A DNA stretch of 64,000 nt from Prochlorococcus sp. AG-409-I11 (GTDB lineage: Bacteria; Cyanobacteriota; Cyanobacteriia; PCC-6307; Cyanobiaceae). Location of the stretch: NCBI GenBank assembly GCA_003215725.1, contig QCJX01000006.1:1-64000 (forward strand), read 5' to 3'. Positions 1 to 64,000 of the stretch are shown one piece after another; position 1 is the first letter of the stretch; every line of letters begins with the position of its first letter. Position numbers and translations under genes: made by a program. The notes under the pieces were generated by a model. It was not told the origin of the DNA and did not search any database. It was given only the letters and a program-made list of their open reading frames with translations.

Positions 1-406
1 CTGCTGCTAAAACAATAATCGAAGTTAATTTTGCAAATTCAGATGGTTGAACATTTAATCCTCCAATAGTTAACCATCGCTGAGCTCCTAAAGCTGAAGT
101 TCCAATCAATCGAACTGCAATCAAACTAACAACAGTAAGTCCATAGATAGGTATTAAAAACCGACGAATTCTCACTATAGGAAGCTGAGCTGTCCATAAA
201 GCAATCAAAATGCCAAAGCAAGCCGTAATCCAATGTTGATACCAATCTGCATAATCCACCTGACGCTGAGTACTGGCTATCAATATGCCCGACAAAAAAA
301 CCAATGAAATAGGAGAAAACCATAGAATAAAATTTTTTTTCTTCCAGTTTTTTTGTACACGACCTAGTCGGTATAAAACTTTTTCTTTTTTCCCAAATGT
401 AAACAT
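1..406 (-). CDS. rodA: RodA/FtsW-family peptidoglycan polymerase, N-terminal part (runs off window start)
   Basis: Manual minus-strand translation from ATG at 406: MFTFGKKEKVLYRLGRVQKNWKKKN...RQVDYADWYQHWITACFGILIALWTAQLPIVRIRRFLIPIYGLTVVSLIAVRLIGTSALGAQRWLTIGGFNVQPSEFAKLTSIIVLAA; the 'GAQRWLxIGGFxxQPSEFAKL' motif is typical of RodA/FtsW. Partial. Confidence 0.85.
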   Translation of the reverse strand, partial: MFTFGKKEKVLYRLGRVQKNWKKKNFILWFSPISLVFLSGILIASTQRQVDYADWYQHWITACFGILIALWTAQLPIVRIRRFLIPIYGLTVVSLIAVRLIGTSALGAQRWLTIGGLNVQPSEFAKLTSIIVLAA

Positions 407-417
407 TAAATATATAT

Positions 418-1494
418 TTATGAAATTGGAAATTCAAATGAAATGACTGATTTTGCAAGTTTTTGAAAAGCTTGCGCACTCAGGGAATCTGAATGGCTTT
501 GAACAATCGGCACTCCAGAGTTGCCACCTTCAAGAATGGGCATTTCCATAGGTATTTGAGCTAACAATGGAACAGAATTCTCCATCGCAAGTTGCTGACC
601 ACCTCCAGCACCAAACAATGCATAACTTCGATCAGGCTGATCAGGTGGAATAAATGCAGTCATGTTTTCAACTACTCCAATTATAGGAATGTTCATTTGT
701 CTAAACATTGACAATCCTCGTCTTGAGTCTTGCAATGAAACTTTCTGCGGAGTAGTAACAATTACCACCCCTTCAATAGGAACAGCTTGTGCAAGAGAAA
801 GTTGAGCATCTCCAGTGCCTGGAGGTAAATCTACAACCAAATAATCACAAGAACCCCAACAAGTTTGATATAAAAACTGTCTAATAATGCCATTCAACAT
901 TGGTCCCCGCCAAATAACAGGCTGATTTTCTTCAATCAGTAATCCCATAGAAACCATACATATTCCACAACTTTCTAAGGGGATAATTTGTTGGTCAGCT
1001 CCAGTACCAGAAACTTCTGGTGTTTGATCAGAAACACCAAGCATGGTTGGGGTATTCGGGCCATAAATATCAGCATCAAGTAGCCCTACCTTTAGGCCGT
1101 TTTGTGCTAGAGCACATGCAAGATTGACCGCAACAGTACTTTTACCAACTCCTCCTTTTCCACTACTTACTGCAATAACTTTGTTTACACCAGGGATAGG
1201 TTGTCTAACAGTTTCTTGACCATGACCAGCCTGACCAATCTGCCCACTAGAAGGCGCATTCGCTAACTCAATTTGCACTTCACTGATATCAGGAAAGTTA
1301 TTCAAAATTTCTCTAATTTCTTTTGCTATGCGATCTCTTTGAGCTAATGCCACGTTTGGGATATTTAATCTAACGACAGCCTTGGGAGGGTCTACTCGTA
1401 CTTGATCAAGCCAACCAAGCTCAATTGCACTTTTCCCACTCCCAAAATCTTTGACTGACTGGAGAGCAGTAAGTGCCCGTTCGGCAATGTTCAT
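418..1494 (-). CDS. mrp: Mrp/ApbC-type P-loop Fe-S cluster carrier ATPase
   Basis: Deviant Walker A 'SSGKGGVGKSTVAVNLA', 'LDADIYGPNTPTMLG', N-terminal DUF59-like domain. Confidence 0.93.
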   Translation of the reverse strand: MNIAERALTALQSVKDFGSGKSAIELGWLDQVRVDPPKAVVRLNIPNVALAQRDRIAKEIREILNNFPDISEVQIELANAPSSGQIGQAGHGQETVRQPIPGVNKVIAVSSGKGGVGKSTVAVNLACALAQNGLKVGLLDADIYGPNTPTMLGVSDQTPEVSGTGADQQIIPLESCGICMVSMGLLIEENQPVIWRGPMLNGIIRQFLYQTCWGSCDYLVVDLPPGTGDAQLSLAQAVPIEGVVIVTTPQKVSLQDSRRGLSMFRQMNIPIIGVVENMTAFIPPDQPDRSYALFGAGGGQQLAMENSVPLLAQIPMEMPILEGGNSGVPIVQSHSDSLSAQAFQKLAKSVISFEFPIS

Positions 1495-1719
1495 ACCCAG
1501 TTTGCAAATATCAATAATCCTAATTGTGGAATATTCTGGCTTAACCTAACGGAGGCTGCAAATTCCTTCATTTCACTAAAACTTCACTGATCAATGATAA
1601 ATCTCTCAGATTAGGTTTTCTTTTTTAATCCTAAGGTCCTTTTGAACCTCATCTAAAACCAATAAAAAGGGCCAACCACAAAGGTCAAATCTCAAAGTTT
1701 CTCAAACCCAACGGTAACT

Positions 1720-2739
1720 ATGCCTCCCTCCGACTCAAGAGAAAGAGCAAAAACATTAGTTCTTTCTATCCAAGATGAAATATGTTCTGGGTTAGAAATA
1801 CTTGATGGAGAAGGGAAATTTATCGAAGAAAGTTGGGTAAGACCAGAGGGTGGAGGTGGTAAATCTCGTGTTATGCAGCAGGGGAAAATATTTGAACAAG
1901 GAGGGGTGAACTTTTCGGAAGTTCATGGTCAAGAATTACCACCATCAATTCTTAATCAACGGCCTGAAGCAAAAGGCCATCCCTGGTTTGCTACAGGGAC
2001 TTCAATGGTTCTCCACCCTCGTAATCCTTTCATCCCAACTGTTCATCTCAATTATCGATACTTTGAAGCTGGTCCAGTTTGGTGGTTTGGAGGAGGAGCC
2101 GATTTAACCCCTTTTTATCCATATTTAAATGACGCAAAACACTTTCACATGACTCATAAAGAAGCATGTGATTCCGTAAATCCAGAGTTGCACAAAGTTT
2201 TTAAGCCTTGGTGTGATGAATATTTCTTCCTAAAGCATCGTGATGAAACCAGAGGAATTGGAGGCATTTTTTACGATTATCAAAATGGTGCAGGGCCTCT
2301 TTACAAAGGACAAAACATGGATGGGGTGGCCGCTCAGGCATCAAATAAGATTGGATCTCAAGAAATGAATTGGGATCAACTTTTCAACTTGGCTCAATCT
2401 TGTGGACGAGCATTTTTGCCTGCTTATAGCCCCATTATTGAAAAAAGACAAAACCAACTATATGGAGATCGAGAAAGAGAGTTTCAACTTTATAGAAGGG
2501 GAAGATATGTGGAGTTCAATTTAGTTTGGGACCGTGGAACCATATTTGGCTTACAAACAAATGGTCGTACCGAATCTATATTGATGTCTTTACCACCTTT
2601 AGCTAGATGGGAATATGGGTACTCTGCAAGTAAAGGGTCAAGAGAAGCATTATTAACAGATCTTTTTACTAAACCTCAAAACTGGCTTAGTGATGATTCA
2701 TTACAAGAAGCATGTTTAATTCATAATGCAGTTGATTAA
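1720..2739 (+). CDS. hemF: Oxygen-dependent coproporphyrinogen III oxidase
   Basis: Motifs 'VHLNYRYFE', '[15 protein letters not shown]', '[10 protein letters not shown]', '[12 protein letters not shown]'. Confidence 0.97.
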
Positions 2740-3494
2740 GGAGAGTCTATTTTTAATCCTATAAGGAAAGTATTAACGACTTGATTTGCAATTGTATTAA
2801 TAGTTTCCTTTCTAGTTTCTAAATTTCTAAGTCTTTCTTCAAGAGTTCCCTCTAATTTACCTATTTCAAGGACTCTAATTTGTCTACGAGGCGCACCAAG
2901 ACCACCACGAAAAAATAAAGGGTATCTTCCAAAGCTCTTAGCAAAACTTTCATCTAAAAAATTTAACTGGCTTGATAGAGCTGGAATAAGGCCCGACCCA
3001 AAACCATGATGACCATATGAGTCAAAATGAATTTCAATTGCATACCCACCTTTTTGAGCATGCTTAGCCCCTACTGACCAATTAGTAGAGGGATCATTTG
3101 GATCTTCAATTGTACGAATGATTGGATCATAAGAGTTGATATTCAAGCCTTTATCCTTGCCAATTTTGACTACAGCATCTCGTATTTTTAAATTCCAAAA
3201 AAGTTCATCGCTCATCTTTTCATCCATAGGCCTTGCTCCATTGAGATCTACTGCTTCTCCTGAAGTTCCAGAACCAGCAATCCCTTGAGAATCTGCATGG
3301 CCAGCAAGTACCAAAATAGGAATAGATTTTGATAAAACTTGATTGCCGACCCAATTACTTTTTATTTGAACACGAGAACCAATTAACTGTTGAACATCAT
3401 TTAACTCAGATGAATATGACAATGATTCCAAACAACAGAAGCTAACTATGCTACTGACAAAAAGAATAATTTTGTGCAAGTTTTTCAAAGCCAA
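2736..3494 (-). CDS. Secreted protein resembling N-acetylmuramoyl-L-alanine amidase family, tentative
   Basis: N-terminal signal-like segment; '[15 protein letters not shown]' and '[10 protein letters not shown]' resemble zinc-amidase motifs. Confidence 0.5.
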
Positions 3495-3513
3495 AATGGA
3501 ACCTCGTACTTTT

Positions 3514-4065
3514 TTAAACTGGTGAAGACATTAATGATCCATCACTTGATAGCTCAAGTTTATGAGCTAATTCTTTTTCCATAGCTATCAATTCATCCCG
3601 ATGAGCCCTCAAACGCAAAACACTACCTCCATGTTCAATTGAATTCATCAAACGCATCTCTAAAGATTCAATCCGTGTAGATCTTTTCCAATAAATAAAA
3701 CCGGCAAAAGGTCCCCCAATAACTGACAGTAATAAAGGCCACCATCTCAATGAAGGGTAAAGCTCGCATAGAACTAACCCTAAACAGCCGGCTCCAAGCC
3801 CTCCAAGAGTTGACAGAAAAACTGCAAAAATATAGCTAGACGAAACACTCCCATAAAAACGAAGAACTTGTCTTTCAGCATCACCTCCATCGCTTTGCCA
3901 TCCTCGTTCTTCCAACCATTTGCTAACACCATTAAGCACCTCTAAAGGAGGAAGCGGTGAGGATATGTCTATAACAGTGGTGCGGTCTTTACTCGCTGCT
4001 CTAAGAAAAAAAACCAAACCTATAGCTAGCAAAATTGTTAGAAGGAGTATTGAAGGTGAAAACAT
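3514..4065 (-). CDS. Membrane protein, possibly cofactor assembly of complex C subunit B (CCB1/DUF3529-like)
   Basis: N-terminal TM, cyanobacterial conserved architecture; family assignment from recollection only. Confidence 0.45.
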   Translation of the reverse strand: MFSPSILLLTILLAIGLVFFLRAASKDRTTVIDISSPLPPLEVLNGVSKWLEERGWQSDGGDAERQVLRFYGSVSSSYIFAVFLSTLGGLGAGCLGLVLCELYPSLRWWPLLLSVIGGPFAGFIYWKRSTRIESLEMRLMNSIEHGGSVLRLRAHRDELIAMEKELAHKLELSSDGSLMSSPV

Positions 4066-4311
4066 TTGAATCTCAGTTGGAATAAAAAAAGTTGCTCAAA
4101 AAAATTTGTAATGCAGGAAGACCTAAATCATGAATTCATTCCAGCGTAATTAATTTGTTTTATAGCCATGCTGATCTTGAATAAGAAGAGCAACCAAAAA
4201 TGATTAACCGACATACCATTCTGATGATGGGATACCTAACGGGAATCTTATTGACAGTAAAACGAAACTGTCTGAACCTACATAAATTCTAAATTGCGTC
4301 CAATTTGACTT

Positions 4312-4956
4312 ATGGCAAACGTTCCAACAATTCCAAAAAGTTTTGATGTCTTTGATAATGACCTAGATCAAGAAATTTTCAACGTTTTTAAATCTGCAAA
4401 GATTTTGGCGGTTGATACTGAAGCTATGGGCCTAGTTCACGGTCGAGATCGTTTATGCCTTGTACAAATATGTGATGAGAAGGACAATGTTTGTTGCATA
4501 AGAATTCAATTGGGTCAAAATTCTTCACCAAACTTACAAGCATTGATGGAAAGTAATGAAATCGAAAAAGTCTTTCATTACGCAAGGTTTGATATTTCTG
4601 CATTAGCAAGCAATTTAAATATTGAAGTAAAGTCGATTTTTTGTACAAAAATTGCTAGTAAACTTGCTCGTACATATAGTCCTCGTCATGGACTTAAAGA
4701 AGTTGTTATGGAACTAGTCGGCATAGAACTAGACAAGCAAGCCCAAAGTAGTGATTGGGGGAAAGTCGAAGAGTTAAGTACATTACAATTGGCCTATGCA
4801 GCTAATGATGTTAGATTCCTTATTGCCGCAAGACATCAACTTAAAAAAATGTTAAAGAGAGAAGATCGCTGGGAATTGGCTCGGAAATGTTTTCAAGCTC
4901 TTCCAGTAATAGCAGAATTAGATAGGTATCGTTATACTAATATTTTTGACCACTAA
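4312..4956 (+). CDS. rnd: Ribonuclease D-like 3'-5' exonuclease
   Basis: 'LAVDTEAMGL' (DxE), 'FHYARFDISAL', 'YAANDVRFLI' DEDDy exonuclease motifs. Confidence 0.88.
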   Translation: MANVPTIPKSFDVFDNDLDQEIFNVFKSAKILAVDTEAMGLVHGRDRLCLVQICDEKDNVCCIRIQLGQNSSPNLQALMESNEIEKVFHYARFDISALASNLNIEVKSIFCTKIASKLARTYSPRHGLKEVVMELVGIELDKQAQSSDWGKVEELSTLQLAYAANDVRFLIAARHQLKKMLKREDRWELARKCFQALPVIAELDRYRYTNIFDH

Positions 4957-4972
4957 AATAATACTTACTTAA

Positions 4973-5230
4973 TCAATCTTCAGTCATAAAATTTTCTTCT
5001 TCAGCAAGAGCAACTAAGAGTAAATCTAAATTAGCAGCACCTTCTTTTTGCATAGATTGTGCTTTATCCAATAATTTTTCTGCAATTGCTTTGCGATGGG
5101 ACACTTCTTTAATTCCATCTCGACTAGCTATCAAGTCAACTTGTCTTCTGGCTGAAGCAATACTAATGCTTAAACATGTGGCTAATTTTCCACATGTTCT
5201 TAAATACTGATGATCTTCAATAGGGGGCAT
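4973..5230 (-). CDS. Conserved hypothetical cyanobacterial protein
   Basis: 85-aa ORF between conserved genes, plausible coding composition. Confidence 0.6.
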   Translation of the reverse strand: MPPIEDHQYLRTCGKLATCLSISIASARRQVDLIASRDGIKEVSHRKAIAEKLLDKAQSMQKEGAANLDLLLVALAEEENFMTED

Positions 5231-5291
5231 ATCAAACCTTAAAGGTGTTTTAAACTTGATCTTAAAAGACTATAACTTTTATCCAGTTATT

Positions 5292-6716
5292 TTAATCAAA
5301 AAGAAAATTCAAAATAATTGATGCCAAAGATAAACTTCCTCCTTCTGAGCCCATTCTACTGGCTCCAATAAAACCAATTTGCCTACGAAGAGAATGGTTT
5401 TCTAGAAGGAATTCTGCTCTCCTAGCCAAACCAGTTTTACTTTTACATGGCACAACTGCTCCTCCAAGTAAACGACTTTGACGAACTGCAAAATCATATT
5501 TGAATTGAGGGCCATTCCCTGGTAATGACAAAGCTGGAATTCCAAGTCCAACTAATTGCTCGGTTGCAGTGCCAGCATTCGCCAATCCAACCTCTGCCCA
5601 GTTTGCCCAATGTGAAAATTGACCTGGTCCTAACAAAACGAGGCAAGAATCTCGATACCAACAGGCCTTAACTCCTATTAGTTGATCTTCAAATTCACAA
5701 GGCTTGTAACCCAAATTTCTTAAGCAAGTTTCTATTTGATTGAGATCTGGTTCTGCTCCAGTCGGGACAAGAATTGCTAAAGGATTGTGTTTTTCTATCA
5801 AATGAGAGGCAATTAAAAGCTCATTTAAATTATTCAAAGCTTCAGGACTCCTACTGCCACAAAGCAATAACAATCGTCTAAAAGGTTTTAAAGATGAAGG
5901 GCATTCCAACTTTTTCAGACCATCCATCATTGGATTCCCAGGAGCACATGCCATAACGCCATATCGCTTCAAACCACGAGCAGTCAATCGATCCCTTACT
6001 GCAACTAATTTGCATCTTGAAGACCTCATTAAAGCCACTTCCCAAGGGTCCCATTCGGTTCCCTTTAGACGATGATATAAATCACTAAATGAGCTTCCAG
6101 GGCCGCTAAGCCATGTGTAATCACTCTTCGGTGTACCTATAAAACCAAAATTTGCTCCACTGGTCCAGGCAAAGAAAAGGGGCAAAAGATCCCCTACAGC
6201 AACTATTGTTCTTAGCTGCGAGGCTTTTGAGCAAATATAAAACCATTGCTTAAATGTATTCCACAATAATCCTGCATTAATGTCGGCTAATAGGCCTCGA
6301 AAACTTTGATTGCCAAATCCTCCACTTGGTAGTCGCAACGAGGGGCCAACCATCTCAAGCCAACCTTGTGAAATTGCAGGTTGGAACGCTTTTCCCTCTC
6401 CTACAAGAGGTAAAACCTCTAACGTAAGTCCAGGTTGCAACCTATGAATCTCGTCTAAAACTCTAAGTGCTATCAAGTCCTCACCATGACCATTACTAAT
6501 AACTAAAAGGTATTGATTCGCCTGACTGATACGATCCGGATAGGGAGAGACGATCTCTCTTGGGGCGGCATGGCCAAGTGGTAAGGCAGAGGATTGCAAA
6601 TCCTTTATCCCCAGTTCGAATCTGGGTGCCGCCTTCTTACCTTTCTTCATACCAATTCCTGTCATGAGTTGCAGGAACTCGATTATGAGATCTCTTTTTC
6701 TAATCCTTTTTGGCAT
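5292..6716 (-). CDS. Lipid-A-disaccharide synthase-related glycosyltransferase; start codon uncertain (ORF upstream end is antisense to tRNA-Cys)
   Basis: 'LLVISNGHGEDLIALRVLDEI', 'PTGAEPDL', 'LVGLGIPALSLPGNGPQF'. N-terminal extension in the ORF track passes through the tRNA-Cys complement, so true start is probably internal. Confidence 0.75.
   Translation of the reverse strand: MPKRIRKRDLIIEFLQLMTGIGMKKGKKAAPRFELGIKDLQSSALPLGHAAPREIVSPYPDRISQANQYLLVISNGHGEDLIALRVLDEIHRLQPGLTLEVLPLVGEGKAFQPAISQGWLEMVGPSLRLPSGGFGNQSFRGLLADINAGLLWNTFKQWFYICSKASQLRTIVAVGDLLPLFFAWTSGANFGFIGTPKSDYTWLSGPGSSFSDLYHRLKGTEWDPWEVALMRSSRCKLVAVRDRLTARGLKRYGVMACAPGNPMMDGLKKLECPSSLKPFRRLLLLCGSRSPEALNNLNELLIASHLIEKHNPLAILVPTGAEPDLNQIETCLRNLGYKPCEFEDQLIGVKACWYRDSCLVLLGPGQFSHWANWAEVGLANAGTATEQLVGLGIPALSLPGNGPQFKYDFAVRQSRLLGGAVVPCKSKTGLARRAEFLLENHSLRRQIGFIGASRMGSEGGSLSLASIILNFLFD
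6564..6634 (+). tRNA. tRNA-Cys(GCA)
   Basis: GGCGGCA...TGCCGCC acceptor stem, anticodon loop TTGCAAA (GCA), T-arm CCCAGTTCGAATCTGGG. Confidence 0.96.
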
Positions 6717-6823
6717 TAAGACCGGAATGGAAATGTAATGGAACTCAGGGTTCTAATCGACCAAACTTGTAACCCTTTCCTAGTTTCCCAGAGCTTCCAT
6801 TCCTTTGCCAGGGAGGTTTCCCA

Positions 6824-6946
6824 GTGACTAAGGCAATACCAACTTGGATGGAATCTTTTCCTGCTGAATACAAAGGTGTTGTCGTTAGGTGCGAGGAAAC
6901 TTTCTATCGTTTAAGAGAGGGCGCAGGAGGATCAGCAAAGAAATGA
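6824..6946 (+). CDS. Small ORF 1 of tRNA-Cys-proximal cassette (40 aa, GTG start)
   Basis: GTG with GGGAGG ribosome-binding site 7 nt upstream; MTKAIPTWMESFPAEYKGVVVRCEETFYRLREGAGGSAKK; stop overlaps next ATG (ATGA). Confidence 0.6.
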   Translation: MTKAIPTWMESFPAEYKGVVVRCEETFYRLREGAGGSAKK

Positions 6947-7050
6947 TTCGCCACTTTCTTTCTTTCCTTTCTTCTTATCAAAGAGGAATCGAGGCAGGTG
7001 ATTTTTATGAGGAACCTGTTGGAGATGATTTCTCCTATCCAGATTGGTAA
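6943..7050 (+). CDS. Small ORF 2 of cassette (35 aa)
   Basis: MIRHFLSFLSSYQRGIEAGDFYEEPVGDDFSYPDW; starts in ATGA overlap with ORF 1. Confidence 0.6.
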   Translation: MIRHFLSFLSSYQRGIEAGDFYEEPVGDDFSYPDW

Positions 7051-7053
7051 GCG

Positions 7054-7170
7054 ATGAACTATTCCGATGCACTATTCATACTTGCTCCCACCATTGGATT
7101 GGTGATTTTCTTTTTTGCAATGAATGTTGTGATCACAAGAGTTTTTACTAAGGATCGAGACAGAAGATGA
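7054..7170 (+). CDS. Small ORF 3 of cassette (38 aa, single predicted TM helix)
   Basis: MNYSDALFILAPTIGLVIFFFAMNVVITRVFTKDRDRR; 3-nt gap from ORF 2, ATGA overlap with ORF 4. Confidence 0.6.
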   Translation: MNYSDALFILAPTIGLVIFFFAMNVVITRVFTKDRDRR

Positions 7171-7376
7171 TTGATGCCTACACACTTGAGCAGTGCAAGA
7201 AAGATAAGGAAATTAGACAACTTAAAATCAAAAATTTGGAGCATGCCATCGAACAGTCAGAAACGATGATTGCGGAATCACAAATGGATGAAAATGCCTT
7301 GACCTTTTTGAGAAGGAAGGTCGCCGACTCAAGACAGGATCTCGAAGTGCTTTATTTAATGAATGATCAAGAGTAA
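7167..7376 (+). CDS. Small ORF 4 of cassette (69 aa, coiled-coil-like)
   Basis: Charged heptad-like sequence; stop immediately precedes the nuclease ATG. Confidence 0.7.
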   Translation: MIDAYTLEQCKKDKEIRQLKIKNLEHAIEQSETMIAESQMDENALTFLRRKVADSRQDLEVLYLMNDQE

Positions 7377-8231
7377 ATGATTGACCTCAAACGAAACAGC
7401 AAGAAAGAACCTGTTAAAGCAACTGGCGTTCGTGCCAGAGAGGCGTCCTCGTATACCCCTAATCAAACAAAAGATTTCAAGATCAGTCGAGGTCGCTTCT
7501 CTAACTTCCTGACTTGTCCAAGGTGTTTCTATCTGGATCGTGTCAAAGGTCTTGATGCACCAGGAACACCCGGTTGGACGCTCAATGAAACCACTGATCT
7601 CCTACTGAAGAAAGAGTTCGATCACTGCCGAGAACAACAGATTCCTCATCGTTTATTTGCACCCAATGGATTGAGTCATGTCGTTCCATTTGATCATCCT
7701 GAAATGGATAACTGGAGAGACTCCCTTCACCACGGATTGATGCTTCGGCACAAGGACACCTCAATCATTCTCACGGGAGGGGTTGATGACATTTGGCAGG
7801 ACACAAGAACTAAGAAATTAATAGTGGTGGACTACAAATCTCAAGCAAAGAATGGGCGATTAGATAAGCAGGATTACCTCGATGATCCATACCACGACGG
7901 ATACAAAACTCAGATGGACTTCTATGCCTACCTACTTACAGGGATGGGGTTTGATGTCCATCCAACGTCTTATTTCTTGGTCTGCAATGCCAAAAGGGAT
8001 GACGATGGATTCCATAAGACGATGAACTTTGATGAGTACCTCGTTCCTTACAACTGGGATAGTGATCGGATAGAGGGACAGGTCGATGAGATGGTTGCCC
8101 TGATGAATAAACACGAAATTCCTGAACCGAATGAGTGCTGCAAGAACTGTGCCTATGCAGATCAGTACGCAAAGGCAGTGCATCAAGGAGGAGTCACTCA
8201 AGGTCAAGGTCTTCAAGGGACATTGTTCTAG
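7377..8231 (+). CDS. PD-(D/E)XK nuclease (RecB/Cas4-like) with putative Fe-S cysteines
   Basis: 'GGVDDIW', 'IVVDYKSQ' (D...DxK), 'QMDFYAYLL' (QxxxY); cysteines at N-term 'CPRCFY' and C-term 'CCKNCAYAD'. Confidence 0.87.
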   Translation: MIDLKRNSKKEPVKATGVRAREASSYTPNQTKDFKISRGRFSNFLTCPRCFYLDRVKGLDAPGTPGWTLNETTDLLLKKEFDHCREQQIPHRLFAPNGLSHVVPFDHPEMDNWRDSLHHGLMLRHKDTSIILTGGVDDIWQDTRTKKLIVVDYKSQAKNGRLDKQDYLDDPYHDGYKTQMDFYAYLLTGMGFDVHPTSYFLVCNAKRDDDGFHKTMNFDEYLVPYNWDSDRIEGQVDEMVALMNKHEIPEPNECCKNCAYADQYAKAVHQGGVTQGQGLQGTLF

Positions 8232-8233
8232 GC

Positions 8234-8446
8234 ATGAAACGCTTAAAAGTTTTCAGTTTCATTAGTGCTCAAAAGAGAAACATCGCTCCTATTCCACCCC
8301 CCCCCTTCAAGATTCCCAATACTGGTCCCACTCATCCTGTAGTTCAGTGCTTGAGAGGGAGTTATAGAAACCCCTCCACTTCTTTTCTGAATTGGCGTCA
8401 GTGGCAACTAGGGACACCAACAGATCGATTACCTGTTCTTGGTTAA
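8234..8446 (+). CDS. Small ORF 6 of cassette (70 aa) containing a C9 homopolymer
   Basis: ATG 2 nt after nuclease stop; same frame as the tail of track ORF 8135..8446, whose upstream half merely overlaps the nuclease. Confidence 0.5.
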   Translation: MKRLKVFSFISAQKRNIAPIPPPPFKIPNTGPTHPVVQCLRGSYRNPSTSFLNWRQWQLGTPTDRLPVLG

Positions 8447-8552
8447 AGGATTTGCCGTCATCTGATTTGAATATCACTTGTCTCTATTGCCCATATCCAA
8501 AACTTACTGGTTTCTGAAGATTCAGGACGTTTTATCTACCCTGTGGTGATAG

Positions 8553-8723
8553 TCAGTCACCTTTGTCATTAACGTCACCTGAGTAAGGTTGAGTTCCTAT
8601 CTCTGGTGGTGGATTATTACTGAAATCATCAACTAAAGCATCTGCTTCACTTTTGAATAATTTGGTGAACCATTGTTTAGTTGCAATGATTGCAGTCCAG
8701 ATTTTCTCTCTTTTTCTAGTCAT
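8553..8723 (-). CDS. Small hypothetical ORF (56 aa)
   Basis: MTRKREKIWTAIIATKQWFTKLFKSEADALVDDFSNNPPPEIGTQPYSGDVNDKGD; protein-like composition; not in ORF track (length cutoff). Confidence 0.5.
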   Translation of the reverse strand: MTRKREKIWTAIIATKQWFTKLFKSEADALVDDFSNNPPPEIGTQPYSGDVNDKGD

Positions 8724-8855
8724 AACTAATATTCCTCTCTTAATTAATTTCCATAATAAGACAGGTGTTTTCTCTCATGTTCTCTTAGTCCAGATTGATT
8801 AGGATTTAATTAGGAGTTAAAGCACGATTGGTCTAAAAAATAAGTGCTTGACTCA

Positions 8856-8883
8856 AAGGGGGTGACCGAAATCTCACCCCCTT
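8856..8883. terminator. Strong GC stem-loop, probable terminator or boundary hairpin
   Basis: AAGGGGGTGA-CCGAAATC-TCACCCCCTT, perfect 10-bp stem, 8-nt loop. Confidence 0.6.
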
Positions 8884-8945
8884 CTTAATGCCTTACTGAA
8901 ATCAAAAAAATCCTCTAAAAAGGAAGGGCAACAAAGTCCCAACCC

Positions 8946-9125
8946 ATGTCTCTAATCCCTCGGTGGGAATACATGACTGGTGACGCGAAGGCAATGACCA
9001 AGAGGGTTGTTCTTTCTGCATTAGTTCTTCTTCTTTCCCTTTGGATCATCAGAGCACTCATCCCTTGGGTAATAGTTGCTTTATTGGGTTACTGGGTCTT
9101 CAAGTGGTTATCGAAGGGCAGTTGA
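8946..9125 (+). CDS. Small membrane protein (59 aa)
   Basis: MSLIPRWEYMTGDAKAMTKRVVLSALVLLLSLWIIRALIPWVIVALLGYWVFKWLSKGS; two hydrophobic stretches; GGAAGG-containing upstream region. Confidence 0.6.
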   Translation: MSLIPRWEYMTGDAKAMTKRVVLSALVLLLSLWIIRALIPWVIVALLGYWVFKWLSKGS

Positions 9126-9148
9126 GTTGGTTGGTGCCCTGAGGTTGC

Positions 9149-9406
9149 TTATACCTTGACCCGTCCTTTCGTTAACCAACCAGTAGAGCGAATGTTCTCC
9201 CTCGTTGTTTCTGCTGTTTGCTCTGATTGGATGTAATTCAAATAAGTGTCCTGTAACTGCTGAACACTTGTATGTCCATTAGCAGCAAAAGAACCAATCT
9301 GAGGTGGCACCCAAAGAGATTGATCGTCTTCAAGGGTTAATCGAAATGCTGTGTGCCTAATAGTTGTCCAAGGTTTCTGTCCCAGATCAAATTTCGGAGA
9401 ATCCCT
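9149..9406 (-). pseudogene. C-terminal remnant of a tyrosine recombinase/integrase
   Basis: Manual minus-strand translation: RDSPKFDLGQKPWTTIRHTAFRLTLEDDQSLWVPPQIGSFAANGHTSVQQLQDTYLNYIQSEQTAETTRENIRSTGWLTKGRVKV*; RHTxxR box, GHTS box and downstream Tyr; in-frame stop directly upstream, no N-terminal domain. Confidence 0.8.
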
Positions 9407-9735
9407 TTAAAGGATTGATTTATCCGTTGTATCTTTCTTGAAACCGATAGGAAAAGCACGATAGATTACAAAAAGGTTTTTCGACCTGCTTGAAGTATCT
9501 TAAAAGTTGCCTAACAACACCACTATTAGGAGAAATTAATTTTGTTGTCAAAGTAAACCTCACAAATATGCAGTTTAATTCGTTAAAAAGCACTGAAAAG
9601 AATAAAGATCATTCCAGAGAATCCAACATTGTCCTCTATTTAATAAAATAGAGTTATATTTTGGACTTTATTAATTGAAGAGTTGAATAGGTTATCCCTC
9701 GCAAATAAATACGACTTTTGCTTATATTCTTTTGA

Positions 9736-9972
9736 CTAATTTCCGCCATTACAGAATCGCACCGATTCAGAGATGCTTTTATTAGTGCTTTGCTCTTTGA
9801 CACAGTCATTGAATAACCTCGCTTCATTCTTCAAAGGGCTCATTTTTAACGCAATTGCTACAAGCGCAAGCGCAGCTAAGCCTCTTGCACCAAGGCCTAC
9901 AGCACCAAATACATACCAAAGCAAACGTTTTTGTATTGAACATCTTTTGGATTTCTTCTTTTTGATACCCAT
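9736..9972 (-). CDS. Small membrane-anchored hypothetical protein, probable lineage-specific family
   Basis: Basic N-terminus, one TM, C-terminal 'FNDCVKEQSTNKSISESVRFCNGG' with paired cysteines. Confidence 0.65.
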   Translation of the reverse strand: MGIKKKKSKRCSIQKRLLWYVFGAVGLGARGLAALALVAIALKMSPLKNEARLFNDCVKEQSTNKSISESVRFCNGGN

Positions 9973-10408
9973 GGGTTTTTATTCACTCATAATCAACATT
10001 ATTCAAAGTTGATTACAAATGCCAATAAATTATGACAAAATAATACTAAGACTACAAAGTAGAGACAAGAGAAATCTAAATATAGTTTCTTGAGTTAAAT
10101 CTTATAAAAAGCCTCGAGCTACAATAAAGCCAAGCTATATAGCCTAGGAAAGGAATATATAGCAAGGATTTAAGTTCCCAAAGAATATTCAATTTTTAGA
10201 TTGAATCTAAACCACTAATTTACAATGAATAAATTCTCAATATATAGAATCCATAAAAACAATCTCTTAAATTTAAGGCAAAAATCTCCCTCAAGCAATC
10301 GTTCGACGTCTCCGTCTTAGAAAAAGTTTCCAAAGAAATTTTACATTGACGCTATAAGTAGGCTTAACTTGATGAAATTCCTAAGTAAAGTGAATTACTT
10401 TAAAAGAG

Positions 10409-10846
10409 ATGTCTGTGGCAAAGCCAGTCGAATTCAGTGAGTTTTATAACCTTCTTAACAGAGTAAAAGAAGGCAATAGCAATTTAGAGCAAGAGTTAAA
10501 TGCAATGGTTGAAGAATACAAAAATAATGAGACAGCCGAAAGTGAATTGCATGAACTAGGGCAAGTTTTTATCTATGTTGGATTAATGGAGTTATACAAA
10601 TACACTGAGAGTGAAGATATAAATTTTATAGGTTGCATAGATAAAGAAGGGTGGGATGCTCTTGAAGAGAAAAACAAAGCAGAGCTTCCTCCTCACCTAG
10701 CAAATACCATGATCAGCTATGCAAAAAAGAACAACCTTTCAAAGGAAATAGCAAAGAAGTGGGATAAGCGCACAAGAGAAATAAATAAACATATTATGGG
10801 AATGGCAAGATATATAACAGAAGGAATAATTGATGTTATCGATTAA
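10409..10846 (+). CDS. Hypothetical protein (145 aa)
   Basis: Complete ORF, soluble and charged; no recognised motif. Confidence 0.65.
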   Translation: MSVAKPVEFSEFYNLLNRVKEGNSNLEQELNAMVEEYKNNETAESELHELGQVFIYVGLMELYKYTESEDINFIGCIDKEGWDALEEKNKAELPPHLANTMISYAKKNNLSKEIAKKWDKRTREINKHIMGMARYITEGIIDVID

Positions 10847-10951
10847 AAAAATAAAAACACCTTTTTGCACCATTTTTAACTAATAAGCAAGAAATACTAT
10901 CCTTAAACAAATAACCACTTGAAATTTCTTTAATCAAGAAATATAAGCTTT

Positions 10952-11128
10952 TTAATATTCATTATCTTGGACACACATCCCTTGACATCTAATTTGATTA
11001 GTATTTGTGCGTTTACAGTGTAAACAAAGTATTTTAGTATCTTCTAGTATATTTAAATCTACAGCTTCATTTTTTTCATGAATGCTTTTATCGACTGAAT
11101 GGTTGAATTTTTTCTTGGAAATAATCAT
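10952..11128 (-). CDS. Small Cys-rich protein (58 aa), zinc-ribbon-like
   Basis: MIISKKKFNHSVDKSIHEKNEAVDLNILEDTKILCLHCKRTNTNQIRCQGMCVQDNEY; CxxC...CxxxC arrangement. Not in ORF track. Confidence 0.65.
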   Translation of the reverse strand: MIISKKKFNHSVDKSIHEKNEAVDLNILEDTKILCLHCKRTNTNQIRCQGMCVQDNEY

Positions 11129-11323
11129 TTGAATAAAAAACTATGTAAAATCCAGCATGAAATAAATTAATTTATATTATACATAATATTACCTAAACAA
11201 TGTTTTCTTAAAGCATTCACGGAAAGCATTCTAATGCCTAGATAGGTAACTTAATTACCCACTTCAATTCACCTAAATTTAAATCCTTTTTGAAGATATA
11301 AAAGCTTTTAAGCACACTTGCTT

Positions 11324-11968
11324 TTACTTATCTGAACTGACTACAACTGGCATAGTATTGGATGAAGATGACTTTAAATTGACAATTTTCACAGGAGGTG
11401 GCTGTATAACTGGGGGGCTAGCTTCTTTTTCTTTTTCTTTTTCTTGAACTTTATCTTTTTCTTGTTCCTCTTGAGCACAAGCTTCTAAAGCTTCTCGCAG
11501 TAATGAGTCAAACGTTGCTCCAGGCAATCTATGCCGTGCAACTTCTAAAAACGTTCGAGGTAGTGATTCTGCAGCTGCATCTTTTAAAGCTGGGTTATTT
11601 CTTCGATGTTCTTGCTCATCCTCTATTGCTCGAATAAAGCGAAGAGTCACATCGCGTTTAGTTGAAGCTTTTATAAAAGTGTCATTATCTCCAAAATTAT
11701 TTCCAGAGTCACGCTCTAAATCAACTAGACGTCTTTCCAAGCTAAGAAGAACCTCTTCAGCTTCCTTGCCTATGTGCGCTAATTGTCCATCTGACAAATT
11801 AGGCAAGTCAGCTACATAAACCTTTCCATGATCTCTTAGCGTCAAGAAAGTTGGCCTAGGTCCTTGACGATTATTTGGATCTAGTGAATTCCCTAAAGGT
11901 CTTCTAGGAGGTACAGGTCCTGCAGAACTACGCCGACGCGTTAGCCGCTGGGGGTTTTCAAAAGGCAT
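11324..11968 (-). CDS. Conserved hypothetical protein
   Basis: 214-aa ORF with globular core and low-complexity KEKEKE tail. Confidence 0.75.
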   Translation of the reverse strand: MPFENPQRLTRRRSSAGPVPPRRPLGNSLDPNNRQGPRPTFLTLRDHGKVYVADLPNLSDGQLAHIGKEAEEVLLSLERRLVDLERDSGNNFGDNDTFIKASTKRDVTLRFIRAIEDEQEHRRNNPALKDAAAESLPRTFLEVARHRLPGATFDSLLREALEACAQEEQEKDKVQEKEKEKEASPPVIQPPPVKIVNLKSSSSNTMPVVVSSDK

Positions 11969-12112
11969 TGAGGTAAATAAAGATCTAGCGACTCAGCTTC
12001 CGAAACAATATTCGGCTTGCAGTAATTAAATATTACTAGTGTTAGTGAACGAATGTGTGGGTTCGACAATTCTCGTAGAACTCCGATGCAATCAGCTTCA
12101 ACTCAAGAGTTC

Positions 12113-13153
12113 TTAATCAGAAGGAAGTCCATAGATTTTTTGTGCATCACCGCTGGAAGATTGTTGTATATGACCAATAGGCCAGGCAGAAAAGCCATGC
12201 TGAGAACAAATCTCAAAAACTTGCAAAGAAGATTCTGGAGCAACTACAAGACAAAAACCAATCCCAAGATTAAAAGTGTTCCATAAATCAGCTTCAGGTA
12301 TTTGACCATTATCTTGTAGCCATCTAAAAAGTAATGGTATTTCCCACTTTTTAGGATCTACAAATGCATTAAAGCCTTTTGGTAAACACCTTGGAAGATT
12401 CTCAGGAAGGCCACCTCCGGTTATATGAGCCATACCATGAATTGAACAATGCCTATTAAGTAATTCTTGAACAAGAGGTACATAAAGAGCTGTTGGCTTT
12501 AATAATGCCTCTATCAATGGAGTTTGATTAGGTCCAAAGAAAGTGTTTTCATCAGCTTGTGCCAATTCGAGGACCTTACGAACGAGGCTAAAGCCATTGC
12601 TATGAACACCGTTGCTCGAGATTCCAATAACTAAATCATCAGAAGAAATTTTCTGGCCATCAATTAAATCTTCCTCTTCAACAACAGCTACGCAAAATCC
12701 AGCCAAGTCATATTGGCCTTTTGAGTAAAATCCAGGCATTTCAGCTGTTTCCCCTCCTAACAGGGCGCATTGACAAACTTTGCATGCCTCAGAAATTCCT
12801 TCTATCACACTCGTCATAGCCTCTGGTCCAAGTGAACCTGTTGCGATGTAATCAAGAAAAAACAATGGGTTAGCACCACTAGTTATTACATCGTTGACAC
12901 ACATGGCCACCAAATCAATACCGACTCCAAAATGCTTCTGATATTGCTGAGCCAATTCAAGTTTGGTTCCAACTCCGTCCGTTCCGGCAACCAACAAAGG
13001 GTTAGATATACCTTTGGGTAAACGAATTAATCCTCCAAAGCCACCTAAACCAGCTACAACTTCTGGACGATACGTTCCTTCTACACTCGAACGTATCCGA
13101 TTCACGAAATCCCTACCAGCTTCTACATCAACACCAGATGTCTTGTAATCCAT
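12113..13153 (-). CDS. purM: Phosphoribosylformylglycinamidine cyclo-ligase
   Basis: '[15 protein letters not shown]', '[14 protein letters not shown]', '[13 protein letters not shown]'. Confidence 0.97.
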
Positions 13154-13284
13154 AGTTTTGTTAGATCTTTCTTTGCTTATGACTGATCTTCCTGTGTAAT
13201 TTCATTCTTGACCAGTATGCATCAAATCCTATTAGGGAATAAAGCAACGACTTCAAAAAGCATTTTAAATTTTGGTATTACGTT

Positions 13285-14832
13285 GTGATGAACTTCATCA
13301 TTCTCAAAACAGAAGCAGAGCTAAAAGCTTGGCTGAAAAAACAAACTACTCCGATCCATTTCGTCCCAACGATGGGAGGCCTTCATGAAGGCCATACAGA
13401 ATTAATCAAAACTGCAAAATGTTGCGATTCAAAAAATAAACCATCTGTATTGGTCAGTATTTTTATAAATCCACTGCAATTTGGGGAAAATGAAGATTTC
13501 GAGCAGTATCCACGTGATTTCAACCATGACTCTCAAGTAGCACTAGATGCAGGGGCCAATGCTGTATGGGTTCCAACAGCAGATCAAATCTATCCAGGAG
13601 GGTCAGAAAAAAACTTCCAAATACAAGCGCCATATTATTTAACATCAAAATTATGTGGTAGTTCTAGAAAAGGTCACTTTGACGGTGTAGCAACGGTCAT
13701 ACTCCGACTCCTCACACTTGTTAAACCACAGTTACTAATACTTGGAGAAAAGGACTGGCAACAATTAATAATTATACGTCAATTAATTACCGATCTAAAT
13801 CTTCCAACCAAAATCAAAAGTGTAGGCACTGTTAGAGAAAACGATGGGCTCCCATTTAGCTCACGAAATAGATACTTATCAGTGTCTGAGAGACTGAAGG
13901 CAAAGTCTTTACCAACCATATTATTTAAGACTGCTTTAAAGTTTAAAGAAGGTGAAAAAATAAATCTTCAGAAGATTGCTACATATTTAAGGAATAATGA
14001 CTTAAAAGTGGATTATCTAAAACATGTAGATCCATACTGCTTAAATGAAGTTGATAATGAGAAAGAGTTTTCCCTGCTAGCTTGCGCTGTACATTGTGGA
14101 AAGACTCGCTTAATAGATCACACGTTTCTAATGAGCCGAAAACCTATTATTGCAATTGATGGACCTGCAGGAGCGGGTAAAAGCACTGTAACTCGTGCTT
14201 TTGCTGAAAAGCTTGGATTGCTATATCTAGATACAGGCGCTATGTACAGAGCCGTCACATGGCTATTCCAAAAAGAAAATATCAACCTGAATAATCAAAA
14301 AGAGATCGAATCTATGCTTAATTTACTTGACCTAGATCTCAAATTAAATAGCAGTGGAAAGCAAAAAGTGATTGTCAATCAAACAGATGTTACAGATGCA
14401 ATACGTTCTCCAGAAGTTACATCGCAAGTTTCAATTGTTTCTGCAAATAGCTTAGTAAGAGAGAATTTAACAGCTCATCAAAAATTACTTGGAAAAGCTG
14501 GTGGATTAGTTGCTGAAGGAAGAGATATTGGAACTGCTGTATTTCCCGATGCAGAGCTCAAAGTTTTTCTCACCGCAAGTCCTCAAGAGAGAGCAAAACG
14601 GCGTTCTATAGATTTAAAAAGCAAAGGTTTTAACGTACCAGATTTAAAAGATCTAGAGTGCCAAATAAAAGAGCGCGATCAATTAGATATGAATAGAAAA
14701 ATCTCTCCATTATTAAAAGCAAAGGATTCAATAGAATTAATTACAGATGGAATGAATATTGAAGAAGTAGTAGCAACATTAATTGATATGTTCTATCTAA
14801 AAATCCCCAAAGAAATATGGCCTAACAAATAA
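13285..14832 (+). CDS. panC/cmk: Bifunctional pantoate-beta-alanine ligase / cytidylate kinase
   Basis: PanC N-half 'HFVPTMGGLHEGHTELI'; CMK C-half 'IAIDGPAGAGKSTVTRAFAEKLGLLYLDTGAMYRAVT'. Confidence 0.96.
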   Translation: MMNFIILKTEAELKAWLKKQTTPIHFVPTMGGLHEGHTELIKTAKCCDSKNKPSVLVSIFINPLQFGENEDFEQYPRDFNHDSQVALDAGANAVWVPTADQIYPGGSEKNFQIQAPYYLTSKLCGSSRKGHFDGVATVILRLLTLVKPQLLILGEKDWQQLIIIRQLITDLNLPTKIKSVGTVRENDGLPFSSRNRYLSVSERLKAKSLPTILFKTALKFKEGEKINLQKIATYLRNNDLKVDYLKHVDPYCLNEVDNEKEFSLLACAVHCGKTRLIDHTFLMSRKPIIAIDGPAGAGKSTVTRAFAEKLGLLYLDTGAMYRAVTWLFQKENINLNNQKEIESMLNLLDLDLKLNSSGKQKVIVNQTDVTDAIRSPEVTSQVSIVSANSLVRENLTAHQKLLGKAGGLVAEGRDIGTAVFPDAELKVFLTASPQERAKRRSIDLKSKGFNVPDLKDLECQIKERDQLDMNRKISPLLKAKDSIELITDGMNIEEVVATLIDMFYLKIPKEIWPNK

Positions 14833-15301
14833 TTTCTGGACTAGCTAATAATCCATCAATAGCATCATCAAGCAAATCTAAAACATCTTCAAACCCTTTT
14901 TCACCTCCATAGTAAGGATCTGGCACTTCTATAATATTTGTTTTTCGAGCAAACTTTAACAAGGGCTGAATATTAGCTATTTTTTGTTGGCCAGCCTTGC
15001 TAGAAAGAGACTCTACAGTTGATAAGTTATCCTTATCCATAGTAAGTATAAAATCAAATTCATAAAAATCATGCAACGAAATTTGTCTTGCTAAACTTTT
15101 AATTTCTATGCCTCTTCTCAAAGCTGCTGCTCTCATCCTTGAATCCGCTTTATTGCCTACATGCCATGAACCCGTTCCAGCAGAGTCAACTTCATAATAA
15201 TCTTGTAATCCCTGCTCATAGATTTTATGCAAACAAACAGCCTCAGCAGCAGGAGATCGGCAAATATTTCCAAGGCAAACAAATAAAAGCTTCTTTTTCA
15301 T
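14822..15301 (-). CDS. Low-molecular-weight protein tyrosine phosphatase
   Basis: 'LLFVCLGNICRSPAAEAV' P-loop, 'VPDPYYGGEKGFEDVLDLL'. Start adjusted to MKKKLLFV. Confidence 0.93.
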   Translation of the reverse strand: MKKKLLFVCLGNICRSPAAEAVCLHKIYEQGLQDYYEVDSAGTGSWHVGNKADSRMRAAALRRGIEIKSLARQISLHDFYEFDFILTMDKDNLSTVESLSSKAGQQKIANIQPLLKFARKTNIIEVPDPYYGGEKGFEDVLDLLDDAIDGLLASPEIIC

Positions 15302-15396
15302 TTCAAATTCAAACTTCAATAATTTATAGTACTTCTTCATTCAGAAAAGAATCAAATCAAAAGTTAAATTATATTTTCATTCAAAATGTTTAAACT

Positions 15397-16170
15397 TTAT
15401 AAAGAAAATAAAACCTCATTGATATAAGCTTCTGTCCATTTTCTGCCATAAAAACGAGTAAGCATATTTCTAGCAGGGTCCTTTTCCGCCCTATAGCTTA
15501 AGTAAGATTTTTGACCATCTAAAAGGATTTTCGAACGACTAGTTGAAATCTTGGTAGATTCATTAACTAAATCCAGGTAAAGATTAAAATAATCAATGTA
15601 TGCAGGCATTATTACCTTGTGAATAATTTGATCTGAATCTTTACCAAGAGGCAACTTTGTCCAAAGAAAGCCAGGGGAAAAGTAAGGCTCAGCCTCTTTT
15701 GGTATTGCTCCTCCTAAAGGAAGTAAGGATTGCCAGTGATCATGTAAAGGAATTAATCTTTCCCAAACTTTTTGCGTATGAGCCTCATCATTCTTTAAAA
15801 CTGGTTGTAAATCTAAAGCCAAAAGATGGCCCGAGGGAAGAGTGACAAGATCAGCTCCAAAAAAAGGAAGGTCAAAATCGTTAAAAGGAATTGCAACAAA
15901 GTTAAGAACAGATGCAGCAGAACCAGCTTCTAAACATACTGCTCTTATTTTTTTAAAGTGATTTGTACTACAACCCCAAGTACTAATTGCAACTTCAACA
16001 GGTTTTGATCTAGAGCCAGTAGTTACTTTTCTATCAAGAAAATCAGATGGAATAGAGAGTGCTTTTTTTTCAAATCTTGATAAGGATTGAATTGTATAGG
16101 TTAAAAATGGATCCCATCTCCAATTTGGTATGTCAACTGGGTCAATGCTTGTATTTCTAATTGAAGGCAT
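15397..16170 (-). CDS. pebB: Phycoerythrobilin:ferredoxin oxidoreductase
   Basis: Ferredoxin-dependent bilin reductase family; order ho1-pebA-pebB. Confidence 0.9.
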   Translation of the reverse strand: MPSIRNTSIDPVDIPNWRWDPFLTYTIQSLSRFEKKALSIPSDFLDRKVTTGSRSKPVEVAISTWGCSTNHFKKIRAVCLEAGSAASVLNFVAIPFNDFDLPFFGADLVTLPSGHLLALDLQPVLKNDEAHTQKVWERLIPLHDHWQSLLPLGGAIPKEAEPYFSPGFLWTKLPLGKDSDQIIHKVIMPAYIDYFNLYLDLVNESTKISTSRSKILLDGQKSYLSYRAEKDPARNMLTRFYGRKWTEAYINEVLFSL

Positions 16171-16186
16171 ATATGAAAAAAATTAA

Positions 16187-16912
<726 letters not shown>

Positions 16913-17111
16913 TCAAGCAACTTTTCCCGGTAAAATATTTTACAATGCTAATAAAGGCATGAGTTTGATTCCTCTGATCAGAAACAAGATTAGATGAATA
17001 TATCGGAAACATCTTAGCGAGATTAATTATACAATTAAAAAAAGTAAAGCCTAACATCTGACTGAATTTATCTGCAGGTATATTGAATAATTAATGAATT
17101 TTACACTCTTA

Positions 17112-17831
17112 TTAACCACTAATTTTCTCTGTGCTCCCTTCCCTAGCCTTACTTGTCAATAGTCGGAATACAACCTTTCCTATAGCAGAAATTAAATTAC
17201 CTTCCAATTCATTAAACATATCCATATTATATTTAAAAGCTTTATTCGCTTCTTCAACAATCGAATCAGCCATTGCTTGATTAATAGGTAATGAGTCTAA
17301 AGTTAAACTATATTTTTGCTTAAAAGCTTTTTCATCAGAAATATTTGCGAACTCATAAAAACGCAAACCATCCTGGGTTTTAAGGTCCATTGCTTTCTGC
17401 GCAATTTTCTTTAAAATCTGTCCTCCCGACAGATCACCTATATAACGCGTATAGTGATGTCCAATTAATAATTCAGGTGTTGTATTGGCTATATCACGTA
17501 TACGTTCTACATAAACTTTTGCAGAAGGAGATAATTGTAGTTTAGTCTGCCAATTCTCACCATAATAAAAAGACAAATCATCTTCAAGAGTCTTCTGCCG
17601 GTGCAACTCTGGAAAACTAATTGCTCCGACTACTGGATGATTCTCATTAGAGAGTCTGCCTATTTCTTCTTCCATTGCAGAATATACAAAATACAGATCT
17701 GTCACTAATTTGCGATAAGTGGATTTATCTACTACACCTTTTAAAAAACAACTTACAAAGCCTGTATTCTCAGCCATTGTGTGAGACTTCTTGGTTCCTT
17801 CTCGTAGTTGTCTCGCAAGAGCTACAGACAT
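17112..17831 (-). CDS. ho1: Heme oxygenase
   Basis: 'LREGTKKSHTMAENTGFV', 'IGHHYTRYIGDLSGGQILKKIAQKAM'. Confidence 0.96.
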   Translation of the reverse strand: MSVALARQLREGTKKSHTMAENTGFVSCFLKGVVDKSTYRKLVTDLYFVYSAMEEEIGRLSNENHPVVGAISFPELHRQKTLEDDLSFYYGENWQTKLQLSPSAKVYVERIRDIANTTPELLIGHHYTRYIGDLSGGQILKKIAQKAMDLKTQDGLRFYEFANISDEKAFKQKYSLTLDSLPINQAMADSIVEEANKAFKYNMDMFNELEGNLISAIGKVVFRLLTSKAREGSTEKISG

Positions 17832-17904
17832 GTTTTAACCTTGTTCTTAAATGGAGTGAAATTAGAACTGTTCATATACTTTAAATGACTATGGATAAAA
17901 AGAG

Positions 17905-18348
17905 TTACCTGACATCCTCTAAACAAGAATTTGCAGAGAAAAGAACAAAGAGGTCTCTACAAATTGAATGGAGTTGAATAATCTGATCTTGCTGAGGTAG
18001 ATGGGAACCCGTTGGTTGCCAATCGCCAATAGTAGAAAAACGCCATCTTTCACCATCAAAAGTCAAGCCTCGCATAAGAACTCCGATAAGACGGGGTAAC
18101 GTCTCAATCTGTTCGTTAGCAACTCTTAGCTCTATCAACAAACATCGACATTGAAGACGAGGACTCCATCCAGGGAAATGAAAAGCAAGGTCAATTGTGT
18201 CCTGCTGAAGCCACCGACGAGTGTCAGGATCATCTTGCCAAGGCGTAAAATTAACTAACGATTCTGGAAAGTACTGTCTAACAATAGTCCCTACTGATGC
18301 CAAGGTATTAGCGTAAATCACACCATGGCAGTACTGTGTAGCGTTCAA
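17905..18348 (-). CDS. CRR6-family NDH-1 (NdhI) maturation protein
   Basis: Conserved cyanobacterial protein; family assignment from sequence recollection. Confidence 0.6.
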   Translation of the reverse strand: MNATQYCHGVIYANTLASVGTIVRQYFPESLVNFTPWQDDPDTRRWLQQDTIDLAFHFPGWSPRLQCRCLLIELRVANEQIETLPRLIGVLMRGLTFDGERWRFSTIGDWQPTGSHLPQQDQIIQLHSICRDLFVLFSANSCLEDVR

Positions 18349-18569
18349 AGATCTTCCTCCTGAAAATGAAAGTGAGCAGGTAGAGAAACAAGCTTTGGCA
18401 ATTTTGATTAGAGCTCTACTTTTCGCAGAAATGCAATATGTAGATAAAGCGGAATAATAAAAAAAACATTTTTGACGAAACTCTTCAAAATTAGCTGTCT
18501 TTTCGACGTAAAAACCACCCTTTAAGACATAAGCTCAATAAATTCTTGAACATAAGCATTGAAAGCTGT

Positions 18570-19994
18570 ATGGCTGAATTTAAAAAAATCATTGCACCAA
18601 AGAAAGGGTCAGCAATTCATTTTGAAAATGGCAAGCCTAATGTGCCTAACAACCCTATTGTTCCTTACATCCGTGGAGATGGAACTGGTGTAGATATTTG
18701 GCCTGCGACACAAAAAGTGCTTGATGGCGCAGTTCGAAAAGCTTACGGAGCTGAGCGTTCAATTGAATGGTTCAAGATTTATGCAGGAGATGAGGCATGC
18801 GAACTCTATGGAACTTATCAATACCTACCTGAAGACACTTTGGAAGCAATCCGTAAATATGGTATTGCAATCAAAGGTCCTTTAACTACACCTATAGGTG
18901 GAGGAATTCGATCTCTTAATGTTGCTTTGCGACAAATCTTCGATTTATATTCATGCGTCCGGCCATGTCGTTATTATCAAGGAACTCCAAGTCCACATAA
19001 ACGACCAGAAGACTTAGATGTAATTGTATATAGAGAGAATACAGAAGATATTTATATGGGTATTGAATGGGAAGCTAGTGATCCGGTTGGTCAAAATCTT
19101 CTAAAACAACTAAATACAAATATTATTCCAGCGAATGGAAAGCTTGGGGAAAGACAAATCCCAATAGGTTCTGGAATAGGAATTAAACCTGTTAGCAAAA
19201 CAGGTAGTCAACGACATATTCGAAAAGCTATAGAACATGCGCTCAAACTTGAAGGAGATAAACGACATGTAACCCTTGTGCATAAAGGCAATATCATGAA
19301 ATTTACAGAAGGAGCCTTTCGTGACTGGGGGTATGAATTAGCTAAAACCGAATTCCGGAATGAATGTATTACTGAAAGAGAGAGTTGGATCTTAGGTAAT
19401 ATTGAGCAAGTTTCTAATTTAGATATAGAAGGAAATGCAAGGATGATTGAGCCTGGTTATGACTCTTTGACTCAAGAAAAAAAAGACATTATTTGTGAAG
19501 AAGTCAAATCCGTTTTAAACCAACTGGGTGAAACTCATGGGAATAATAAATGGAAAGAAATGGTACTTATAGATGATCGAATAGCAGATAGTATTTTCCA
19601 ACAAATTCAAACAAGACCTCAAGAATATTCAATACTTGCCACATTAAACCTCAATGGAGATTATATTTCAGATGCTGCCGCTGCAATAGTAGGTGGCTTA
19701 GGGATGGCCCCAGGAGCAAATATTGGAGATAAAGCTGCGATTTTTGAAGCAACACATGGAACAGCACCTAAACATGCGGGACTAGATCGAATCAACCCTG
19801 GTTCAGTAATACTAAGTGGAGTAATGATGCTTGAATTTATGGGCTGGCAAGAAGCTGCAGATCTAGTAAGCAAAGGTCTAAGTAAATCTATTTCTGACAA
19901 AGTAGTCACATATGATTTAGCAAGGTTAATGGAGCCAAAAGTAAAGTCAGTTAGCTGTAGCGGTTTCGCAGAAGCAATTATAGATAGATTTTAA
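18570..19994 (+). CDS. icd: NADP-dependent isocitrate dehydrogenase
   Basis: '[16 protein letters not shown]'-like segment, '[30 protein letters not shown]'. Start set to MAEFKK. Confidence 0.96.
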
Positions 19995-20136
19995 GAGAAT
20001 TAACTTTCAATTGTTTTAAAATTGCAAAAAGATTATTTATCTCAGTAAAGTTAACACTTATCATAAAAATGTATTAGATTTATTATAAATAAAAGAAATA
20101 CCAGCCAAGTTTTCCAACATTCACCAATAGTAAATA

Positions 20137-21498
20137 ATGACTCAAAATAATAAAATGACCAAACCAGCAATTCTAGAAGCAAACACTACAGATCCCTGTG
20201 TCCACTGTGGTTTTTGTCTTCCAACATGCGCGAGCTACAGAGTTTTAGGAACAGAAATGGATTCACCAAGAGGACGAATTCATACCTTCAAAGCAATTGC
20301 CAATAATGAGATACAAATGGATTCAACCGTAGCAAGCCATTTTGATACTTGTCTTGGTTGCTTTGCTTGCGTAACTGCCTGTCCTTCTTCAGTCCGTTAT
20401 GACCAGCTAATTGAAGCCATCCGTCCTCAATTAAATAAGCCTGGATTGAGATCATCCTGTAACAACCTATTTCGCAAATTATTACTTCTTCTTCTCCCAT
20501 ATCCCAAACGACTAAGAGCAATTCTGCAGGTTATGCGTGGATATGCAGGAACATCAATTCAAAAGAAAACACATGCCTTAGGTCTTACGAAACTATTTGG
20601 TCCCCAACTTCAAGCGATGGAAGCTTTACTCCCACCACTTTCAAAAGAATGCTTTGCAGATAATTTTCCAGTAATCAACAAACCTCATGGAAAAAGAAGA
20701 GGCAGAGTTGGTCTTGTATTGGGATGTGTTCAAAGATGTTTTGATCCAAATGTAAATTTGGCGTCACTTTTAGTTCTTCAAGCCAATGGGTTCGAAGTTG
20801 TTATACCTAAAGATCAAGGCTGTTGTGGTGCAGTTACTCACCATCAAGGTGAGTTAAAACATACTCAAGAACTTGCTGAAAAACTTATTACAAGCTTTCA
20901 TTCAATTAGTAATAATGAGCCATCTAATGAAGAGCAACCCATAGAAGCAATCTTGGTTGCAGCGTCTGGATGTGGTCACACAATGAAAGCCTATAATGAC
21001 CTTCTCTCATCAGAGAAAGGGTTTAAAGTTCCAGTCTTAGATATCCATGAATTCCTAATTTTAAAAGGTCTATCAGAAGAATTTAAAAATAGACTCAAGC
21101 CATTAAATAATCTCAATAAAAGTAATCAAAACCATGATGATCATTGCAACATTGTTTTTCACGATGCTTGTCATATGATTCATGGTCAAGGCATAGCAAA
21201 GCAGCCAAGAAACCTTTTAAAATCTATACCTAATATTGAAATTACAGAAGCTACCGAAGCAGGAGTTTGTTGTGGTAGTGCTGGAATTTATAACATTGTT
21301 CAACCACAAGAAGCAAAGGAGTTAGGTCAAATAAAAACAAAAGATCTTCTTGCAACAAAACCTGAGATCATAGCTAGTGCAAATATCGGATGCACTCTTC
21401 AACTAAGGCAGTATGTAAAAAGTAATTGCTATATAGCTCATCCTATGGAAATCCTTGCTTCCTCAGCTGGACTCCAAAAGTTTCCAAGCAAAGAATAG
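20137..21498 (+). CDS. glcF: Glycolate oxidase iron-sulfur subunit
   Basis: Two 4Fe-4S motifs 'CVHCGFCLPTC', 'CLGCFACVTACPS'; CCG domains 'GCCGAVTHHQG', 'VCCGSAGIY'. Confidence 0.92.
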   Translation: MTQNNKMTKPAILEANTTDPCVHCGFCLPTCASYRVLGTEMDSPRGRIHTFKAIANNEIQMDSTVASHFDTCLGCFACVTACPSSVRYDQLIEAIRPQLNKPGLRSSCNNLFRKLLLLLLPYPKRLRAILQVMRGYAGTSIQKKTHALGLTKLFGPQLQAMEALLPPLSKECFADNFPVINKPHGKRRGRVGLVLGCVQRCFDPNVNLASLLVLQANGFEVVIPKDQGCCGAVTHHQGELKHTQELAEKLITSFHSISNNEPSNEEQPIEAILVAASGCGHTMKAYNDLLSSEKGFKVPVLDIHEFLILKGLSEEFKNRLKPLNNLNKSNQNHDDHCNIVFHDACHMIHGQGIAKQPRNLLKSIPNIEITEATEAGVCCGSAGIYNIVQPQEAKELGQIKTKDLLATKPEIIASANIGCTLQLRQYVKSNCYIAHPMEILASSAGLQKFPSKE

Positions 21499-22815
21499 AG
21501 AATCATCACTCCCAAGATTTCCAGGAAAAGTAACAATAGGTAGATTAATTTTTTGTTCTTCTTGTAATGGAATAACTAAAGACAAGCCAGCGAAAAGTTG
21601 TCCTTCAAGTCTCACTTTATCCAATCCCAAACCTTCTCTCAAAAGAGTCTGAGTAGTAGTTCCTCCCTTACTAATCAAATAACCTAATTGAGGCAAAACA
21701 GATTGTACCAATAATGCCATAAATTTCGCAATTTTTTTACCAGCACTTAGGCTTTTCTCTAACGAAGAAAAAGTCAACTCTTTCCGAGAAGTATATAAAA
21801 CAGGAGTTTGATTATTAATAAAGATTTCTTTTACTTTAAAACACAAATAATTAATCTCATTAGCCAAGAAAACATCTGTTGATTTACTTTCAAAGCAATC
21901 TAAAATTCTTTGAACAGACAATTCTAAACCAACACAATTAGAATCTTCTAATAACCTTGTTAACTGGTTCGTAGATAAAGAAATGTGAGAGCCAACAAGA
22001 ATCATCCCTGGTAAATATTCACCTATTTTATTTCTCCGCCTATAATTTTTAAGTGATTGTTTCTTCAAAAAAATTGGATTTATTCCCGAAAAGCTATTCA
22101 ATAAACTCGCTGCAGAGCGAAATAAAAATAGTTTATTTGTCCTTACATTTTCTATTGCTTCTGCAAAAATCTTTAGATGTAAGTGTTGTTGAGCATCAAC
22201 AACTACATGGGTATTATTATCAAGATTTCTCAAAAAAGTAATTAAAGACTCCATACCAACAGGAGTATTTGCTGATTCAAGTTGTCTAAGACCAATACGT
22301 TTAATTTTCTGAAGTGATATCTCACCTTTACTTTTCTCTTCAATCCACGCAGGAAGATAACTAGTGGAATAACCAAAAACTCTATCTTTTGCAAACACAG
22401 TTTTATGTATTGGCTCTCCATTTAAAAGATGTAGTCCTTCAACAGTTGTGCGCTGTCCTTCAAAAAAAGCTGGAACATGAAAGGTAGCTGCAACAGAACC
22501 CATTTCAGTGGCAATTAGCTTTGGTTCAAGAAAGCCATGTCCCCGAAGGGTTGAATCTCCTCGACTTACAAGCAAAATATCTTCTAGTCTTAATCCCTCA
22601 GCCTTCAAAGCTTTCTTTAAAGAAGTGCAAATTTCTTTAATCCTCTGTTCAACATCATGTGGAAGCAAGGCCCTTGTATTAGCTAATACAAAAAAAATTG
22701 GAGCATGATGATGCAAAGCTTGCCTCAATGCATCAACATCCCAACTAAGAAGCAACAAACAATCATGAACCGTTTGAGAACCTGTGGGGTCGTCATCAAT
22801 AACAACTACCTTCAT
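21463..22815 (-). CDS. Four-carbon acid sugar kinase family protein (DUF1537/OtnK-like)
   Basis: 'VVIDDDPTGSQTVHD', 'SRGDSTLRGHG', 'LISKGGTTTQTLL', 'PGNLGSDDSLF'. Confidence 0.87.
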   Translation of the reverse strand: MKVVVIDDDPTGSQTVHDCLLLLSWDVDALRQALHHHAPIFFVLANTRALLPHDVEQRIKEICTSLKKALKAEGLRLEDILLVSRGDSTLRGHGFLEPKLIATEMGSVAATFHVPAFFEGQRTTVEGLHLLNGEPIHKTVFAKDRVFGYSTSYLPAWIEEKSKGEISLQKIKRIGLRQLESANTPVGMESLITFLRNLDNNTHVVVDAQQHLHLKIFAEAIENVRTNKLFLFRSAASLLNSFSGINPIFLKKQSLKNYRRRNKIGEYLPGMILVGSHISLSTNQLTRLLEDSNCVGLELSVQRILDCFESKSTDVFLANEINYLCFKVKEIFINNQTPVLYTSRKELTFSSLEKSLSAGKKIAKFMALLVQSVLPQLGYLISKGGTTTQTLLREGLGLDKVRLEGQLFAGLSLVIPLQEEQKINLPIVTFPGNLGSDDSLFFAWKLLESS

Positions 22816-24056
22816 TGCTTAATGGAACCTTGAAAAATCTCTCACTAATCTCATCTATCTTTACACCAACAGATTTGACAGGAGTAGAGACAACAGTTCG
22901 TGAACTACATAGAGAAAAATTACCATGGGTTCCATGTGGTTTCAGAACTCGAATCAACTGGGGACCTACACTTACATCCAAATGCCAAGGAATCAGTCTT
23001 GAGCAAATCAATGGCATTACTGAGCATGCAGTAGACGACTTAACTATTACTGTCCAATCTGGGGTTTCATTAGCAGAAGTTCAAGCATCTTTAGCCAAAC
23101 ATAATCAATGGATAGCTATTGATTCTCCTTGGGACAGAGAATTAAACTCAAACTCTATAAGTTCAGGAAGTCTTGGTGGGATAGTAGCCCAGGGCCTTTC
23201 AGGCAGTATGCGCCAGCGCTATATGGGGATAAGAGACCAACTCATTGGAATCAATTTAATACGAGCTGATGGAACCTTTGCTAAAGCTGGAGGGAAAGTA
23301 GTCAAAAATGTGGCTGGATATGACCTAATGCGTCTTCTTTGTGGAAGCTGGGGAAGTCTTGCAATGATTACTGAAATGACTCTAAGAACTCACCCAATCA
23401 AACCATTTCACTCAATACTTAATATCAAAGGTTCTATTAATAGTTTAGAGAAGTTGAGAAAGAGCCTATATAAAACAAACTTAACTCCTGAGTTTATAGA
23501 CTGGAAAAAAAATCATAATAATGAATTAGAGTTACAAATAGGGCTTGGAAGTATTAGTAAAGATGGCAATATTGAACAAATAAAGTCTATCAATAAACTT
23601 GTAGATTTTCATAAGCTATTAGCTACAGAACAAGAGTGGGATGGTCCACATAAGTTGCAAGAGAACAAAGTAATTAATTCAAACCATAGAGATTACTGGC
23701 TAATTAGAGTTGCTCTTTTACCTAGCAAGATTCACGTTTTTCTGACCAGTAAGATTTTTCAAGATCTTTCTAATTTACTAGAATGTAGAATAGCTGCTGG
23801 AATTGGTGTAGGCAATATTTGGCAAAGTAATCAATCAATGAATACTAAGATCAATAGTGAAAAATTCTTACATCTCAGATCTAATGTAGAAGCTCTTGGA
23901 GGTAACTTGACTGTGCTTAATCAACCAGACTCTATTAATCCAAATATACCTTCTTGGCAGAATGCAAAGTCCAAGTATTTAATTCAAAATATCAAAAATC
24001 AATTTGACCCTTTTAAGCAAATGTCACCAGGAAGATTGCCAGGAGTAGAAGGGTAA
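22815..24056 (+). CDS. glcE: Glycolate oxidase FAD-binding subunit
   Basis: FAD_binding_4 features 'SGSLGGIVAQGLSGSMRQRYMGIRDQLIGINLIRADG', 'KNVAGYDLMRLLCGSWGSLAMITEMTLR'. TTG start in track. Confidence 0.88.
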   Translation: MLNGTLKNLSLISSIFTPTDLTGVETTVRELHREKLPWVPCGFRTRINWGPTLTSKCQGISLEQINGITEHAVDDLTITVQSGVSLAEVQASLAKHNQWIAIDSPWDRELNSNSISSGSLGGIVAQGLSGSMRQRYMGIRDQLIGINLIRADGTFAKAGGKVVKNVAGYDLMRLLCGSWGSLAMITEMTLRTHPIKPFHSILNIKGSINSLEKLRKSLYKTNLTPEFIDWKKNHNNELELQIGLGSISKDGNIEQIKSINKLVDFHKLLATEQEWDGPHKLQENKVINSNHRDYWLIRVALLPSKIHVFLTSKIFQDLSNLLECRIAAGIGVGNIWQSNQSMNTKINSEKFLHLRSNVEALGGNLTVLNQPDSINPNIPSWQNAKSKYLIQNIKNQFDPFKQMSPGRLPGVEG

Positions 24057-24910
24057 TCGACAACTGTTATGGCTGAATATAAAGTTTTTTTTGCGCCCGG
24101 CCTAAGCATCAGCATTCTATCTCCAGTGATTAATGAGCCCCTTGGAGATGTCCATGGCTCTACGCAAACCATCCTTCTAGGTGGATCTGTCCAAACAACA
24201 TTTAAATCAAAAGGGTCTTCAGAGTTCAACTGAATACATCTAGACAAGCCTTGATCTAACAATAAAACTGAACCTTGAGATGCAGATAGGAAATCAACAC
24301 CTTCAGAGAGAGAGTCCAATTGCATGATTGTTTTCTCTTCCGACATAGTCTTATGGTTATAACAATTATCTGCAAGTCCTATTAAATGAACTTTAGAAAG
24401 ATTACTAATATTGAAATATGGATGCATACCAAAAGAAAAAGGCATGAGATCTTCACTATTATTTTTTATATTTATGGTAATTTGAAGGGTTTTAACAAAA
24501 AGCTTAATTTGGATATCTAAACAAAATCGAAAAGGATACATTGACATAGATGTACTATCTTCACTGCAAGAAACCTTTACCCCTTCACTATCATCTAATA
24601 TTGTAAGCTGCCATTCTTTATCTCTAGCAAACCCATGCTGTTTTATATAAAAATTCCTATCCTTTACTTTCAATAAGTTACCTGGCAGATCTCCACAAAT
24701 AGGAAAAAGAATAGGAATTCCACCTCGAATGCTTTTTTCTTTGTTTTGAAATCTTTCAAGGTCAAAATATAAAATTTCATGATCACCATATCTCCATTCA
24801 GTAATCAAACCACCTCGTTCAGGTACAACTCTAAGTCTATGCTTTTTCTCTACTTCTAATATTTCCCAATGCTGGTAAGGTGAATTCTTTTTAGTAACTA
24901 TTAGTGTCAT
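23999..24910 (-). CDS. Aldose 1-epimerase family protein
   Basis: 'RGGIPILFPICGDLPGN', 'FSFGMHPYFNI', 'VCVEPWTSPRGSL'. Confidence 0.85.
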   Translation of the reverse strand: MTLIVTKKNSPYQHWEILEVEKKHRLRVVPERGGLITEWRYGDHEILYFDLERFQNKEKSIRGGIPILFPICGDLPGNLLKVKDRNFYIKQHGFARDKEWQLTILDDSEGVKVSCSEDSTSMSMYPFRFCLDIQIKLFVKTLQITINIKNNSEDLMPFSFGMHPYFNISNLSKVHLIGLADNCYNHKTMSEEKTIMQLDSLSEGVDFLSASQGSVLLLDQGLSRCIQLNSEDPFDLNVVWTDPPRRMVCVEPWTSPRGSLITGDRMLMLRPGAKKTLYSAITVVDYPSTPGNLPGDICLKGSN

Positions 24911-24971
24911 TAATCAAAAAAGTAAAGTAATATTTAATAGGGAAAAATGATATATATATAAGGATTAAGTT

Positions 24972-25922
24972 TTAACCTTTCAACCAAGACAACATTTCTT
25001 CATTAACCTTATCAGGAATCTCATCATGAGGACAATGACCAGCCTTTAAAAGTACTTCTTTAACTTCTAAAGAAGCTTGCCTAGCAAATATACGAAATTT
25101 ATCTTGCTTAGCCTTTGCATTTCTCAACCAAGGGTCACTATCACCCCAAAGCAAAAGAAGTGGAGATTGTAAATCTTGAAATAATTCATCTATAGGCTTT
25201 CCTTTTAATCCGCGTGCCTGAAACACTTTCTGAAATACTTTAAATGCACCAGGATCCAACGAAGGGCGTCGAATTGATTCAACAAGATCATCATCAACAT
25301 TAGTTGGATCGATATAAACCTGCTGTAATGTGCTTCGAATTACTCCTGGTCGACGTAAATTCTCAAATATCAATCTTTGCAATAAAGGATACAAAAACCA
25401 TTTAACTAAAAGATCTCTAGAAAGACCTGCTCCAACAATCTTTCTAAACTTAGAACTTAAATCCTTCGGCGTTGAAACAAGCTTTTCATCACTAAAGTAA
25501 CCAGCAGCATTAAGCAAAACAACACCTGCTGATTCTTCCTCCAGAGCAGCACCAGCAGCTAGAGCCGCATACCCACCAAGAGAATTGCCAACTATCACTG
25601 TTGGTCTTCTAATACGTTCTTTTACATATGCAACAACCTGCTCTTTCCACAGTTCACCTCCATAATCTAATTCCGAAGGCTTCGCACTTCTTCCAAAACC
25701 AAGTAAATCAATTGCATGAACTTCATGAGTGCGTGAAAGAAAAGGGATATTGTGACGCCAATGGTCAGTTGAAGCTCCAAAACCATGAACTAACAGTACA
25801 GCTGGAGAATCCTTATCTAAATTTTCACGAGGTGCATCAATAGGGCTACTACTCACAGAATAAACATCATGTCCTAAGTAGCTCCATGGGGCATTTGGCA
25901 AGGCAGCTAAAGCAGGCATCAC
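24972..25922 (-). CDS. Alpha/beta hydrolase
   Basis: 'VLLVHGFGASTDHWRHN', nucleophile elbow 'VGNSLGGYAAL', 'AGHCPHDEIPDKVN'. Confidence 0.92.
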   Translation of the reverse strand: MMPALAALPNAPWSYLGHDVYSVSSSPIDAPRENLDKDSPAVLLVHGFGASTDHWRHNIPFLSRTHEVHAIDLLGFGRSAKPSELDYGGELWKEQVVAYVKERIRRPTVIVGNSLGGYAALAAGAALEEESAGVVLLNAAGYFSDEKLVSTPKDLSSKFRKIVGAGLSRDLLVKWFLYPLLQRLIFENLRRPGVIRSTLQQVYIDPTNVDDDLVESIRRPSLDPGAFKVFQKVFQARGLKGKPIDELFQDLQSPLLLLWGDSDPWLRNAKAKQDKFRIFARQASLEVKEVLLKAGHCPHDEIPDKVNEEMLSWLKG

Positions 25923-26056
25923 ACAAGAATTAAAAATAGATTCAGTTTGGAGATGTTACGCAACAATGCCACAATTCAAAAGTTAATTCTTGGTTTAAGA
26001 GTACTGATAGACAATTCAACAAATCGAATGTGACAAGAACAAGGCCATCTATCAAA

Positions 26057-27430
26057 TTAGAGAAGACCTACTGGGTTAGCAGCAATGTCATCAGGGATTG
26101 AGTTCCCACCGCCAGGGGTTTTATCCTTCAAAACAAAGCGAAGAAGCACAGGAGCAAGAAAAGTAGTCCCTATAACCATTAACAACACTGCTGCCTCTAA
26201 TGATGGAGTTAATAATCCAGCACTGGTACCTAGGCCAAGAAAAATCAAGCCAACTTCACCACGAGGCATCATTCCTAAGCCAACTACAAGTCGATCAGTA
26301 GGTTTATCAATTACAAAAGACCAACCAGCAGCAATTTTGCCGATAATTGCAACTATCAACATAAAGCCAGCAACTACAAGTGCAGATCGACTAGCAGGGT
26401 CTAAAGGATTGATTACAGAAAGGTCCATGCCCGCTCCTACCAAAACAAAGAAAATCGTTGCGAAAAGTGAAACAAGAGGTAAAACCGATTGTTGAATTGC
26501 ATGATTATTTTTTGAGCTACTAAGAATCAAACCTGCTGCGAAAGCTCCTAAAGCAGCTTCTAAACCAATAGCTGTTGCTACAAAGCAACTCAAAACAAGT
26601 ATTACAAAAGAAGCAACTACAACAGCTCCTGGTGCTTTAAGCCGATCGAGCAACCAGTCAAAAGCAGGAGCGGCAGTTCTACTAAGGACTATTGCTCCTA
26701 CAACAAAAACTATGGCAGCAAGAACAAGTTTAATTATTGGAGCAATTTCCAAAGATCCTCCAGCGGCTAGAGCAACTACAACTGCAAGAATTACTATTCC
26801 AAGGATGTCATCTAGAACGGCTGCACCTATAACAATCTGACCCTCTCGTGTTTTTAAATATCCAAGTTCTCCAAAAACACTTGCCGTTATGCCAATGCTA
26901 GTAGCAGTCATTGATGCTCCTGCAAAGACGGCAGGGATCAAATCAACTTGAAAAAGAAACATCAAACCAAAAGTTCCCAAAGCAAATGGCAAAACAACAC
27001 CAGTCATAGCAACGGTGAAAGCTTGCACGCCTACAGCAACTAGTTCTTCCAGTTCACTTTCTAATCCCGTCAGAAACAATAAAGCGTAAAGTCCAAGTGT
27101 CGCTACAGCTTGCAAAGAGGGGAACGTTTCAAAATACAGATCGGGTACTGCTTCAGGTGGAACTGAAGCTAATGAACTAATTAAGTGGACAAAGCCTTGA
27201 TTCAACTGAGCACTAGTGCTAGGCGGCATTAAAAGATGTAGCCCAGAGGCCCCTATAACTACCCCAGCAAGTAATTCCCCAACAATTGTGGGCAAATTCA
27301 AGCGCACTAAAACCTCAGCCAAAGTTCTTGCAGCAACAAAAATGAGCAAAAAGTTAATTACTCCTATCAACGTTTCAGCCACCTCAATCTCATGAGTGCT
27401 TAAGACAGAAAACAAATGGTGCTCAATCAT
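26057..27430 (-). CDS. CPA2-family cation:proton antiporter (NapA/KefB-like)
   Basis: Multi-TM, 'LPTIVGELLAGVVIGASGL', 'MTATSIGITASVFGELG', 'VLDDILGIVILAV'. Confidence 0.92.
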   Translation of the reverse strand: MIEHHLFSVLSTHEIEVAETLIGVINFLLIFVAARTLAEVLVRLNLPTIVGELLAGVVIGASGLHLLMPPSTSAQLNQGFVHLISSLASVPPEAVPDLYFETFPSLQAVATLGLYALLFLTGLESELEELVAVGVQAFTVAMTGVVLPFALGTFGLMFLFQVDLIPAVFAGASMTATSIGITASVFGELGYLKTREGQIVIGAAVLDDILGIVILAVVVALAAGGSLEIAPIIKLVLAAIVFVVGAIVLSRTAAPAFDWLLDRLKAPGAVVVASFVILVLSCFVATAIGLEAALGAFAAGLILSSSKNNHAIQQSVLPLVSLFATIFFVLVGAGMDLSVINPLDPASRSALVVAGFMLIVAIIGKIAAGWSFVIDKPTDRLVVGLGMMPRGEVGLIFLGLGTSAGLLTPSLEAAVLLMVIGTTFLAPVLLRFVLKDKTPGGGNSIPDDIAANPVGLL

Positions 27431-27783
27431 GACCTCTAATTTTTATCCCGTATATAAAACATAAATGACCATGCAGCATTTATGAACCTTTTTCAAACAC
27501 CTAAAGACCTGGCTGCCATTGAAGGTGTTGATCTGAAGTTACTAAGACGCTCCTAGAAAAAGTAGAGCTAGCGTCTATCAAATATAAACAATCTCAATGT
27601 CCATAGATCAGGCATCCTCATGACGCAAGTACTGCTAAAAGCAAATATCAACAAACACTATTCAGTAAATACCTTTCTCTTTTGAAAAAGGTTTACATGT
27701 TTCTTCAGGCTTATCGAAAAAACCATCTCAGTCCTTTGCACCAATAAGCCATCAATCTCTTCCAATTTCTTCCATTAATCAAT

Positions 27784-30306
27784 ATGAGTAACTCCCAACC
27801 CCTAGACCTGCGACTACCAACTCCAGGGTGTTATGCAGATCCAGAAAGAGCAGGTATTGATGCTGATGCTGTCTTCGATGGAATGACGGAACACTTATTT
27901 TTTACTCTTGGAAAACTTGCAACTACAGCCAGTCTTCACGATCTTTATATGGCACTAAGCTATGCCGTAAGAGACCGCTTAATGACTCGATATTTAGCAA
28001 GTCAAGAAGCAATAAGAGCTAGACCTCAAAAAACAGTTGCGTACCTTTCGGCTGAATTTTTAATTGGCCCACAATTAAACAATAACCTTCTCAATCTTGG
28101 AATACGAAAAGAAGCAGAAGAAGCACTCAAAAGATTTGGGATAGATTCTTTAAGTCAAATCCTTGCAGTTGAAGAAGAACCTGGCTTAGGCAATGGAGGA
28201 CTAGGTCGCCTTGCTGCTTGTTATATGGAATCACTTGCAACTTTACAAGTTCCTGCAATCGGATATGGCATTCGATATGAGTTTGGGATTTTCAATCAAC
28301 TCATTCGTGATGGTTGGCAAGTCGAAGTTACTGATAAATGGCTAAAAGGTGGATGGCCATGGGAACTTCCCCAACCTGATGAAGCATGTCTGGTTGGATT
28401 TGGCGGTTCAACGGAAAACTATAGAGATGACCAAGGGAACTATCGATCGCGTTGGATCGCTTCAGAACATGCCATTGGAGTTCCTCACGATGTACCTGTG
28501 CTTGGTTACAAAGTTAATAGCTGTAACCGATTAAGGCTTTGGCGAGCTGATGCCACTGAAAGTTTTGATTTTTATGCATTCAATATTGGGGATTATTACG
28601 GAGCTGTTGAAGAGAAAGTTGCTTCAGAAACCCTTTCTAAAGTTCTCTATCCAAATGATGGAACAGATGAAGGACGAAGATTACGTCTAAAACAACAACA
28701 CTTCTTTGTAAGTTGCTCTCTACAGGACATGTTAAGGAGCCTAGAAAAAAGAAATATTCCAATTAAAGACTTTTCAAATCATTGGACCGTCCAGCTCAAT
28801 GATACTCATCCAGCAATTGCTGTGGCTGAGCTAATGCGTTTGCTCATAGATAATTATCACCTTCAATGGGATATAGCTTGGCAGATTACTAATCGATCAG
28901 TTGCATATACAAACCACACCTTATTACCTGAAGCTCTTGAAAAATGGGATTTAACACTATTTAAAAGCTTACTACCAAGACATTTAGAGTTAATTTATGA
29001 AATTAATCAAAGATTTCTTCAGCAAGTCCGATTGCGTTACCCAGGCAATGATCTAATTCTGAGGAAATTATCAATTATTGATGAGGAAGGAGGGAAATCT
29101 ATACGAATGGCCCATTTAGCAACTATTGGAGCTCACAATGTTAATGGAGTTGCTGCATTGCACTCAGATTTGATCAAAAGACAACTGATGCCTGAATTTG
29201 CAGAGCTATGGCCTGAAAAATTCACAAACGTCACTAATGGTGTAACTCCCCGTCGTTGGGTTGCTCTAGCAAACCCAGAACTTTCATTACTACTTGACAA
29301 TGAAATTGGTTCGAATTGGGTTACCAACATGGAACTACTTCATAACTTAGAAAAAAAAGAAAATGATTCCAGTTTTCTTCATTTATTTGGAGAAACTAAA
29401 TTATCTGGCAAGAAAAAACTAGCAAATTACATTCATCAACAAAGTGGGATCATAGTTGATCCATATAGTCTATTTGATGTGCAAGTAAAAAGAATACATC
29501 AATACAAAAGACAGCATTTAAATGCTCTGCAAGTTATCACTCAATATTTACGGATTAAAAATGGTACAGCTCAAGGTATTGCCCCTAGAACAGTTATTTT
29601 TGGAGGTAAAGCAGCTCCTGGATACTTTATGGCCAAATTAATAATTAGATTTATAAATGGAATTGCAGAAATGGTTAATGCAGACCCCGATATGGATGGA
29701 CGCTTAAGAGTCATTTTTCTAGCTGACTACAATGTAAAGCTAGGAGAACAAGTTTATCCTGCATCAGATCTATCAGAGCAAATTTCTACTGCAGGCAAAG
29801 AAGCTTCTGGAACTGGAAATATGAAATTTGCTATGAATGGTGCTTTAACAATTGGAACTCTTGATGGAGCAAATATTGAAATTCGAGAGAGAGTTGGAGA
29901 AGAAAACTTTTTTCTGTTCGGTAAAACAGAAACAGAAATAATGCAACTACAGCAAACTGGTTATAATCCACGAAAATATATAGAAGCTTTACCGGAACTT
30001 TCAGAAGCAATAAGATTAGTTGAGCTTGGACATTTTAGTAATGGTGATAATGAACTATTTCGTCCGCTAATAGATAGTCTCACTGGTAAAGATCCTTTTT
30101 TTGTAATGGCAGATTTTGCAGACTATTTACGTGTGCAAGATAATGTAAGTAGAGCTTGGCAAAATCGTGAAGAATGGAATCGAATGTCACTTCTAAATAC
30201 CGCCAGATCTGGATTCTTTTCCTCAGACCGTTCTATTAAAGAATACTGTGACTCTATTTGGAAAGTTAAACCACTACCAGTAGAAATCACTTGCGATGTT
30301 CACTAG
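27784..30306 (+). CDS. glgP: Glycogen/starch/maltodextrin phosphorylase
   Basis: 'EEEPGLGNGGLGRLAACYMES', 'VQLNDTHPAIAVAELMR', PLP site 'EASGTGNMKFAMNGALTIGTLDGANIE'. Confidence 0.98.
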   Translation: MSNSQPLDLRLPTPGCYADPERAGIDADAVFDGMTEHLFFTLGKLATTASLHDLYMALSYAVRDRLMTRYLASQEAIRARPQKTVAYLSAEFLIGPQLNNNLLNLGIRKEAEEALKRFGIDSLSQILAVEEEPGLGNGGLGRLAACYMESLATLQVPAIGYGIRYEFGIFNQLIRDGWQVEVTDKWLKGGWPWELPQPDEACLVGFGGSTENYRDDQGNYRSRWIASEHAIGVPHDVPVLGYKVNSCNRLRLWRADATESFDFYAFNIGDYYGAVEEKVASETLSKVLYPNDGTDEGRRLRLKQQHFFVSCSLQDMLRSLEKRNIPIKDFSNHWTVQLNDTHPAIAVAELMRLLIDNYHLQWDIAWQITNRSVAYTNHTLLPEALEKWDLTLFKSLLPRHLELIYEINQRFLQQVRLRYPGNDLILRKLSIIDEEGGKSIRMAHLATIGAHNVNGVAALHSDLIKRQLMPEFAELWPEKFTNVTNGVTPRRWVALANPELSLLLDNEIGSNWVTNMELLHNLEKKENDSSFLHLFGETKLSGKKKLANYIHQQSGIIVDPYSLFDVQVKRIHQYKRQHLNALQVITQYLRIKNGTAQGIAPRTVIFGGKAAPGYFMAKLIIRFINGIAEMVNADPDMDGRLRVIFLADYNVKLGEQVYPASDLSEQISTAGKEASGTGNMKFAMNGALTIGTLDGANIEIRERVGEENFFLFGKTETEIMQLQQTGYNPRKYIEALPELSEAIRLVELGHFSNGDNELFRPLIDSLTGKDPFFVMADFADYLRVQDNVSRAWQNREEWNRMSLLNTARSGFFSSDRSIKEYCDSIWKVKPLPVEITCDVH

Positions 30307-30387
30307 TATACAAATTATTCACTTCTAAGGTTTCAAAAAAGTAACAGCAATTTTAGTAAATTTACTGATTACTAAATCCATAATAAT

Positions 30388-30849
30388 CTAGTTTTTATCT
30401 GGCAAGTCTGGTGTTTGATGCAATAATCGATTCAATCTCAATCTATCTATATTTAATGGATCTGGTGCCAGTTCCCCTGCAAGCTCTCTAAATTTATTCT
30501 CAATAGACTCTGGAACTTTTACATCAAAAATTCTCTCCATAAGAGCTTCAATTGAGTAAAGATGAGCATTAATATTTTCCAGGTCAGCGATGGCTTGATT
30601 AATTGTTATAGATGGATCTTGTTCCTCTGTATCTGCGCTCATACATGCTTTCATTGAATTATCTGAGGTTTTTGAAATATTCTGCTTTTGCAAATCTTCT
30701 AGAACTCTTCCTGCAAGAGTTCTAAAAGATTGCAAGGCCGCCCAATTCAGTTCCTGTTGTTGACGCAAAGTCGGGCGCTCACGAATCAAACGGTCATGTT
30801 CTTGATAGAACCTTTGACAGTCAGGGCATTGACAGGGCTCTTCTGGCAC
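30388..30849 (-). CDS. Conserved hypothetical protein with N-terminal CxCxxC
   Basis: MPEEPCQCPDCQRFYQEH... Confidence 0.7.
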   Translation of the reverse strand: MPEEPCQCPDCQRFYQEHDRLIRERPTLRQQQELNWAALQSFRTLAGRVLEDLQKQNISKTSDNSMKACMSADTEEQDPSITINQAIADLENINAHLYSIEALMERIFDVKVPESIENKFRELAGELAPDPLNIDRLRLNRLLHQTPDLPDKN

Positions 30850-30886
30850 AGGAGTCCCTCTAGTTCAAATTCCATCATGCCATCCG

Positions 30887-31216
30887 CTATGCCGCTAATG
30901 GGGGTTCACCTGAAGAAGCGTCTTCTTCATCTTCTAAACCACTGCTTTCTGGAAGAGGAATTTCAATACTTGTAACGACCTGAATAACATCCCTTAACCG
31001 CATTGAATCAGCAAACCAACCCATTGCCTGCTCTGTATCACCTCTTCGTTCAGCATCAGTAGATTGATCCTCATGGGCCTCTGCCAAAAGAGCTAGCCAA
31101 CATAAACATCGAGCTTGAACTACAGACAAGTCCAAGTCAGTTGGTTGACATTTCGCTATTCGCTCGCTCTCCTGTTGCACAAGGAGACGAAGTCGTAAAT
31201 CGTGAAGCTGTGTCAT
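30887..31216 (-). CDS. Conserved hypothetical protein
   Basis: 109-aa ORF, protein-like, syntenic position between glgP and rnpB. Confidence 0.7.
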   Translation of the reverse strand: MTQLHDLRLRLLVQQESERIAKCQPTDLDLSVVQARCLCWLALLAEAHEDQSTDAERRGDTEQAMGWFADSMRLRDVIQVVTSIEIPLPESSGLEDEEDASSGEPPLAA

Positions 31217-31309
31217 TGAGACTGTTTCACTTCATCTACGCTAGCGAGAGGGTGGCGTATTTGACCACCCCGCTACATATAGGACATAGAAATTTAATGA
31301 TGCATTTAC

Positions 31310-31382
<73 letters not shown>

Positions 31383-31418
31383 ACTGGAAGGAATTATGCC
31401 TTCAAGGCATTATGGAAT

Positions 31419-31823
31419 GTGAAAGCAGGAGAGGTGATCGCAATTGAGACTTAATGCTTTTAAGTATTTAGCTCTCATTTGAGGAAAGTCCGGGCTCCCC
31501 GATGGTCAAGCTTGCTGGGTAACGCCCAGTGCGGGTGACCGTGAGGATAGTGCCACAGAAACACACCGCCAATGGCTAGATGAAAAGCTCATCTATGCAC
31601 AGGCAAGGGTGCAAAGGTGCGGTAAGAGCGCACCAGCAGTATCGAGAGGTGCTGGCTAGGTAAACCCCGGCTAGGAGCAAGGCTAGGAACAACGGCTGAC
31701 CAATCTTCCCTGTTCCATTGAAATGAGCCGCTAGAGGCTGCCGGTAACGGCCGTCCCAGATAGATGATCACCCACCTACCTTAAGGAAGGTGAACAGAAC
31801 CCGGCTTACGACCTGCTTTCACA
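31419..31823 (+). ncRNA. rnpB: RNase P RNA
   Basis: 'GAGGAAAGTCCGGGCTCCC', 'GGTAAACCCCGG', 'AGATAGATGATCACC', 'ACAGAACCCGGCTTACG' and closing P1 pairing GAAAGCAGG/CCTGCTTTC. Confidence 0.96.
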
Positions 31824-31888
31824 TTTTTAAGTGCTAAAAACGAAAGACTTAATGTGCTTTTTTAATAACACTTTAGACGTTTAATCGC

Positions 31889-32647
31889 ATGCAATCCTAC
31901 AAAAGTAAAATAATTACTCAAGAGCGTAGATGTCATCTAAAACTATTACTTGAAAAAATAACTCTTGATCCGAATCAAATTATCTTGATTACTAAAAAAG
32001 AATCCTTTTATTTGCAAATTCTTAATGAAGCACTGACACATACATCAGCACAAGAATCCATCAATCATGAAAGACTTGAATTTCTTGGAGATGCGGTATT
32101 AAGGTTATCTGCTTCAGAGTTTATTGAAAAGAGCTACCCCTCAATGAGCGTAGGGAATAGGTCGGCATTGAGAGCACAATTAGTCAGTGACAAATGGCTA
32201 ACTAAAGTAGGAAAAGAAATAGAAATAGAAAAGGTATTCATAGTTGGTTCAAAGGCTTTGAAAGATTCATCCGCTCTATCAACACTTCAAGCTGAGGCGA
32301 CTGAAGCATTGATAGGTGCATTATATGAATGTCTAAATGATATAAAAGTAATAGAAAGATGGCTTACCCCTTACTGGGAGAAAGAAAGTTCAAAAGTTTT
32401 AGCAGACCCACATAAACAAAACCCTAAGTCAGCTTTACAAGAATGGAGTCAACGTCAAGGACTTCCAATCCCTATGTATGAACTTGTAGAGATTTCTCAA
32501 GAACATGGCAATCCAAAAAGATTTTTTTGCAAGGTAAAAGTGCAAACCAGACCTCTCGCTGAGGGGTGGGGAGGTTCTCGAAAAGAAGCAGAAAAAGAAG
32601 CTGCAAAGGCTGCTCTTAACAAACTAGATGATCTTGCTTCTAATTAA
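31889..32647 (+). CDS. rnc: Ribonuclease III
   Basis: 'NHERLEFLGDAVLRL' signature, C-terminal dsRBD 'GWGGSRKEAEKEAAKAAL'. Confidence 0.96.
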   Translation: MQSYKSKIITQERRCHLKLLLEKITLDPNQIILITKKESFYLQILNEALTHTSAQESINHERLEFLGDAVLRLSASEFIEKSYPSMSVGNRSALRAQLVSDKWLTKVGKEIEIEKVFIVGSKALKDSSALSTLQAEATEALIGALYECLNDIKVIERWLTPYWEKESSKVLADPHKQNPKSALQEWSQRQGLPIPMYELVEISQEHGNPKRFFCKVKVQTRPLAEGWGGSRKEAEKEAAKAALNKLDDLASN

Positions 32648-32709
32648 TAGTTTTAGAATTAAGTTGAAGAACAAAGTTACACTTGGGATTAAAAAATCTT
32701 ACTACTATC

Positions 32710-32895
32710 TTATATAAGAATAAGATCTTTTACAGAAAAAGTCACTAACTTATCCCAGTTTCCACCTTCGAAGAGAACTGCTGCCTTGTCACCACTAATC
32801 CGTTGCACAAATCCCTTATAGCCTTTATATATCGAATAATCGTTATTAACCATGACAGTGGAACCAGGTAGAATTGAATCGCTAGAGTTAGTCAC
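32710..32895 (-). CDS. ndhS: NDH-1 subunit S (NdhS)
   Basis: 'SILPGSTVMVNN...GFVQRISGDKAAVLFEGGNWDKLVTF' SH3-like NdhS/DUF3252 signature. Confidence 0.85.
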   Translation of the reverse strand: MTNSSDSILPGSTVMVNNDYSIYKGYKGFVQRISGDKAAVLFEGGNWDKLVTFSVKDLILI

Positions 32896-32949
32896 AGATA
32901 CAACACAAAATATTTATAGGTTAATTAGTAATTTATCGACTAGTGCAGC

Positions 32950-33480
32950 ATGATCAACGATTCTCCATGGATTACCGTAGGAAAACTTGTTGCCCCACAA
33001 GGGCTAGATGGAGATATTCGTGTAAATCCAAGTAGTGACTTTCCGGAAAGATTCACAAAAGCTGGAAATCGTTGGATACAAAAAAACAAAGAAGAACCAA
33101 GCAAAATCAGATTATTGAGAGGTCGTCAAGTACCAGGTAAATCTATTTATGTAGTTACTTTTGAAGGCATAACTAACCGTACGTCAGCCAAATCACTAGT
33201 AGGGAACAATTTACTTGTTCCTGCAAGTAACAGGCCCCAATTAGCTAAAGGCGAGTATCACCTTTTAGATCTAATTGGACTAGAGGCTAAATTGAATGCA
33301 GATGGACCTGCTATTGGCAAAGTAATAGACTTAACTCATGGAGGTAATGACTTGTTAGAAATAGAGCTTTTAGAAGGGAGAAAAGTACTGATTCCCTTTG
33401 TTAAAGCTATTGTTCCAGATATACAACTAAAAGAAGGATGGATACTTCTCAACCCTCCTCCTGGCCTACTAGAACTATGA
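32950..33480 (+). CDS. rimM: Ribosome maturation factor RimM
   Basis: 'VGKLVAPQGLDGDIRV', 'GNDLLEIEL', 'IPFVKAIVPDI'. Confidence 0.93.
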   Translation: MINDSPWITVGKLVAPQGLDGDIRVNPSSDFPERFTKAGNRWIQKNKEEPSKIRLLRGRQVPGKSIYVVTFEGITNRTSAKSLVGNNLLVPASNRPQLAKGEYHLLDLIGLEAKLNADGPAIGKVIDLTHGGNDLLEIELLEGRKVLIPFVKAIVPDIQLKEGWILLNPPPGLLEL

Positions 33481-33532
33481 AAACTTCAAAAGCAATGTTC
33501 TTGCTATTTCTAATCCAACATTAATAAAGGTA

Positions 33533-35002
33533 GTGTTAACCAATCCTCTCATACCAGTAATTCTTTGCGGTGGCACAGGCACAAGACTTTGGCCATTATC
33601 AAGAGCTAGCTATCCCAAGCAATATTTAGCCCTAAGCAATAATAAAAGCAAAACTTTACTTCAACAAACACAGCAGAGACTTCAGGGAATAAAAGGTCTG
33701 ACTAACCCTTTGTTGATCTGTAATGAAGACCATAGATTCATCGTTGCAGAGCAAATGCGCCAGATAAATATTGATCCAAAAGCAATACTGTTAGAACCAA
33801 TTGGAAGAAATACTGCTCCTGCAATAGCATTGGCAGCACTAAAAGCCACCGAACAAGGTGAAGATCCTCTACTCCTTATTCTTGCTGCTGATCATGAAAT
33901 TCAGGATAAAAATGAATTTCTTCGCGTTGTTGAAGCTGGCTCTAAATATGCTCATGAAGGAAAACTGGTTACTTTTGGAATCGTTCCAACATCTCCTGAA
34001 ACTGGATATGGATATATAGAAGCAATAGAACCTTTAAATAATCAAGAAATGAAGGGGATTGCTATAAATAGATTCGTTGAAAAACCTGATCAAAAGACAG
34101 CAAAGAAATTCTTAACGGATAATCGCTTCACATGGAATAGTGGAATGTTCTTGTTCAAGTCAAGTGCCATTCTAAGTGAGCTTGAAAGACTAGTGCCTGA
34201 AATTGTTAGTTGTTGTCGAGCTGCACTAGAGCAAGCAGTTAATGATTTAGATTTTTTAAGGGTTGAGCAAGAAGCTTTTGCTAAATGTCCAAATATAGCC
34301 ATTGATGTGGCAGTAATGGAGAAAACAAAATTAGGAACAGTGCTTCCTCTAAATGCAGGGTGGAGTGATATAGGAAGTTGGAATGCACTTTGGGATATAA
34401 GTAAAAAAAATGCAGATGGAAATGTAATTCAAGGGAAAGTTATCTCCGAAGAGAGTAAAAATTGTTATTTCCGAAGTGAAAATAGGTTAATTGTTGGTCT
34501 GGGAGTTGAAAATCTTGCAATTATTGAAACTGATGATGCAGTGTTAGTTGCGCATAGAAGTAAAACACAAAATGTAAAAACAATCGTTAAAAAGCTAGAA
34601 GATAGTGGAAATAATGAAGGTAAATCTCATCGAAAAGTATATCGACCATGGGGTAGTTACACAAATATTGTAGAAGGCAAAAGATGGCAAGTTAAAAGAA
34701 TTGAAGTAAAACCTGGCGCAAGTCTTTCACTTCAAATGCATCATCATAGAGCTGAGCATTGGATTGTTGTTAAAGGAACAGCTCAAATAGAAAAAGAAGG
34801 AATTAAAGAATTGCTGGGTGAAAATGAAAGTACTTACATTCCTCTAGGTTGCAAACATAGACTTACAAACCCTGGGAGGATGCCGGTAGAATTAATAGAA
34901 GTACAAAGTGGTTCTTACTTAGGAGAAGATGACATCATTCGTATAGAAGATTGTTACGGGCGAATGAATGAGATGTTGCCTAAAAACACTATTCAACAGT
35001 AA
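33533..35002 (+). CDS. Mannose-1-phosphate guanylyltransferase / mannose-6-phosphate isomerase type
   Basis: 'ILCGGTGTRLWPLSRASYPKQ', C-terminal cupin 'VYRPWGSYTNIVEG...QMHHHRAEHWIVVKGTA'. Start per track (GTG at about 33533). Confidence 0.95.
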   Translation: MLTNPLIPVILCGGTGTRLWPLSRASYPKQYLALSNNKSKTLLQQTQQRLQGIKGLTNPLLICNEDHRFIVAEQMRQINIDPKAILLEPIGRNTAPAIALAALKATEQGEDPLLLILAADHEIQDKNEFLRVVEAGSKYAHEGKLVTFGIVPTSPETGYGYIEAIEPLNNQEMKGIAINRFVEKPDQKTAKKFLTDNRFTWNSGMFLFKSSAILSELERLVPEIVSCCRAALEQAVNDLDFLRVEQEAFAKCPNIAIDVAVMEKTKLGTVLPLNAGWSDIGSWNALWDISKKNADGNVIQGKVISEESKNCYFRSENRLIVGLGVENLAIIETDDAVLVAHRSKTQNVKTIVKKLEDSGNNEGKSHRKVYRPWGSYTNIVEGKRWQVKRIEVKPGASLSLQMHHHRAEHWIVVKGTAQIEKEGIKELLGENESTYIPLGCKHRLTNPGRMPVELIEVQSGSYLGEDDIIRIEDCYGRMNEMLPKNTIQQ

Positions 35003-36893
35003 CACTTTTGGCTAAGTTCCTTGGCTGATCAACATCTAATCCTCTATGTGCAGCAATGTGATAACTAAATAATTGCATCGGAACAACGGTTAATAAAGGA
35101 CTTATTAATTCACTAACTTCTGGTATCGGTAAAAGTGAATCAAAGATCTCATCTCCTTGTAAGTCTGGGGTAACGCCAATTAATTGCGCATCACGCGCTT
35201 TTGCTTCTTGTGAATTACTCAGTACTTTGTCAAAAACTATTCCTGGCACTGCAATTGAAATAACTGGAACTCTCTGATCCAAGAGAGCAATAGGCCCATG
35301 CTTTAACTCTCCTGCAGGGTAACCTTCGGCATGGATATAACTAATTTCCTTAAGTTTTAAAGCTCCCTCAAGAGCAATAGGATAATTAATGCCTCTTCCC
35401 AAAAAAATTACATCTTGGGTTTCAGCAAAAATATGAGCCAATTCTTCAGCCAATTCATCATGCGTATCAACAAGTGAGCGCAAATGGTTCGGAACTGACC
35501 GTAAATCATTACATAAGCTAAGAATTTCTTGTGATGAACGACTTTTACGACGAGCTGCAAAATTAATAGCTAATCCATAAAAAGCAAATAACTGGCCCAG
35601 AAAAGTTTTTGTTGCAGCTACACCAATTTCAATGCCTGCGCCAGTGTCAAGGATATTAGGGATTTGCCTAGCCAAAGAGCTTTCTGTTCTATTGGTAATT
35701 CCTAATAAACGTGGGGCGAATGCAGGGTCTTGATTTGCTTTCCGCCTTTGGGTTTCCATTGCTAGCGCAGCAAGAGTATCAGCCGTCTCTCCAGACTGAG
35801 TTACACCTATAGTCAAAGTATTAGGTGCTAAAGGAGGGGGTGAATAACGAAATTCACTTGCATAAAAAACAGAAGTTGGAATTCCTGCAAATTGCTCTAA
35901 CAAATAAGCCCCTACTAATGCAGCATGTCTACTAGTCCCACAAGCAAGAATTTGAATTTGATCAATGGATTCATAGAAGGAGGAATCAAAAGGTAAAGCG
36001 ACAGGAGCTTCTTCTGGTAATCCAGCAGGTAAATGCCTTGCTACCCATAACTCAGCTATATCAGGCTGTTCATGAATTTCCTTCAACATAAAATGACGAA
36101 AATTGCTCTTATCTGCAAAATATTCGCCCCCGGTTAACAAAGAAGGAGTTCTTTGTTGACGGTCGCCTTGATGGTTATAAAGCTCAATTCCAAGAGGCGT
36201 TAACAAAGCAACTTCACCATCTTCCATTGGCAAAATTGTCTTGGTAAAGCCAGCCAAGGCAGGTGTATCGCTCGCACAAAGAAATTCGCCTTCGCCTAAA
36301 CCAATAACCAAAGGTGCCTGATTCCTTGCTACAACAATGGCATCAGGGGTATCCACCCAAATCACAGCAAGAGCATAAGCACCCTTTAATTGCTTAATAA
36401 CTCTCTGCACAGCCTTCAAAAGGGTTGCTTCATTTGCAGACAGTCCTTCTTCTTGAAGATATCTAAGCTCCCGGGAAATTAAATGAGGTATTACCTCGGT
36501 ATCTGTATCAGAAACAAATTCAACTCCGTCAGTTTCTAACTCTTGTTTAAGCGATCGATAATTTTCAATAATGCCATTTTGAACCACTGCTACACGACTT
36601 AATGAGTCGGTGTGCGGATGTGCATTATGTACTTCAGGCTTACCATGTGTTGCCCATCGAGTATGCCCAATACCTAAATGCCCTGGTGAACCATCCTCTT
36701 CTACTAAAGAAGAAAGGTTTACCAATTTACCTTTGGCTTTCCTACAAGTAAGTAAGCCAGGTTGGTCATTTCCTAAAATTTTTAGTGTGGCTAAGCCTGC
36801 TGAGTCATAGCCACGATATTCAAGCTGTCTAAGGCCACCGAGAAGGAGCGGAGCTGCCTCTCGAGAGCCAATAACAGCAACAATTCCACACAT
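34989..36893 (-). CDS. glmS: Glutamine-fructose-6-phosphate aminotransferase
   Basis: N-terminal 'MCGIVAVIGSREAAPLLLGGLRQLEYRGYDSAG', two SIS domains, C-terminal 'DQPRNLAKSVTVE'. Confidence 0.98.
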   Translation of the reverse strand: MCGIVAVIGSREAAPLLLGGLRQLEYRGYDSAGLATLKILGNDQPGLLTCRKAKGKLVNLSSLVEEDGSPGHLGIGHTRWATHGKPEVHNAHPHTDSLSRVAVVQNGIIENYRSLKQELETDGVEFVSDTDTEVIPHLISRELRYLQEEGLSANEATLLKAVQRVIKQLKGAYALAVIWVDTPDAIVVARNQAPLVIGLGEGEFLCASDTPALAGFTKTILPMEDGEVALLTPLGIELYNHQGDRQQRTPSLLTGGEYFADKSNFRHFMLKEIHEQPDIAELWVARHLPAGLPEEAPVALPFDSSFYESIDQIQILACGTSRHAALVGAYLLEQFAGIPTSVFYASEFRYSPPPLAPNTLTIGVTQSGETADTLAALAMETQRRKANQDPAFAPRLLGITNRTESSLARQIPNILDTGAGIEIGVAATKTFLGQLFAFYGLAINFAARRKSRSSQEILSLCNDLRSVPNHLRSLVDTHDELAEELAHIFAETQDVIFLGRGINYPIALEGALKLKEISYIHAEGYPAGELKHGPIALLDQRVPVISIAVPGIVFDKVLSNSQEAKARDAQLIGVTPDLQGDEIFDSLLPIPEVSELISPLLTVVPMQLFSYHIAAHRGLDVDQPRNLAKSVTVE

Positions 36894-36975
36894 GTATTAG
36901 CCCTAATCTTTGTAGGGCTGAGCTAAATGATTGTGTAAAGAACTTACCCCAAGAAGATTGATCAAGGGGTCAAGC

Positions 36976-37257
<282 letters not shown>

Positions 37258-37363
37258 TCATATTTGTAGGCAGATAAAAAGATTCTGTATTGGGCCTTCA
37301 CTCTTGTTAACTAGCCACCATGAACCATGAGCCCGTAGGATGCGGCCTCAGGTATTCACAGTT

Positions 37364-37606
37364 ATGTCACAGGAAGCGATTCTTGAAAAAGTTCGTTCTA
37401 TCGTTTCAGAACAACTAAGTGTTGAATCTGGCGAAGTAAAGCCGGAATCAAATTTCCAAAATGACCTCGGAGCAGACTCTCTCGACACAGTTGAGCTAGT
37501 CATGGCGCTAGAAGAGGCCTTTGATATTGAAATCCCTGATGAGGCTGCAGAAGGCATTGCTACGGTCGGGGATGCTGTCAAGTACATCGAAGACAAGCAA
37601 GCCTGA
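37364..37606 (+). CDS. acpP: Acyl carrier protein
   Basis: '[19 protein letters not shown]' phosphopantetheine site. Start set to MSQEAIL. Confidence 0.97.
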
Positions 37607-37615
37607 GGAAACATG

Positions 37616-38860
37616 ATGGAGAATCTCCATCGAGTTGTAGTCACAGGTCTCGGCGCTATTACTCCAATTGGTAATACCGTCGAGGATTACTGGTCTGGAC
37701 TTACATCAGCTCGAAATGGTGTTAAGGCCATAACTCTTTTTGATGCTTCAGCTCACGCCTGCCGTTTTGCAGCGGAGGTTAAAGACTTTGACCCAACAGG
37801 CGTTTTAGAACCAAAAGAATCGAAAAGATGGGATCGATTTTCGAAGTTCGGAGTAGTTGCTGCAAAAGAGGCTTTAGCACATTCAGGCTTGACTATTGAT
37901 GAAAACAATTCTTCAAGGATTGGTGTAATCATCGGCTCTGGCGTAGGTGGTTTATTAACCATGGAAACCCAAGCCCATGTTCTAAATAACAAAGGTCCAG
38001 GAAGAGTAAGCCCTTTTACTGTTCCTATGATGATTCCTAATATGGCAACTGGTCTTGCCGCTATTGCTCTAGGAGCCAAAGGACCAAGCTCAGCTGTCGC
38101 AACTGCATGCGCAGCAGGCTCTAATGCAATTGGAGATGCTTTTCGTTTACTTCAACTAGGAAAAGCAGATGCAATGGTTTGTGGTGGCGCAGAAGCCAGT
38201 ATCACTCCACTAGGAGTAGCTGGATTCGCAAGTGCTAAGGCTCTTTCGTTTAGAAATGATGACCCTGCATCCGCGAGCAGACCATTCGATGCACAGCGTG
38301 ATGGTTTTGTAATTGGAGAAGGTTCTGGAGTACTAATTTTAGAAACCTTGGAACATGCCAATGCACGCAACGCCACAATTCATGCAGAAGTAGTTGGTTA
38401 TGGCACAACATGCGATGCTCATCACATCACATCACCAACTCCAGGAGGTTTAGGAGGCGCGGCAGCCATGAGTCAAGCTCTACTTGATGCTCAACTAAAT
38501 CCCGAAAACGTTGATTACATCAATGCTCACGGGACTAGTACACCAGCAAATGATAGTAATGAAACATCTGCTATCAAAAGTGCCCTTGGGCACAGGGCTC
38601 ATCAAATACCTGTGAGCTCAACAAAGTCCATGACAGGTCATTTGCTCGGCGGGTCAGGAGGGATTGAAGCAGTGGCATGTGTTCTTGCAATCAAGCATGG
38701 AGTCATTCCTCCAACCATCAATTACTCCAACCCTGACTCTGACTGTGATTTGGACTATGTGCCCAACACAGCAAGAGAAAATAAATTAGGAGTAGTACTT
38801 TCCAACTCCTTTGGCTTCGGAGGCCATAACGTCTGCCTTGCCTTTCGCCAAATGCTGTAA
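37616..38860 (+). CDS. fabF: 3-oxoacyl-ACP synthase II
   Basis: '[16 protein letters not shown]', '[14 protein letters not shown]', '[12 protein letters not shown]'. Confidence 0.97.
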
Positions 38861-38910
38861 TAAGCACTGGCACCCCAACATTTCATAATCACCAATCACT
38901 AATTAACAAA

Positions 38911-40920
38911 ATGGTCGCTGCGCCCGCTTCTCTCGACACGCTGTGCATCAACAGCATCCGGATGCTTGCCGTCGATGCGGTGAATAAATCCAATAGCGGC
39001 CACCCTGGCTTACCAATGGGTTGCGCCCCAATGGGTTATGCCCTTTGGGATAAATTCTTACGTCATAATCCAAAAAATCCTCAATGGTTCAACCGTGATC
39101 GGTTTGTTCTATCTGCAGGTCATGGATGCATGCTGCTTTATGCGTTATTGCATCTCACTGGTTACGAATCAGTATCTATTGAAGATATCAAGCAATTTCG
39201 TCAACTTGGTGCACGTACTCCAGGTCATCCAGAAACTTTCGAAACAGATGGAGTAGAAGTTACAGCAGGTCCTTTAGGGGCTGGCATCTCAAATGCAGTT
39301 GGATTAGCAATAGCAGAGGCACATCTTGCTGCAAAGTTCAATAAAGATGATGCAAAATTAGTTGATCATTACACTTATGTAATCATGGGTGATGGATGCA
39401 ACCAAGAAGGCGTTGCATCAGAAGCCTGTTCTTTAGCTGGTCATCTGAAGTTAGGAAAACTAATTGCTCTTTATGACGACAACAAAATTACAATTGACGG
39501 TAGAACAGATGTTTCTTTCACTGAAGATGTTCTTAAAAGATATGAATCATATGGTTGGCATGTACAACATGTAAGTAAAGGTAATACAGATATCGAAGCA
39601 ATTTCAGAAGCAATAAAATCAGCAAAAGCAGTTAAAGATAAACCATCAATTATCAAAATCAGCACAACAATAGGCTACGGATCTCCAAACAAAAGTGACA
39701 CTGCTGGTGTCCACGGAGCACCGCTAGGAGAAGAAGAAGCAAACCTCACGCGAAAGCAACTAGACTGGGAATATGGTCCTTTCGAAGTTCCTAAAGAAGC
39801 ATATGATCAATACAGAAAAGCAATTGAACGTGGTGCTTCTCTTGAGGGGGAATGGAATCAAGTATTAAATAGCTATAGAACGAAATATCCAAAAGAAGCT
39901 GCTGAATTTGAAAGAATGCTGAGAGGGGAACTGCCTCAAGATTGGGATAAAGACTTACCTCGATACAGTGAAAATGATAAAGGCCTTGCCACAAGAAAAC
40001 ACTCTCAAATATGTCTTGGATCTCTTGGCCCTAACTTACCTGAATTAATAGGTGGATCCGCTGATTTAACTCACTCCAATTACACAGATATCAAAGGCGA
40101 AACTGGATCATTTCAATCAGAATCACCAGAAAAAAGATATCTACATTTTGGTGTTCGTGAACATGCAATGGCTGCAATCCTTAATGGAATTGCATACCAC
40201 AACAGTGGTCTAATTCCTTATGGAGGAACATTCCTAGTATTTGCAGACTATATGCGCGGATCAATGCGTCTTTCTGCATTAAGTGAGCTAGGAGTGATTT
40301 ATGTTCTAACTCATGATTCAATTGGGGTAGGCGAAGATGGCCCTACACATCAACCAATAGAAACTATTCCATCCCTAAGAGCCATGCCCAACATGCTTGT
40401 TTTTAGACCTGGAGATGGTAATGAAACAAGTGGTGCATATAAAATTGCAATTCAAAATAGAAAACGTCCTAGTTCACTTTGTCTAAGCAGACAAGGAATG
40501 GCTAACCAAGCTAATTCCTCAATAGAAAAAGTAGCTTTTGGTGGATATGTACTTGAAGACTGTGAAGGAACTCCTGATTTGATTCTTATTGGAACAGGAA
40601 GTGAGTTAGATCTTTGCGTTCAAGCAGGTAAAAAACTTACTGCTGAAGGAAACAAGATAAGGGTTGTTTCTATGCCATGTATTGAACTGTTCGAAGAGCA
40701 AAGCGAAACTTATAAACAAGAAGTGCTGCCTCTATCCGTACGCAAGCGTCTTGTAGTAGAAGCTGCAGAGACATTTGGGTGGCATAAATACATAGGGCTA
40801 GATGGAGACAGCGTGACAATGAATAGGTTTGGAACATCTGCACCAGGGGGCGCATGTATGGAAAAATTTGGATTTACTGTTGAGAATGTTGTTAATAAAG
40901 CAAAAAATCTACTCAGTTAA
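38911..40920 (+). CDS. tkt: Transketolase
   Basis: '[19 protein letters not shown]', '[15 protein letters not shown]', '[18 protein letters not shown]'. Confidence 0.98.
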
Positions 40921-40930
40921 ATTAACTGCA

Positions 40931-40978
40931 TTAATGAGATTAATTAATCATAATATTAGGGTTAATTAATCTCATTAA
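40931..40978. terminator. Perfect 17-bp inverted repeat, probable bidirectional terminator downstream of tkt
   Basis: TTAATGAGATTAATTAA - TCATAATATTAGGG - TTAATTAATCTCATTAA. Confidence 0.65.
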
Positions 40979-41053
40979 AAGTCATAATTTATTAATAGTA
41001 AGTATAAGAAATTAGCGTTATTTCTTCAAGTCGCAAGGTTCATTATTTGTCTA

Positions 41054-42019
41054 ATGTCTAGACCCAAAACATTCAGAAATCTTGTAACAGGTGGTGCTGG
41101 TTTCTTAGGCTCACATTTAATCGATCGACTAATGGAAGATGGGGAGGAAGTAATTTGTCTTGACAATTATTTTACTGGTCGCAAAAAGAATGTTTCTCAA
41201 TGGGTTGGACACCATCGTTTTGAGCTTATTCGTCATGATGTAACTCAACCTATTCAACTGGAAGTAGATAGAATTTGGCACCTAGCTTGTCCTGCATCTC
41301 CTATTCACTATCATTCAAATCCAATAAAAACATCTAAAACAAGTTTTCTTGGTACTTACAATATGCTAGGTCTTGCAAGGAGAGTTAAAGCCAAAATATT
41401 GTTTGCAAGTACGAGCGAAATATATGGAGATCCAGAAGTGCATCCTCAACCAGAGAGCTATAGAGGAAGAGTTAATCCAATCGGAATTCGAAGCTGTTAT
41501 GACGAAGGAAAGCGTATTGCTGAAACTCTATGTTTTGATTACCAAAGAATGCATTCTACTGAAATCAGGGTACTAAGAATATTCAATACTTACGGTCCAA
41601 GAATGTTGTTTAATGATGGCAGAGTGGTAAGCAATTTCATTGTTCAGGCTTTAAATAAAAAAGATATTTCTATTTATGGAGATGGAAATCAAACTCGTTC
41701 CTTCTGTTATGTAGATGATTTAATTGAAGGTATGGTGAGATTAATGAATGGAAATTTCCCAGGTCCAATTAATATAGGTCATCCAAATGAAATAAGAATA
41801 AAAGAGCTAGCAGATTTAATTCGTAATCTAATAAACCCAAGCCTAAAAATCATATACAAAGATTTACCTTCTGATGATCCAATTCAACGCCAGCCATTAA
41901 TTACTCTTGCTAAGAAAGAACTAAATTGGGAACCAACAGTATCTCTCGAAAAAGGGTTAGAAAAAACAATAAGCTGGTTCAGTAAAGAAATTGAGAACAC
42001 ATATCAGATAAATCAGTAA
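41054..42019 (+). CDS. NAD-dependent epimerase/dehydratase, UDP-glucuronate decarboxylase type
   Basis: '[18 protein letters not shown]', '[13 protein letters not shown]', '[19 protein letters not shown]', '[10 protein letters not shown]'. Confidence 0.93.
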
Positions 42020-42028
42020 ATTTAAAAA

Positions 42029-43471
<1,443 letters not shown>

Positions 43472-43482
43472 TCACATTTATC

Positions 43483-43568
43483 ACTTCCCTTCGCCAGAGC
43501 GACCTGGATCAGGTTCAGAGGGTGTGATCTCAGCCAATAAAACCTTGGAAGGTTGGCACCCCTAGTGT
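43483..43568 (-). promoter_or_regulatory. TPP riboswitch (THI element) upstream of thiC
   Basis: Minus strand: AGGGGTGCCAACCTTCCAAGGTTTTATTGGCTGAGATCACACCCTCTGAACCTGATCCAGGTCGCTCTGGCGAAGGGAAGT; conserved CUGAGA, ACCCU..GAACCUGAUC..., GGGAAG. Confidence 0.95.
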
Positions 43569-43728
43569 TAATTACAAGTTAGCTATAAATCGAAATTAAG
43601 TCTGCAGTAAGTTGGAAGAAATTTAAAATCTTTAAAGTAAAGCTTTAATTTCTATGGTTATAGAAGAGAAAGATAATTTTCTATAAAAACTATTTACTAT
43701 TACCAATAATCAATGAATCCAAAATTAA

Positions 43729-43947
43729 TCAATTGATTTTAACTTTAGTATTTTTAATAGCGAGTAATAGCTTCATACGGCGGCGGCGTCTTTCCCATGC
43801 TCCACTAATAATAAGTCCACAACCAATTGAAAGTCCTGGGATGGTTTGAACTCGATCTTTTCCCTCTCTTTGAAAAAATCCAACAAGAGAAACGACAACC
43901 AAAAGTGGAGCTGCCAAGGAAAGTAATGGGTTTCCAAAACGTTTCAT
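43729..43947 (-). CDS. Small membrane protein (DUF3188-like)
   Basis: 72-aa, two hydrophobic stretches, overlaps next gene by 4 nt. Confidence 0.6.
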   Translation of the reverse strand: MKRFGNPLLSLAAPLLVVVSLVGFFQREGKDRVQTIPGLSIGCGLIISGAWERRRRRMKLLLAIKNTKVKIN

Positions 43948-45143
43948 ATTTGATAATTAAGCGCTTCTAATCGAGTGTGCATCCATTTTAAAAGAGTTGC
44001 TGTGATCACTTCAATACCTATTTCTAAGCTCCTTTCATCAGCACAAAATTGACCATTATGAAGAGGGGCACACCCTTCTTTATTAGCAACTCCAAGGCGA
44101 AACATTGTGCCGGGAAGATCTTGCAAAAATTCTGCAAAATCCTCAGCCCCTAAGGAAGGCTGTGCCAAACGCACTACCTTTTCTGCACCTAATAATGAAA
44201 TAGCAGATTCCTCAAGTAAGTCAGTTAAAAAAGGATCGTTATAAATTGGGGGAGCAATACATCGATATTGAACGCTCACCTCGGCACCACAGCTCCCAAC
44301 AATTCCTTTGATTGTTTTTTCAAGCCAATCAGGCAAATTTTGATGCAAAGAGATATCCAAGCAACGTACTGTTCCTAAAAGTCTTACACGATCAGCAATA
44401 ACATTAAATGCTTTCCCCCCTTCAATTTTGCCAAAACTCACAACAACCGGATTCAGTGCATCAAGGCGACGACTAATTGCCTCTTGAATTCCAGTTACAA
44501 CTTTGGAAGCAATCCATATTGAATCAACTGCTTGATGAGGTCGTGCTCCATGTCCTCCTTCGCCAAGAATTTCAATCTCCAGCTCCCCTGCAGCTGCGGT
44601 TAAACTTCCTTTCCTGACTCCTATTTGACCAACAGGTAATTCAGGAAAAACATGTACTCCAAAAAGAGCGTCTAAGCCTTTAATAGCTCCGTCTGCTTTC
44701 ATCCAACTTGCACCAGCAGCAATCTCTTCTGCTGGTTGAAACAAAAGCCTAAATCCCATAGAAGACGATTGTTCATACTCAGCTAAAAGTCTTGCGACAC
44801 CTAAGCCAATACATGTATGTAAATCATGACCACATGCATGCATAACCCCTTGCCGCAATGAGGAGTATTCCAAACCTGTTTTCTCTTCAATGGGCAAGGC
44901 ATCCATATCTACTCGTAATCCAATGACAGGTCCATTTGTTGGACCAAGCTCTGCCACAACACCAGTACGACCTACCCCTTCCTGAACTTGCCAACCATAC
45001 TTTCGTAATTCACCAGCAACCAAAGCAGCTGTTTGATGTTCTTCTCCACTCAACTCAGGATGAGCGTGTATATGTCTGCGTATCTCCAGCAACTCTGGCA
45101 GAAATTTGTTTAATTTTGCGTTTGAATGCTTTAAGAAAGTCAT
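43944..45143 (-). CDS. M20-family amidohydrolase (IAA-amino acid/hippurate hydrolase type)
   Basis: 'LRVDMDALPIEEKTGLEY', 'MHACGHDLHTCIGLGVA', 'GGHGARPHQAVD'. Confidence 0.95.
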   Translation of the reverse strand: MTFLKHSNAKLNKFLPELLEIRRHIHAHPELSGEEHQTAALVAGELRKYGWQVQEGVGRTGVVAELGPTNGPVIGLRVDMDALPIEEKTGLEYSSLRQGVMHACGHDLHTCIGLGVARLLAEYEQSSSMGFRLLFQPAEEIAAGASWMKADGAIKGLDALFGVHVFPELPVGQIGVRKGSLTAAAGELEIEILGEGGHGARPHQAVDSIWIASKVVTGIQEAISRRLDALNPVVVSFGKIEGGKAFNVIADRVRLLGTVRCLDISLHQNLPDWLEKTIKGIVGSCGAEVSVQYRCIAPPIYNDPFLTDLLEESAISLLGAEKVVRLAQPSLGAEDFAEFLQDLPGTMFRLGVANKEGCAPLHNGQFCADERSLEIGIEVITATLLKWMHTRLEALNYQI

Positions 45144-45946
45144 GGTCTCTCCAAAGCAACAAATGACATTAAATCGTTAACAGCTTTTGGAGGCCAGTGG
45201 CGACTCTCTAAGAGCCATTCTGAATTAACATAACGACTATCAAGCCCTGCGGCAGCAGTCCAATTGCTTTCTGCTTCCCCTATAAATCCTTTTTTCCATA
45301 ACAAAGCCGTTAATCCTGCCCTTGCATCAGCAAACATTGGATTTTTACGGATAATGCTACGTAATTCAGATTCGGCTTGTTGTAGATGACCTAGTTCATA
45401 ATCAACTAATGCTTTCCTAGAAGATGCAATCAGAAAATATTCTCGAGCCAAGGAAGCTTTATAAAACAAATCTGATGCATCTTTCCACTCCCCTTTAGAT
45501 TGAAAAACATTTGCCAATCTGTACAAAACAATCGCATCATTTGGATTGCGATCAATAATCCATTTGTAATCTTTTTCTGCCTCATCCCAAAGGTTAAGTG
45601 CTTCTTCGGCTGAACCTCTATTGAAATGAGAGTCCTCTTCTAAAGGCAACAAGTTTATTGACTTTGTTTGATCCGAGATTGCCCCCTGAGGATCTCCTAA
45701 AGCAAGGCGAACATTACCACGATTGCTCAAAGCAAGAGCATTATTTGGATAAAGATGAATAAAATCATTCCACTGATGTAATGCTTCTGAATAATTACCA
45801 TCTCTACTTAATTGCAAAGCTCGATCAAAATCAATCTGAGGAGAATCTATAGCTTGAACAGGCAAAGGTTGTGCTATCAAAAATAACAATCCAATAACAA
45901 CAAAATTCATCGCAAAATATTTGTATTTGGATAAGTAAACAATCAC
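45140..45946 (-). CDS. TPR-repeat protein
   Basis: Signal-like N-terminus then TPR units '[26 protein letters not shown]', '[20 protein letters not shown]'. Confidence 0.88.
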
Positions 45947-47052
45947 AACTTCTCCTCAGATTCAAAATCAAGATGCTTACATGCTATTTGAGTTACAACT
46001 CTTCCTCTTGGAGTTCTTTGTAAAAAACCAATCTGTAATAGAAAAGGTTCAATTACAGATTCCACTGTGACAGCATCTTCTCCTAAAGCCGCCGCTAAAG
46101 TTTCAAGACCTACTGGACCGCCTCCATAATCTTGAATCATTAAGTGCAATAAACGTCTATCAGAGATATCTAAACCACGACTATCTACTCGATGCAATTC
46201 AAGAGCCTTATCTACCAAAGGCTTATCAATTGCACTTAATTGACCTTGAACAGTTGCAAAATCCCTTACTCTTCTAAGTAATCTATTAGCAATTCGTGGA
46301 GTACCCCTACAACGTTTAGCAATTTCCAAACTAGCTTGAATGCTCAATGCTAAACCCAACAATTTTGAGGTTCGAATAACAATATTTTGTAAGTCTTCCA
46401 ACTCATAAAATTCAAGTCTTTGAGTCATCCCAAAACGATCACGCAAAGGGGAACTGATAGCACCAGCTTTTGTAGTTGCTCCAATAAGTGTAAAAGGGGC
46501 TAATTCTATTGATCTGGTCCGAGCTGTACTGGTTTTCCCAACAGTGATATCTATACGAAGATCTTCCATCGCAGGGTACAAAAGCTCTTCTCCAATCTTT
46601 GGCAACCGATGAATTTCATCTACAAAGAGAACTTCTCGAGGCTGCAAATTCACTAATAATCCAATGATGTCACGGGGTCTTTCCAAAGCAGGGGCACTAG
46701 TTATGCGACATTTCACTCCTAATTCATTTGCTAAAACCAAAGCCATTGTTGTCTTTCCAAGGCCAGGTGGTCCATATAACAAGACATGATCTAGAGCATC
46801 CCCTCTTGACAAGGAAGCTTGGACGGCAATATTAAGAACCTTTTTAATATCAGACTGACCAATAAACTCACTCAATCGACTTGGTCGTAATCCATCATTC
46901 TGAAATAGAGAATCTTCTTCTGGAAGAACTGCTGGATCAATCACCCTTTGATTTGGTGCAAGAGATTCAGATTTGAATCGCTCAGAATTTGAAGAAACTA
47001 TGGCCATGATGGAAGGGTACCCACCTCTGCACATTGTCGGTGTATTAAACAA
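45943..47052 (-). CDS. ruvB: Holliday junction DNA helicase RuvB
   Basis: '[12 protein letters not shown]', '[18 protein letters not shown]', '[24 protein letters not shown]'. Confidence 0.97.
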
Positions 47053-47057
47053 AAGAG

Positions 47058-47561
47058 ATGGCTAAAGGAACCAACAAAAAAACGCCTCAATCGACAAGAA
47101 AACCCTCTAATCGTCGGTTAGCTGACAATCGTCTAGCAAGGCATCAATACGAAATTCTTGAGACTCTTGAAACAGGCATCGAGTTATTAGGTACTGAAGT
47201 TAAATCAATACGAGCGGGGAAAGCTAATTTACGGGATGGTTTCTGTCTAGTCAGAAAAGGAGAGCTACACCTTCATAACGTTCATATTTCTCCTCATAGC
47301 CATGCTGGAAATTACTTTAATCATGATCCTTTGCGGACCAGAAAGTTATTAGCCCATCGAGAAGAAATTAACAAATTCAAAGCTAAGCTTGACAAGAAAG
47401 GATTAACTCTCATCCCATTAACTCTTCATCTCAAAGGCTCATGGATTAAACTTGTAATTGGTCTAGGAAGAGGTAAAAAGCTTCATGACAAAAGACAAGA
47501 TGAGAAAAGAAAACAGGCTGATAAAGAAGTTAAATCTGCGCTAAAAAGATTTAACAATTAA
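47058..47561 (+). CDS. smpB: SsrA-binding protein
   Basis: '[39 protein letters not shown]'. Confidence 0.96.
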
Positions 47562-47587
47562 AATATAACTTCTACAAAGTCAGTTCA

Positions 47588-47809
47588 ATGAGCAGAAAAA
47601 ATCAATTAAAAGCATTAAAAGCCTATCGAGAGAATCTACTTGCTGAGCTTACCTATTTTTATAAAACCGCATTTGATAACATCTGCGACCTTGATATCAC
47701 AGAAGGTGACATAGCAAAGCTATCGCAAATATTGCTCCAGTCAAAAGAAGCAGCTTTAATGCCATTGCAAAAAGAGATTGAAAGTCAATTAATTATCAAA
47801 GCCAACTAA
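47588..47809 (+). CDS. Small hypothetical protein
   Basis: 73-aa ORF followed 4 nt later by next gene; both downstream of smpB. Confidence 0.65.
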   Translation: MSRKNQLKALKAYRENLLAELTYFYKTAFDNICDLDITEGDIAKLSQILLQSKEAALMPLQKEIESQLIIKAN

Positions 47810-47813
47810 AAAA

Positions 47814-48281
47814 ATGACTGATAACTGGCTTAACAATTTAGAAAAAGATCTTCAAGCAAAGCTGGAAGATCTTTTAAAAATCAATCCCCTTCAAGAGTCA
47901 TTATTGCAAAATCAAAATCAACAAGATGTTTTTCATTCATTACTAATACGACAAAAAAGTATTGCTCAAAAAGCCAACCTCAAAAGACATGAATTGCTAT
48001 CTTTAGCTGAGAATATAAAAGAATGGAAAAAAAAAGAAGTTAAAGCCAAGCAATATGAAGCTATTGAATTAGCTGACCAAGTAAGACAACACCTAACAAA
48101 ATTAATGGAGCTTGGAAGATTGCTTTGGCTTGAGCTTGACGAACTAGGAATTCAACACAAAAAAATCCAAAATGATTTGGATAGCTTTTCTAATAAAAAT
48201 CACGCATCACAATCAAATCCACATGCTCCCTGGGAAAAGCTAGAGATTGAAAAAGAACTAGACCTTTTAAAAAAAGTCTAA
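47814..48281 (+). CDS. Coiled-coil hypothetical protein
   Basis: 155 aa, highly helical and charged. Confidence 0.65.
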   Translation: MTDNWLNNLEKDLQAKLEDLLKINPLQESLLQNQNQQDVFHSLLIRQKSIAQKANLKRHELLSLAENIKEWKKKEVKAKQYEAIELADQVRQHLTKLMELGRLLWLELDELGIQHKKIQNDLDSFSNKNHASQSNPHAPWEKLEIEKELDLLKKV

Positions 48282-48290
48282 AAAACTAAT

Positions 48291-48581
48291 TCATTCCTTA
48301 GGTGCAGGTGGCTCCAAGCTCACATTCTCTGGAGGAGGTGTTGGATCAGGATCTGCGATCAACATATGTTGAAGCACAATCTCTGGTCTTTCACTATCAC
48401 GCCATCGAATGCGATATGCAGGCATTTTGGTGCCTCGGCTGGTGGTTTGTTCCACCGGTTCCATTACCCAGCCACGTCTAGAACGTCCCTGGGGATTGCG
48501 CTTGACAACCGCGTCTGCGTGTTTAAAGCGGAAACCTACGCGCTCACCACTCATCAGAACATAAACTGACCACTGGCTCAA
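48291..48581 (-). CDS. Conserved hypothetical protein
   Basis: 96-aa ORF, Arg/Trp-rich, locally higher GC; convergent with upstream gene. Confidence 0.7.
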   Translation of the reverse strand: MSQWSVYVLMSGERVGFRFKHADAVVKRNPQGRSRRGWVMEPVEQTTSRGTKMPAYRIRWRDSERPEIVLQHMLIADPDPTPPPENVSLEPPAPKE

Positions 48582-48598
48582 TTATCCACTTTCATGGT

Positions 48599-50122
48599 TC
48601 ATTGACCAGGTGAAGATTTCACTGAGTCCGGGCGTAATAGAGGAAAAGCAATAACATCTCTTATAGAAGGACTATCTGTAAGTAGCATTACTAAGCGATC
48701 GATTCCTATACCCAAGCCTCCTGTAGGGGGCATTCCCACCTCTAAAGCATTCAGGAAATCTTCATCTATTGAATGGGCTTCCAAGTCTCCAGCATCCCTT
48801 CGTGCTTGCTGAGCAGTTAAACGCTGACGTTGATCTATCGGATCAATTAACTCACTAAAAGCATTTGCTGTTTCTCGTCCAGCAATAAACAATTCAAAGC
48901 GTTCAACTATGCCTTCTTTACTGCGATGGGGTCTAGCTAATGGAGAAATCTCAATTGGATAATCAACAACAAAAGTCGGTTGAATAAGCTTCGTTTCAAC
49001 ACATTGTTCAAAAGCTTCATTCAATAACCTTCCAACATTCTCAGAAGCCTTTTCAGGCACCTCTAGGCCCGCCTCGATCATGGCTGAAGCTGCTTTATCA
49101 GGGTCTTGAGAAAACGCAAAGAAATCTAGCCCTGTAGCCTCTTGAACTAATTCATGCATTGTTGCTCTTCTCCATGGGGGTGACAGATCAATTTCTGTTC
49201 CTTGATAAGAAATGTTTGTTGTGCCACATATTTGTTTAGAGATCGAAACTATTAATTCTTCCGTCAAATTCATCATTTCGTTGTAATCCACAAAAGCCTG
49301 ATATATCTCTACTGAAGTGAATTCAGGGTTATGGCGAGTACTAATCCCTTCATTCCTAAAGATTCTGCCTAGTTCATATACCTTTTCAAAACCACCAACA
49401 ACTAGTCGCTTGAGATGAAGCTCAGTTGCAATTCTTAGGTAAAGCTGCAAATCAAGTGTGTTGTGATGCGTAACAAAAGGTCGAGCTTCAGCTCCTCCGG
49501 CCTCGGATTGAAGTACTGGTGTTTCTATCTCTAAAAAACCACGATCATCCAACCATCTACGAATTGCACTAACTAAAAGCGCCCTCCGACGAAACGTTTG
49601 ACGAGACTGAGGGTTAACTACTAAATCAAGATATCTTTGTCTATATCGCTTTTCTACATCAGCTAGTCCATGCCACTTATCTGGTAGTGGCTGCAGAGAT
49701 TTGCAAAGCATTTGCCAAGATAAAACTTTTACAGAAAGCTCTCCACGATCAGTTCTCCGCAAAATACCTTTAACTCCAATCCAATCGCCAGAGTCAACAA
49801 GATCTGTTAATTGAGCAAAAGGACCAGGTTGACAATCTTCATTCAAAGCTTTTTCCAGTGTTGCTTTTTCTAAATAAAGCTGAATGGTGCCTGTTTCATC
49901 AGCCAGCGTGAAAAAAGCAAGTTTTCCCATAACTCGACGAGAGATCACCCTCCCTGCAACGCATACATTTGTTTGCCTTTCCTGACCTTTAGGCAAATCA
50001 GAGTGAACAGCTTGCAAGGAAGCAGCCTGGTGGGTTGGCTCATAACAAACGGCATAAGGGCCTTGCCCCAAGGCCCTTAATGATTTTGCCTTTTCTATTC
50101 GTGTCTCTCTTAAGTCGGACAA
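48599..50122 (-). CDS. lysS: Lysyl-tRNA synthetase (class II)
   Basis: '[26 protein letters not shown]', '[17 protein letters not shown]', '[16 protein letters not shown]'. Confidence 0.98.
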
Positions 50123-50192
50123 GGGGTTATTAGTAGATCGGCGTCATCTTGCCTTAGAAGTGACGAAACGACAGCTTAATGTCATCCATTCT

Positions 50193-51047
50193 TTAACTAG
50201 CTATTGCGGATGGGAACTCACCCATTCTCTGAGATGCATATCCAATCCCTCTTACAGTGAGAATTAATTCAGGGTTTCTTGGGTCAGGTTCCAGCTTGCC
50301 TCTCAAACGAGCAACATATACATCTACAACTCGCAGGTCAGCTGCTCTTCTTGGGGGATAACCCCAAAGCTGTTCCAGTATTTCCGCTCGTGGGACAACT
50401 CTCCCTGGCTCACGAAACAAGAGTTCAAGAAGGCTAAATTCGGTATAAGTAAGTCCAATCCTCTCTCCACCTCTACTGACTTGTCTACGGTTTGTGTCAA
50501 CGACTAAATCACCTAATTTCATCACACCTTGGCCTACCGGCAGTTCTCTTGGCTCTGCAACATATGCCCCAGGTCCTACTCTCCTAAGGATTGTTGCTAT
50601 TCGAACTTCCAACTCTTTTGGACTAAAAGGTTTTGAAAGGTAATCATCTGCTCCAAGATCAAGGCCAGCAACTCGCTCAGAAATAGCCTCAAGTGCTGTA
50701 AGGAAAATAATAGGGACACAAGACTCAGCTCTAAGACGCCTACAGACAGCAAACCCATCTATTTTTGGAAGCATTACATCTAAAACAATCAAATCAGGAG
50801 ACTCACGGTGAAAAATTTCTATGGCTTTTTCCCCATCTTCTGCTGATAGAACTCTGTAACCAGCAAGCTCTAACCGAGTTACTAAAACTTTTAAAACCGC
50901 AGGCTCATCATCTACAACAAGAATGCAAGCTTTAGGGGTCGATGAAGACCTGCCAGCAGGTCCATTAGCATTTTTTAGCTGGGATGGACCTCCCTCAGGC
51001 ATGAAACCTTCCTCATCAAGAAATGCAACCATAACCTTACAACCCAA
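50193..51047 (-). CDS. rpaB: OmpR-type response regulator RpaB
   Basis: Receiver 'ILVVDDEPAVLKVLVTRLELAGYRV', 'DLIVLDVMLPKIDGFAVCRRLR'; wHTH 'PELILTVRGIGYASQ'. Confidence 0.92.
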   Translation of the reverse strand: MGCKVMVAFLDEEGFMPEGGPSQLKNANGPAGRSSSTPKACILVVDDEPAVLKVLVTRLELAGYRVLSAEDGEKAIEIFHRESPDLIVLDVMLPKIDGFAVCRRLRAESCVPIIFLTALEAISERVAGLDLGADDYLSKPFSPKELEVRIATILRRVGPGAYVAEPRELPVGQGVMKLGDLVVDTNRRQVSRGGERIGLTYTEFSLLELLFREPGRVVPRAEILEQLWGYPPRRAADLRVVDVYVARLRGKLEPDPRNPELILTVRGIGYASQRMGEFPSAIAS

Positions 51048-51435
51048 ACAAAAACCCTAAAAAAGAGCACCTTTATAGGATTTTTTTTGTTTTTTTTAAG
51101 ATTTCAAAAGTATTTATACCTACGAAGGCGTCCCGTTTTATTGCAGTCTTAGATGTATCTAAATCCACTCCACAGCGTAATTATTGATCCAAATACAAAG
51201 GACTCGTAGATGGCAAGAATTAAAAAAATAGGAAGGGAAAAAGATTTTTTGACTAGTACACAATTCTTCGCAAGATTGACGTCGAAATCCAAAGAAAATG
51301 GAATCAAAGCAATTTGCCGGAGAATGCACACAAAAAAATAGATTCTTAAAATGACATATAATTTATGTTAATTCATATAAATGCAAGTTATTAGAAAAAT
51401 TACTTTAGAACTTTAATCTCTAAACTATTGTTGAA

Positions 51436-51954
51436 TTACTTATATTTAGTTCGATTATATCTTAAAAAGAGCAATAACAGTGTACATACAATAGGTGATA
51501 ACAAACCTGTTATTAAGGTTTGAGAAATTAATACATTAAATACCCAATCCTTAGAAAAATAATTCGACTCAAAAACTGGTAAAAATAACATCTGAAACCA
51601 TAAACTAAATCCCAGAAATAAAGTTCCAACAAATGCTAATAGTCCAAGACTTAGGCTTCTTTCAATCAATGGACCCTTACTACCTAATCGACCCCACCAA
51701 AAACCGAGAAAGAATAAAACAGGGATGTGTGAGGAACTGCCAAGGCAAATACTGTCTAAAAAAAGACCTAACACAAAACCAGCCATAGCTCCAGAAAAAG
51801 AACCTTCTTCTAAAGCCCATGGCAGTAACCACAAAATAGCCCAACTAGGTTTAACGCCTCCAATAGTTAACCAACTTGGCGAAGACAAGAATAAAATTGG
51901 AACAGAAAATAATCCTAATAAATATAATTTTTTTCTATGAAGTATTGATTTCAA
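51436..51954 (-). CDS. mreD: Rod shape-determining protein MreD-like
   Basis: Multi-TM, follows mreB-mreC. Confidence 0.8.
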   Translation of the reverse strand: MKSILHRKKLYLLGLFSVPILFLSSPSWLTIGGVKPSWAILWLLPWALEEGSFSGAMAGFVLGLFLDSICLGSSSHIPVLFFLGFWWGRLGSKGPLIERSLSLGLLAFVGTLFLGFSLWFQMLFLPVFESNYFSKDWVFNVLISQTLITGLLSPIVCTLLLLFLRYNRTKYK

Positions 51955-52694
51955 GGTTTAACAACTTGTACCCAATCAATTGCTTCTGGTGCAGCAGTTA
52001 ATTGCACCATCGCAATTGGGGCTGGCAATGCATTTTTGTCGATATGTTGAATTACTCCAACAGGCAAATTAGGAGGGAACAAAGTACTGGCTGGAGAAGT
52101 ACTAATAATATCTCCAGGATTAGCTTGAGGATCTTTATTAAGAAAACGCATTTGAGGTCTATTGGTACCTATTCCAAGCAAAACTCCATGCCTTTTAGTT
52201 CTATCTATCCAAACCCCTACTCGACTCCCAGGAGCAGTGAGTAAACGAACTCGAGACGTCAAAGGAGTAACACTGTGAATAATGCCAATGAGTCCTCCAG
52301 GACCAATAACTGCATCACCTGAATTAATTCCAGAGATCAAACCTTTATTTAATTCCAACTGTTGCCACCATCCATTTGTATTTCTTGAAATAACAGCTGC
52401 TGAAATACGCTGATTTTTCTTAGACCTCTTAAGTTCAAGCATCTCTCTTAACCGTCGATTATCACTTTCAAGCAAACTCAACTGGATTTCCCGTTCAAGT
52501 TGAAATCCATTCTGAATCCAATCTTTCTGAGCCGAACCTGGCCAAAAAGGTCTAATTATCAATGCATATGAATCAAGGAACCCTGCTCCTTTACTCCAAC
52601 GCACACAGGTAAGAGCTATTGCAAGAAAAAGCCAAGGTCGTAGACGGCGAAGAGACCACCAACGAACAGTTGCCTGCCGTCGCGTATCCACCAT
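51951..52694 (-). CDS. mreC: Rod shape-determining protein MreC
   Basis: Coiled-coil then 'GPGGLIGIIHSVTPLTSRVRLLTAPGSRVGV'; between mreB and mreD. Confidence 0.92.
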   Translation of the reverse strand: MVDTRRQATVRWWSLRRLRPWLFLAIALTCVRWSKGAGFLDSYALIIRPFWPGSAQKDWIQNGFQLEREIQLSLLESDNRRLREMLELKRSKKNQRISAAVISRNTNGWWQQLELNKGLISGINSGDAVIGPGGLIGIIHSVTPLTSRVRLLTAPGSRVGVWIDRTKRHGVLLGIGTNRPQMRFLNKDPQANPGDIISTSPASTLFPPNLPVGVIQHIDKNALPAPIAMVQLTAAPEAIDWVQVVKP

Positions 52695-52698
52695 AAAT

Positions 52699-53751
52699 TC
52701 AATCTCTTACTGCATTTCTAGCGAACTCAGGTGTATCTAAAACTCGCCTTAGCCGCTTGAAATCATCCAATACTTGCCCACAACCATTAACAACACACAG
52801 TAAAGGATCTTCAGCTACATGAGTAAAAATTCCAGTTTCATGACTCACAAGATCACTTATACCTCGTACAAGTGCTCCTCCACCAGCAAGCATGATGCCT
52901 CTATCAACAATATCTGCTGCTAATTCAGGGGGCGTATTTTCTAAAGTTCTTTTCACTGCCTCAACAATTTTATTCAAAGGCTCTGCAATAGCTTCCCGCA
53001 AATCCCCAGATTGCAAATTTATAGAGCGAGGCAAGCCAGAAAGTAAATGCAGGCCACGAACATCCATTGATTTCATGTCAAAATCATTATCTGGGAAAGC
53101 TGATCCAATTCGGATTTTGATTTCTTCAGCTGTTCGCTCTCCTACAACTAAATTATGAACCTTTTTTAAATAAGTAGCTATTGAATCATTTATTTCATCA
53201 CCAGCGACTCGAACAGACTCACTAAGAACAGTACCTCCCAAACTCAACACAGCAACCTCTGTGGTGCCTCCTCCAATATCCACAATCATGGTACCGATTG
53301 GTTCTGTCACAGGAAGAGAAGCGCCTATAGCTGCTGCAACAGGTTCGTCTATTAAATGAACTTCCCTTGCACCTGCTAGACCAGCTTCTCGCACAGCACG
53401 ACGTTCAACGCTAGTCACACCACTGGGTATTCCAACTACTAGCCTTGGAGCAATAATTCCTCGTCCTTCATTACATTTTTGAATGAAGCTTTTGAGCATT
53501 TGTTCAGCTGCATCAAAATCCGCAATCACTCCATCCCTTAAAGGCCTGACTGCACGAATATTTCCTGGAGTCCTCCCTAGCATTAATTTTGCATCATCTC
53601 CTACAGCTAATGGGGATCCATCTTCCAGATCCATTGCTACAACAGAAGGTTCTTGCAGAACAATCCCTTTTCCAGAAACATAAATCAAGGTATTAGCTGT
53701 ACCAAGATCAATGCCGATATCACGCGATAACTTGAAACGACTCAGAAACAC
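52699..53751 (-). CDS. mreB: Rod shape-determining protein MreB
   Basis: 'DIGIDLGTANTLIYVSGKGIVLQEPSVVA', 'MIVDIGGGTTEVAVLSLGG'. Confidence 0.98.
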   Translation of the reverse strand: MFLSRFKLSRDIGIDLGTANTLIYVSGKGIVLQEPSVVAMDLEDGSPLAVGDDAKLMLGRTPGNIRAVRPLRDGVIADFDAAEQMLKSFIQKCNEGRGIIAPRLVVGIPSGVTSVERRAVREAGLAGAREVHLIDEPVAAAIGASLPVTEPIGTMIVDIGGGTTEVAVLSLGGTVLSESVRVAGDEINDSIATYLKKVHNLVVGERTAEEIKIRIGSAFPDNDFDMKSMDVRGLHLLSGLPRSINLQSGDLREAIAEPLNKIVEAVKRTLENTPPELAADIVDRGIMLAGGGALVRGISDLVSHETGIFTHVAEDPLLCVVNGCGQVLDDFKRLRRVLDTPEFARNAVRD

Positions 53752-53901
53752 GGTTTTTATGTTCAGACCGGCGAATCATAAAGGTAGTTCCATGAGTTGT
53801 TGCTAGATATTCTTCGTTCCGAAGCACTGGCTGGTCCAGCTTGCTGACAGTCCAGTCAAATTGGACCATCATTAAGTCATTTCAATTAGCAACGAGTACC
53901 A

Positions 53902-54291
53902 ATGAGCGTTAATTCCGTGACACTTGTCGGCAGGGCTGGCCGTGATCCTGATGTGCGTTACTTCGAATCTGGAAGCGTAGTAGCAAATTTAACGCTGGCT
54001 GTAAATCGAAGAAGTCGAGATGATGAGCCTGATTGGTTTAATCTTGAAATTTGGGGTAAACAAGCACAAGTAGCAGCTGATTACGTAAAAAAAGGTTCTC
54101 TAATAGGTATTACAGGAAGTTTTAAGTTAGATACTTGGACAGATAGAAATACGGGAGAAGAAAGAAGCAAACCTGTAGTTCGAGTAGATCGTCTTGAACT
54201 TCTAGGATCCAAAAGAGATTCAGATGCCAATGGATTTAATGGATCAGGGTCAATAAGTCATAGTCCAAATAATGAAGAAATCCCCTTCTAA
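53902..54291 (+). CDS. ssb: Single-stranded DNA-binding protein
   Basis: 'MSVNSVTLVGRAGRDPDVRYFESGSVVANLTLAVNR', acidic tip 'NNEEIPF'. Confidence 0.96.
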   Translation: MSVNSVTLVGRAGRDPDVRYFESGSVVANLTLAVNRRSRDDEPDWFNLEIWGKQAQVAADYVKKGSLIGITGSFKLDTWTDRNTGEERSKPVVRVDRLELLGSKRDSDANGFNGSGSISHSPNNEEIPF

Positions 54292-54298
54292 ATAATAA

Positions 54299-54955
54299 TC
54301 AACCTTTGTATAACCTTTTCCAAATCCTTAATACGATCCAAACAAATGCAGAAACGAAACCTAGAGCTAAAATAACCTTGATAAGTTTAGAAATAGGATC
54401 AATCCATATTTCCACATTGGTATAACTTTCTCCCAAAGCATAACCAGCACTTGTTAACAATATCATCCAAATAAGACTTCCCGCTGATGTCCAGATAACA
54501 AAAGGAAGTAGAGGCATTAGTTCTACTCCAGCTGGCACTGAAATCAAAGTTCTAATTCCAGGAATTAATCTACCCCAGAAGACCAAAGCAGTTCCATAGC
54601 GATTAAACCATCTACGACTACGTGATAATTCATCTGGACTAATTCCAATCCATTTCCCATGATTAGATAACCAATTTTCAAGCCTTTTTTCATTCACTAA
54701 TCTACCAATTCCGTACCATGGGAATGCTCCAAATACTGTTCCAATTAAACCTGCTAATACAACAGGAAGAAAATGTAATTGGCCTTGCTGAACATAAAAA
54801 CCTCCTAGAGGCATAATTAACTCAGAAGGAATTGGTGGGAATAAATTCTCCAAAAACATAGCTAATAAAATTGTCCCATAACCAATCCATTGATTTGCCT
54901 CTACAGCATTACCTATCAAAGTAGGCAATTGAGTTAACAGTTGGGAGATATCCAT
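54299..54955 (-). CDS. DedA-family membrane protein
   Basis: 'FLENLFPPIPSELIMPLGGF', 'FWGRLIPGIRTLISVPAGVELMPLLPF'. Confidence 0.94.
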   Translation of the reverse strand: MDISQLLTQLPTLIGNAVEANQWIGYGTILLAMFLENLFPPIPSELIMPLGGFYVQQGQLHFLPVVLAGLIGTVFGAFPWYGIGRLVNEKRLENWLSNHGKWIGISPDELSRSRRWFNRYGTALVFWGRLIPGIRTLISVPAGVELMPLLPFVIWTSAGSLIWMILLTSAGYALGESYTNVEIWIDPISKLIKVILALGFVSAFVWIVLRIWKRLYKG

Positions 54956-55004
54956 AAATATTTAGATAGAAAAATAATTAGCTTTAAAAGCCAATTAATG
55001 GAGC

Positions 55005-56432
55005 TTAATACCTATAATGTCCTGGTTTATAGGGACCTTCTATAGGCACATTAATATAATCAGACTGTTCAGTGGTCAACTCAGTCAGGTTTGCTCCTAT
55101 CTTATCTAAATGTAAACGAGCAACCATTTCATCTAAATGTTTTGGTAAAACATAAACCTCATTAGAGTAATTTTCACCTTTAGTAAATAACTCAATTTGA
55201 GCTAAAACTTGATTAGTAAAAGAATTACTCATGACAAAGCTTGGGTGACCTGTTGCGCAGCCTAAATTAACCAATCTCCCCTCAGCTAATAAGATAATTT
55301 TGTTACCACTAGGAAGCGTAATGTGATCTACTTGGGGTTTTATATTCTCCCATTTGTAAGACTTCATCGAAGCTACATCAATTTCATTATCAAAATGCCC
55401 AATATTGCAAACAATTGCCTCATCTTTCATCCGAATCAAATGTTCATTTCGTATAACCTGAAAATTACCAGTAGCAGTAACAAAAATATCCACCTCTTGA
55501 ACAACATCATCAAGTCGAACAACCCTGTAACCCTCCATTGCAGCCTGCAAAGCACAAATAGGATCAATCTCTGCAATCATGACTGTGGCTCCTAAGCCAC
55601 GTAAAGACTGTGCAGATCCTTTCCCCACATCTCCATAACCCATTACTAATGCAATTTTGCCAGCAACCATTACATCAGTTGCCCTTTTAATCCCATCCAC
55701 TAATGATTCACGACACCCGTAAAGATTATCAAATTTACTCTTAGTAACTGAATCATTTACATTAATTGCAGGAAAGGGAAGTTCTCCACTTTTTTGCATT
55801 TGATATAGACGTGCAACACCTGTAGTAGTCTCCTCTGTTACCCCTTGAATGCTGGCCTTAATTCGAGAATAAAAGTCAGGGTCCTGCACTAACTTCTTTT
55901 TAATGGAAGCATATAAAGCTCTTTCTTCTTCATTAGTAGGGTTATCTAATACCGAAGAATCTTTTTCTGCTTGACTACCTAGCATCACTAAACCTGTGGC
56001 ATCTCCACCATCATCAAGAATCATGTTGGGAGCTTGATTGTTCTCCCATTCAAGAATCCTATGGGTATAAGCCCAATACTCATCTAAAGTTTCGCCTTTT
56101 ATAGCAAATACTGAGATGCCACCTGCTGCTATTGCCGCTGCAGCGTGGTCTTGAGTAGAAAAAATATTACAAGATGCCCAGCGAACTTCAGCACCTAAAG
56201 CAACCAAAGTTTCGATTAAAACGCCTGTTTGAATTGTCATATGAAGACTCCCAGCAATACAGGCTCCTTTCAAAGGCTGTTCCTGTCCATACTTCACTCG
56301 TAGAGCCATCAAACCTGGCATTTCAGTTTCAGCAATCGCCAATTCCTTGCGACCAAAGTCCGCTAATCCAATATCTGCTACTGCATATTCAGAGTTACCC
56401 TTCACAGTATTTTTTGTAGGCAATGTGACCAT
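55005..56432 (-). CDS. ahcY: Adenosylhomocysteinase
   Basis: '[41 protein letters not shown]', '[12 protein letters not shown]', 'KPGHYRY'. Start set to MVTLPTK. Confidence 0.98.
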
Positions 56433-56457
56433 GATCAAAAACTCGCTTAAGTGAATT

Positions 56458-56970
56458 ATGGACAGAAGCCCGTACAAAATTACAGAAGCTTCTGACTCTG
56501 TTCAGGGGCAATCTACAAATACAAAACAAATTCTGAAAAATCTTGAGGACACAATTGCACTAGGCAAAGCGATTCCAGTAGAACTACCCAATCTCAATTT
56601 AATTTTATTAGAAGGACCTTTAGGCGTAGGGAAAACCTCTCTAGTTCAAGGTATAGCAATTAGTCTCAACATTCAAGAACCAATTACAAGTCCCACTTTC
56701 GCGATCTCACAGCATTATCAAACTGGCATCAGACCACTAGTTCATATTGACTTGTACAGGTTAGAAAAACCAACGGCTGCAGATGAACTATTTCTACAAG
56801 AAGAAGAAGAAGCAGAAGCTGTGGGGGCTTTAGTTGTTGTTGAATGGGCAGAACGGATGTCATTAAAACTTCCAGATGCCTGGCGGTTAAGACTCCAATA
56901 TCGAGAGAAAGGGGGAAGACTTTTTCAACTCTCTCCACCAGAGGCTAAAAAGCCTTGTACTTCTTCATAG
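56458..56970 (+). CDS. tsaE: tRNA t6A biosynthesis ATPase TsaE
   Basis: '[18 protein letters not shown]', '[12 protein letters not shown]', '[12 protein letters not shown]', 'VVVEWAERM'. Confidence 0.94.
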
Positions 56971-57953
56971 GTTGGTTGAGGATCTATAGCTCCAGGTCCT
57001 CGGCACACACAAGCTCCACAAGCTGCTGCAAAGCGAACAATATCTTCATATTTCCTTTGACAGTCAAGACTCTCCGATAAAAGTGAAAGTTTATGAATCA
57101 TGCCTGCTGTAAAAGCATCACCAGCTCCTGTTGTATCTACAACTGATGGAGGTGATAGAACTTTTGTTTCTCCGTAAAAACCATTAATTGACCATACAAT
57201 TGGTCTAGAACCATTAGTTATCACTACATCTGGATTTTGTGGAAGTGACTTAGAAATCTCAATGGGGTTTTCATTATTAAAAAACCAAATTGCTTCCTCC
57301 TTCGCAAGCTTTATTAATGAAGCCTTTGCGAGTATTTGAGTAATGGACCTAAGTGCTAATTCATCAGGTCCACTGGTTGGAACACTTTTTGAATTCCAAA
57401 ACGTTGCTCGCCAATTAACATCAATTGCAATTGGAAGACCTCCTTTTTCTGCCTGTTGTAATACCCATAAAAATACTTCTGAAGACGTCGGAGAAGCTAA
57501 TGGAATAGTTCCAGCGATTAGCCAGCGAGCATTACGTACAAATAGAGGCCATTGTTCAATCAGAGGATTTAATTCAAGGGCCTGATCAGCAAAACCTTCA
57601 CCTTGATCACCTAAAAAACCTTGGAAACTTCTCTCTCCATCCAAGTCACGATTAACGAGTACAACTCGACTAGGCCTTTGTTTGTCGCTTTGTAAGCCTG
57701 AAATGTTTAATCGTCGCGATTTCATCAATTTGCGAAAATTTGTTCCTATAAGGTCGTCTCCAAGACGACCAATAAAAACAACTTCATTACCAAGCCTGCC
57801 TAATGCACATGCAACATTTGCAGGCGCACCTCCCATGCAATCTTCAGTAGGCTTATCTACTAATGGGTCACCACCAAGAGGGCCTAGCCGATCAATAAGT
57901 GCTTCACCAAAACAAATCACTTTTTCGGATTTCATCTCATTATTTTGAATCAC
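56925..57953 (-). CDS. PfkB-family carbohydrate kinase (fructokinase-like)
   Basis: 'CMGGAPANVACALGRLGNEVVFIGRLGDD', 'VVDTTGAGDAFTAGM'. Confidence 0.92.
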   Translation of the reverse strand: MIQNNEMKSEKVICFGEALIDRLGPLGGDPLVDKPTEDCMGGAPANVACALGRLGNEVVFIGRLGDDLIGTNFRKLMKSRRLNISGLQSDKQRPSRVVLVNRDLDGERSFQGFLGDQGEGFADQALELNPLIEQWPLFVRNARWLIAGTIPLASPTSSEVFLWVLQQAEKGGLPIAIDVNWRATFWNSKSVPTSGPDELALRSITQILAKASLIKLAKEEAIWFFNNENPIEISKSLPQNPDVVITNGSRPIVWSINGFYGETKVLSPPSVVDTTGAGDAFTAGMIHKLSLLSESLDCQRKYEDIVRFAAACGACVCRGPGAIDPQPTYEEVQGFLASGGES

Positions 57954-57986
57954 TGCATTGAAATTCTTTTAATACAAATAAACGCA

Positions 57987-59177
57987 TCAAGCATCTTTAT
58001 GACATAGGTATTCATGCAAAGCAGCAATTATTCGTGTATTCGCTGCTGGGAAAGGAAAGTTAGAAAGATCTTGAGGCCTAACCCAAAGCAACTTCTGACT
58101 GCATAAAGGCTGAGGCTCACCAGAAACCCACTGACAAAGATGAACAACAAAATGAAGTTTTTTATTACTGTATTGATGATCTAAAGCGATGAGTTTTTCA
58201 CCAACCTTAACTTCAATGCCTAATTCTTCACGTATCTCACGAGCAATAGTAATTTCAATAGATTCATTTTGTTCTTGTTTGCCACCTGGGAATTCCCACA
58301 TTCCACCCAATGTTCCTTTATTTAATCTTTGATCAATCAAGACTTCTCCGTCAGCATTAAAAATAATCCCTATCCCAATCAAGTTTAATGGCAAGCTTTT
58401 ACGAATTTCTTTCACGGGAAATTGTGTTGGATCAGATGAAGCATAAGCAATGCAATGACTGTTCCATGGACAAATAGAACAACTAGGAGCACGAGGAGTA
58501 CAAACTATCGCACCTAAATCCATAAGTGCCTGATTAAAATGTCTTGGGTATTTTTTATCAAGCAACTTGTCACTTAATATCCATAATTGCTTTTTATTTT
58601 TAATTAATGGTTCTGTACTTGCTATCAACCTTGAAAGGATTCTTTGAACATTACCATCCAAAATAGATGCAGGCATATCAAAAGCTGAAGAAATTATGCT
58701 CCCTGCAGTACTACGTCCAATCCCTGGAAGTTCAGTCCATTCTTCTATATTTTTTGGCCAAGAGTCTGGATCTAGAACATTTTCAGTTCCAATCTTTTCA
58801 AATAAAATTTTTGCAGAACTTTTGATTCTGCGAGCCCTTGAATAGTAACCAAGGCCTTGCCAATGAATTAAAACCTTTTGTTCATCTGCATTCACCAGTT
58901 CAAGAAGGCTTGGAAATATTTTCATCCACCGGTACCAATACGGTAAAACAACTTTCAATTTTGTCTGCTGAAGCATGATTTCAGCTATCCAAATTCTATA
59001 AACGGGAATGCTTTCTCCAAAATTAGGCAAAGTCTTATCTTGTTTAAACTTCCAAGGAATGGAATGACGACCATTCAGTTCAAACCATCTCAATAAACTC
59101 TTTCTTAGATATGCTTTGTTATCTAAAACATTCAAACCTCCTGAGGAGTGGAGAACTTGACTACTACAAACATTCAT
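57987..59177 (-). CDS. mutY: A/G-specific adenine glycosylase with NUDIX domain
   Basis: 'EIMLQQTKLKVVLPYWYRWM', 'LPGIGRSTAGSI', Fe-S 'CTPRAPSCSICPWNSHC', NUDIX 'GGMWEFPGGKQEQNESIEITIAREIREELG'. Confidence 0.95.
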   Translation of the reverse strand: MNVCSSQVLHSSGGLNVLDNKAYLRKSLLRWFELNGRHSIPWKFKQDKTLPNFGESIPVYRIWIAEIMLQQTKLKVVLPYWYRWMKIFPSLLELVNADEQKVLIHWQGLGYYSRARRIKSSAKILFEKIGTENVLDPDSWPKNIEEWTELPGIGRSTAGSIISSAFDMPASILDGNVQRILSRLIASTEPLIKNKKQLWILSDKLLDKKYPRHFNQALMDLGAIVCTPRAPSCSICPWNSHCIAYASSDPTQFPVKEIRKSLPLNLIGIGIIFNADGEVLIDQRLNKGTLGGMWEFPGGKQEQNESIEITIAREIREELGIEVKVGEKLIALDHQYSNKKLHFVVHLCQWVSGEPQPLCSQKLLWVRPQDLSNFPFPAANTRIIAALHEYLCHKDA

Positions 59178-60068
59178 CTATGGAAATGGAAAAACTTAGA
59201 AGTTGCCTGGAAAAAAGAAGGGTCAGCAATTAATGCGCCTATAAGAACAGTATTAATTCATGGATTTGGAGCCTCAAAAGAACATTGGAGACATAATCAA
59301 TCTGTTTGGGGGGAAGTCGCACCTTGTTATGCAATTGACTTAATTGGCTTCGGTGATAGCAGTCAACCATTATCTCAATTAAAAAATGAATCAAACTTAC
59401 AAAAAGGTTTTACTTACAATTTTGATAATTGGTCAAACCAAGTAAAAGACTTCTGTCAAGAAATAGTTCAGTCACCTGTACTTCTAATAGGTAATTCGAT
59501 CGGTGGAGTCATAGCTCTAAAAGCTGCAAAAATACTTGGCAAAAATTGTCTTGGAGTAATTCTTATCGACTGTGCACAAAGAACAATGGATGACAAGAGG
59601 CTTCTTGAACAACCAATGTGGATGCGATTATTGCGCCCTGGCTTAAAAAAACTTGTTCAACAACGCTGGCTGAGTAGAAATCTTTTTCAAAATGCAGCAC
59701 AACCATCAGTAATAAAAAACATACTCAAAAAAGCTTATCCAAGTGGACAAAATATTGATGAAGGGCTTATCAATCTTCTCCATAAACCAAGTCAAAGACC
59801 AAACGCTGACGAAGCATTTAGAGGTTTTATTAATCTTTTTGATGATTACCTTGCACCTGAATTAATGGAAGATCTCAAGATACCAGTAGACTTAATTTGG
59901 GGAGAAAAAGATCCTTGGGAACCAGTAAAAGAAGCACAGAAATGGTTTGTACAAATCCCTTGTATTCGTTCGCTAGAAATAATACCCGGAGCTGGACATT
60001 GTCCTCATGACGAATTACCAGATATTGTTAATCCATTAATTTTAAAAATTATTCAACAGGCAACATAG
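59148..60068 (+). CDS. Alpha/beta hydrolase (paralogue of 24972..25922)
   Basis: 'VLIHGFGASKEHWRHN', 'IGNSIGGVIALKAA', 'GAGHCPHDELPDIVN'. Confidence 0.92.
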   Translation: MENLTTTNIHLWKWKNLEVAWKKEGSAINAPIRTVLIHGFGASKEHWRHNQSVWGEVAPCYAIDLIGFGDSSQPLSQLKNESNLQKGFTYNFDNWSNQVKDFCQEIVQSPVLLIGNSIGGVIALKAAKILGKNCLGVILIDCAQRTMDDKRLLEQPMWMRLLRPGLKKLVQQRWLSRNLFQNAAQPSVIKNILKKAYPSGQNIDEGLINLLHKPSQRPNADEAFRGFINLFDDYLAPELMEDLKIPVDLIWGEKDPWEPVKEAQKWFVQIPCIRSLEIIPGAGHCPHDELPDIVNPLILKIIQQAT

Positions 60069-61060
60069 TCCTGAACTGTGTCTCCTAATCTTCGCAAAAC
60101 TAGAAGACCATTTCTTTCAAGGTTTCGTACACGATCCCTGCTTATTCCAAGAATTCGTCCAATGCCAGTCAAACTCATTGGATCAGATCCATCCATTCCA
60201 TAACGCATTCTTAGAACTTGACTTTGTATTTCCGGTAACTGCTGCAACAACGTCTCAAGATCATTCTGCATACAATCAGTGTCTAGCTTTTCACTTGGAA
60301 GGTTGTTATCTGAAGCAAGTAAATCTAGTAAAGCAGTATCTTCTCCATCTCCTACTGTCCCATCCAAGCTCATAGGATGGCGAGTATTGCTCAACAAATC
60401 TTTTACATCTTCTTCAGACATATTCACATATTCAGCCAACTCATTCATAGTAGGAGTTCTTGCCAAATGTTGACTCAATTCTCTTTGTCCTTTCTTCAAC
60501 TTATTTAGCATTTCAGTGATATGAATAGGCAACCTTATAGACCTACTTTTTTCTGCAATTGCTCGTGTTATACCTTGTCGAATCCACCAATATGCATAAG
60601 TTGAAAATTTATATCCTCGTGCAGGGTCAAATTTTTCTACTCCTCTCACCAAACCAATAGTTCCTTCCTGGATTAAATCAAGCAGTTCCATATTTCTCTT
60701 AGTATATTTTTTTGCAACACTTACAACTAATCTCAAATTAGCTGAAACCATTCTTTCTTTGGCACGTTGTCCAAACTTCAATCTTTTTTTTACAGAAACA
60801 ATAGTTAATCCAGATACCTTTGCTAGTTCTTCAAAGGTTGGTTCTTGTCCTGTTTTCTCTAATAATTCTGCTTTGATTTTCTCTAATTCCATCAACTGCT
60901 GAACTTGACGGCCAAGTGTAATTTCCTGCTCATGCCTTAACAAAGGCACCCTGCCAATATCACGAAGATAAGATCTCACCAAGTCAACCTCCGGTAAAGA
61001 CTTGGTACCAGGAACAACTTTTAAACCATCAGCATTGGATTTACTCAACTGAACTCCCAT
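60053..61060 (-). CDS. Group 2 RpoD-like sigma factor
   Basis: 'DLIQEGTIGLVRGVEKFDPARGYKFSTYAYWWIRQGITRAIAEKSRSIRLPIHI' and region 4.2 'ISRDRVRNLERNGLLVLRRL'. Confidence 0.95.
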   Translation of the reverse strand: MGVQLSKSNADGLKVVPGTKSLPEVDLVRSYLRDIGRVPLLRHEQEITLGRQVQQLMELEKIKAELLEKTGQEPTFEELAKVSGLTIVSVKKRLKFGQRAKERMVSANLRLVVSVAKKYTKRNMELLDLIQEGTIGLVRGVEKFDPARGYKFSTYAYWWIRQGITRAIAEKSRSIRLPIHITEMLNKLKKGQRELSQHLARTPTMNELAEYVNMSEEDVKDLLSNTRHPMSLDGTVGDGEDTALLDLLASDNNLPSEKLDTDCMQNDLETLLQQLPEIQSQVLRMRYGMDGSDPMSLTGIGRILGISRDRVRNLERNGLLVLRRLGDTVQDYVAC

Positions 61061-61151
61061 TTGAACAATATTGAGATTTGTAAAGGGTACTACTAAGAAG
61101 TGTAAAGACCTAGCGCTTTTCTTAAATTTGCTTATTTTTAAGTAAAAATAC

Positions 61152-62573
61152 CTAGCCCATCGGACTTTGTGTGTAGGTGAGTAGCCATGAAGCTGTTCGT
61201 AAATAAATCAGCACACCAGCTACATCAGTCGCAGTTGTAATAAACGGAGCTGACATCAACGCAGGGTCTAGTCCCATACGATCAAATAGCAATGGCAAAG
61301 CCGCACCAGCAGTTGCAGCCAAAGTTGTTATCGCAATAAGACTAATTCCAACAGCTGCACCAACCAAAGGTCCATCTCCTCTCCACCAAGCAAAAGGAAC
61401 AACCACTACCAACATTAATAGTCCCAATAAAGCACCAGCTATAGCTTCTCTAAAAACAGCCTTCATACTTCCAAGTGCCTGAATTCGTTGAGTACTCAAT
61501 CCACGAATAACAACTGTCGAACTTTGTGCTCCAACATTTCCACCAGTCCCAATTAACAATGGAATAAAAGCTGCCAGCAAAACAACCTGTTGCAGTACTT
61601 CATCGTTCATTGCAATTACCTGAGTAGTCAATCCATTCGCTAAAACCAAAACAGCTAGCCAAACAACTCTTCTACGAGCAACAACAAACAAATCACTCTG
61701 AAAATAATCATCCTCATCACCAGCCTGAACAGCACCTGCGGCATAAATATCTCGTGTTGCTTCTTGCTCAATAACATCGATCACATCATCAACAGTGACA
61801 ATCCCTACCAATCTTTTCTCTAAATCAACGACTGGCAAAGCTAAAAAGTCATATCTTTGAATTGCTCTTGCAACTTCTTCCTGATCTGTATCAGTTCGAA
61901 CGTTGACCACATCACGTGTCATTACATCCCCAATATGAGCATCAGGGTCAGCTGTAACTAAATCTCTTAAAGAAAGAATTCCTGTCAAATGTCTCTCTCT
62001 ATCAGTTACGTAAAGGCTATAAATTGTTTCTGTATAAGGGGCTTGTCTCCTGACTATGGACAAAGCCTGAGCAGCACTATGAAATTCTTTAAGATCAATA
62101 AATTCCGTAGTCATTAATCTTCCAGCAGTCTCAGTCTCATAACCCAAAAGCTGCGCTGTAACTCGTCTTTCAGCAGGACTTAACTCCGCAAGCAAACGTC
62201 TTACAACCTTGGCTGGTAATTCATCGAACAGTCGCACTCTGTCGTCAGGGGACATTTCCTCAACCAACTCCAACACCTCTCCAGAGCGAAGGCGATCAAG
62301 CAAACTTTGCTGTATTCCTGGTTCTAAGTATTCATAGACTTCAATAGCTTCATTTTTGCTTAAAAGCCTAAAAGCAAGAGCCTGTAAAATCTGTGGAAGG
62401 CTACCAATAGCTTCGGCTATATCTACTGGCTGAACCGGTTCTAGTAATGCCTTAACGCCATCGTAATTACCCGCTGAAAGCATGGCTTCAAGTTTGGCTG
62501 CTACCTCATCAGCAACATGAGGGCCATTAACTAATGAAGCAGTTTGAATGCTGGACCCCTTTGCTTCATTCAT
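61152..62573 (-). CDS. mgtE: Magnesium transporter MgtE
   Basis: MgtE_N domain, two CBS domains, C-terminal TM 'LLIGTGGNVGAQSSTVVIRGLS'. Confidence 0.95.
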   Translation of the reverse strand: MNEAKGSSIQTASLVNGPHVADEVAAKLEAMLSAGNYDGVKALLEPVQPVDIAEAIGSLPQILQALAFRLLSKNEAIEVYEYLEPGIQQSLLDRLRSGEVLELVEEMSPDDRVRLFDELPAKVVRRLLAELSPAERRVTAQLLGYETETAGRLMTTEFIDLKEFHSAAQALSIVRRQAPYTETIYSLYVTDRERHLTGILSLRDLVTADPDAHIGDVMTRDVVNVRTDTDQEEVARAIQRYDFLALPVVDLEKRLVGIVTVDDVIDVIEQEATRDIYAAGAVQAGDEDDYFQSDLFVVARRRVVWLAVLVLANGLTTQVIAMNDEVLQQVVLLAAFIPLLIGTGGNVGAQSSTVVIRGLSTQRIQALGSMKAVFREAIAGALLGLLMLVVVVPFAWWRGDGPLVGAAVGISLIAITTLAATAGAALPLLFDRMGLDPALMSAPFITTATDVAGVLIYLRTASWLLTYTQSPMG

Positions 62574-62640
62574 CGACGCACCATCAGGGCATATGCATAT
62601 ATATTTTATGTGTCATGAACTCCTTCATTACATTTCGATC

Positions 62641-63120
62641 ATGAGTATCAATGTCAATCAAGTGGTTGTACGCACATCTAGTGGAGAAAAAAAATGTCTC
62701 GGAGATTATCAAGGCAAAGTTCTCCTAATTGTTAATGTGGCTAGTCGCTGCGGTTTCACTAAGCAATATGCAGGGCTACAGGAATTACAAGATGCTTATA
62801 AGGACAAAGGGTTCTTAGTTTTAGGTTTTCCATGTAATGACTTTGGAGGACAAGAACCTGGTTCCCTAGAGGAAATAAAAGAGTTTTGCTCCTCCACTTA
62901 TGGAGCCCATTTTCCTCTATTTGAAAAGGTGCACGCAAAAGGGAACACTACCGAGCCTTATTCAACACTCAATCAAGCGATACCTAAAGGAGATGTTGAA
63001 TGGAACTTTGAAAAGTTCCTTATAAGTAAAAAAGGAGAAGTATTGAAAAGATTTAAAAGTGGAGTAGAGCCTAATGATGCTGACTTGAAAACATCTATTG
63101 AAAAAGCCCTATCTTCTTAA
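62641..63120 (+). CDS. Glutathione peroxidase family protein
   Basis: 'LIVNVASRCGFTKQYAGLQELQ', 'VLGFPCNDFGGQEPG', 'WNFEKFLI'. Start set to MSINVNQV. Confidence 0.94.
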   Translation: MSINVNQVVVRTSSGEKKCLGDYQGKVLLIVNVASRCGFTKQYAGLQELQDAYKDKGFLVLGFPCNDFGGQEPGSLEEIKEFCSSTYGAHFPLFEKVHAKGNTTEPYSTLNQAIPKGDVEWNFEKFLISKKGEVLKRFKSGVEPNDADLKTSIEKALSS

Positions 63121-63469
63121 TTCTTTTTCCAAGAAAAAAACCTATGCTGACAGATATCAGACCAAAAAATAATGTAGAAAATACTAATTTCAAGGACTCG
63201 TAATAAAAACCTTGTGTAAATAATATGGCTGAATCAAGCATCCACCCACTAAAAGAAGTTAAAGATCCACAAAACCCAATGGCAAAGAATAGATAACAAC
63301 TCTTTCTAAGACTTAATCCACAAACCAATCCAAGAACATATGCTCCAAAAATATTTACAAGGAAATTATTACTGAAATGCCATCTGATTAAGGCTCCTGG
63401 AACTGATCCAATTCCAACAAAAAATAATTGATTATATTTGAAATTTAAAAACCTAAGAGTCCTAACCAT
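63095..63469 (-). CDS. crcB: CrcB/Fluc fluoride channel subunit
   Basis: 'GSVPGALIRWHFSN', 'GFCGSLTSFSGWMLDS'. Confidence 0.9.
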   Translation of the reverse strand: MVRTLRFLNFKYNQLFFVGIGSVPGALIRWHFSNNFLVNIFGAYVLGLVCGLSLRKSCYLFFAIGFCGSLTSFSGWMLDSAILFTQGFYYESLKLVFSTLFFGLISVSIGFFLGKRIKKIGLFQ

Positions 63470-63869
63470 ATGAAATTTTTTGGCCTAGTGCTAAAGCAGC
63501 AATGCCTACAAAAGTAGATGTTAAAGTAAGAATAAAAGCATTTCTATACCTAAATGCAACAAGTTCATCGTAAACTTCTTTGATAAAGGAAGAAAAAGTA
63601 CTGAAGCTTCCAAGGAAGCCAACACATATTATTAATTTTCCAGAAGATTCTAATATATCTTTTCCAGCGTCAGGATCGAAGGGTAAGAGCAAGCCAAGAG
63701 AAAAAGCAGCAATCATATTAATTATGAAAGTGGAGCAGTATTTATTAATAAAAAATGATCCTAAGAATTTAATTAAGTAATTTCGCAATAGTGAGCCTAA
63801 AATAGCACCTAAAGAAACTAGTAGTAAATCATCAACAATTTCAATTAAATCAAACAATAATCCAGCCAC
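63462..63869 (-). CDS. crcB: CrcB/Fluc fluoride channel subunit (second copy)
   Basis: 'GAILGSLLRNYL', 'VGFLGSFSTFSSFIKEVY'; overlaps first copy by 8 nt. Confidence 0.9.
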   Translation of the reverse strand: MAGLLFDLIEIVDDLLLVSLGAILGSLLRNYLIKFLGSFFINKYCSTFIINMIAAFSLGLLLPFDPDAGKDILESSGKLIICVGFLGSFSTFSSFIKEVYDELVAFRYRNAFILTLTSTFVGIAALALGQKISYG

Positions 63870-64000
63870 GTTGACCTAAATTAATCATATTAGTGATATC
63901 AACAGATGGAATCTGAACTCGAAGCCAGCTAATACCATCACCTCCATGCCACACCCTTAAAACACGCATAGGTGTTCCTACTGGAAGAGTGTATAGGATG
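63850..64000 (-). CDS. C-terminal part of SH3-like domain protein (runs off window end)
   Basis: Manual translation: ILYTLPVGTPMRVLRVWHGGDGISWLRVQIPSVDITNMINLGQRGWIIV*; overlaps crcB start by 20 nt. Confidence 0.65.
   Translation of the reverse strand, partial: ILYTLPVGTPMRVLRVWHGGDGISWLRVQIPSVDITNMINLGQRGWIIV

What the first reader, a model, noticed from the sequence alone, without database searches (positions are those of the whole stretch)
6824..8446. Compact six-ORF cassette with Cas4/AddB-like PD-(D/E)XK nuclease next to tRNA-Cys
Seen directly: ORFs at 6824 (GTG with GGGAGG RBS), 6943, 7054, 7167, 7377 and 8234 are joined by ATGA overlaps or gaps of 0-3 nt. The first three are below the ORF-track cutoff. 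Products: two tiny soluble peptides, a one-TM peptide (MNYSDALFILAPTIGLVIFFFAMNVVITRVFTKDRDRR), a coiled-coil 69-mer, a nuclease, and a 70-mer. The nuclease keeps D...DxK and QxxxY and has cysteines at both ends, resembling the 4Fe-4S layout of Cas4/AddB. One nuclease line (7681-7740) counts 27/60 G+C, richer than typical flanks. Inference: an acquired, still translationally intact module such as phage- or satellite-derived DNA processing or a defence cassette. Its function is unknown to me.
Basis: partly seen in the sequence, partly recalled or inferred. Interest (0 to 1): 0.75.

Follow-up and report, generated by a model that had tools for sequence, protein, structure and literature searches.

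The report
Mobile Cas4-like nuclease in tRNA island
A DNA-cutting enzyme gene of Prochlorococcus-type marine cyanobacteria moves between strains as a bare start-to-stop gene and is parked behind whatever gene is there, here in a decayed mobile island beside a tRNA; the other five reading frames are shuffled neighbours or misread frames, not a working six-gene unit.

Summary
The ORFs are there, but the six-ORF cassette is not a unit. ORF1 (6824) is the 5'-truncated tail of a 63-aa gene. The 70-mer (8234) is spurious: substitution patterns show the coding frame is an antisense 56-aa ORF (8307-8477, minus). ORFs 2-4 are real, conserved small genes that recur elsewhere in other orders.

The nuclease (7377-8231) is a RecB/Cas4-fold PD-(D/E)XK protein with invariant GxDD, DxK, QxxxY and four invariant cysteines (CxxC near each end). 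It scores below Cas4 cut-offs and does not fit a 1+3-cysteine layout.

In 35 non-redundant loci it has 25 different upstream and 22 different downstream contexts. Homology stops at the start codon and near the stop codon even between copies 89-91% identical; at a stable site the flanks still align. Many copies abut the preceding stop codon. The block 6810-9115 is 95% identical in a genome whose flanking core genes are about 62-75% identical (nuclease dS 0.10, purM 1.9), so it was transferred horizontally.

The site is a tRNA-Cys hotspot. A relative carries a 12.8-kb element there with att repeats, an integrase and this nuclease; the window keeps 82 residues of that integrase. The mobility is well supported. 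The biochemical role, defence or repair, is unresolved.

The parts
6563..6636 (+). tRNA-Cys (GCA); its 3' end is the integration site used by intact elements in relatives
   Evidence: the att 18-mer CGAATCTGGGTGCCGCCT is repeated 6.6-12.8 kb away in G011, G028, G029, G004
6810..6946 (+).
   Evidence: homology begins exactly at 6810; intact copies in L094 966-1157 and L096 4504-4689
6943..7050 (+). ORF2, 35-aa conserved small protein; its original ATGAGC start is mutated to ATCAGC
   Evidence: homologues L032, L002, L041, L055; conservative substitution pattern
7054..7170 (+). ORF3, 38-aa one-TM peptide, recurring next to other genes elsewhere
   Evidence: L032, L046, L084, L050, L078; substitutions mostly third position, e.g. 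[4,1,12]
7167..7376 (+). ORF4, 69-aa coiled-coil-like protein; followed by other genes, not the nuclease, in L041, L050 and in this genome's second island
   Evidence: [7,5,18], [18,6,34]; L095
7377..8231 (+). PD-(D/E)XK (PDDEXK_1) nuclease, 284 aa, the mobile single-gene unit
   Evidence: Pfam PDDEXK_1 41.9 bits, cut-off 22; A1 alignment; AlphaFold pLDDT 81, Foldseek to AdnAB, Cas4, RecE, MGME1; dN/dS well below 1
8307..8477 (-). 56-aa conserved small gene, an independent shuffled unit (8307-8517) found in L033, L037, L046, L060 and in L095 of the same genome
8946..9125 (+). 59-aa membrane peptide with its upstream region (unit 8800-9125), repeated in other islands
9152..9397 (-). C-terminal remnant (residues 377-458) of the tRNA-Cys-element recombinase, 70% identical to the intact one in G011

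Best explanation
The nuclease is an accessory, stand-alone RecB/Cas4-fold DNA nuclease that circulates in marine picocyanobacteria as a single-gene module. The module is the ORF itself, start codon to about the stop codon. It brings no promoter or obvious ribosome site, so it is probably translated by coupling to whatever gene ends at its start codon (TAAATGA, GAATGA, or 0-4 nt gaps). In this window it sits in the decayed remains of an integrative element at the 3' end of tRNA-Cys. The element's recombinase is reduced to its last 82 residues and the far att site is gone. The five neighbouring ORFs are other shuffled units, one truncated remnant and one misread frame. Shown: fold and catalytic motifs, selection on the protein, horizontal transfer, ORF-exact boundaries, the tRNA-Cys element in relatives. 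Inferred: expression by translational coupling, and degradation or trimming of DNA ends. My best guess for its use is protection against incoming DNA (about 0.4), with DNA repair next.
For: Motifs and four cysteines invariant in 21 sequences down to 31% identity. Foldseek best hits AdnAB nuclease 5.6e-5, type I-C Cas4 1.0e-4, SSO0001 Cas4 2.3e-4, RecE 5.2e-4. dN well below dS. 35 loci, 25 upstream and 22 downstream contexts. L008/L029, L043/L050 and L033/L037 align over 856-858 of 858 nt at 89-91% with no homology within 1.4 kb either side; control L017/L051, at a stable site, keeps 87-92% identical flanks at 94% nuclease identity. 16 of 40 loci have a 50-aa or longer ORF ending within -12..+6 nt of the start. 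Nuclease dS 0.10 against purM 1.9 with G084; 0.36-0.61 among G003, G031, G016 where purM is saturated or nearly so. Intact element with att repeats 12.8 kb apart, recombinase beside attR, and nuclease cargo at the same lpxB-like/tRNA-Cys/purM site in G011; same recombinase family only at this site, 6 of 119 genomes. 38-46% relatives stand next to type I RM, CBASS, MTase/SNF2 and type IIG-like genes in L067, L068, L063.
Against: No activity data. PADLOC sees only weak Cas4 similarity in the nuclease and nothing in four TPR neighbours. In one clade the gene sits stably beside SRAP, a DNA-damage protein, and a 33% homologue is at a fixed site near guaA in HL-type genomes, which fits repair better than defence. 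Several loci have no coupled upstream ORF. The recombinase assignment rests on motifs and position: no Pfam, PHROG function, NCBIfam or PDB match, and an unusable model.
Confidence: 0.62

Rival explanations
1. Two-part defence: a variable TPR protein (N-terminal TPR, different C-terminal domains) senses infection and the constant nuclease is the effector; swapping the upstream gene changes specificity.
For: About 13 loci have a TPR-family gene ending at or near the nuclease start; in complete genomes G003, G031 and G039 TPR genes lie just upstream; distant relatives lie in defence islands.
Against: Window and others (54-mer, 62-mer, 69-mer upstream) lack a TPR gene directly before the nuclease; TPR genes are also followed by many other genes at the same junction; no PADLOC match to TPR proteins.
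Confidence: 0.22
2. DNA-repair or recombination nuclease (AddB/Dna2-like end trimming) that happens to be island cargo.
For: Stable pairing with SRAP in five genomes; PIF1-like helicase neighbour in L066; solitary copy among housekeeping genes in Chloroflexi L056; fixed 33% homologue near guaA.
Against: Sporadic, multi-copy and frequently exchanged in the window-type clade; no helicase partner in the window.
Confidence: 0.25
3. Selfish homing-type gene: the nuclease cuts target sites and is copied into them, spreading itself.
For: Moves alone as a bare ORF, multiple copies per genome (G003 two intact; G000 at least two), truncated relics in several genomes, varied insertion contexts.
Against: Fold is closest to exonuclease-type RecB/Cas4 proteins, not a known homing family; no common target sequence seen beside the junctions; strong protein-level selection over long times; no target duplication noticed.
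Confidence: 0.1
4. One reading: one co-functional six-ORF phage- or satellite-derived cassette.
For: The ORFs are tightly packed; the block is shared at 95% identity with AG-363-K07.
Against: Only two genomes share the order; ORF1 truncated, ORF6 spurious, ORF4 stopped in AG-363-K07; the units recur separately.
Confidence: 0.03

Closest known systems
PDDEXK_1 / RecB-like nucleases (Pfam PF12705; Cas4, AddB, Dna2, RecE, MGME1, EXO5)
   Same: Fold, GxDD...DxK...QxxxY motifs, metal-cluster-like cysteines at both ends
   Different: Stand-alone 284 aa, 2+2 cysteines instead of 1+3, no helicase or CRISPR partner seen beside it, ORF-exact mobility
Tycheposons and other tRNA-anchored integrative elements of marine bacteria (described from PMC10872708 and PMC11389934; the original paper is not in the library)
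   Same: tRNA att site, recombinase beside attR, cargo, found in Prochlorococcus
   Different: Recombinase family here is not matched by any library searched; window copy is a remnant; packaging not testable here
Free-standing homing endonucleases of T4-like phages (own knowledge)
   Same: Bare nuclease ORF sitting between genes, sporadic, with relics
   Different: Nuclease fold family and lack of a recognisable target site
Integron gene cassettes (own knowledge)
   Same: Single-gene units reshuffled
   Different: No attC-like recombination site noticed; boundaries are the codons themselves; junctions are start/stop overlaps

Membership tests
PDDEXK_1 superfamily | Curated score cut-off and D...DxK...QxxxY core | tested here: met
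   41.9 bits vs 22; D138, D152, K154, Q179, Y183 invariant; fold matches
CRISPR Cas4 | Score above Cas4 family cut-offs | tested here: not met
   Pfam Cas_Cas4 19.6 vs 22.7; NCBIfam TIGR00372 23.3 vs 65
CRISPR Cas4 | One N-terminal and three C-terminal cluster cysteines | tested here: not met
   Invariant cysteines are C47, C50 and C255, C258, two plus two; the 1+3 rule is own knowledge
CRISPR Cas4 | Neighbouring cas1/cas2 or CRISPR array | not tested
   Not scanned systematically; none recognised by eye among listed ORFs
AddB | Nuclease fused to a UvrD-like helicase region in an AddAB complex | tested here: not met
   284-aa stand-alone ORF whose only Pfam hit above cut-off is the nuclease domain
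Tycheposon / tRNA integrative element | Integration at a tRNA 3' end with direct att repeats | tested here: inconclusive
   Met in G011, G028, G029, G004 at the same site; the window has only one att copy
Tycheposon / tRNA integrative element | Tyrosine recombinase | tested here: inconclusive
   Invariant R282, K310, RHT 389-391, Y427 in order, but no informative library hit and a poor model; the window keeps only residues 377-458
Tycheposon / tRNA integrative element | Transfer in particles or vesicles | not testable with these tools
   No experiment possible
Known anti-phage defence system | Match to PADLOC models beyond generic Cas4 | tested here: not met
Homing endonuclease | Recurrent insertion at a conserved recognition sequence | tested here: inconclusive
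   No shared motif seen beside 40 start codons; empty cognate sites not found

The most novel reading that the evidence does not exclude
A PD-(D/E)XK nuclease gene is its own unit of transfer: an ORF-exact mobile gene with no terminal sequences, inserting at translational stop/start junctions so that any host operon expresses it, perhaps by its own nuclease activity. It would be one member of a wider gene-by-gene shuffling system (TPR genes and small ORFs joined by ATGA overlaps) operating in tRNA islands of Prochlorococcus.
Probability: 0.14. Interest if true: 0.82.

Novelty: new variant of a known kind. Interest (0 to 1): 0.52.

Why it matters
Prochlorococcus has a very large gene pool but lacks the usual gene-transfer machinery (stated in PMC10654061). 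A gene whose transferred unit is exactly one reading frame, and which seems to be expressed through its neighbours, gives a concrete case in which the unit and joints of gene shuffling can be measured. If the nuclease protects cells against incoming DNA, it is a widespread, uncatalogued accessory in the most abundant photosynthetic organisms.

Tried and rejected
Phage origin: no tblastn match in the phage collection with the window protein, the 33% relative or the 45% relative. Cas4: below all curated cut-offs. Boundary produced merely by purifying selection: rejected, because flanks align at the stable SRAP site at comparable divergence. The 70-mer as a gene: rejected by substitution pattern. 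A second att copy in the window: none with up to 3 mismatches. Direct or inverted repeats bounding the cassette: only short, imperfect ones. PDB sequence search for the nuclease gave nothing useful. Structure of the recombinase: pLDDT 44, not used; profile comparison with PF00589-type integrases gave no match at Neff about 2. A search centred on the Chloroflexi and Peregrinibacteria loci was not possible.

Full report
1. What is there. The window lies in a draft genome (G000, 1.33 Mb in 37 contigs, 74% complete) whose nearest public relatives are Prochlorococcus single cells. The nuclease 7377-8231 matches PDDEXK_1 above its curated cut-off (41.9 vs 22 bits) and Cas4 below cut-off (NCBIfam 23.3 vs 65). 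In 21 homologues down to 31% identity the GxDD, DxK and QxxxY motifs and four cysteines (C47, C50, C255, C258) are invariant. The AlphaFold model (pLDDT 81, pTM 0.79) is closest to AdnAB nuclease, Cas4, MGME1 and RecE. Selection on the protein is strong: dN is well below dS in all 60 closest pairs.

2. Two of the six ORFs fall away. Homology of ORF1 to relatives begins at 6810 inside a longer gene: AG-363-K07 has the intact 63-aa version, and contig C24 of the same genome has a 61-aa version. In the window its 5' half is gone; the apparent ribosome site GGGAGG is part of codons for GGF. A point change ATGAGC to ATCAGC removes both its original stop and the start of ORF2. The 70-mer at 8234 overlaps a conserved antisense ORF, and the distribution of substitutions over codon positions shows that the antisense frame is the coding one. 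ORF2, ORF3 and ORF4 are conserved coding genes, although ORF4 has an in-frame stop in AG-363-K07.

3. The nuclease is a unit on its own. When 6401-9600 was compared with all fetched loci, only AG-363-K07 shared a long block (6810-9115, 95%). Nearly all others matched the nuclease alone, from the start codon to near the stop codon, while other pieces (7049-7174, 7141-7377, 8307-8517, 8800-9125) recurred separately. Thirty-five non-redundant full-length loci have 25 distinct upstream and 22 distinct downstream contexts. Pairs of copies 89-91% identical over 856-858 of 858 nt have no detected homology within 1.4 kb on either side (L008/L029, L043/L050, L033/L037). At one stable site, beside an SRAP gene, the flanks of copies 94% identical remain 87-92% identical. 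The sharp boundary is therefore most simply a real joint, not the edge of selection.

4. The joints are often stop/start overlaps. In 16 of 40 loci an upstream ORF of at least 50 aa ends within -12 to +6 nt of the nuclease start. Upstream genes differ: TPR/Sel1 proteins, 54-, 62- and 69-aa proteins, and others. Conversely, TPR genes ending ...GAGCATTGCGAATGA are followed at the same ATGA joint by the nuclease or by several other genes. The 69-mer is followed, at the same TAAATGA, by the nuclease here and by different sequences in L050 and in this genome's second island. Three of the 38-40% relatives start 0-4 nt behind an unrelated gene: an 895-aa gene in L066, a CBASS 2TM effector in L067 and a 536-aa gene in L069. 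I infer expression by translational coupling; it is not shown.

5. Horizontal transfer. AG-363-K07 (G084) carries the block at the same place, next to purM, yet its core genes there are only about 62-75% identical in DNA. Nuclease dS is 0.10 against 1.9 for purM and 2.1 for both panC-cmk and icd. Nuclease copies of G003, G031 and G016 differ by dS 0.36-0.61, while purM is 58-62% identical in protein and saturated or nearly so. The gene is present in 26 of 149 relatives, in two intact copies in G003, and probably in at least two copies in this genome: contig ends C3 and C24 both break inside another copy, with tRNA-Ser(cga) on C24.

6. The island. Between an lpxB-like gene and purM (names by eye, not tested) the distance ranges from about 1.8 to 19 kb among relatives. 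In G011 the site holds a 12.8-kb element. An 18-nt repeat of the tRNA-Cys 3' end marks both ends, a 458-aa recombinase abuts the far end, and the interior carries a serine recombinase, TPR genes and this nuclease. G028, G029 and G004 have elements with the same recombinase family (39-47% identical to the G011 protein) and other cargo. In 119 genomes this recombinase family occurs in six, all at or beside this site, including an 82-residue C-terminal remnant in the window at 9152-9397 and an N-terminal remnant in G020, 5 kb from purM. It shows R282, K310, R389-H390-T391 and Y427 in tyrosine-recombinase order but has no informative library match, so its class is an inference. Recombinases lie near the nuclease in 13 loci, although complete genomes hold only 1-4 PF00589 integrases each.

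7. Function. What is shown is an intact, selected, RecB/Cas4-fold nuclease. The use is open. For defence: residence in islands, and relatives in R-M and CBASS islands. For repair: the SRAP neighbour, a PIF1-like helicase neighbour in L066, and the fixed 33% homologue near guaA in HL-type genomes. Against a textbook defence system: no PADLOC match beyond weak Cas4. I put defence at about 0.4 including the sensor-effector variant, repair 0.25, selfish homing 0.1, the rest unknown.

8. Known or new. As a protein it is a branch of a known superfamily. As a mobile element the site is tycheposon-like, judged against descriptions in PMC10872708 and PMC11389934; the original description is not in the library. 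What I have not found described in the searches made is start-to-stop single-gene mobility at stop/start joints, with a comparable-divergence control.

Noticed in passing
L062 (= L097) 1-5391, IMGVR_UViG_3300006565_001285: Cyanomyovirus gp55-gp47 DNA (about 72% to S-RSM4-like phages) is joined just before the nuclease start codon to 3.7 kb of Prochlorococcus nuclease+SRAP DNA (95%). Only one contig has the joint, so an assembly chimera is not excluded.
   Followed up: partly
L071 12664-14040 (oriented; fetched strand 5165-6535 +), L079, L080, L081: 458-481 aa recombinase family, found only at the tRNA-Cys/purM site, with tyrosine-recombinase-like residues but no informative Pfam, PHROG, NCBIfam or PDB match.
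   Followed up: partly
L033 6454-6633, L034 3459-3650, L036 5543-6909, L010, L009: TPR genes with a constant 3' end (GAGCATTGCGAATGA) are followed at the same ATGA joint by many different genes: a family-wide gene-by-gene shuffling pattern.
   Followed up: partly
L067 1027-6723: A 39% nuclease relative starts 4 nt after a CBASS 2TM effector gene, behind a CBASS cyclase and a type I restriction enzyme.
   Followed up: partly
G017, G066, G174, G193 and others, about 37-44 kb on C1 in most: A 33% homologue occupies a similar position near guaA in HL-type Prochlorococcus genomes; three of these also carry a window-type copy near 342-348 kb with different neighbours.
   Followed up: partly
L096 4150-4236 and L095 1-5900: A second island of the same genome, beside tRNA-Ser(cga), contains the same small genes (61/80-mer family, 35-mer, 69-mer, 56-mer, 59-mer, nuclease, TPR) in another order and orientation.
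   Followed up: partly
window 43469-43573 (-), 31421-31824 (+): TPP riboswitch and RNase P RNA, ordinary.
   Followed up: no
L017, L018, L048, L051, L053: Stable pair of the nuclease with an SRAP (HMCES/YedK-type) gene about 60 nt downstream in five genomes.
   Followed up: partly
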